From positions 1 to 30,444 of IMG/VR virus record IMGVR_UViG_3300045116_000064: a stretch of DNA of 30,444 nt. One strand, 5' to 3'. Both the position numbers and the translations under genes were made by a program. Source of the stretch: a virus. The notes under the pieces are model-generated. The model ran no database searches, had not been told where the DNA came from, and worked only from the letters and a program-made list of their open reading frames with translations. Shown piece after piece: positions 1 through 30,444 of this stretch; positions within the stretch are counted from its first letter, which is position 1; each line of letters starts with the position of its first letter.

Positions 1-2
1 TA

Positions 3-194
3 AAAAAAATAGTAGGTAATTTTCTAGTTTTGGAAGATGCCGCTTGGGTTGCGGATAGTGGAAGATTCAGACAAGCAATTATGGAAGGAACATTAGATGA
101 AGTAGAACCTGTTGATGTTGAAATGTATTTAAACATTGAATCAATTATTGATGCTTTTGAATGGAAAAAAGATTTGCCTCGTGAACAGAAATAA
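3..194 (+). CDS. Partial phage protein of unknown function (5' end cut off)
   Basis: An open frame enters from the left edge and ends at TAA 192-194, giving at least 63 residues. It contains FLVLEDAAWVADSGRF and TLDEVEPVDVEMYLNIESI. Phage proteins of unknown function often contain a similar segment of the form DAAWVxDSGRF...LDEVEP, so I take it as a conserved phage hypothetical. That family link is from memory. The end of the protein is charged and soluble-looking, with no membrane segment. The next ATG follows two bases after the stop, the spacing seen at most gene junctions here. Function is unknown. Confidence 0.6.
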   Translation, partial: KKIVGNFLVLEDAAWVADSGRFRQAIMEGTLDEVEPVDVEMYLNIESIIDAFEWKKDLPREQK

Positions 195-196
195 AT

Positions 197-415
197 ATGA
201 ATATTCAATTATTTAATATTAATACTCTATGGAGCGGGAGCAGGAGCAGGAGTAGGAACAGGAGTTGGATCAGGAGCTGGAGCGGGAGCAGGAGCTGGAG
301 TAGGAGCTGGAGCAGGAGTTGGAGCAGGAGTTGGAGCAGGAGCTGGAGCGGGGGCAGGAGCAGGAGTAGGAGTTGGAGCAGGAGTTGGAGCAGGAGCTGG
401 AGCGGAAGTTATTAA
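197..415 (+). CDS. Possible repeat protein read through the GGAGCN array
   Basis: The ATG lies two bases after the previous stop in the usual AAATATG context, and the frame stays open to TAA 413-415 (72 residues). The product is a Ser-Arg/Trp/Gly repeat because it reads the hexamer array as AGY-NGG. This composition is odd for a real protein. The alternative + frame (codons in phase with 231) reads Gly-Ala/Val throughout, is preceded by a hydrophobic stretch (IFNYLILILY), lacks an ATG, and continues without a stop into the gene at 429. Which frame is translated, or whether a single-base indel separates ATG 197 from the Gly-Ala frame, cannot be settled here. Confidence 0.3.
   Translation: MNIQLFNINTLWSGSRSRSRNRSWIRSWSGSRSWSRSWSRSWSRSWSRSWSGGRSRSRSWSRSWSRSWSGSY
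231..404 (+). repeat. Tandem hexanucleotide array, 29 units of GGAGCN type
   Basis: Twenty-nine consecutive six-base units of the form GGA-G[C/T]N run from 231 to 404. Only one unit starts with GGG, and ACA or TCA replaces GCN once each. In phase with 231 the array encodes Gly alternating with Ala, Val, Thr or Ser. On the opposite strand it would encode Pro-Ala/Thr. A longer block of roughly six units recurs near 310-357 and 371-404, a sign of slipped duplication. The array is clearly richer in G than its surroundings. Confidence 0.95.
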
Positions 416-428
416 AATAATTAAACTT

Positions 429-665
429 ATGACAACAATAGAAGAAGTAGCAAGTAAGGGAGGGAAATCTACTTGCAAGAAATATGGTAAAGAATACTAT
501 AGGAAACTGGCTAAAAAAAGCTGGAAAGGAAAAATTGGTTTTGTTTGGTATTGCAGTAGATGTTTAGGTATGCCAGCTAGATTAATAAGTGAAAAGAAAA
601 CTAGATTAGGAACTTGCAAGAAGTGTGGTGCTAAAAAATTACCATTAATTAAAATTAAGGTATAA
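429..665 (+). CDS. Small zinc-ribbon-like protein with a GGK/AKKSW motif
   Basis: A 78-residue basic protein. Its C-terminal half has two CxxC knuckles, YCSRC and TCKKC, about 22 residues apart, which suggests a small zinc ribbon. Its N-terminal half (SKGGKSTCKKYGKEYYRKLA followed by KKSWKGK) resembles the short conserved motif ASKGGKARAKKLSPEERxxIAxKAAxARW found in many small phage and plasmid proteins, here in a degenerate form. The family link is from memory. A nucleic-acid-binding role is likely but unproven. The same frame is open upstream through the Gly-Ala repeat to base 201, so a longer fused product cannot be ruled out. ATG 429 sits in the usual AAACTTATG context. Confidence 0.7.
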   Translation: MTTIEEVASKGGKSTCKKYGKEYYRKLAKKSWKGKIGFVWYCSRCLGMPARLISEKKTRLGTCKKCGAKKLPLIKIKV

Positions 666-670
666 ATAAT

Positions 671-841
671 ATGAGCTTATATGACATCACAAAAAAAACA
701 ATGGAAATGGAGCATGAGGAAGGCTTAAAAGAAGGTATTAATCTAAGAGAACAGCAACAAAAATTTCTTGAAACAATGACTGTAGGTAAGATGAGGTATA
801 GACACAATCAAGAAAAATATATAAGACTTTTTAAGTATTAA
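671..841 (+). CDS. Small hypothetical protein, 56 residues
   Basis: ATG 671 lies five bases after the previous stop in the AATAATATG context typical of this genome, and the frame ends at TAA 839-841. The product starts MSLYDITKKTMEMEHEEGLK and is rich in Glu, Lys and Gln, predicted helical and soluble. It fills an otherwise empty gap between two accepted genes on the same strand. I do not recognise a family. Confidence 0.55.
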   Translation: MSLYDITKKTMEMEHEEGLKEGINLREQQQKFLETMTVGKMRYRHNQEKYIRLFKY

Positions 842-858
842 ATTTAATATTTAAATTT

Positions 859-1452
859 ATGTTTTGTAAATATTATTCTAAATGTAAATTATATAGTCCT
901 AGTAGCTATACTTGTACTAAAAAAGGAGGAGGAGACCATTGTGGTATTTGGAGAGAATTTAATGAAATTAAAAAAGTTAAATGGAAAATGTTTTATCAAT
1001 ATATAGTTAAAAATAATCTAAAAATATGTTGGCATTTTAGAAAGGATATTTTGTATGGCATATTGGCTATATTAATCGGTGCAATAATTGGTTATATGTT
1101 TTGGTGTGTTTCTAGCCAAGAAGATGAACAAAGAATAGACCTTTGGACAGCAAGCGAACATCATCATGAACATATTGTAAGAATAGAAAGACCAGTTTAT
1201 TCTGTAATAAAAACTTTTCAAAATATTACTTGTTATACTTGGACAGGAAATAAAATGGCTAATGGAATTTATCCTACTAAAGGATATGTTGCTAATAATC
1301 AATATTCATTTGGGACAAAGGTTGAAATATTAGGTAATATTTATATAGTTGGAGATAGAATTGGTCATTCAAGTGATTGGGATTTATATTTTGATTCTTA
1401 TGAAAATTGTATTAAATTTGGAAGAAAAATAACTAACGTAAAGATATTATGA
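859..1452 (+). CDS. Membrane-anchored 3D-domain protein (putative lytic transglycosylase-like)
   Basis: A 197-residue protein. Residues 1-30 hold five cysteines (FCKYYSKCKLY, YTC, DHC), possibly metal-binding. Residues about 64-84 (ILYGILAILIGAIIGYMFW) form one transmembrane helix. The C-terminal part, about 123-197, matches the 3D domain: a start like TCYTWTGNKMANG, then FGTKVEI, then three aspartates in GDRIGHSSDWDLYFDS (D166, D175, D179), then FGRK and a terminal VKIL. The 3D domain is named for three conserved Asp residues and occurs in MltA-like transglycosylases and resuscitation-type cell-wall proteins. The likely role is cleavage or binding of peptidoglycan at the membrane. The stop overlaps the next start by four bases. 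Confidence 0.75.
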   Translation: MFCKYYSKCKLYSPSSYTCTKKGGGDHCGIWREFNEIKKVKWKMFYQYIVKNNLKICWHFRKDILYGILAILIGAIIGYMFWCVSSQEDEQRIDLWTASEHHHEHIVRIERPVYSVIKTFQNITCYTWTGNKMANGIYPTKGYVANNQYSFGTKVEILGNIYIVGDRIGHSSDWDLYFDSYENCIKFGRKITNVKIL

Positions 1453-1634
1453 ATAAAAAAAATAAAAAAATAGCTGATAAAGCAGTAAAAAAAATGGTCA
1501 AAGAATATGATAAATGTCTTAAGATGATGGGGAATGAAGAACCAATAGGAGTTTCACAGTGGGCGCAATATGGAAAGAAAATGGGATACTGGGATTATTT
1601 TGAAAAAGAAATAATAAAAAAATATATTAAATAA
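1449..1634 (+). CDS. Small basic hypothetical protein, 61 residues
   Basis: Starts by ATGA overlap with the 3D-domain gene and ends at TAA 1632-1634. The N-terminus is a lysine-rich stretch (MNKKNKKIADKAVKKMVKEY), followed by an acidic-aromatic C-terminal half containing WAQYGKKMGYWDYF. No membrane segment or cysteine motif is visible. The tight overlap makes it a credible gene translated together with the one before. Function is unknown. Confidence 0.6.
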   Translation: MNKKNKKIADKAVKKMVKEYDKCLKMMGNEEPIGVSQWAQYGKKMGYWDYFEKEIIKKYIK

Positions 1635-1635
1635 T

Positions 1636-1648
1636 CGTTCTTTAACAA
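1636..1648 (+). promoter_or_regulatory. boxA-like antitermination motif (candidate)
   Basis: The sequence CGTTCTTTAACAA is close to the bacterial rrn boxA consensus TGCTCTTTAACA, differing at two aligned positions. It marks the left border of the GC-richer island and lies just upstream of a strong Shine-Dalgarno sequence. No boxB-like hairpin was found next to it. The assignment is by motif resemblance only. Confidence 0.35.
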
Positions 1649-1655
1649 GAGAAGT

Positions 1656-1665
1656 AAGGAGGTGA
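1656..1665 (+). promoter_or_regulatory. Strong Shine-Dalgarno sequence
   Basis: AAGGAGGTGA is a full match to the anti-Shine-Dalgarno end of 16S rRNA, five bases from AAGGAGG to ATG 1668. This is one of only two such sites in the window and it fixes the start of the 45-residue gene. Confidence 0.8.
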
Positions 1666-1667
1666 GA

Positions 1668-1805
1668 ATGGACTTCGGACTGGCAATCGCCAAAGCTCTG
1701 GCGTGGTGCAACGACAACTGGGAAATGCTGGAAACAATCGCTCTCGCAACAACAATCGGACTGGCAAGCGGATACTCCGTGTTCTGGATGTTCAAACTGA
1801 AATGA
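1668..1805 (+). CDS. Small membrane protein of the GC-richer island, 45 residues
   Basis: The perfect Shine-Dalgarno sequence fixes the start. The product begins MDFGLAIAKALAWCNDNW and has one predicted transmembrane helix in residues about 22-42 (LETIALATTIGLASGYSVFW), ending in a short basic tail (MFKLK). Its codons (CTG, GCC, ATC, TTC, GAC) differ sharply from the A/T-ending codons of its neighbours: bases 1681-1740 have 32 G or C of 60, against 18 of 60 in 1561-1620. The stop overlaps the next gene (ATGA). A signal, toxin-like or inhibitory membrane peptide is conceivable, but I do not recognise a family. Confidence 0.65.
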   Translation: MDFGLAIAKALAWCNDNWEMLETIALATTIGLASGYSVFWMFKLK

Positions 1806-1963
1806 AGCAAAGCAAAGCAGTAAACAAGTTGTTGGAAATGGCAGATAAACTTCAAATGGAAAGCTGGGAGATACGAAAGAAAAAAGACATCAAGGGCAAA
1901 CAGTGGATGGTGTTGACGAATATCGCTACGAACACTGAAATCGCGCGAATCCGTCTCGTTTAA
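1802..1963 (+). CDS. Small hypothetical protein of the GC-richer island, 53 residues
   Basis: I choose the ATG at 1802 because it overlaps the stop of the preceding gene as ATGA, rather than an earlier in-frame ATG at 1703 that would read backwards through most of that gene. The product is basic, starting MKQSKAVNKLLEMADKLQ, with a central WEIRKKKDIKGKQWMVL segment that could form a beta hairpin and a C-terminal IARIRLV. No cysteine or membrane motif. Base use matches the preceding small gene, so the two appear to have arrived together. Function is unknown. Confidence 0.6.
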   Translation: MKQSKAVNKLLEMADKLQMESWEIRKKKDIKGKQWMVLTNIATNTEIARIRLV

Positions 1964-1984
1964 TCTCACAACCTCACAAGGTAC

Positions 1985-2011
1985 GGGACAAACCTTTTTC
2001 TAAATTGTCCC
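1985..2011 (+). repeat. Inverted repeat closing the GC-richer island
   Basis: GGGACAA (1985-1991) pairs perfectly with TTGTCCC (2005-2011) around a 13-base loop that contains TTTTT. There is no T run after the stem, so it is not a typical intrinsic terminator. It stands where the sequence returns to AT-rich phage composition. Confidence 0.5.
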
Positions 2012-2033
2012 ATATTTCAAAATATATTAATTT

Positions 2034-2411
2034 ATGGAGCTAAAAATAATAAAAATAAACAGTCATATTCTAAAGATAATAGGCGGGGCTGAACTACCTT
2101 GTAAAATTGACGATACCAATTATGCGATTATTAAAGGAGAAATAGGTGTATATGAAGTAAGTCGAAAGAATAATGAAAATGGTTCGTATGATTTAATTTA
2201 TAAGGCAAAATTTACTTCTAATATTGAAGTGGAGCAGGGAGAAAAAAAGATAATCGCTAAGAACAAAAATACTAAATCTCAACAAATGAGGCGATTATTA
2301 TGGGCAATTGCCAATTCAAATGGTGAAGATGGCGATGCCTATTATGATATTATTATGGATAAAATTATGGTTAATATAGATGAAGTAATTAATTATTTAA
2401 AGAATAAATAA
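2034..2411 (+). CDS. Phage hypothetical protein next to the HNH gene
   Basis: A 125-residue protein. The N-terminal two thirds looks beta-rich and is soluble. The C-terminal part contains KNKNTKSQQMRRLLWAIANS, an acidic spacer, then AYYDIIMDKIMVNIDEVINYL, predicted helical. This tail resembles the end of a class of phage proteins that carry a KSxSQxLRxxLW-like segment followed by an FYxxxMxKIIExIK-like helix and that often neighbour recombination genes. That comparison is from memory and weak. Gap to the next gene is a single base. A part in phage DNA recombination is a guess from context. Confidence 0.6.
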   Translation: MELKIIKINSHILKIIGGAELPCKIDDTNYAIIKGEIGVYEVSRKNNENGSYDLIYKAKFTSNIEVEQGEKKIIAKNKNTKSQQMRRLLWAIANSNGEDGDAYYDIIMDKIMVNIDEVINYLKNK

Positions 2412-2412
2412 T

Positions 2413-2811
2413 ATGTGGGGAAAAGTTAAATTAAATAAAGCTGATATTAAATTTTCTTTGTATGTAAGAGAAAAAGCCAATTGGAAATGTGATTTTTGCC
2501 ATAAAGATTATTCTCAAAATCATCGTGGCCTTCAAGTTTCTCATTATTGGTCTCGCAGACATGAAAGCACTAGATACGATGAAGAAAATTGCAATGCGTT
2601 TTGTATTTATCATCATCATTATTTGGGTCATGGTGAAGGAAGAGATGAATATCGGGCATTTAAAATTAAAGAATTAGGTAAATCTGGCTTTGATTTGCTG
2701 GATTATAGGGCGCATCAATATTGTAAAAAGGATAGAAAAATGCAATATTTAAAGTGGAAATTGGCATATGAAAAATTAATACAAAAAAGTATTGACAAAT
2801 ATTATAAATAG
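2413..2811 (+). CDS. NinG/Rap-like HNH-type nuclease
   Basis: A 132-residue protein with a zinc-bound HNH-like core: CDFC (residues 26-29), then LQVSHYWSRRHESTRYDEEN (H44), then CNAFCIYHHHYLG (C64 and nearby His). The order CxxC, SHYxSRxxxxxRxxxxN, C-rich/His segment, and a following EYRAFKIKELG matches lambda NinG (Rap), a Holliday-junction-type recombination endonuclease that acts on branched DNA. The second metal pair is C...H rather than the more usual CxxC. The end of the gene overlaps the -35 box of the promoter at 2792. A general HNH packaging nuclease is the alternative, since it stands shortly before the terminase genes. Confidence 0.7.
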   Translation: MWGKVKLNKADIKFSLYVREKANWKCDFCHKDYSQNHRGLQVSHYWSRRHESTRYDEENCNAFCIYHHHYLGHGEGRDEYRAFKIKELGKSGFDLLDYRAHQYCKKDRKMQYLKWKLAYEKLIQKSIDKYYK

Positions 2812-2819
2812 TATATAGT
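2792..2819 (+). promoter_or_regulatory. Sigma-70-like promoter upstream of the structured RNA
   Basis: A consensus TTGACA (2792-2797), a 16-base spacer and TATAGT (2814-2819, five of six matches to TATAAT). Transcription would begin near 2826, right where the structured region starts. The -35 box lies inside the end of the HNH gene. Confidence 0.65.
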
Positions 2820-2826
2820 GAAAATA

Positions 2827-3024
2827 GGGAAAATTTATTTTTTCCGAAACCATATAAGCAGGGAAAGACATGGGCTTTAGCTCATTGCTCCGAATAAAAA
2901 CGGAGCTTCCCTGCAACATGGGTTTATCTATTTATTACGATTTAATCCTAAAAAGGCAATGATCATAAATTTAATATTAAAAATTAAATAAATCCGATTA
3001 AAATCTAATTAAATCGGGTTTTTT
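2827..3024 (+). ncRNA. Candidate structured RNA upstream of the terminase genes
   Basis: Starting just after the promoter, the RNA can fold into a first hairpin (GGAAAA 2828-2833 with TTTTCC 2840-2845), then a long closed domain: AAACCAT (2847-2853) with ATGGGTTT (2918-2925, one bulge), GCAGGGA (2858-2864) with TCCCTGC (2908-2914), enclosing two hairpins, ATGGGC/GCTCAT (2870-2875 with 2880-2885, one GU pair) and GCTCCG/CGGAGC (2887-2892 with 2901-2906). The inner part is a three-way junction. The transcript would end at the terminator at 2991-3024, giving about 200 bases. No protein is encoded here. It does not match a riboswitch class that I can recognise by eye. Confidence 0.55.
2991..3024 (+). 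terminator. Intrinsic terminator
   Basis: AATCCGATT (2991-2999) pairs with AATCGGGTT (3012-3020), nine pairs with one GU, around a 12-base loop. Six T residues (3019-3024) follow the GC part. It ends the candidate RNA and lies 20 bases before the next start codon. Confidence 0.75.
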
Positions 3025-3043
3025 ATTATTTAAAATCAATATT

Positions 3044-3277
3044 ATGGAACTTAATCTTCAAGAAGAATTAAAAAAAATACAATCTGTAAAAGAACAAGTC
3101 ATTAAAGAAGCTCAACAGATTTATGCTGTTTATAATCAAAAGGAACAAGGAATAGTTAAATTGCAGGGGCAAGAGGCTTATTTATTGGATTTAATTAAAC
3201 AAGAAGAAGAAAAAAAGAAAACAGATGGAAAACAAGAAGAAACTGTTGACTCTCTTAAAAAGACAATAAAATTATGA
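3044..3277 (+). CDS. Small coiled-coil protein before terminase
   Basis: A 77-residue, highly charged protein starting MELNLQEELKKIQSVKEQ. It is almost entirely helix-forming residues with heptad-like hydrophobic spacing, broken only by a short Gly-Gln segment near residue 38, so a helical hairpin or coiled coil is likely. It opens the packaging operon and overlaps the next start by four bases (ATGA). A helper or regulator of packaging is possible. I do not recognise the family. Confidence 0.6.
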   Translation: MELNLQEELKKIQSVKEQVIKEAQQIYAVYNQKEQGIVKLQGQEAYLLDLIKQEEEKKKTDGKQEETVDSLKKTIKL

Positions 3278-3717
3278 ATGAAAGCGGGATTAAATCCGAA
3301 GTAAAACCGTTAAAAGAACCTGGAACTGGTTTGTTTGCTAAAGGAAATTCTGGGGGACCTGGAAGACCTCCTGGCGTTAAAAATTTTACTACTAAAGTTA
3401 GGGAAGCATTAGAAAAAATATCAGAAGGCGGGAAACATACTTATGAGGAATTATTTGTAAAGGCTATTTTGAAAAAAGCGATTGCTGACCAGGATGCTAC
3501 TATAATTAAGTTGATATGGAATTATCTTGATGGAATGCCTGACCAAAATTTACATATTGATAAATATAAAGAAGAAATAGACGATTTTTATGATTCATTA
3601 CCCGAACTACAACAAAATACGAGCACAATTAAAAATGGAATTAAACGATTGGCAGAAAAAAGTAGCACAGAACAATGCGAGGTTCAAAACGATAGTAGCG
3701 GGAAGAAGGTCGGGTAA
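3274..3717 (+). CDS. Putative terminase small subunit
   Basis: A 147-residue protein directly before the large terminase. Residues about 20-36 carry FAKGNSGGPGRPPG, the Gly-Pro-rich motif seen at the N-terminus of DUF5681-type phage proteins and some small terminases. The middle (residues 40-95) is predicted helical and is followed by a Ser/Lys-rich tail. Its role would be to recognise phage DNA and load the large subunit. The last 128 bases overlap the large-subunit frame, including its Walker A codons, which is unusually long, so the Ser/Thr-rich tail may be little constrained. Assignment rests on position and motif rather than a clear domain match. Confidence 0.65.
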   Translation: MNESGIKSEVKPLKEPGTGLFAKGNSGGPGRPPGVKNFTTKVREALEKISEGGKHTYEELFVKAILKKAIADQDATIIKLIWNYLDGMPDQNLHIDKYKEEIDDFYDSLPELQQNTSTIKNGIKRLAEKSSTEQCEVQNDSSGKKVG

Positions 3718-4837
3718 AACTTTTTATGTTGCTTATGAGGAGATTATTGTTAAGGAGTTTTTTAAGAAAAATAAAAATATTTGGATAGTAGCGCCAAATT
3801 ATGATTTAACGCAAAGAGTATGGGATGAATTATATAGTGTTTGTGTTAATCGTTTGCGAAATTGGGTAGTACAATTGGTTAATAGTAAAGGTTCATTTAA
3901 AATTAAAACGGTATTAAATACTGTAATTGAAGCAAAATCTGCTGATGATCCACAGACATTAGTAGGAAAAGGGATTGATTTATTGATTATTGATGAGGCT
4001 GGAAAGGTTAAAGCTAAGGCTTGGAAAGAGAGTTTAATGCCTACTTTAATTGATAGACATGGTAGAGTTGTATTAATTGGCACACCTAAAGGCAAGAATT
4101 GGTTTTATGAAATGTATATGAAGGGACAGGATGGCCATAATGATTATGCTAGTTGGAGATATAGCAGTTATGCCAATAATACTATTACTAAAGAAGAAAT
4201 TGATAGTTTGGCTAATGAAATGGATGAGACTGAAAAAAGGCAGGAAATATTAGCAGAGTTTATTGAAGGAGCAGGACAAGTATTTCGTAATATAAATAAT
4301 TGTATTAAAGGAATTTATGAAAAATATAAAGAAGGATGCCAATATGTTATGGGAATTGATCTTGCTAAACATCAGGATTTTACGGTTATTAAAATAGGAA
4401 GAGTTGATACTAAGCAGGTAGTATTTACTGATAGATTTAATCAATTAGATTGGAGTTTAATTAAGACAAGAATTAAATTGGTGGCTGATAAGTATAATAA
4501 TCCATTTGGTTTGATTGATAGTACGGGAGTTGGTGATCCAATATTTGATGATTTAACTAATATGGGATTGAATTTACAAGCGTTTAAATTTACTACAGAA
4601 AGCAAGAATGAATTAGTAAAAGGATTAGCGGTAGATTTAGAAAATGAAAATATATTTATTCCTGCTGAAGATAAGAATTGTATCGCTGAATTGGAGTATT
4701 ATCAATATGAGCAAATGGCAACTGGCAAGTTTAGATATGGCGCACCAGAAGGATTACATGATGATGATGTTACAGCATTAATGTTAATGTCTAAAGCGTT
4801 AAGGGATAAAAAAGAACCGCAATTATTTATATTATGA
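3590..4837 (+). CDS. terL: Terminase large subunit
   Basis: A complete 415-residue packaging motor and nuclease. Residue numbers follow ATG 3590. ATPase: Walker A GRRSGKT (38-44), Walker B LLIIDE (131-136), coupling motif GTPKG (164-168). Nuclease of RNase H fold: GIDLAKHQDFTV (D257), GLIDSTGVGDP (D310) and HDDDVTALM (D391-D393). All the expected acidic residues are present. Its N-terminus is uncertain: ATG 3590 is the first in frame after TAG 3578-3580, but ATG 3635 (MELNDWQKKV) would remove 15 residues and still keep the domain. It pumps DNA into the prohead at the portal and cuts it. Its end overlaps the glycan cassette by four bases. Confidence 0.95.
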   Translation: MIHYPNYNKIRAQLKMELNDWQKKVAQNNARFKTIVAGRRSGKTFYVAYEEIIVKEFFKKNKNIWIVAPNYDLTQRVWDELYSVCVNRLRNWVVQLVNSKGSFKIKTVLNTVIEAKSADDPQTLVGKGIDLLIIDEAGKVKAKAWKESLMPTLIDRHGRVVLIGTPKGKNWFYEMYMKGQDGHNDYASWRYSSYANNTITKEEIDSLANEMDETEKRQEILAEFIEGAGQVFRNINNCIKGIYEKYKEGCQYVMGIDLAKHQDFTVIKIGRVDTKQVVFTDRFNQLDWSLIKTRIKLVADKYNNPFGLIDSTGVGDPIFDDLTNMGLNLQAFKFTTESKNELVKGLAVDLENENIFIPAEDKNCIAELEYYQYEQMATGKFRYGAPEGLHDDDVTALMLMSKALRDKKEPQLFIL

Positions 4838-5433
4838 AATTTATATTTAGTTTTGATGATTATTGTGAAGAAAATTATAAATTAGCTAATCTTTTAGCTG
4901 AATTTAACATCAAGGCTATATTTTTTATTGACAAGGTTGATAATCCAATAGCGGAAGGGCAAGTAAGATGGCTTGATTCTAAGGGACATGAATTGGGTGG
5001 ACATACAATTAATCATCCTGTTTTAAGATTATTGTCTATGGAATTACAGAGATATGAAATAGTTGAATGCAAAAAATTGATTGAGATTGCAATTCATAAG
5101 AAAATAGAATGGTTTGCTTATCCAAAAGGAAAATATAATGAAACAACAAAAGAATTAGTTAAGAAAGCAAAATATAAATATGCAAGAACGGTGGATGTTG
5201 GTTATTTATATAATGTGGATAATTATGCTATAAAAACTACATTGCATATTTATGATAGAGCTGAATATAATGGGAAAAACTGGTTTGATTATGGTAAATA
5301 TATGATTGAAAAAACTAAAGATTTAAAAGATATTGATTTTCATATTTGGGGGCATGCTTGGGAAATAGATAAGTTTGAATATTGGAATAAATTTAAAGAA
5401 TTTTTAACATTAATAAAAAAGTATGAAACTTAA
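4834..5433 (+). CDS. Polysaccharide deacetylase (NodB/CE4-like)
   Basis: A 199-residue protein with the NodB fold motifs in order: FSFDD (residues 5-9, catalytic base and metal Asp), HTINHP (57-62, metal HxxxH), FAYPKGKYN (94-102), and a late HIWGHAWE (170-177) in place of the usual motif 5. Such enzymes remove N-acetyl groups from N-acetylglucosamine or N-acetylgalactosamine residues in chitin-like oligomers, peptidoglycan or exopolysaccharide. There is no signal peptide, so it should act in the cytoplasm, for example on a nucleotide- or lipid-linked sugar. It begins inside the last codons of terL and leads the glycan cassette. Confidence 0.85.
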   Translation: MKFIFSFDDYCEENYKLANLLAEFNIKAIFFIDKVDNPIAEGQVRWLDSKGHELGGHTINHPVLRLLSMELQRYEIVECKKLIEIAIHKKIEWFAYPKGKYNETTKELVKKAKYKYARTVDVGYLYNVDNYAIKTTLHIYDRAEYNGKNWFDYGKYMIEKTKDLKDIDFHIWGHAWEIDKFEYWNKFKEFLTLIKKYET

Positions 5434-5587
5434 AACAAACGTATTATCAACATTGGAATTAATAGTTTATTATTTAACTTGTGTAATATCATTACTAAGT
5501 GCGTGGATTATTAAAATTATTATTAAAAAAGCTATTATTGAATCCTTAAGAGAACATGAATCATGGAAACAAGATAATGGTTTTTAA
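5423..5587 (+). CDS. Small single-span membrane protein, 54 residues
   Basis: ATG 5423 overlaps the end of the deacetylase gene by 11 bases and the frame ends at TAA 5585-5587. The product has one strong transmembrane helix (about residues 11-36, LELIVYYLTCVISLLSAW and a following Ile-rich run) and a charged C-terminus ending REHESWKQDNGF. It may hold cassette enzymes at the membrane or act on the envelope. Family not recognised. Confidence 0.6.
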   Translation: MKLKTNVLSTLELIVYYLTCVISLLSAWIIKIIIKKAIIESLREHESWKQDNGF

Positions 5588-5591
5588 TTAT

Positions 5592-5798
5592 ATGGAAATT
5601 AAAGAAGAAATTATAAATGGTTTTAAAAAAGAATTATATCTATCTCGTATTAGACATAAAAGATTATCTGCTGAACAATTTACAATTAAAGGAAGTTTAA
5701 ATGAGAATATTGTTAAACAGATAGCGAACGAAAAAAAGATGCAGGAAGAATATGAAAAAATAATAAAAATAGCAGAAGATGAAGATATTTATAGCTAA
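5592..5798 (+). CDS. Small charged hypothetical protein, 68 residues
   Basis: I place the start at ATG 5592, four bases after the preceding stop in the usual TTATATG context. An in-frame ATG at 5556 would run back into the small membrane protein gene. The product (MEIKEEIINGFKKELYLSRI...) is helical and rich in Lys and Glu, with no recognisable motif, and ends in an acidic stretch (IAEDEDIYS). It overlaps the glycosyltransferase start by 20 bases. Confidence 0.6.
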   Translation: MEIKEEIINGFKKELYLSRIRHKRLSAEQFTIKGSLNENIVKQIANEKKMQEEYEKIIKIAEDEDIYS

Positions 5799-6615
5799 TC
5801 AATCTAAACAGAAAATAGGTGGCGCTTGGTCTTTTATTGATTATTTTTCTAAATATTATAAGTTAAGTGATTATGAAACAAGCGATATTTATTTTATTGC
5901 TGGTGCTACTATGGTTGAGCGGGAGGCAGTTATTAAAGCCAAAGCAGATAATAAGCGAATTGTACTCAGAGTTGATAATATGCCTAAAAATAGTAGGAAT
6001 CGCAATACTGGTTTTAATCGTTTATTTGATTATGCAAATTTGGCAGATTTAGTTATTTATCAAAGCCAATGGGCTAAAGATTATATTAAATATTTTATAA
6101 AAAAAGATGGTCTAGTTATTTATAATGGAATAAATACAGATATATTTAAAAAAGATGGCAATAAATGGCCAAGAGGAAAAGGCAAAGTTTATATGTATAG
6201 CCGCTATAATCGAGATGATAGTAAAAGATTAGATGAAGCATTTTATTATTTTCATCAATATTGGCGAAAGAATAAAGATATAGAACTTTGGCTGATGGGT
6301 AGATTTGCTGAAGATTTAATAGCTTATAATTTTGATTTTGTAGATAATGAAAATATTAAATGGCTAGGTATATTGGAAAAACAGGAAGAAATAGCAATGT
6401 TTATGCGATCGACAGATGTTTTGCTTTGTCCGTTTTTTAATGATGCATGTTCGAATACGGTTATTGAAGCACTTTGTTGTGGTTGTCAAATAGATACTTG
6501 TTTATCTGGCAATACTGGAGGAACTAAAGAAATATTAGAATTACATAAGCAAGGTTTTGATTGGTCAGCTAAAAGAATGATTAATGAATATATTAATGAA
6601 TTTAAAAAACTATGA
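5779..6615 (+). CDS. GT-B glycosyltransferase (GT4-like)
   Basis: A 278-residue protein, short for the family. The start MKIFIANQSKQKIGGAWSF has the Gly-rich loop typical of GT-B acceptor domains. Residues about 98-120 contain IYQSQWAKDYIKY and IYNGINTDIF, the GT4-type hinge before the second domain. The sugar-nucleotide site is represented by LLCPFFNDACSNTVIEALCC with the conserved Glu of the E-x7-E region. It would move a sugar from a nucleotide donor onto a glycan or protein. Donor and acceptor cannot be read from the sequence. It overlaps both neighbours, so it is part of one translation unit. Confidence 0.8.
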   Translation: MKIFIANQSKQKIGGAWSFIDYFSKYYKLSDYETSDIYFIAGATMVEREAVIKAKADNKRIVLRVDNMPKNSRNRNTGFNRLFDYANLADLVIYQSQWAKDYIKYFIKKDGLVIYNGINTDIFKKDGNKWPRGKGKVYMYSRYNRDDSKRLDEAFYYFHQYWRKNKDIELWLMGRFAEDLIAYNFDFVDNENIKWLGILEKQEEIAMFMRSTDVLLCPFFNDACSNTVIEALCCGCQIDTCLSGNTGGTKEILELHKQGFDWSAKRMINEYINEFKKL

Positions 6616-7196
6616 GCTATTATCGTGAACAATTAGAAGATTATTTGAAAACATTAGACATTAAAGCTGATAGTGTATTAGATATTGGCGGTAGTCAATT
6701 ACCTATTAAAGGCAGAACTAAAAGCTGGGATGTAAAAGATTATAAGATAATGGATTTAGAGAAACCTCATCAAGGAAATAAAGTTGATATAATTTTTGAT
6801 ATACAGAATTTAATTATTGAACATAATGATAATAATTATGAAAATTTTGATATAGTTTTTTGTTTAGAAGTAATGGAATATATAAATGATCCAATATTTA
6901 GTTTAATAAATATACTTTCTTTATTAAAACAAAACGGACTATTATATATAACATTTCCTACATTTTATCCATTACATAACCCATATAAAGAAGATTGTTT
7001 ACGATATACAAAATATGGAATATTAAAATTAATAGAAGAAACAGGATTTGAAATATTAGAAATAATACCACGCTATATGAAATCACAAAGCTTTGAATTG
7101 CTTAAACAAATTTGGAAAATAGAAGGTATGCATCCAGCTAGAGAATTTAATGAACATAATATTTTAGGTTATATAATTAAAGCACAAAAATTATGA
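6612..7196 (+). CDS. Class I SAM-dependent methyltransferase
   Basis: A 194-residue protein with a Rossmann methyltransferase core. Motif I is SVLDIGGSQLPIKG (residues about 21-34), an acidic residue for the SAM ribose follows in YKIMDLEKPH, and motif IV is FDIVFCLEVMEYINDP. A later strand LLYITFPTF resembles motif VI. In this setting O-methylation of a sugar hydroxyl, as in capping of O-antigen or rhamnose chains, is the simplest reading. The acceptor is not known. It joins its neighbours by ATGA overlaps on both sides. Confidence 0.8.
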   Translation: MSYYREQLEDYLKTLDIKADSVLDIGGSQLPIKGRTKSWDVKDYKIMDLEKPHQGNKVDIIFDIQNLIIEHNDNNYENFDIVFCLEVMEYINDPIFSLINILSLLKQNGLLYITFPTFYPLHNPYKEDCLRYTKYGILKLIEETGFEILEIIPRYMKSQSFELLKQIWKIEGMHPAREFNEHNILGYIIKAQKL

Positions 7197-8020
7197 AAAA
7201 AATAGCGGTAATCGGCTACGGTTATGTAGGAAAAGCTATGGCTAGATTACTTTATACTCATTATGAAGTTTGGATTTATGATCCTTTTATTAATGAACAT
7301 ATAGAAGATTTGGATAATGTTTATTATACTAATGATGAAAATAGAATTAATGAATGTGAATTAGCAGTTATTTGTGTTCCTACGCCGCAAGGAAAAGATG
7401 GACATTGTGATACAAGTATAGTTGAGGACACGCTTAAATGGCTTAAAACACCCCTTATTTTGATTAAAAGTACTGTTAAGCCTGGTTTTATTGATAGAAT
7501 GAAAAAAGAGACGGGAAAACGCATTATATTTAGTCCTGAGTATATTGGAGAATCTACATATCAGCATAATTATAGTTTTCAAACAATAATGGAGAATACT
7601 CCTTTTCTTATATTAGGCGGTGATAAAAAAGATACATCAGCTATACTTGATTTGTTTGTTCCTATTTTAGGCCCGCAGAAAACATATTATCAAGTAAGCG
7701 CTAAAGAGGCAGAAGTAATTAAATATATGGAAAATACTTATTTTGCTGTTAAAGTTATATTCGCTAATGAAATGAAAAAGATATGTGATGTTTTAGGTGT
7801 AGATTATTATACAGTTAGAACTGGGTGGGCGCTTGATCCTCGGGTAGATCAAATGCATACTATGGTATTTCCTGATAAACCTGGATTTGGAGGTAAATGT
7901 TTGCCTAAAGATACAAGTGCTATAGTTAAAGCTGTTCAAGAAGCTGGTTATAATCCTATTATGTTAGAAGCAATGATAAAAAGTAATAATAAAATACATG
8001 AAGATATTAATAACTCCTGA
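7193..8020 (+). CDS. UDP-sugar dehydrogenase family protein, lacking the C-terminal domain
   Basis: The N-terminal NAD-binding domain has GYGYVG (residues 8-13), CVPTPQGKDG (61-70) and a conserved SPEYIGE (114-120). The central domain follows (KYMENTYFAVKVIFANEM) and the catalytic cysteine is present in GFGGKCLPKD (C236). UDP-glucose or GDP-mannose dehydrogenases oxidise the sugar C6 to a uronic acid with two NAD. At 275 residues this protein stops soon after the catalytic loop, whereas family members usually have about 400 or more residues with a further C-terminal nucleotide-sugar-binding domain. Either it uses a different substrate or is a reduced form. The next gene starts 23 bases before its stop. 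Confidence 0.85.
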   Translation: MKKIAVIGYGYVGKAMARLLYTHYEVWIYDPFINEHIEDLDNVYYTNDENRINECELAVICVPTPQGKDGHCDTSIVEDTLKWLKTPLILIKSTVKPGFIDRMKKETGKRIIFSPEYIGESTYQHNYSFQTIMENTPFLILGGDKKDTSAILDLFVPILGPQKTYYQVSAKEAEVIKYMENTYFAVKVIFANEMKKICDVLGVDYYTVRTGWALDPRVDQMHTMVFPDKPGFGGKCLPKDTSAIVKAVQEAGYNPIMLEAMIKSNNKIHEDINNS

Positions 8021-9569
8021 TTGCCTAGGTTGGGCAATAGATAATATTACTAATGATATTATCTTGAATAATCCACATATACAATTTTTTAAAGTACCAG
8101 TACATCCTAGAAATGTAGAACAGAGTATTTTTGAAATTAATGCTATTTTAAAACATGGTATTGATTTATGGCATGCACAGTATTGGCATAGTGCTATGCA
8201 ATTAATAAAAATGTTGCCAGAACTTAAAAAAATACCAAAGATTTTAACACATCATAATCATTATGCTTTAGATAAGGAAGATTGGTCTTGTTTTGATGCT
8301 TTAACTATCCAGACTAAATGGGGAACAGAAAAGTTAAATACAAAACATTCAAATGTTTATCATATTGCGCATGGAGTAGATTTGAATAGATTTAATTATA
8401 TTAAAGAATTAAAAGGTGAATATATTGGTTATATTGGCAGAGTAATAGAGCATAAAAATCTTAAAAAAATATGCGAAACTGCTGGTAAATTGGGGTATAA
8501 AGTAATTGGCTCTGGTTATATAGACAAACCTAGATATTGGGAATCAGTACCTAAAGAAAATCTTATATTTAATGGTGGAATAGGAAGAGAACAAATGAAT
8601 ACTGTTATTGCTAAAGACAATATTTATGCACAAATGAAAGTATTTGTAATGTATTCAACGGATGAAAAAGAAACTGGCACGCTTCCATTATTAGAAGCGA
8701 TGGCTAAAGGTATTCCTGTTTTAACGACTGTACAAGGTAGTGCTAGAGATTTAATAAAAGATGGAGAAAATGGAATCATTTTTAATGAAGAAAACTTTGA
8801 AAATAAATTAAAGATGTTAATGGAAGATAAAGAATTAAGAGAGAAGATAAGATATAATGCACGAAGAACAATAAATAATTATTCATCTTTAAAAGTCGCT
8901 AGAGAACATGAAAAACTATATCATAAAGTATTACATAAAAAACCATTAATAAGCATTATAGTACCGACATATAATCGTTATGAACAATTAATACAATTGT
9001 TATTAAGTATAGAATTAAATAAATATGAAGCAAAAGAAATAATTGTTTGTGATGATGGTTCTGATGATTTAACTTATCAAACAGTAATAGAAGCTAGAAA
9101 AAAATTTAAAACACCAATTAAATATATTAGAAGTGATCATAATGGATATGGGTTAGCAAGAATGCGTAATTTAGGAGCAATAGAAGCGATTGGTCAGATT
9201 TTATTATTTTTAGATGATAGATTTATTCTTCAAGAAGATACTTTAAATAAAGTATCAAACAATTGTTTATTGGGAAAATGGTATTTTGGAAATAAATTAA
9301 TAAAAGAAAAAGCAGGAAATAAAAGTAATTTTGTTGAAAACTTTAGTTGGATTAATAAATGTGATTTTGTTAATGGTGGTATGTTTAATGAAAGAATAGA
9401 TTGTTATGGAGGAATGTCGCAAGAAATAAGACAAAAATATTCTCATCAAAGAATTGAATTTGTTTATAAAGAAGATATTTTTGTTAAAGAAAATATGCAT
9501 AGTAATTCGAGAAATAAAATAAGTGAAATCTGGAAAGCAAAAAATATATTATATAAAATGTATGAATAG
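7998..9569 (+). CDS. Fused GT4-GT2 glycosyltransferase
   Basis: A 523-residue protein with two transferase modules. Residues 1 to about 310 are GT-B/GT4-like: HIAHGVDLNRF (122-132), YIGYIGRVIEHKNLK (142-156) and TGTLPLLEAMAKGIPVLTT (226-244), the donor-site segment with the conserved Glu. Residues about 316-523 are GT-A/GT2-like: PLISIIVPTYNRYEQL, VCDDGSDD (350-357) and LFLDDRF (403-409), which takes the DxD position. Fusion suggests two successive sugar additions by one polypeptide. No membrane segment is visible, so it is likely cytoplasmic. Order of addition and sugars are unknown. Confidence 0.85.
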   Translation: MKILITPDCLGWAIDNITNDIILNNPHIQFFKVPVHPRNVEQSIFEINAILKHGIDLWHAQYWHSAMQLIKMLPELKKIPKILTHHNHYALDKEDWSCFDALTIQTKWGTEKLNTKHSNVYHIAHGVDLNRFNYIKELKGEYIGYIGRVIEHKNLKKICETAGKLGYKVIGSGYIDKPRYWESVPKENLIFNGGIGREQMNTVIAKDNIYAQMKVFVMYSTDEKETGTLPLLEAMAKGIPVLTTVQGSARDLIKDGENGIIFNEENFENKLKMLMEDKELREKIRYNARRTINNYSSLKVAREHEKLYHKVLHKKPLISIIVPTYNRYEQLIQLLLSIELNKYEAKEIIVCDDGSDDLTYQTVIEARKKFKTPIKYIRSDHNGYGLARMRNLGAIEAIGQILLFLDDRFILQEDTLNKVSNNCLLGKWYFGNKLIKEKAGNKSNFVENFSWINKCDFVNGGMFNERIDCYGGMSQEIRQKYSHQRIEFVYKEDIFVKENMHSNSRNKISEIWKAKNILYKMYE

Positions 9570-10035
9570 GATTGTATTGCCTTTAAAAAGATTAAAACTT
9601 GATGTAGGATGTGGTAGAAAAGATCAAAGACATGGGAAAGATGATTATATTGGGTTGGATATAAAAGATTATGGACAGGAAATAATATGGGATATGAAAA
9701 ATGGAATACCGCTACCAGATAATTCTTGTATTAATATTTTTTCTTCACATTTTATCGAACACTTTAATGATACTATTTTTTTTATGAATGAATGTTGGAG
9801 AATACTTGAGCCAAAAGGTGAAATATATATTATTTGTCCGCATCGTAAAAATGATAGTGCATATATTCCAAGCCATATAAAACAATTAGATGAATTTACT
9901 TTTAAAGCATTTTCTTATAAGGAAAAAAAAGAATGGAATGAAGATAATAATATAAAAACATGGGAAATAAAAGAAATAATAGTTAATAATCGTTTAGATA
10001 TACATTTTAAAGCAAAACCATATGGAAAAAATTAA
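9562..10035 (+). CDS. Class I SAM-dependent methyltransferase
   Basis: I choose ATG 9562 (MNRIVLPLKRLKLDVGCG), which overlaps the preceding stop by eight bases, over an in-frame ATG at 9523 deeper inside the previous gene. The 157-residue product has motif I LKLDVGCGRKDQRHG, an acidic partner in YIGLDIKDYG, and FSSHFIEHFND before WRILEPKGEIYIICPH. That pattern is typical of methyltransferases encoded among glycosyltransferase genes. It may cap or decorate the glycan. It lies in the middle of the cassette and overlaps the next gene by 14 bases. Confidence 0.8.
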   Translation: MNRIVLPLKRLKLDVGCGRKDQRHGKDDYIGLDIKDYGQEIIWDMKNGIPLPDNSCINIFSSHFIEHFNDTIFFMNECWRILEPKGEIYIICPHRKNDSAYIPSHIKQLDEFTFKAFSYKEKKEWNEDNNIKTWEIKEIIVNNRLDIHFKAKPYGKN

Positions 10036-11041
10036 AATATTAGCTACTACGTGGCATATAATGCATTATTGGGATTTATGCAATGCATTGATTAATGATG
10101 CAGATTTTTATTTAGTGCATAATAGTCATAGAAGTTGGTTAGATGATAGATTTTCGAAAATAAGACCAATACCCCCTAATGTTTTTTTTGTTCCATATTA
10201 TGAACCAAATAAATATGATTTAATTATATTAAATTGTGATCAACAATTAGCTAATCATGATTTAGGAAAATATAAAATAATGAAAGAATTAATTGATGAA
10301 ACACGGAAATATAATGATTGTCCTAGAATAATAATTAATCATGGTTGTCCTGTTTATCCTGAATATTTACAGACTAATGATATGACAGAAAGACAGGCAG
10401 AAATAGAATGTATAAAATTGATAAAAGAAATAATACAAGATGATACAATGGTTGTTAATTCTTATACTGCTGCTAGTGAAAAAGAATGGGGTTGGGGTTA
10501 TCCTATTTGGCATGGCATGAATAGTGAAGAATGGTTGGATTTACCGAAAGAACCTAGAGTTTTTACTGCATTAAGTCCAGGAGGTTGTGATAAATATTAT
10601 AATCGTGAATGCATGAATGAAGTAGCCAGAATATTAGATGAACAATATAATTATCGTCTTATGTGGGCAAAAGCTAATAAAAAAGTAGAAACATTTGATG
10701 ATTATAGACGATTATTAGGCAGTTCTTTGATTTATTTGGATACTTCTTATCGTACACCAATGAATAGAGCGAGAACAGAAGCTATGTTTAGTGGTTGTTG
10801 TGTTATACAAATAGAAGGAGCACATGATTTAGATAAAGTTTATAATGGAGAAAATATGATAATAGTTAAAAATAATCCCAGTCAAATAGCTAAAATATGT
10901 GTTGATTTATTAGAAAATGATTATAAAAAAGCAATAGAAATAGGTAAAAAAGGCAAAGAAACAGCTAAAAAATTGTTTAATCGTGAGAGATACAGGCAAG
11001 ATTGGTTAAAATTAATTAATCAATTAATAAAAAAGAAATGA
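10022..11041 (+). CDS. GT-B-like glycosyltransferase
   Basis: A 339-residue protein. The start MEKIKILATTWHIMHYWDLC resembles the first strand and loop of GT-B acceptor domains. The second half has FTALSPGGCDKYYNRE, a segment with conserved shape RLLGSSLIYLDTSYRTPMNR, and ARTEAMFSGCCVIQIEGAHD, where the Glu and small residues match the donor-binding loop (compare LxEAMAxGxPVI in GT4). The last 60 residues form the long C-terminal helix common to GT-B enzymes. Family is therefore likely, donor and acceptor unknown. Confidence 0.7.
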   Translation: MEKIKILATTWHIMHYWDLCNALINDADFYLVHNSHRSWLDDRFSKIRPIPPNVFFVPYYEPNKYDLIILNCDQQLANHDLGKYKIMKELIDETRKYNDCPRIIINHGCPVYPEYLQTNDMTERQAEIECIKLIKEIIQDDTMVVNSYTAASEKEWGWGYPIWHGMNSEEWLDLPKEPRVFTALSPGGCDKYYNRECMNEVARILDEQYNYRLMWAKANKKVETFDDYRRLLGSSLIYLDTSYRTPMNRARTEAMFSGCCVIQIEGAHDLDKVYNGENMIIVKNNPSQIAKICVDLLENDYKKAIEIGKKGKETAKKLFNRERYRQDWLKLINQLIKKK

Positions 11042-11871
11042 AAATAAGTGTTTTAACTTTTGAAAAATTTCATGGTAGAGAAAAAGGAAAAATAGGAAGT
11101 TCTATTATAAGAGGTGATTGGTTAGTTAATAATTGGCCAGAAGCTAAATTATGGACTAATGGTCAAAAATCAGACGTGATGATTTATCAAAAAGTATATT
11201 GGAAAGATCATATGAAGAGCTTTAAAGGTAAAAAGATTTTGGATTTATGTGATCCTGATTGGATGTGTGATGATTTTCTTATAAAAGAAATAGAGCCATA
11301 TATAGATGCAATAACTTGTTCTACTGATGCATTGACTAATATTATAAAACAATATGTAAATATTCCAGTTATTACTATTCCTGATAGATTGGATTTTAAT
11401 TCTTTTCCAAAAGAAGTTAAGCATCATGAAAAAAATGCAGAGATTGTTTGTTGGTTTGGATATGTTCATAATGCTGATCAATTATTAAATATGATTTTAC
11501 CAGCAGTTTCAAAAAATAAACTTAAATTGCATGTAATTGGTAATCGTGATTTTATTCCATTAAACTATTATGGAGTTAATATATTAAATATAGTATGGGA
11601 ATATACAACAGCATATAATCATATTAGAAATTGTGATTTTGTTTTGAATCCAAATTTTATGGAAAAAAACTTTAAGTTTAAAAGCAATAATAAAACGATT
11701 ATATCATGGGCATTGGGAAATCCAGTAGCAATTAGCGTTGAAGATGTTGAAAAATTTATTGATCCAAATGAAAGAAATAAAGAAGTATTAATGCGACAAA
11801 AAGAATTACATGAATTATATGATATTAAATTATCAGTTAATCAATATGTTAAATTAATAGAAAGTTTATGA
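11038..11871 (+). CDS. GT-B-fold glycosyltransferase-like protein
   Basis: A 277-residue protein. It contains KSDVMIYQKVYW and KKILDLCDPDWM in the first domain, CSTDALTNIIKQYVNIPVIT at the hinge, PDRLDFNSFP, and WFGYVHNADQLLNMILPAVS at the start of the second domain. These match the usual GT4 order of acceptor domain, hinge with a 'marker' sentence of the type xIPNGVDxxxF, and donor domain. The donor loop (NNKTIISWALGNPVAISVED) is degenerate and lacks the strong Glu, so catalysis is less certain. Overlaps with both neighbours place it in the cassette. Confidence 0.6.
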   Translation: MKISVLTFEKFHGREKGKIGSSIIRGDWLVNNWPEAKLWTNGQKSDVMIYQKVYWKDHMKSFKGKKILDLCDPDWMCDDFLIKEIEPYIDAITCSTDALTNIIKQYVNIPVITIPDRLDFNSFPKEVKHHEKNAEIVCWFGYVHNADQLLNMILPAVSKNKLKLHVIGNRDFIPLNYYGVNILNIVWEYTTAYNHIRNCDFVLNPNFMEKNFKFKSNNKTIISWALGNPVAISVEDVEKFIDPNERNKEVLMRQKELHELYDIKLSVNQYVKLIESL

Positions 11872-12083
11872 AATATATTTATGATGGTGATAAGAAATAT
11901 AGTATAGAAGTAAATAAATCTGAATTAAATTTTATATTATATTGTCGCCATTTAAAATTTGGAGAAATATCCAATTTGCAAATATATAATGGTACACCAA
12001 TTTCAATGGAAGAAACAAAAAAATCAGTTCTTTTTGATAAGATGAATGATTTTAATGATAAACTTGACTTATATATTATTTAG
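11868..12083 (+). CDS. Small hypothetical protein closing the glycan cassette
   Basis: A 71-residue protein joined by ATGA overlap to the previous gene. It starts MKYIYDGDKKYSIEVNKSEL and has an even mix of beta-like and polar segments with no motif I recognise. The next gene block is separated from it by a promoter-like sequence and a terminator, so this is the last gene of the 4834-12083 unit. Confidence 0.6.
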   Translation: MKYIYDGDKKYSIEVNKSELNFILYCRHLKFGEISNLQIYNGTPISMEETKKSVLFDKMNDFNDKLDLYII

Positions 12084-12091
12084 TGTATTAT
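12064..12091 (+). promoter_or_regulatory. Sigma-70-like promoter before the portal gene
   Basis: TTGACT (12064-12069), a 16-base spacer, TATTAT (12086-12091). Transcription would begin near 12098. It overlaps the end of the last cassette gene and lies upstream of the terminator at 12111. Confidence 0.5.
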
Positions 12092-12110
12092 AAAAGTAAT
12101 TAAATTATCT

Positions 12111-12147
12111 AAAAAGCAGAAATTATTAGTATTTTTCTGCTTTTTTT
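12111..12147 (+). terminator. Intrinsic terminator after the glycan cassette
   Basis: A perfect 12-bp stem, AAAAAGCAGAAA (12111-12122) with TTTCTGCTTTTT (12134-12145), an 11-base loop and a T run to 12147. It ends nine bases before the portal start codon. Confidence 0.85.
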
Positions 12148-12155
12148 AAAAAATT

Positions 12156-13532
12156 ATGGGAAAAATATCTAATTTTATAGGAAATTTTAGCAAAATTCTT
12201 AATAAAGAAATAAGCGTAAAGCGAAATTATCAGAGTAAAAAGGCTACAAATCAAGCAGAAAATAATAAAGCCGTGCCTTTTTCTATTGAGGCATCTAATG
12301 ATTTGCCCAGTTATTCTCCAATGGGAACATCTGCTTATTTACAACAATACAAAAGCTGGGTATACTCAGCCGTAAATAAAAGATCTAATGAAATAGCACA
12401 GATAGATTTACACTTATATAAAAAATTAACATCTAAAGGAAAAGAAACTTATAAAGAAATAATTGATCATCCAGTATTAGATTTACTTGATAGAGTAAAT
12501 AAAATACAAACATTTACTGATTTGATTAAATTGACTCAAATATACAAAGATTTATGCGGTGAGGCTTTTTGGTGGATAGTGAAGAATGCAAAAAATGAAC
12601 CTATAGAAATATATCCATTTTTACGGCCTGATTTAATGCAGATAGCAACATCAGCAACAGAGTTTGTTACTGGGTATGTATATAATGCTCCTGGTGGTGA
12701 ACAAATACCTTTTTCAGCAGATGAAATAATACATTTTAAATATCCTAATCCGCTTGATCCTTATAGGGGATATTCACCTATTAAAGCAGGTGAAATGTCA
12801 ATTGCTACTCATAATGAAAGCTCTAATTGGAATTGGATATTTTTTAAAAATCAAGCCAAGCCTCATGGTATAATTACTTTTAATACTACTATTACTCAAG
12901 ATCAAATAGAAAGAATAAAGACTCAATGGTCGCAAAAACATAGTGGTGTGGAAAATGCTTTTAGAATAGCGGTTTTAGGTGCAGGAGCAAGCTATCAAGA
13001 TATTGGTTTTTCAATGAAAGACATGGATTTTAAAGAATTAAAAACTATGTCTCGTGATGAAATATTGGCAATTTTTCAAGTGCCTTTATCAATATTGAAT
13101 CCTAATGAATCAATTAATAGAGCTACTGCGCAAGTAGCAAAAGATGTTTTCTTAGAACAAACTATTATGCCGTTAATGACTGATTTAGTTAATGTTTTAA
13201 ATGAATTTTTATTGCCATTATACGGTGATGATTCTTTAATATTTGATTATTCAAATAAACCACCAAAAGATGAATTGGTATCTTTGCAAAAATATCAAAA
13301 TGGAGTGGCTAATGGTTGGTTAACGCCAAATGAAATTAGAGAAGAAGAAGGGAGAGATGGCTATAAAGGCGGAGATCAATTTTATATACCATTTAATATT
13401 TCTCCTATTGGTTCAGCGGATAGAATTAAAAAATACCCATTGCCTAAGATGAAAGCTAAAAAGAGTAATAAGAAAATCAATAATGAATTGATTAAAAAAA
13501 TTATAATAGAAAAACTTTCAAAAAATGGATAA
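12156..13532 (+). CDS. Portal protein (HK97-like)
   Basis: A 458-residue protein with the usual order of HK97-type portals: WVYSAVNKRSNEIAQIDLHL near residue 68, a wing with FWWIVKNAKNEPIEIYPFLR, then DEIIHFKYPNP, and the crown/clip region ending TMSRDEILAIFQVPLSILNP and ATAQVAKDVFLEQTIMPLM. Length is normal for the family. It forms the 12-subunit ring through which the terminase pumps DNA. The C-terminus is a basic tail (KMKAKKSNKKINNELIKK). It overlaps the next gene by eight bases. Confidence 0.93.
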   Translation: MGKISNFIGNFSKILNKEISVKRNYQSKKATNQAENNKAVPFSIEASNDLPSYSPMGTSAYLQQYKSWVYSAVNKRSNEIAQIDLHLYKKLTSKGKETYKEIIDHPVLDLLDRVNKIQTFTDLIKLTQIYKDLCGEAFWWIVKNAKNEPIEIYPFLRPDLMQIATSATEFVTGYVYNAPGGEQIPFSADEIIHFKYPNPLDPYRGYSPIKAGEMSIATHNESSNWNWIFFKNQAKPHGIITFNTTITQDQIERIKTQWSQKHSGVENAFRIAVLGAGASYQDIGFSMKDMDFKELKTMSRDEILAIFQVPLSILNPNESINRATAQVAKDVFLEQTIMPLMTDLVNVLNEFLLPLYGDDSLIFDYSNKPPKDELVSLQKYQNGVANGWLTPNEIREEEGRDGYKGGDQFYIPFNISPIGSADRIKKYPLPKMKAKKSNKKINNELIKKIIIEKLSKNG

Positions 13533-14301
13533 TAAATATTTTGAAAAAGCGGGTTTATATTATTGGAGTAGAAAACAATCATTGATTAATAAAAACAGCA
13601 AAAAATTTAAAGAAATTTTGCGGGAAAATTTTTTTAGGCAAAAAAATCAAGTTTTAAAATCTGTTAAAGCTATATCTGATATTGATTTTAATTTGAAAGA
13701 AGAAATATTAAAGATGACTAAACAATTAAGTCCAGAAATAATTAATTTATTGAAAATAAATTATATTAATGCTTTAGAGGAATTAGGAGTGACGAATATA
13801 ATATCTACACCTAAATTAGAACAATATATAACTGATTATGGATTAAAATTTATAACTACTGTTAATAAATATACACAACAACAGATAGATGAAATTTATT
13901 CTCAAGGAAAAAAAGATGGATTAAATTTAACTGAGATTAAAGATAATATTAGACAATTTTTTGAATATACAATTTTTAATAGAACTAATGAAATAACTGA
14001 TACAGAATTAAATAGAATAGCAAACTGGGGAACAAATGAAGCATATAAAGATAGTGGAGTAGTTTCAAAAAAGGTATGGTGGACTGCGCAAGACGAAAGA
14101 GTCTGTGATTATTGTGGTCCATTGCATGGCGAGGAAGTTGGAGTAAGTGAAACATTTTTTGATAAAGGAGATTCTTATGATGGTAGAGCAGATAAACCAA
14201 TAAATCTTGATTTTTCAAATGTTGAAGCACCGCCACTTCATGTTAATTGCAGGTGTACAATTATAGCTGTAGTTATACCGATTTCTGAACAAAATAGATG
14301 A
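13525..14301 (+). CDS. Minor head protein (Mu gpF / SPP1 gp7-like)
   Basis: A 258-residue protein placed right after the portal. The C-terminal part carries the signature of phage head morphogenesis proteins: TNEAYKDSGV, then WWTAQDERVCDYCGPLHGEE with a CxxC, then PPLHVNCRC with a CxC, which together may bind a metal. The N-terminal half is helical and charged. Family members are minor capsid components associated with the portal and DNA entry. The start overlaps the portal stop. Promoter 14303 begins just after its stop. Confidence 0.85.
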   Translation: MDNKYFEKAGLYYWSRKQSLINKNSKKFKEILRENFFRQKNQVLKSVKAISDIDFNLKEEILKMTKQLSPEIINLLKINYINALEELGVTNIISTPKLEQYITDYGLKFITTVNKYTQQQIDEIYSQGKKDGLNLTEIKDNIRQFFEYTIFNRTNEITDTELNRIANWGTNEAYKDSGVVSKKVWWTAQDERVCDYCGPLHGEEVGVSETFFDKGDSYDGRADKPINLDFSNVEAPPLHVNCRCTIIAVVIPISEQNR

Positions 14302-14302
14302 C

Positions 14303-14331
14303 TTGACAAAATTTTATTAATACTTTATTAT
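14303..14331 (+). promoter_or_regulatory. Sigma-70-like promoter before protease and capsid genes
   Basis: Consensus TTGACA (14303-14308), a 17-base spacer and TATTAT (14326-14331), with TATAAT three bases further on (14329-14334). Transcription would begin near 14338-14341. This is the best promoter match in the window and stands upstream of the most highly expressed virion gene. Confidence 0.7.
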
Positions 14332-14360
14332 AATAATTAACAATTTATCTTAACCGAAAT

Positions 14361-14393
14361 AGACGGAAAAATAGTATTTTTCCGTCTTTTTTT
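14361..14393 (+). terminator. Intrinsic terminator upstream of the prohead protease
   Basis: A perfect 11-bp stem, AGACGGAAAAA (14361-14371) with TTTTTCCGTCT (14377-14387), a five-base loop and seven T residues (14387-14393). It ends ten bases before ATG 14404 and lies downstream of the promoter at 14303. Confidence 0.88.
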
Positions 14394-14403
14394 ATTAAAA
14401 TTT

Positions 14404-15339
14404 ATGCTCAAACATTTAAAATCTTATGTAAAAAACATAAAGGAAAGTGGCGAAATTCATGCTATTGCTTCTACTTCAATGGAAGATAGAGATGGCGATA
14501 TGATTATGAATGAAGCGTGGGATTATAATAATTATGTTAAAAATCCTTTGCTTTTATGGTCTCATGATGTACACAGTCTGCCGATTGGGAAAATAGTTAA
14601 TATCAACAATAAAAATGGAATGCTTGAATTTGATGCGATATTTGCTGAAAAAGAAAACCCATTTGCAGAACAAGTAAGTAAATTAATGAAAGGTGGATTT
14701 TTAAATGCTTTTTCTGTTGGTTATATACCTAAGTCTTTTGATGATAAAGGTAGAACGACAGAAGCTGAATTATTAGAAATCAGTGTTGTTAATGTGCCAG
14801 CTAATCAACAGGCATTAGTAAGTAGGGAATATAAATCATTTTGTAATGAATTAAAAACTTATATTAAAGTTAAAAAAGGAGACAAATGCACAATGGATAA
14901 TGGTAAAGAAGGAATAATGGAAATGGGTGATAATGGTGAAATGGTTTGTATACCTAAAGAACAAAAAGAAATAAAATCTCCAGCTTGTCGGATGGATGGA
15001 GAATCAGAACAAGATTGTGTTTCTCGAAAAATACCAGAAATTAAAAAAGAAAATCCTGATATGGATGATAAACAAGTACAAGCTATTGCATTTTCAACTT
15101 GTCGTAAAAAATGTTCAGAAAAGAATTATATAGATGATACTAAGAAATTAATTGAACATATTAAAAAAGTTGAAACAGCGACTGCTTATATAAAATACAC
15201 TTTAAATAAAAATGAAAAGGTCGTGGCCCGACAGGCTAAAAAACGCAATAAGCATTTAATTTTAAAGGCTTTGCGGGTAGTTGATAAAGCTGTGGAACAA
15301 GCAATTGTTCTTAGCAAAAAGAAAGGAGGTGTTATATGA
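14404..15339 (+). CDS. HK97-type prohead protease (S78) with a Cys-rich C-terminal extension
   Basis: Residues 1-140 are a U35/S78 prohead protease: EIHAIASTSMEDRDGD, WSHDVHSLPIGK with the catalytic His (H54), FLNAFSVGYIPK with the catalytic Ser (S104), and LLEISVVNVPANQQALV. It would cut the capsid N-terminal scaffold during maturation. Residues about 165-240 form an extension with KKGDKCTMDNGKEG and a further set of cysteines ending QVQAIAFSTCRKKC, a segment resembling the short 'CxxxKI...QAxAIAxxxC' motif at the ends of some phage head proteins. The function of the extension is unknown. Its last bases contain the Shine-Dalgarno sequence of the capsid gene, and the stop overlaps that start. 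Confidence 0.88.
   Translation: MLKHLKSYVKNIKESGEIHAIASTSMEDRDGDMIMNEAWDYNNYVKNPLLLWSHDVHSLPIGKIVNINNKNGMLEFDAIFAEKENPFAEQVSKLMKGGFLNAFSVGYIPKSFDDKGRTTEAELLEISVVNVPANQQALVSREYKSFCNELKTYIKVKKGDKCTMDNGKEGIMEMGDNGEMVCIPKEQKEIKSPACRMDGESEQDCVSRKIPEIKKENPDMDDKQVQAIAFSTCRKKCSEKNYIDDTKKLIEHIKKVETATAYIKYTLNKNEKVVARQAKKRNKHLILKALRVVDKAVEQAIVLSKKKGGVI
15322..15331 (+). promoter_or_regulatory. Strong Shine-Dalgarno sequence of the capsid gene
   Basis: AAAGGAGGTG, with six bases from GGAGG to ATG 15336. Other structural genes here have no such site. It should give the major capsid protein a translational advantage and shows that the host ribosome keeps a normal anti-Shine-Dalgarno sequence. Confidence 0.85.
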
Positions 15340-16670
15340 GTTTAAAATCAATATTAGAAAAAAGGATTAAAGAATTGGAAGAAAAGGTTGAAGCCGAAAC
15401 TGATGCTGAAAAAAAAGGCGAAGTTCAGGCTCAATTAGATGAAACAAAAGAAGAATTAGAAAAAGTTGAAACTGAAGATCAAAAAAAAGCAGAAGAAACA
15501 GAAAAAGAGGAAGAGAATAAAATGATTAAAGATATTGCTGCTAAATTGTCTGCTGAAATTGACAAATCCAATAAAGCATCTTTTGAAGTATTAGAAAAGA
15601 AAAAAGCATTAGATATCAGATATACATCTAAAAAAATCTCTGCATATAAATTTAAAAGCAAATATATGCAGGATAAAACTGGACGAGCAGATATTAAAAT
15701 TGATCTAGATGATGCGACAATGATGTCTAAATGGTTCAAGGCTTTTGTAAATAAAGATATTTATAATTGCCAGAAAATTTATGATCAGATGCAGACAAAA
15801 TTAGAACCTTTAAATGAAACTACGGCTGCTGATGGCGGTATATTAGTTCCTACATTATTGGCTAATTTTATTACTGAAGTTAAAGAAGACGCATCTGTTA
15901 TTAGGCCTTATTCTAGGGTGATTGATATGACTAGTATGAAGACTAATACTTTAACTATTCCGTCAATTACTGGAAAGCCTTATGGATCATGGACAGCAGA
16001 GCAAGCGAATAAAGGTACTTCTTCAATGCAGTTCGGTTCAATTTCTTTAACTCCTTATAAATATACTTGCATCGTATTGGTAACAACTGAATTACGAGAT
16101 GATTCTCCATTCGTAATTCTCAACATTGTTGCTGATCAATTGGCTAAAATGGTGGCCAGAGAAGAAGACAGAGTCTTCATTAATGGTGTTGGTGCTATAC
16201 AGCCAACAGGTATCGCTACTTACGGTTTAGTTACTTATAATGCTGGCGGAAATTTGACTTTTGATAATATCATTGATGCTTATCAAGGTTTGCCGCAAGG
16301 TTATAGAAGCAATGCATACTGGATTATGAATTCCAGAGCTATGGCCGTTGTACGCAGATTAAAAGATTCTCAAAATGATTATATTTTGAAAGATCTTGGT
16401 TTCTTATCAGAAGGAACTATGCCATCAATTCTTGGCAGGCCAGTTCTTGAAAATAATAATGTCGCTACAGGCACTATATTATTTGGTGATTTATCAAATT
16501 ATTATATTGCTGATAAAGGTGGCATGAAATTATCTACTTCTGAAGAGGCTTATGTTGGTACATATTCTTTATGGCAGCGTAACTTATTAGGTATTAAAGT
16601 TGAAGAGAGAGTTGATGCTGAATTAACTCCAATTCAATCTTTCGTCCAAATTACAAATGCAGGTACATAA
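15336..16670 (+). CDS. Major capsid protein (HK97 fold)
   Basis: A 444-residue protein. Residues 1 to about 105 are charged and coiled-coil forming (KELEEKVEAETDAEKKGE and following), the scaffold delta domain that the prohead protease removes. The HK97 core follows: TAADGGILVPTLLANFITEV, IRPYSRVIDMTSMKTNTLTI, SITGKPYGSWTAEQ, EEDRVFINGVGAIQPTGIA, YWIMNSRAMAVVRRLKD and ILGRPVLE. These are the E-loop, spine helix and P-domain features of the family. The gene starts inside the protease stop (ATGA) with a strong Shine-Dalgarno sequence, and its codon use is more mixed than that of accessory genes, in line with high expression. Confidence 0.95.
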   Translation: MSLKSILEKRIKELEEKVEAETDAEKKGEVQAQLDETKEELEKVETEDQKKAEETEKEEENKMIKDIAAKLSAEIDKSNKASFEVLEKKKALDIRYTSKKISAYKFKSKYMQDKTGRADIKIDLDDATMMSKWFKAFVNKDIYNCQKIYDQMQTKLEPLNETTAADGGILVPTLLANFITEVKEDASVIRPYSRVIDMTSMKTNTLTIPSITGKPYGSWTAEQANKGTSSMQFGSISLTPYKYTCIVLVTTELRDDSPFVILNIVADQLAKMVAREEDRVFINGVGAIQPTGIATYGLVTYNAGGNLTFDNIIDAYQGLPQGYRSNAYWIMNSRAMAVVRRLKDSQNDYILKDLGFLSEGTMPSILGRPVLENNNVATGTILFGDLSNYYIADKGGMKLSTSEEAYVGTYSLWQRNLLGIKVEERVDAELTPIQSFVQITNAGT

Positions 16671-16685
16671 TTTATAATGTGTTTG

Positions 16686-16731
16686 GTTATTATCTTTGGC
16701 CGTCAATAAAAGGCGGCCAAGAAATAATAAC
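16686..16731 (+). other. Long hairpin after the capsid gene
   Basis: GTTATTAT...TTGGCCG (16686-16702) pairs with CGGCCAA...ATAATAAC (16714-16731): seven perfect pairs, a GU, one mismatch, one bulge, then eight more pairs. No T run follows, so it is more likely an mRNA-stabilising or processing structure than a terminator. The remaining bases to 16785 are A/T-rich without visible signals. Confidence 0.65.
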
Positions 16732-16785
16732 TAAAAAAATATATTAAAAAATAAGATTAAAAAAGTAATAATTAATTAAAAATAT

Positions 16786-17934
16786 ATGCCAAATCCTCAA
16801 TTAGGAAATTTCGATAGATTACCTGTCGGAAAAGAATGTTTAACAGATAAAAATGGTAATGAATATAACTCAACTAATCCATTACCAACAACGGCCACTA
16901 TTAGTGGAGATGTTAATGTTGATCAAACAGCTTTAGATGGTATGAGTTTAGTTGGTAAATCAAGTGGTGGTGATTTTGTTACTGCTTATGGTTCTGCTAC
17001 TACAATAACTACATCAGGATTGCCTTCTTATCATTCTACTTTGCTTGATGATGATATAGTAATTATTGTTCAAATTGCAACAGCAGGTTCTGTAACTAAT
17101 ATATATACAAGAGACGATGCAACAATAACTGTAGCTGCTGGCACTATAACTGTTACGGGCGCGACTTTTGTTAATACTGATGCGTTCGTGGTTTATACTA
17201 ATATAGCGAGAGAAATAGCAATTAATGAATTTCCTACTGCTGCAGCGTTAGCTGATAATACTGCAAATCCGACAACAACATTAGTTGGTTCGTGTTTGAT
17301 GAGTTATGATGGCGCAACTTGGAATTTGGTAAGAGGAACATCTACTGGTGGTTTATGGATGCAAGGAGCAGTAGCTCACGATGCTGCAGATAATGGAAAT
17401 CCAGCTAAAATAGGTTATTATGCTGTTGACCCGACATCGCTTCCAACAGCCGTATCAGCTGCTGATAGAGTAAATGGAATTGGTTCATTGCAAGGTGAAA
17501 TATTAACCTATGATTCAAGATTAGCGGCAGGTGAAGACCAAGCTAACAATGTATCTGCGATATGCAATAAACCTTTGGCAACTTCTACTTATGCTTATTC
17601 TATAGACCAATCAGCTGCTTTGGAAGCTTCTACTGTTACTAAAGCTGCTTCTGGAGTGATTTATGGTATAGAAGGAAGAATCGATTCTACTCATGGCACG
17701 GCGACTTATTATATTCAATTCATCAATGCTGCCTCTTTACCAGCTGATGGAGCAGTTACAATGCTGAAATCTCCATATAAAATTCAGCATACTAATGGAA
17801 CAGATAGCAAATTTACTTTTGATTTTGGTCAAGGTATTTATGCTTCTACTGGTATTGTAATTTGTCTTTCAACAACTGAATTTACTAAGACAATTTCAGG
17901 GGCTTTCTATTCTGGAACAGTTTATTACGCTTAA
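16786..17934 (+). CDS. Putative virion surface or decoration protein
   Basis: A 382-residue protein, predicted mostly beta and rich in Thr, Ala and Gly. Residues about 30-45 contain TTATISGDVNVDQTALDGM, a segment often seen in phage structural proteins. A middle domain contains WNLVRGTSTGGLWMQG followed by AHDAADNGNPAKIGYYAVDP and VSAADRVNGIG, a repeat domain common in phage decoration and fibre proteins. The C-terminal 120 residues look like a separate beta sandwich. Its place after the capsid gene suggests an external capsid or tail-attached component. No enzymatic motif is visible. Confidence 0.6.
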   Translation: MPNPQLGNFDRLPVGKECLTDKNGNEYNSTNPLPTTATISGDVNVDQTALDGMSLVGKSSGGDFVTAYGSATTITTSGLPSYHSTLLDDDIVIIVQIATAGSVTNIYTRDDATITVAAGTITVTGATFVNTDAFVVYTNIAREIAINEFPTAAALADNTANPTTTLVGSCLMSYDGATWNLVRGTSTGGLWMQGAVAHDAADNGNPAKIGYYAVDPTSLPTAVSAADRVNGIGSLQGEILTYDSRLAAGEDQANNVSAICNKPLATSTYAYSIDQSAALEASTVTKAASGVIYGIEGRIDSTHGTATYYIQFINAASLPADGAVTMLKSPYKIQHTNGTDSKFTFDFGQGIYASTGIVICLSTTEFTKTISGAFYSGTVYYA

Positions 17935-17952
17935 TAAATTAATTATAAAAAT

Positions 17953-18555
17953 ATGGGAATATCAACAACGGGTACATTTAGTACGCAAGATACATTTACG
18001 CCTTGGGGACAAAAATCAGCATCTTTTCCTCCACCACAAACTAGAGATAGTATTGCATTGCATAGAGGATTATTAGCATATGTACCACAAGTAATTAATG
18101 CTAATGCAACTACACAAACAACGAATATATTTAAAATTATGGGCGTACCTGAAGGTAGCGTACTTATATTGAGGTTATGGGCAGAAGTAACGACTACTTT
18201 AAGCTCGAATATTACAAATGTATATTATGATTTATATGATAGTTTAGGGTCGATGCCGCTTACTCTTAATGTAGGTGGACCAAATATTAATGCCGCTCCA
18301 CAAGGTAGTGTTATTTGGAAATCTACTATTAATACTGGAAGTCTTTCGACTTCTTTAAGCGATGTTGGAAGAATGACGGAAAGAGCAACTGATGATTTGG
18401 AATTATTTAAGCCGTTTATTTTAACTAAAAGGAACGGAGCTAATACATTTATTAGATTTACTTATACGACAACTGATGCCCCAGCTTCAGGAAATATAAG
18501 ACATGGTTTAATATATCTTCCGTTATATGAAGGGGCAGAAATAATACCAGCTTAA
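17953..18555 (+). CDS. Putative structural protein of unknown function
   Basis: A 200-residue, beta-rich protein beginning MGISTTGTFSTQDTFTPWGQ. It contains PPPQTRDSIALHRGLLAYVP near the N-terminus, then a sandwich-like region (GSVLILRLWAEVTT, NVYYDLYDSLGSMPLTL) and ends with HGLIYLPLYEGAEIIPA. No family is recognised. Gene order and composition, shared with the decoration gene before it, suggest a virion component. Confidence 0.55.
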   Translation: MGISTTGTFSTQDTFTPWGQKSASFPPPQTRDSIALHRGLLAYVPQVINANATTQTTNIFKIMGVPEGSVLILRLWAEVTTTLSSNITNVYYDLYDSLGSMPLTLNVGGPNINAAPQGSVIWKSTINTGSLSTSLSDVGRMTERATDDLELFKPFILTKRNGANTFIRFTYTTTDAPASGNIRHGLIYLPLYEGAEIIPA

Positions 18556-18573
18556 TAATTCAATCTTAAAATT

Positions 18574-18798
18574 ATGGCAACGTATCAAATTATAGAAACA
18601 AATTATGCGCAAGATAATGGAGTAGATGTTAAAAATCAATTAGGACATTATGTCAAAACTGTTATGCAAGTAAAATTTGTGAGAGATGATAACAAAGAGT
18701 CTGAAGTACAGCGTTATGAAGTCGATGGCGACGATAAAACGATGATTACTGAACAATTACAATTTGCGGCAGATGAATATAATACACGAATTATTTAA
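18574..18798 (+). CDS. Small hypothetical protein, 74 residues
   Basis: The product starts MATYQIIETNYAQDNGVDVK and is acidic and soluble, with an alternating pattern that fits a small beta domain followed by a C-terminal helix (ITEQLQFAADEYNTRII). The start has the usual AAAATTATG context. It sits between two putative surface proteins and six bases before the next gene. Function is unknown. Confidence 0.6.
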   Translation: MATYQIIETNYAQDNGVDVKNQLGHYVKTVMQVKFVRDDNKESEVQRYEVDGDDKTMITEQLQFAADEYNTRII

Positions 18799-18803
18799 AA
18801 TTT

Positions 18804-19574
18804 ATGGCAAGAACCGCCATTACATTAGCAAAAACTGCTATTACATCAGCAAGAACCGCCATTACATTAAGGCGTCAGCAGATTTTTAATTTTCCATATC
18901 TTTTACAAACAGCGGGAACTAATAATATTTCAGTAGCTACATTTGACCCTACTGGCGATAGCGGACAAAGTTTGACTGGTTGGTGCTGGATGAATGGCAA
19001 TATGGCTCAAAACGGTACTTCATTATTATCAAAATTTGATTATGGAATCAATCAGCGGGCTTTTTTAATGATGGTTGGCCCTGCTGGTAATTTAAGAGTG
19101 CTTTTAAGCGCTGCGGGAGTAGGTATAACTAAAGATTATCGCACTTCCAATACTATATGCGATAATCGCCATCATTTTGTTGCTTTTACATGGAACAATG
19201 GAACATTAAAAGTTTTTACTGATGGTGAAGAATCATCGGTTACTAAGGTAACTGACGCTGCAATGACGGCTATATTTAATTCTACGGCCCGTATTGGTTT
19301 GGGACATAACTATACTACTGGAGTGGCAGTAGGACAATTTACTGGTTTGATAGGTAGAGCAGGATTAGCGCCAGTGGTAGCAACAGCAGCTCAAATTAGA
19401 GATTTATATTATGAAGGTAAAGTAACTCTTTCCTCGACAAGTGGACTTTGGGATACAACAGAAGGAAGCGGTACGACTTTAACTGATACATCTGGAAATG
19501 GACGAAATATGACGATTACCAATGCAACTTGGAATTCATTTACGCCTAGAAAAGCAAGAACAGTAATAAGTTAA
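18804..19574 (+). CDS. LamG-like (concanavalin A fold) virion protein
   Basis: A 256-residue protein. Residues 2-22 are three near-identical heptads (ARTAITL, AKTAITS, ARTAITL) that could form an amphipathic helix. Residues about 45-250 look like a LamG/laminin-G-like sandwich: SLTGWCWMNGN, LLSKFDYG, HHFVAFTWNNGTLKVFTDGE, ARIGLGHNY and GLIGRAGLAPVVATAAQIRD followed by LYYEG. These steps are characteristic of that fold. Such domains bind carbohydrates or proteins, so the likely role is adhesion from the virion surface. The repeat suggests the N-terminus anchors it. Confidence 0.7.
   Translation: MARTAITLAKTAITSARTAITLRRQQIFNFPYLLQTAGTNNISVATFDPTGDSGQSLTGWCWMNGNMAQNGTSLLSKFDYGINQRAFLMMVGPAGNLRVLLSAAGVGITKDYRTSNTICDNRHHFVAFTWNNGTLKVFTDGEESSVTKVTDAAMTAIFNSTARIGLGHNYTTGVAVGQFTGLIGRAGLAPVVATAAQIRDLYYEGKVTLSSTSGLWDTTEGSGTTLTDTSGNGRNMTITNATWNSFTPRKARTVIS
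18807..18869 (+). repeat. Three 21-bp tandem repeats in the LamG-like gene
   Basis: Units at 18807-18827, 18828-18848 and 18849-18869 each encode a seven-residue heptad. The first and third are identical in sequence and the second differs at a few positions, several of them silent. This points to recent duplication with some selection for the peptide. Confidence 0.9.
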
Positions 19575-19580
19575 AAATAT

Positions 19581-20243
19581 ATGGCTTTAATAGATCACGC
19601 ATTAACAAATTTAGCAAGAACAAAAATTTTTTTAGGAATAACAAGCACTTCTTATGATACGCTTTTGACTACATTAATTAATTCTGCTACTGAATTTGTA
19701 GAAAGATATTGTGATAGGAGATTTAAACAAACAACATATACTAATGAAGTATATGATGGAACAGGAACAGATGAAATGCTTTTGAAAAATTATCCTGTTA
19801 CTACTTTTACATCTTTGCAAGAAAGAGATAATATTGAAAATATTAATTCATGGACAAGTTTAGATAGCGAAGATTATTTTGTTAAGTTAAATCAAGGAAT
19901 AATTATTTATGTTGGAGCAATTGATATAAATTGGCAGCCTTATGATTATAGTCAGAAAGGAGTATTTTCTAAATATCCGCAACACTATAGAACAACATAT
20001 ATTGCAGGATATAATTTTGACGCTAAAAATGGAACTTCTTTTTTAGAAGATATAAATATGGGTGATCTTGAATATGCAGTATGGAAATTAATCGCTACTT
20101 TTTATAATAATCGTAAAGGAAGCAATAATATACAAAGTGAAAGTATTGGTGAATATTCAGTAACTTTTAGAAAAGAAGTGGCGATGGATGAAGAGATTAA
20201 ACAAATATTAGAACAATACAGGAGGCCGACTTTCGGATTATGA
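19581..20243 (+). CDS. Head-tail connector protein (HK97 gp6 / SPP1 gp15-like)
   Basis: A 220-residue protein. The N-terminus (LARTKIFLGITSTSYDTLLT, then INSATEFVERYCDRRF) is the helical core characteristic of the phage gp6-like connector family, in which a Cys/Arg-containing segment (YCDRRF) is typical. A beta-rich middle follows (YPVTTFTSLQERD), then a C-terminal helical part with WKLIATFYNNRKGS. It would form the ring below the portal. Place in the gene order, after surface proteins and before the other connectors, agrees. Confidence 0.8.
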   Translation: MALIDHALTNLARTKIFLGITSTSYDTLLTTLINSATEFVERYCDRRFKQTTYTNEVYDGTGTDEMLLKNYPVTTFTSLQERDNIENINSWTSLDSEDYFVKLNQGIIIYVGAIDINWQPYDYSQKGVFSKYPQHYRTTYIAGYNFDAKNGTSFLEDINMGDLEYAVWKLIATFYNNRKGSNNIQSESIGEYSVTFRKEVAMDEEIKQILEQYRRPTFGL

Positions 20244-20244
20244 T

Positions 20245-20580
20245 ATGTCTATATATCACTATTTAAACAAATCAATAATTATAAAAAGGTTAAAAAGTAA
20301 AGGTGGAAATAAAAGAGGTTTTAATAGTACAGCAACAATAGATGCACAAATACAAAGAATTGATGATATAGATACAGCACAGATTTATGGAGTTAATAGA
20401 GCAACACATAAAGCATGGGTAGATATTTCAGAAGATATAAAAGAAGGAGATATAGCAGTTGATGCAGAAGAAAGACAATACGATATAGTTGGTGTGATTA
20501 ACAGGGGAGAGGATTATGCAATGAATGAACACAAGGAATTGATATTAGCTCTTTATAATCCAAATAAAGCAAGTCCATAA
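20245..20580 (+). CDS. Putative head closure (head-tail adaptor/stopper) protein
   Basis: A 111-residue protein beginning MSIYHYLNKSIIIKRL, mostly beta, containing DAQIQRIDDIDTAQIYGVNR and REDYAMNEHKELILALYNP after a DEEERQYDIV-like strand (VDAEERQYDIVGVI). Length and order (connector, this protein, gp10-like protein, tail terminator, tube) are those of the SPP1 gp16-type stopper, which closes the portal after packaging. The link is mostly positional. Confidence 0.6.
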   Translation: MSIYHYLNKSIIIKRLKSKGGNKRGFNSTATIDAQIQRIDDIDTAQIYGVNRATHKAWVDISEDIKEGDIAVDAEERQYDIVGVINRGEDYAMNEHKELILALYNPNKASP

Positions 20581-20581
20581 T

Positions 20582-20977
20582 ATGGCAGTACAAATAGAAA
20601 TTAAAGGATTAAACGAAATAATTAGTAATTTTGAAAGATATGATGAAATAGGTAGATTCTGGTTAGATAGAGCAATCAAAACAGCTTTATTTCAAGCAGA
20701 GGCAAAGGTTATACCTTTAACACCTATAGATAGTGGAAATTTAAGAAATTGGAGAACATGGCAGGTAGAACCTTTAGGTGGAAAAATACAATTTTTAGCC
20801 CCTTATGCAGTATATGTACATGAAGGAACAGTAAGATGGCCACTTTCAATGCCGCCTAGAAACCCAGGAACGGTAAGACAGTTTGTGAAAGAAGGAGAAG
20901 AACGGGCGCGGCCAGATATAATACAAACATTTAATGATGCTTTAGATAGGGTAGCTGAAGAATTAGGAAAACAATAA
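20582..20977 (+). CDS. HK97 gp10-like tail completion protein
   Basis: A 131-residue protein with the features of the HK97 gp10 family: N-terminal MAVQIEIKGLNEIISNF, VIPLTPIDSGNLRNW, and YAVYVHEGTVRW, which correspond to the family's TPVDTGxLR and YAxYVExGT segments. The C-terminal helix is RPDIIQTFNDALDRVAEELG. Members act at the head-tail junction or as tail completion factors. The gap before it is one base. Confidence 0.8.
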   Translation: MAVQIEIKGLNEIISNFERYDEIGRFWLDRAIKTALFQAEAKVIPLTPIDSGNLRNWRTWQVEPLGGKIQFLAPYAVYVHEGTVRWPLSMPPRNPGTVRQFVKEGEERARPDIIQTFNDALDRVAEELGKQ

Positions 20978-20978
20978 T

Positions 20979-21428
20979 ATGGCAACAATTTATGAAACAT
21001 TAAGAGATTATATAGAAGCTAGGTTAAGAGAAATAACTAAACTTGGCACTGTTTATGATTATCCTGTTCAAGAATTTGTTAATGCTGTTTATCCAGTAGC
21101 TGTTGTTTATCCAAGTTCTGATTGTGTAGTTGAATATGAAACAACAAGTGATGATGAAAGATGGTATTTTTTTTCAATAGATGTTTTTTATCAAATTAAA
21201 CCAGAAGGAATTAATCAAGCAATGATAGCTTTGTTTGATTTGATAGATGATGTAATGGCTAAATTTAGCGAAAATAGAGGCTTTGATAATCCAGCAATAT
21301 CAATGCCTACAAATACTGTTTATTTAATGACGGAACCAGTAAAAACACAATGGGGTCAAATAGCTGGAAAAGATTTAATAATGGCGAAAATTGAATTGAA
21401 ATGTAGAACTTCAGTTCAATCTAGCTAA
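20979..21428 (+). CDS. Putative tail terminator protein
   Basis: A 149-residue protein beginning MATIYETLRDYIEARLREIT, with helix, beta sheet (VYPVAVVYPSSDCVVEYETT, DERWYFFSIDVFYQI) and a long helix (NQAMIALFDLIDDVMAKF). That order agrees with the lambda gpU / SPP1 gp17 tail terminators, which cap the tail tube. It stands between gp10-like and tail tube genes, the usual place. Sequence evidence alone is modest. Confidence 0.65.
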   Translation: MATIYETLRDYIEARLREITKLGTVYDYPVQEFVNAVYPVAVVYPSSDCVVEYETTSDDERWYFFSIDVFYQIKPEGINQAMIALFDLIDDVMAKFSENRGFDNPAISMPTNTVYLMTEPVKTQWGQIAGKDLIMAKIELKCRTSVQSS

Positions 21429-21444
21429 TAAATAATATAATAAT

Positions 21445-22449
21445 ATGGCAACACAATTTATCGGACGAAGAATCAATTTAGGAATAGGAAGGGAAGCTAC
21501 CAGAGGTACAGGCGTTACGCCTACTTTTTGGGTTCCTAGAACTACCTTAAATTTTGATTTCAAAGTTAATAAACATCTGGAAGAAGAAAGTTTAGGAGTC
21601 ATTGAAGATTCCGATGCAACTTTTGTAACGGAAAAATGGGGAGAAGGAAATGTCGAAGGAGAAGTGCGTGATAAAAGTTTTGGTCTTATGCTTTATGCAA
21701 TGCTTGGATCTGTTAGTTCAGCATTAGTTGGTGGAGAAGCAGCAGTTTATGATCATACTTTTAGTTTATCACAGACAAATAATCATCAATCATTGACATT
21801 TACTGTTAATAATCCTATTTCCGATGATGCAAGTGAAGGAGATTATAGATTTCCTTTGGTTATGCTTGATAGCTTAGATTTAACATTAGAAGTTGGTGGC
21901 GTAGCTACTTATACTTCTACCTGGATGAGCCGTCCTGGTGATAAATGGACAAAAGCAACTGCTTCATACACAGTAGAAAACAAATTTAGGGCAACTGATT
22001 TAATATTTAAAGTAGCGGCTGATCGTGCTAGTTTAGGTGCGGCTTCAGCTACAGCTATTAAGAGTTTAACAATAAAATTTACTAAAAATTTACTGCGATC
22101 TATGGTGCTTGGTACTGTTGAACCAGATGATTTATTTAATCAACAGTTTGGTTTAGAAGGAACTATTACTTTAGATCATACTAGCAATACTTGGAGAGAT
22201 TATATGCTTAATAATACTTATAGGGCTATGTCTATTCAATTATTGAATGCAGGTGTAACTATCGGTAATACTTCCAATCCTACTTTAACATTTGTAATGC
22301 CTCGTGTGCATTTTATGGATTGGGAATCTGACAAATCTTTAAATGATATTTCTAAACAAACAGTTAATTTTAAGGCACTTCGTGATGTCGCTAATAGCGA
22401 ATCAAGTATTTATAGTGTTGTTTTAAGAAATACAACCGCATCTTATTAA
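21445..22449 (+). CDS. Major tail tube protein
   Basis: A 334-residue protein starting MATQFIGRRINLGIGREATR, with GTGVTPTFWVPRTTLNFDFK and further beta strands that match the phage tail tube fold (EEESLGVIEDSDATFVTEKW, GNVEGEVRDKSFGLMLYAML). It repeats a central pattern LTLEVGGVATYTSTWMSRP and a late GTITLDHTSNTWRDYML. It would form hexamer rings of the tail tube. A structured leader and the chaperone genes follow, as expected in this gene order. Confidence 0.85.
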   Translation: MATQFIGRRINLGIGREATRGTGVTPTFWVPRTTLNFDFKVNKHLEEESLGVIEDSDATFVTEKWGEGNVEGEVRDKSFGLMLYAMLGSVSSALVGGEAAVYDHTFSLSQTNNHQSLTFTVNNPISDDASEGDYRFPLVMLDSLDLTLEVGGVATYTSTWMSRPGDKWTKATASYTVENKFRATDLIFKVAADRASLGAASATAIKSLTIKFTKNLLRSMVLGTVEPDDLFNQQFGLEGTITLDHTSNTWRDYMLNNTYRAMSIQLLNAGVTIGNTSNPTLTFVMPRVHFMDWESDKSLNDISKQTVNFKALRDVANSESSIYSVVLRNTTASY

Positions 22450-22457
22450 TTAATATA

Positions 22458-22507
22458 AGCTGGGTTAGTTCGCTAGTTGGTCGGGCTAACCCAGCTCTAA
22501 CCAACTA
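22458..22507 (+). promoter_or_regulatory. RNA switch or pseudoknot at the tail chaperone start
   Basis: AGCTGGGTTAG (22458-22468) pairs perfectly with CTAACCCAGCT (22486-22496). TAGTTGGT (22474-22481), inside that loop, pairs perfectly with ACCAACTA (22500-22507), which includes the A of the ATG at 22507. The two helices interlock as a pseudoknot, or exclude each other because the loop over the 11-bp stem is only three bases. Either way it bears on access to the start codon. Confidence 0.65.
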
Positions 22508-22833
22508 TGACAAGAGAAACAAAAGAATTAATTACGCCAGTAGATAAGCATAAGGTTATTGTTTATTCTTATATTACTGGAAGAGATAAAAGGGAAATAA
22601 CATCCGTTTATCTTTCAAATTCAAAAATAAATGTTAGTGATGAAAAAATTAGCACGCCTAGTTTTGATGGATCATTAGTAAACAAAGCAACTGATAAAGC
22701 AATAGAATTATTAATTGAATCAGTGGATGGAAAAAAAGAGAATATTCTTGACAGTATTCTTGATTTTAAAGCTGAAGATTATGATTTTATTGTTAATGAA
22801 TTAAACGAAATACAAAAACCAAAAAAAAAATAA
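22507..22833 (+). CDS. Tail assembly chaperone (gpG-like)
   Basis: A 108-residue protein beginning MTRETKELITPVDKHKVIVY. It is soluble and ends EIQKPKKK before TAA. It stands between the tail tube and tape measure genes, the invariant place of the lambda G/T tail chaperones. Ten A residues at its end allow a -1 frameshift into the open frame that runs to 23066, which would give the longer GT-type protein. These chaperones bind the tape measure during tail assembly and are absent from the virion. The start is overlapped by the candidate RNA structure. Confidence 0.8.
   Translation: MTRETKELITPVDKHKVIVYSYITGRDKREITSVYLSNSKINVSDEKISTPSFDGSLVNKATDKAIELLIESVDGKKENILDSILDFKAEDYDFIVNELNEIQKPKKK
22821..22830 (+). 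promoter_or_regulatory. A10 slippery tract for -1 frameshift
   Basis: Ten consecutive A residues cover the last three AAA codons of the chaperone frame just before TAA 22831-22833. Shifting back one base gives codons AAA AAA ATA ATT GAA and an open frame for about 77 more codons. Confidence 0.75.
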
Positions 22834-23066
22834 TTGAACAAGCAAGCGATTTATATAACAATCTATTCACCACTGGCCATAGCAAAATTACTGATGAAAT
22901 GAATATTGTAGAAATCTGCAAATATATGGGGTGGGATTATATACAATTTATGAATCAACCAGAATGGTTTATAGATTTAATACAAATAAGAATAAACGAA
23001 GAGGCACAAGCAAAAAGAAGATTAGAAAGAATGGAAGAAGCTAAATCAAGAAGAATAAAAACATAA
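22830..23066 (+). CDS. -1 frame extension of the tail chaperone (gpT-like part)
   Basis: The frame one base back from the chaperone is open from the A tract to TAA 23064-23066. It reads IIEQASDLYNNLFTTGHSKI, then MGWDYIQFMNQPEWFIDLIQ, and ends in a helical basic tail (NEEAQAKRRLERMEEAKSRR). WDYIQFMNQPEWFI-type segments are typical of the T part of tail chaperones, where a helix lies close to the tape measure start. There is no ATG at the head of this frame. The first in-frame ATG is 22899, so a separate 55-codon start is the alternative to a fusion. The tape measure gene starts two bases after the stop. Confidence 0.8.
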   Translation: MIEQASDLYNNLFTTGHSKITDEMNIVEICKYMGWDYIQFMNQPEWFIDLIQIRINEEAQAKRRLERMEEAKSRRIKT

Positions 23067-23067
23067 T

Positions 23068-25233
23068 ATGGCGACAACAAGTGAATTACAATTAGTCATA
23101 AAAGCCAAAGATGATGCTAGTAAGACTATAAAATCTACTAATAATTCTTTATTGGAATTATCATCAGCAGTAGCAATAGGAACTGCTGCTTATGAAGCAT
23201 TTAAAGTAGCGGCTGGTTTTGTTGTTGATCAATTAAAAGATACTGTGAATGCAGCATCAGAAGCACAAGTTGCTGAAGTAAAAACTGATGCTATTTTAAA
23301 AACTTTAAATACTTCTTTAGCTGAACAATCTGATTTATTCAATCAAGTTAGTAAATCAGCTATTCAAATGGGTTTTGATGACGAGGAAGCAAGTATAGCG
23401 GTAGCTAAATTATGGCAAATAACAGGCGATGCTACAGAAGCACAAGACTTGTTTTCAATAGCAATGGATTTATCTCGTTATAAAGGAATAGAATTAGATG
23501 CGGCAACACAGGCATTGACTTTAGCTTATAGTGGAAATACTAGAATGTTAAAGCAATTAGGAATTGAAGTTGATGAAAATGCTTCTAAAACGGAAATATT
23601 TGGTGCAATCCAAGAAAAAGTAGCAGGACAGGCAGAAGCATATTCTGAAACTTATGCTGGTTCAATGGCAACAATGAAAGTAAGTATTGAAAATGTAAAA
23701 GAAGCTATAGGAACTGTTTTTTTACCAGCATTATCAGATATGTCTAATAATATTTCTACTTTTGTTAATTCTGAAGAATTTTCTGGATATTTAGAAACTA
23801 TACAAAATTGGCTAGGAGATAATGTACCAAAAGCTATAGATACTGTTAAAAAATATTTAATTGATTTATATAATAAATTAGATGAAACAGGAGTATTAGA
23901 TTTATGGTTAGATTTATGGAATAATGCTGTAAATTTATTTGTTAATGATTTATTGCCAACAATAAAAGAGAATAAAGACATGTTTATTGATATTGGTAAA
24001 GTGCTTGCAGCTTTAATAGCAGGTTCAATAACAAGTTTATTATTGGCATTAAATGTAATGATAAAAACTATTGATCTTGTTATAGAAGGGATTGCATGGT
24101 TTAGGGAAGCATTAAATAATTTGAGTCAAGGATTTCAAGATGTAATGAATAATATAGGTGAATTTTTAGGTCAAGCAATGCAAATAGGAATAGATTTTAT
24201 TGGTGGTGTAATTGCTGGTTTAGAATCAGCTAGAGAAACTTTGTATAGTGGAATTTATAATATATTTCAAGGAATAGTTGATAATGTAAAATCAATATTA
24301 GGTATTAGTTCTCCGTCTAAAGTAATGAAAGAAATAGGACAATGGACAGCAGAAGGTTTTACTGAAGGAGTATTATCAGGAATAGACGATGCAACAAAAG
24401 CAATAGCTGAATATAAACAAATTGTTATTGATGGTTTTAATAGTATTAAAGAAGTAAAAAAAGAATTTAAGGCAACAATGAAAGATTTAAAATCTGATAG
24501 AAACAAAGATATTGCTGATTCAATAGTTGGAGCGAAAGAAAGACAAAAAGAAATTAGTGGTTTAATGGAAGAAGAAAGACAAAAAATGGCTGAAATTGCT
24601 ATAGAATATAATGAAAAAATTAAAAAAGAAGGAAAAAATTTTAGTCAAGAAGAATTAGATAATTTATTAGAATCATCTCACGATAAATTATCTGAATTAG
24701 GCAATGAGTATAAAGAAAAAGAAGCATTTTTAAAAAAACATATAAAAGATCAAGAAAAATATGCTAAACAAATACAAGAATTAGAATATTTTAACTCTTT
24801 AGATGAAATTGAACAAACTAAATATTTATATAATAAACAAAAAGAAATTGAAAAACAAAATTTTTTAGATAAAATTGCAAATATAAAAGAAAATATGAGA
24901 GAAAAATTGTCTGTTTTGAAGGATGCTTTTTTAGAATTATCTGCTGACACAACATTTAGACAAATATTTGGTTCGTTAAAAGAATTTGTTTCTACTGCTG
25001 GGGCAGCAGGAATTAGTTTGTTTGCTTCTGGCGGTATAGTTACAAAACCTACTCTTGCTATGGTAGGAGAAGCTGGCCCTGAGGCAATAGTTCCTTTAAA
25101 TAATAATAATAGTGCAATATCAGTTAATTTTAATAATGTAAATGTAAGAAATCAAAATGATTTATCAGTAATTATTAATGCTGTAAAGTCTTCTTTAAAT
25201 AGAGATTTAGTACAGCAACAATTAGGAGTTTAA
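23068..25233 (+). CDS. Tape measure protein
   Basis: A 721-residue protein that sets tail length. N-terminal: MATTSELQLVIKAKDDASKT, typical of the family. Residues about 75-230 contain the conserved tail-tape-measure helical region (QMGFDDEEASIAVAKLWQIT and LDAATQALTLAYSGNTRMLK, KQLGIEVDENASKTEIFGAI). Residues about 305-345 are hydrophobic with two possible transmembrane segments. Residues about 482-617 form a coiled coil rich in Lys and Glu. The end has FASGGIVTKPTLAMVGEAGP and EAIVPLN, a frequent tape measure C-terminus. At roughly 1.5 angstroms per residue, 721 residues would give a tail near 100 nm; this is a rule of thumb. Confidence 0.92.
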   Translation: MATTSELQLVIKAKDDASKTIKSTNNSLLELSSAVAIGTAAYEAFKVAAGFVVDQLKDTVNAASEAQVAEVKTDAILKTLNTSLAEQSDLFNQVSKSAIQMGFDDEEASIAVAKLWQITGDATEAQDLFSIAMDLSRYKGIELDAATQALTLAYSGNTRMLKQLGIEVDENASKTEIFGAIQEKVAGQAEAYSETYAGSMATMKVSIENVKEAIGTVFLPALSDMSNNISTFVNSEEFSGYLETIQNWLGDNVPKAIDTVKKYLIDLYNKLDETGVLDLWLDLWNNAVNLFVNDLLPTIKENKDMFIDIGKVLAALIAGSITSLLLALNVMIKTIDLVIEGIAWFREALNNLSQGFQDVMNNIGEFLGQAMQIGIDFIGGVIAGLESARETLYSGIYNIFQGIVDNVKSILGISSPSKVMKEIGQWTAEGFTEGVLSGIDDATKAIAEYKQIVIDGFNSIKEVKKEFKATMKDLKSDRNKDIADSIVGAKERQKEISGLMEEERQKMAEIAIEYNEKIKKEGKNFSQEELDNLLESSHDKLSELGNEYKEKEAFLKKHIKDQEKYAKQIQELEYFNSLDEIEQTKYLYNKQKEIEKQNFLDKIANIKENMREKLSVLKDAFLELSADTTFRQIFGSLKEFVSTAGAAGISLFASGGIVTKPTLAMVGEAGPEAIVPLNNNNSAISVNFNNVNVRNQNDLSVIINAVKSSLNRDLVQQQLGV

Positions 25234-25234
25234 T

Positions 25235-26014
25235 ATGGCGCGCAGAACAATACAATTTGATTCAGTTAGCTTACAAGACGGATCACTTTATAAAACGCAA
25301 GAAATACAGCACGAAAGCATGGATAGCCGAGAGCTTAATATTCAGCGTTTAGGAAAAGGAGACGGCGGTAAATTAGTAAGCGAGACATTTGCACCTAAAA
25401 CTATTAAATTGATAGGCACTATATTTGGTACTGATTGTGATAATTTGGAAAGCCGTATTGATACTTTTAAAGAACTTTTAAGCAGACAGGAAAAAAATCT
25501 TGATATTCAATATGCTTCGGGAACTCGCAGATATGTGGCAACTTGCAGTAATTACTTAATAGAACGCAAACATTACAATTTAACTTTTGCTAATTGGGAA
25601 GCTAATTTTTTAATTAGCAATCCTGCCTTTGGCAAGTCTTTGGATACTTCTACTTATTCACAGGATTTAATAGTTGTTGGGACAGCGACTGTAGCTGGTA
25701 CTTATACATTTACTGGCACTAGAAGACCAATGCCAACAATTAAAATGACAGTAAATAGTGAAACTGATTTATCAAAAGTAAGATTTAGGAATGTAAATAC
25801 AAACGGAGCTATTGAAGTAGAAACAGCTTTCAATGCTGCTGATGTTTTAATAGTAAATACTTCAGATTATACAGTCACTTTAAATGGAACAGCACAGGAT
25901 TATGCAGGTAGTTTTCCTGAATTTGTAGCTGGCGCTAATGATTTTAGAGTTCAATTAAGAGCAGATGCGGCTAATGTAACGCTTAAATTGATTTATTATA
26001 GTCTTTATTTATGA
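25235..26014 (+). CDS. Distal tail protein (Dit-like)
   Basis: A 259-residue protein right after the tape measure. It starts MARRTIQFDSVSLQDGSLYK and has a ring-forming N-terminal domain with TIKLIGTIFGTDCDNLESRI and DTFKELLSRQEKNLDIQYAS, which are typical of siphovirus tail family proteins (compare SPP1 gp19.1). The second half is a beta sandwich (TATVAGTYTFTGTRRPMPTI). It would attach the tail tip to the tube. It overlaps the next gene by four bases. Confidence 0.8.
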   Translation: MARRTIQFDSVSLQDGSLYKTQEIQHESMDSRELNIQRLGKGDGGKLVSETFAPKTIKLIGTIFGTDCDNLESRIDTFKELLSRQEKNLDIQYASGTRRYVATCSNYLIERKHYNLTFANWEANFLISNPAFGKSLDTSTYSQDLIVVGTATVAGTYTFTGTRRPMPTIKMTVNSETDLSKVRFRNVNTNGAIEVETAFNAADVLIVNTSDYTVTLNGTAQDYAGSFPEFVAGANDFRVQLRADAANVTLKLIYYSLYL

Positions 26015-27243
26015 GTCATTTGCCAAGTATAATAAAAAAAACAGGTAAAAGTTTTATTCATAAAGTATATGATAATAATAATGTTTATATTTGTACTTGG
26101 TCTGATGAAATAACAAATGTTCCTAGTTTTACTTGGAATATCAATAGTGGATTAGGGCAAATGACAATTAATCTTGCTAAACCAATAAACAATTTCAGTG
26201 AAGGTAATGAAGTAGCGGTTAATAATAGAATACAAACTTATATATTAGACAATGATAATAAATTAGGAACTAAAATATTTGATGGAAAAGTATTAAGTTA
26301 TGAGATAAATGTTGATGAAAATGGAATACAAAATGTTGTTATAAATGCTTTTAGCCATACTTATTCATTGGCTAATTCTTTAGTAAAAAATGGATCAAGC
26401 ACGACTATCGCATATTCTACTACCAATATAGAAGATATAATAAAAGATTTATTGACTAAATATGCTGGAATTATAACTTATACAGCGAATTCAATATCTA
26501 TGGGGGCTGGTGCTTATACTTATACTTTTAAATATATCACTTATCTTGATGCTTTAGATAAATGTCTTGAATTGTGTCCAGCTTATTGGTATTGGTATTT
26601 AGATGCAAGTAATATTTTTTGGCTTCAGCCAATTGATTGGGATACGGTTAATCATACATTATATTTAGGTAAAGAAGTAAATGGTTTAACAGCAAAAAAA
26701 AGTATAGAAAATTTATATAATGCTGTGTATTTTTTAGGAGCAGAAAGCGGTGGAAGTAATTTGTATAAATTATATACAAATTCATCATCTATAGATGAAT
26801 ATGGTCAAAGAGATTATCAAATGAGAGACACAAGAGTTTCTAATACTGATACAGCACAGGCAATGGCTAATAAATTTTTAACAGAGAATGATTATGCTAA
26901 TTTTGAATTGACATGTACTGTATTGGATAATTCAATAGATTCAAATAAAGGTTATGATATAGAAAGTTTTAAGCCAGGTCAAATAGTGAAAATAATTGAT
27001 CCTAAAAAAACAATTCCTACGCCGACATTATGGGATATTGCCGATTGGGATGTTGATTATTGGGATGATTCAACAGCTACTTTATTAGGAAATACAATGC
27101 AAATTAAGAGCATAAAATATGATTTTTTTAGCTGTGAATTAACTTTGACTAATAAACCAGAAGAATTAAGCGAAAGAATCAATAATATAGATAAAAATTT
27201 AACTCAATTAGAATCGGAAAATATACCATCCGCTCCTAGCTAA
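26011..27243 (+). CDS. Tail-associated (Tal/hub-like) protein
   Basis: A 410-residue protein after Dit. The start (MSHLPSIIKKTGKSFIHKVY) and following strands (YICTWSDEITNVPSFTWNIN, GQMTINLAKP) and the FDGKVLSYEINVDENGIQNV segment resemble the gp27-like hub domain of siphovirus tail tips (Gp37-like family). The middle contains YLDALDKCLELCPAYWYWYL and ends with a Trp/Asp-rich segment (WDIADWDVDYWDD) and a short coiled coil. It probably forms the tail tip hub. No peptidase motif was found. Confidence 0.75.
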   Translation: MSHLPSIIKKTGKSFIHKVYDNNNVYICTWSDEITNVPSFTWNINSGLGQMTINLAKPINNFSEGNEVAVNNRIQTYILDNDNKLGTKIFDGKVLSYEINVDENGIQNVVINAFSHTYSLANSLVKNGSSTTIAYSTTNIEDIIKDLLTKYAGIITYTANSISMGAGAYTYTFKYITYLDALDKCLELCPAYWYWYLDASNIFWLQPIDWDTVNHTLYLGKEVNGLTAKKSIENLYNAVYFLGAESGGSNLYKLYTNSSSIDEYGQRDYQMRDTRVSNTDTAQAMANKFLTENDYANFELTCTVLDNSIDSNKGYDIESFKPGQIVKIIDPKKTIPTPTLWDIADWDVDYWDDSTATLLGNTMQIKSIKYDFFSCELTLTNKPEELSERINNIDKNLTQLESENIPSAPS

Positions 27244-27260
27244 TAAATAATAATAAATAT

Positions 27261-28214
27261 ATGGCAGTAACAAATGTTTTTACACCGCGCACTAAAATAA
27301 GAAGTGCAGAAACAAATGCAAATAATAATCAAATAACAGAAGGTAATGCTATTACTCAAATGACAGCTTCAACAGTAAGTATGAATGGTAATACTGGATA
27401 TTATAGAAATTCTGCAGTTGCCCATGGAATGACTACTATAGTTCCTACTGATGTTTATGGAAGTTTTGGGATTGCATCAGGAACAGATGGAGGATTAGAA
27501 ATAATTGGTCTATCTGATACAGATAATAGAGCTTTTAAAATAAAAGGATATATTGGTTCAGCTGATCCGACAGATTCTTTAGAAGCTATACAAATTGTAG
27601 GAGCAAAAAAAGATGGAACAGGAATTCAAGCATTAGGTACAAATGAAACTATATTAGGGATATATAATGGAGCAGGAAACCAAGAAATTTCTATAACAGG
27701 CAATGGTAATTTTAATATGTGGTCAGATAATCAATTAGTTTGTTATGCTAATGATAATATTAGTTATAATACAGTGTTTACTCATACAGATAATAATTTG
27801 TGGTTTAATGCAGGTACTAATGGACAAGTGCAGGTATTCGGTAAAATGCCTCGTGATAATAATGGTTCTGCTACTTATATAGATAGTTTTATACAAAGAG
27901 GATGGTTTTATGTTGTAGGTAACGGAACTGATACTTTAAGTTCAGGTGCAGGAACAATAGATTTTGCAAAACAATTTTCTTCTGCTAATTATACAGTTAC
28001 TTTAACACCCTGTGGAGTTAAAGCAACTGCTAGTGGAGCTCCTACAAATGAAAATGATTTTGATATTGCTGGAGTTATAGTAACTGAATTTGCAATATCG
28101 GCTCATTCTCATGCTCAAGGATCATTTAAATATAGAGCTACTACTGTTAATGGAAGTAATACTAACGCAAATTATAATTATGGTTTTACATATATAGCAA
28201 TTGGCCCAATTTAA
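27261..28214 (+). CDS. Putative tail fibre or receptor-binding protein
   Basis: A 317-residue, Asn/Thr/Gly-rich protein. It starts MAVTNVFTPRTKIRSAETNA. Its middle is repetitive beta structure, for example ETILGIYNGAGNQEISITGN and GTNGQVQVFGKMPRDNN, as in fibres and tail spikes. The C-terminal part (TIDFAKQFSSANYTVTLTPC, ISAHSHAQGSFKYRATT, YNYGFTYIAIGPI) resembles a fibre-end domain with the DFxxxFSSxPYVVTxTP pattern of H-type fibre tips. It is the last tail gene before the lysis genes, and is the best candidate for receptor binding. Confidence 0.65.
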   Translation: MAVTNVFTPRTKIRSAETNANNNQITEGNAITQMTASTVSMNGNTGYYRNSAVAHGMTTIVPTDVYGSFGIASGTDGGLEIIGLSDTDNRAFKIKGYIGSADPTDSLEAIQIVGAKKDGTGIQALGTNETILGIYNGAGNQEISITGNGNFNMWSDNQLVCYANDNISYNTVFTHTDNNLWFNAGTNGQVQVFGKMPRDNNGSATYIDSFIQRGWFYVVGNGTDTLSSGAGTIDFAKQFSSANYTVTLTPCGVKATASGAPTNENDFDIAGVIVTEFAISAHSHAQGSFKYRATTVNGSNTNANYNYGFTYIAIGPI

Positions 28215-28248
28215 TATTTTGATAAAATCAGTATAAATTAATAAATAT

Positions 28249-28446
28249 ATGTCAGATTTAAATGAACTAAAAGATGAAATAAAGAATTTAAAAGAAAATG
28301 ATTTAACTCATATCAAAGCGGAAATCACAGAAATCAAGACAGATTTAAAATGGGTTAAAAGGATTCAATGGTATGCCATTACTACTTCTCTTGGTTCTTT
28401 AGTAGGAATTGCATTGACACTAATAACATTATTATTAAAAAAATAA
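28249..28446 (+). CDS. XhlA-like membrane protein (lysis)
   Basis: A 65-residue protein with an N-terminal coiled coil (residues 1-40, DLNELKDEIKNLKENDLTHI) and one C-terminal transmembrane helix (IQWYAITTSLGSLVGIALTL and the Leu-rich end). This is the XhlA layout, a small protein known from Bacillus phages and prophages that works with a holin and endolysin in lysis. The endolysin gene begins one base after its stop. Confidence 0.75.
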   Translation: MSDLNELKDEIKNLKENDLTHIKAEITEIKTDLKWVKRIQWYAITTSLGSLVGIALTLITLLLKK

Positions 28447-28447
28447 T

Positions 28448-29050
28448 ATGTCTCAAGTATTACCTACAAACGGAAGAATAACCCAGACTTTTTCTACACC
28501 AGTTAATTATATTGCTGGACGAAACAAGCATGAAGCAGTTGATATAGTAACTAAAGGTGAGATTGATTATTGTGCTTTAGGAAATTGTAAAGTTTATCGG
28601 GTTATAGACAAATATAATGAAGGGTCTACGACTGGCTATGGCAATGAGGTATATCTGGATTATGGTAATGATTTATTGGTTCGTTCTTGCCATCATAATA
28701 AGATTTATGTTAAAGAAGGCGATGAATTAACGGGAGGCGATAGAGTTGCCAGTATTGGTCGGACTGGCTATCGTAGTCCTGTTTCAATATATCATACGCA
28801 TATAGAAGTATTAAAAGGGGCAGTAAGAATTGATCCATTGCCCATATTTAATCAATTAAACGAACAATTTATGAGTGATTTAAAAGTTTTAAGAAACGAT
28901 CATGAAGCATTTGTAAAATCTACTTGGAAAAGATTAGATGCTTTAGAGTTAAATGTTTCTACAATATTAAGGGATGTTCAGGATATTAAAAATAATAAAT
29001 GGGGAAAAAAAAGAATAGCGAGATTTTTAGAAAAAATGAATATTAAATAA
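28448..29050 (+). CDS. M23 (LytM-like) metallopeptidase, putative endolysin
   Basis: A 200-residue protein. The M23 domain is in residues 1-135: NYIAGRNKHEAVDIVT with the metal HxxxD (H28 and D32), a CHHNKIYVKEGD segment at the usual Yxxlxxhxv position, then HTHIEV with the HxH (H116, H118). It would cut peptidoglycan cross-bridges. The last 60 residues are a coiled coil (RNDHEAFVKSTWKRLDALEL) and a basic tail, with no SH3 or LysM domain. There is no signal peptide, so it needs a holin to cross the membrane. A tail-associated role is possible but position favours lysis. Confidence 0.85.
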   Translation: MSQVLPTNGRITQTFSTPVNYIAGRNKHEAVDIVTKGEIDYCALGNCKVYRVIDKYNEGSTTGYGNEVYLDYGNDLLVRSCHHNKIYVKEGDELTGGDRVASIGRTGYRSPVSIYHTHIEVLKGAVRIDPLPIFNQLNEQFMSDLKVLRNDHEAFVKSTWKRLDALELNVSTILRDVQDIKNNKWGKKRIARFLEKMNIK

Positions 29051-29054
29051 ATAT

Positions 29055-29354
29055 ATGAATGAAATTTTATTAATCTCTAGCGGGATTACAGTAATCCTTT
29101 GCGGAGTTATCGTAGAAGCGCTTAAAATTGCGTTTTTACCAATTAAATATGCAGCTTTGGCTTCTTTAGCCATTGGGGCTATTTTCGGCGTTCTAATAGG
29201 CCTTTTCATGCCGAATATAGGGGATATAAATTGGTTTGTTGGCTTATGTGGCGGTATTATTGCTGGTGCAAGCGCCGCAGGCCTTTATAAGTCAGGAACA
29301 CAAGGTAAAAATGCAGCAAAATTAGTTATTGCCAAATTCAAGAAAAAAGAATAA
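29055..29354 (+). CDS. Holin-like membrane protein
   Basis: A 99-residue protein with two to three transmembrane segments: residues 3-27 (ILLISSGITVILCGVIVEAL), 31-53 (YAALASLAIGAIFGVLIGLF) and 62-82 (FVGLCGGIIAGASAAGLYKS). The end is a lysine-rich tail (GKNAAKLVIAKFKKKE), as in many holins. It follows the putative endolysin directly. The topology and size fit class I or II holins that open the membrane for the endolysin. It is the second small membrane protein of the lysis module beside the XhlA-like one. Confidence 0.7.
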   Translation: MNEILLISSGITVILCGVIVEALKIAFLPIKYAALASLAIGAIFGVLIGLFMPNIGDINWFVGLCGGIIAGASAAGLYKSGTQGKNAAKLVIAKFKKKE

Positions 29355-29370
29355 TTATAAACTTATCCAC

Positions 29371-29425
29371 AATTAAAATTTATAAGCCCTTGCCAAATTT
29401 TTTGCAGGGGTTTATAATTTTAATT
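29371..29425 (+). other. Long hairpin after the lysis genes
   Basis: Bases 29371-29393 pair with 29404-29425: about 22 pairs with a single bulged T and two GU pairs, closing a 10-base loop (CAAATTTTTT). No T run follows. It lies at the end of the late gene block and could protect the 3' end of its mRNA or act as a processing site. Confidence 0.7.
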
Positions 29426-29525
29426 GAAGGCAAAAAGCGGTATTTTTTTATAGATTAGAGCTTTAATCCGCCGTAGTAAGTAATCATAGCACCGCTATGC
29501 CTTCACCTTGCTACGGCGGTTTTTA
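29426..29525 (+). terminator. Terminator with a nested hairpin and an upstream competing strand
   Basis: CCGCCGTAG (29468-29476) pairs with CTACGGCGG (29511-29519), extended by a GU pair and three further pairs, and followed by five T residues (29520-29524). Inside sits CATAGC/GCTATG (29485-29490 with 29494-29499). Upstream, GAAGGCA (29426-29432) and AGCGG (29436-29440) are complementary to TGCCTTC (29498-29504) and CCGCT (29492-29496), so a second structure could form in place of the inner hairpin. It ends 18 bases before the replication gene. Confidence 0.7.
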
Positions 29526-29542
29526 TTAAACCGTTTAAAATA

Positions 29543-30094
29543 ATGAAAGACACGTTTTACTTTCAGCATGATTATAATGCTAGAAGCGATGAAAAAATAA
29601 TTAAATTAATTTCTAAAGAAGGATGGGAAGGATATGGTTTATATTGGGCTATTGTTGAAAAATTATATGAAGAAAAAGGATATTTAGAAAAAGATTACGA
29701 ATGTATCGCTTTTGATTTGCGAACGCAATGCGAACGCATAGCGAGCGTAATAGAAAAATATAATCTATTTAAGTTTAAAAACAATAAATTTTATTCAGAG
29801 GCAATATTAGAAAGACTTGCTATCAGAAAAGAAAAATCAGAAAAAGCCCGTAAATCAGCTAATATTAAATGGAATAATGCGAACGCAATGCGAACGCATA
29901 GCGAAGGCAATGCTATAAAGGAAAGGAAAGGAAAGGAAATAAAAAGAAATATAATTAATAATAATTATAAATTTTCCTTTAAAGGAAATCCTTGCTACAA
30001 CGCTGGAGATAAAGATTGGCCTAAATGGAAAGTTTTAGAAAATGGCCAGTGGAAAGACATAGCTAGTGGATATGAAAAAGAAATAATTAATTAA
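29543..30094 (+). CDS. DUF4373-like replication protein
   Basis: A 183-residue protein. Residues 1-90 match DUF4373 (Lin1244/Lin1753-like): MKDTFYFQHDYNARSDEKII, GWEGYGLYWAIVEKLYEE and CERIASVIEKYNLFKFK, a domain found at the start of phage replication initiator proteins. The rest contains KSEKARKSANIKWNN, which is common in these proteins, then a Gly/Lys tail. It probably binds the origin and loads replication proteins. Two sets of iterons lie inside the gene. The C-terminus (about 50 residues) is low in recognisable features, ending KWKVLENGQWKDIAS. Confidence 0.75.
   Translation: MKDTFYFQHDYNARSDEKIIKLISKEGWEGYGLYWAIVEKLYEEKGYLEKDYECIAFDLRTQCERIASVIEKYNLFKFKNNKFYSEAILERLAIRKEKSEKARKSANIKWNNANAMRTHSEGNAIKERKGKEIKRNIINNNYKFSFKGNPCYNAGDKDWPKWKVLENGQWKDIASGYEKEIIN
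29719..29751 (+). repeat. Iteron set 1, three 11-bp units
   Basis: Units GCGAACGCAAT (29719-29729), GCGAACGCATA (29730-29740) and GCGAGCGTAAT (29741-29751). Each has a TGCG-AA-CGCA-like inner dyad. The 11-base period places the units on one face of the helix. It lies inside the DUF4373-like gene. Confidence 0.85.
29879..29911 (+). repeat. Iteron set 2, three 11-bp units
   Basis: Units GCGAACGCAAT (29879-29889), GCGAACGCATA (29890-29900) and GCGAAGGCAAT (29901-29911). The first two are identical to those of set 1, 160 bases upstream. Since 160 is not a multiple of three, the two sets are read in different frames of the same gene. Confidence 0.85.
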
Positions 30095-30097
30095 CTT

Positions 30098-30444
30098 ATG
30101 CTAACTCCACAACAACAACAATGGGCGAAGGAAAACATGGTTAATCTGTCGTATGAGCAGTTTAGAGTTAGATTTTATAATAAACCCAATTTAGATAATA
30201 TTAAAAAGCTGAAATTGGTTGAGATGTATGGATACGCAAATTCTGCCCCTAAGAACGAAGATACTATCATAAAGGCAAATTTAGCCGCTGAGAAGCTAAA
30301 ACGCGCACAGTGGGCAAATTTTGATGAAATTAGCCCTACTGTAGAAGTAATTAAAGATTTATTCCCAGAAGCTAAAGAAGTCGAAGAAAGTAATGAAGAA
30401 ATTAATGAGCTTGATAAATTAGAAAAGGAAGTTAAATTTAAACA
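30098..30444 (+). CDS. Partial hypothetical protein beside the replication gene (3' end cut off)
   Basis: ATG 30098 lies three bases after the previous stop, and the frame runs off the right edge after 115 residues. It starts MLTPQQQQWAKENMVNLSYE and is mainly helical and charged, with an acidic tail (EVEESNEEINELDKLEKEVK). By position it should act in DNA replication or regulation. No motif was recognised in the visible part. Its base use is a little less A/T-biased than the cassette genes. Confidence 0.6.
   Translation, partial: MLTPQQQQWAKENMVNLSYEQFRVRFYNKPNLDNIKKLKLVEMYGYANSAPKNEDTIIKANLAAEKLKRAQWANFDEISPTVEVIKDLFPEAKEVEESNEEINELDKLEKEVKFK

Follow-up and report, generated by a model that had tools for sequence, protein, structure and literature searches.

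Paired clusters of 11-bp iterons within a phage initiator gene mark a putative replication origin, and iteron type covaries with a helix motif of the encoded protein

In several phages the origin of replication has been placed within the gene for the initiator. The genes for Tuc2009 Rep and TP901-1 ORF13 contain origin repeats that are bound by the gene product (PMC8965321), and in SPP1 the direct repeats and AT-rich unwinding element of oriL, which lies in gene 38, are bound by gp38 (PMC6316719). ORF20 of Staphylococcus phage 80alpha is not complemented in trans (PMC5499656), which suggests an embedded origin. Here we describe a similar arrangement in a window of 30,444 bases, which is one entire IMG/VR record; a search for terminal repeats in this 30.4-kb contig found none. 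The features are as follows.

29543..30094, plus strand: initiator gene, 183 aa, Lin1244_N (PF14297) / PHROG 2562 'replication initiation protein'
29558..29803, plus strand: region coding for the winged-helix domain (Lin1244_N match, residues 6-87)
29718..29750, plus strand: iteron cluster 1, comprising TGCGAACGCAA, TGCGAACGCAT and degenerate AGCGAGCGTAA, within the winged-helix coding part
29843..29872, plus strand: codons for the helix motif KARKSANIKW (residues 101-110), proposed to read the iterons, with the covarying residues Ser105 (-5) and Ala106 (-4)
29878..29910, plus strand: iteron cluster 2, in the linker, comprising TGCGAACGCAA, TGCGAACGCAT and degenerate AGCGAAGGCAA
29910-29915, plus strand: conserved array end ATGCTA, directly after the linker cluster
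29917..29939, plus strand: 5-bp tandem repeat (AAAGG)4.6, adjoining the iterons
29913..29985, plus strand: A-rich stretch (55% A, 4% C), the proposed unwinding element

The order of these elements, iterons and then an asymmetric repeat, is that of the in-gene origins of lambda O and the lactococcal Rep genes. As in lambda gene O, partly palindromic iterons lie between the DNA-binding and C-terminal parts, and an A-rich, strand-biased stretch comes after them. However, the lambda iterons are 18 bp long and form a single cluster of four, and lambda O belongs to another Pfam family (Phage_rep_O, PF04492) and has no KARxSAxxRW motif. The replisome organizers Tuc2009 Rep, TP901-1 ORF13 and r1t ORF11 also have their origin repeats inside the gene. 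The periods in Tuc2009 Rep, 11-bp repeats and then 5-bp AGGAT/AGGTT repeats, are similar to those found here, and in r1t ORF11 5-bp repeats come after 11-bp GGAACC repeats. In all three, however, the unit sequences and the protein families (Rep_Org_C, Phg_2220_C, DnaB_2) are different, and KARxSAxxRW is absent. SPP1 oriL, likened to our locus by its published description, shares the combination of repeats and unwinding element within a replisome organizer gene, but SPP1 has a second origin about 13 kb away. In 80alpha a putative origin is likewise annotated in the initiator gene, ORF20, which is of the Phg_2220_C family and has other units. The initiator of Enterococcus phage EF62phi shares the N-terminal family Lin1244_N; it has variant iterons, TGCTATAGCA, and a DnaC-like loader next door, and related elements of 28-35 kb are recorded as E. 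faecalis plasmids. Its C-terminal DnaB_2 domain is absent from the window protein.

The Lin1244_N match of the window protein is secure (E 2e-12, 48 bits against a curated cut-off of 25, residues 6-87) and is its sole Pfam match; Phage_rep_O (PF04492) gave none, and the Rep_Org_C and Phg_2220_C C-terminal domains of the Tuc2009, r1t and 80alpha proteins are absent. PHROG 2562 was matched at E 4e-17. AlphaFold2 models of this protein and of a DUF1376 member both show a winged-helix domain and, after it, a single long helix bearing the motif, which lies just outside the Pfam domain. In the window protein the core is modelled with pLDDT above 90 and comprises helices 17-43, 52-59 and 63-72 and strands 77-79 and 82-84. 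Fold searches returned generic winged helices as the best matches with VIA-align (Z about 7) and nothing at E 0.001 or below with Foldseek, while a search of solved structures by sequence gave chance-level matches and no relative. The window ends 350 bases past the initiator gene. In named relatives, whose hosts are Vibrio, Acinetobacter, Porphyromonas, Enterococcus and Lactobacillus, the neighbours of this gene encode a DnaB helicase, a DnaC/IstB loader or a primase-helicase.

Upstream, an M23 peptidase gene and then a weakly A118-holin-like gene (28448-29354) directly precede the initiator gene and are probably a lysis cassette. The gap between the holin-like and initiator genes contains two strong hairpins, at 29370-29426 and 29468-29520 (about -25 and -28 kcal/mol as RNA). 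A TTTTT run follows the second, and the pair resembles tandem terminators just before the initiator start. Rfam and tRNA scans of the window found nothing.

The original prediction described two 33-base blocks of three 11-bp units, 160 bases apart, and both were found at that spacing, at 29718-29750 and 29878-29910. The run common to the two, put at 26 bases, is real but starts one base earlier and is 27 bases long (TGCGAACGCAATGCGAACGCATAGCGA, at 29718 and 29878). Units 1 and 2 of both blocks are exact copies of TGCGAACGCA (29718, 29729, 29878 and 29889), and the third unit is degenerate in each, AGCGAGCGTAA or AGCGAAGGCAA. Allowing one mismatch, TGCGAACGCA occurs at those four sites only in the whole 30,444 bases; shuffled versions of the window contain 0.54 such matches on average and never reached four. 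Because the blocks are offset by 160 bases, the second is in another reading frame: copy 1 is translated as LRTQCERIASVI (residues 59-70) and copy 2 as NAMRTHSEGNA. When the codons of the winged-helix part were shuffled synonymously, a shared run of at least 27 bases arose in none of 2000 shuffles, the longest being 25. Selection on the DNA rather than the protein had been proposed, and a constraint at the DNA level fits these results; copy 1, however, is constrained at both levels, as its translation also forms the turn and helix 3 of the winged-helix domain in the AlphaFold2 model. The GGAAA repeat noted after the set is present at 29917-29939, with the A-rich stretch running onward to about 29985. 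By predicted duplex stability the iteron block ranks with the most stable DNA of the contig, and some of the least stable comes after it: 60-bp segments starting at 29916-29930 fall within the lowest 1.5-2%.

Similar arrays are widespread. The 20-mer GCGAACGCAATGCGAACGCA is present in at least 120 IMG/VR contigs, nearly always just 3' of a KARxSAxxRW motif, and each of the three frames (0, 1 and 2) is represented. The genes that carry it have Lin1244_N or DUF1376 N-terminal families or, in some cases, no Pfam match. We also collected initiator genes solely by N-terminal similarity to Lin1244_N or DUF1376, with iterons playing no part in the choice; as these are top matches to queries built largely from iteron-bearing genes, the frequencies that follow are not population estimates. 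In both families, 11-bp palindromic iterons lie 3' of the winged-helix domain. Repeats at lag 11 after the motif score 16.5-16.7 of 22, against about 10 downstream, and are followed by repeats at lag 5 (Lin type) or lag 7 (DUF type), all of which are absent from the control stretch. Linker units are recognisable in 95 of 105 genes (104 relatives and the window), and the remaining 10 mostly have variant repeats; relatives that have the gene and lack the repeats, which would have spoken against the original prediction, are thus not the rule.

The upstream site recurs as well. Among the 95 genes, 87 have a unit in the stretch coding for the winged helix when one mismatch is allowed, and 77 have an exact one there, compared with 29.6 and 4.8 under the synonymous-shuffle null. 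Spacings of 160 and 204 bp recur between the clusters of Lin genes and of 160-163 bp in DUF genes, so the 160 bp of the window is not idiosyncratic. The upstream unit of DUF1376 genes occurs in both orientations (TGCG-TT-CGCA in 31, TGCG-AA-CGCA in 16, other centres in 7), as expected for a palindromic protein site. Within 3 kb on either side, exact units fall in just two bins of the gene, bar two strays; in the fetched loci they lie 130-400 nt inside the gene, with almost none upstream of it. The consensus array is ATGCGAACGCAtTGCnAACGCAAtgCGAnnGCAATGCTATAAAGGAAAGG in Lin genes and ATGCGAACGCATTGCnAACGCAATcCGAaaGCAATGCTA followed by ACACA repeats in DUF genes. The repeats adjoining the iterons, (AAAGG)n or (ACACANN)n, are not of triplet period and make one strand T-poor. 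The 39-nt consensus array is absent from E. coli genomes, and a pattern scan of genomes gave 11 matches, some outside initiator genes.

The iterons differ from one phage to another. Sets of genes were picked by iteron DNA only, as TGCG, TAC or TGCA types, and motif residues were numbered back from the Trp. At position -4 every one of the 76 dereplicated TGCG genes encodes Ala, and the 30 TAC genes all encode Val or Ile (Fisher 4e-27), two loci (L345 and L362) having been dropped from the TAC set as wrong motif picks before this test. In Lin-like genes and in the others, taken separately, this column tells TGCG and TAC apart without exception, and no other of about 110 columns comes near it. 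At -5, Ser is found in 72 of 76 TGCG genes, and 25 of 27 TGCA genes have Ala. The pairing at -5/-4 is thus Ser-Ala with TGCG, Ser-Val/Ile with TAC(G) and Ala-Ala with TGCA, with exceptions at -5, where Ala-Ala is also found with TGCG. Genes chosen by protein gave SA with TGCG (88 genes), SV, SI or NV with TACG (5), AA with TGCA (5) but also with TGCG (4), AI with TACA (once, in a Porphyromonas phage) and GA with TGCT (EF62phi and JNU_P2), this last pair of residues setting EF62phi apart from the window protein.

The type changes between close relatives. L349 (TAC, KAKKSIACRW) and L048 (TGCG, KARKSAGSRW) are 85% alike in the N-terminal region, and L419 (TGCA, KMREAAKKRW) and L014 (TGCG, KARESAKKRW) are 89% alike. 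The best trees imply at least 10 and at least 14 changes of iteron type. They yield 15 independent TAC/TGCG pairs, of which 5 are on well supported branches and all 5 agree, tree support being weak for such short domains. The upstream cluster follows suit: in the TAC set its copies of recognisable type are TAC, never TGC, and in TAC-type phages the peptide encoded there shifts from NANAL to NTNVL. Because, across dozens of phages, iteron type tracks one or two residues of the protein from the same gene, the iteron is very probably the landing site of the initiator. The covariation thus indicates, as strong indirect evidence from sequence comparison, that the encoded initiator reads the iterons of both clusters.

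We infer that the region acts as a theta-type replication origin within its own initiator gene and is bound by the gene product, and we put the probability of this reading at roughly 85%. The proposed origin of the lambda type within an initiator gene is supported, and so are the iterons and the selection on the DNA. The suggested check by GC skew gave no signal: cumulative skew rises monotonically throughout and is uninformative here because all main genes point one way. In the mechanism we propose, the winged-helix initiator would bind the 11-bp palindromic iterons (TGCG-NN-CGCA) with a specificity set by the KARxSAxxRW helix motif, C-terminal to the winged helix, with one subunit of a dimer probably recognising each half-site. 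At the linker cluster the initiator would be loaded next to a strand-biased repeat that melts easily, here (AAAGG)n; this repeat may then open and allow a helicase loader and helicase to be recruited. The cluster in the winged-helix coding part would offer the initiator a second site, which looping may bridge to the linker cluster.

Binding of the iterons by the encoded protein could instead serve autoregulation, the sites being an operator for repression of the initiator gene or of early transcription, and the covariation speaks to binding and not to its purpose. We regard this as unlikely, since the sites lie well inside the gene and hardly ever ahead of it; moreover, an operator needs neither adjacent repeats of unwinding type nor a replication neighbourhood, and experimentally studied origins have the same anatomy. 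That a host factor such as DnaA, and not the encoded protein, recognises the iterons is far less probable still. Many origins do use host DnaA boxes, but the unit covaries with the phage protein and not with one host group.

A conserved point of homologous exchange between phage replication modules, free of any protein-binding function, would account for a 20-mer common to many dissimilar phages; it would not be expected to vary, in both clusters, with a residue of the protein from the same gene, and an upstream copy in either orientation is explained by binding and not by recombination. We consider it very improbable. The DNA repeats might also merely follow a needed peptide such as NANAMRTQ or LRTxxER, given that copy 1 falls in conserved winged-helix positions and that MRTH/MRSH recurs at one place in DUF1376. 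This we give hardly any credence: the block occurs in every reading frame, synonymous shuffles contain far fewer copies, the peptide of TAC-type phages follows the DNA, and periods of 5 and 7 bp cannot be simple peptide repeats.

Beyond this locus, we think it likely that one DNA reader, the KARxS[A/V/I]xxRW helix lying outside the annotated domains, is common to phage initiators from two Pfam families or more. Through a simple code, two residues of this helix would specify the half-site of a shared 11-bp palindromic iteron; the iterons, in two in-gene clusters, would dictate part of the protein sequence. If so, origins could be found, and their specificity predicted, from the reader residues. 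The covariation of iteron half-sites with two residues of the helix motif appears to be new, a provisional statement based on the open-access literature. That literature yielded no experiment on this phage or on any DUF1376 or Lin1244 initiator, and a text search of it for the unit or motif returned unrelated matches only; the available portions of the papers naming DUF1376 or DUF4373 contained nothing on replication origins. Proteins of the DUF1376 and Lin1244 families are common in phages and are annotated as of unknown function or by analogy, and iterons that track their own reader residues offer a direct, testable account of what these proteins bind. They would also allow the origin to be located in many uncultured phages from sequence alone. 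The near pairs are natural, nearly isogenic material for studying how initiator and origin change specificity jointly, and in the upstream cluster a protein sequence gives way to the DNA site that overlaps it.

Some relatives (L205, L283-L295) have other iterons or none recognisable. Five of them, the DUF1376 genes L283, L287, L288, L289 and L295 with the motif GKRGAAKRW, carry GC-rich repeats of very different sequence, GGGGGGCTA / AGCCCCCC, in the same place and may represent a further specificity type. On two Acidobacteria MAG contigs (L317 and L319), iterons of the form ATGCGAACGCA-TTGCGA.. encode DANAMRTH at the helix-3 position; the N-terminal domain is different and there is no exact upstream copy. 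At L114, L312 and L315, iteron arrays lie outside any long ORF and are possibly origins or decoys without an initiator gene. Elsewhere in the window, glycosyltransferase genes occupy 5779-9566, including one whose 523-aa product combines GT1 and GT2 domains, and a small ORF contains a long tandem array of GGAGCN hexamers (230-405) with a higher order of 54/66 bp.
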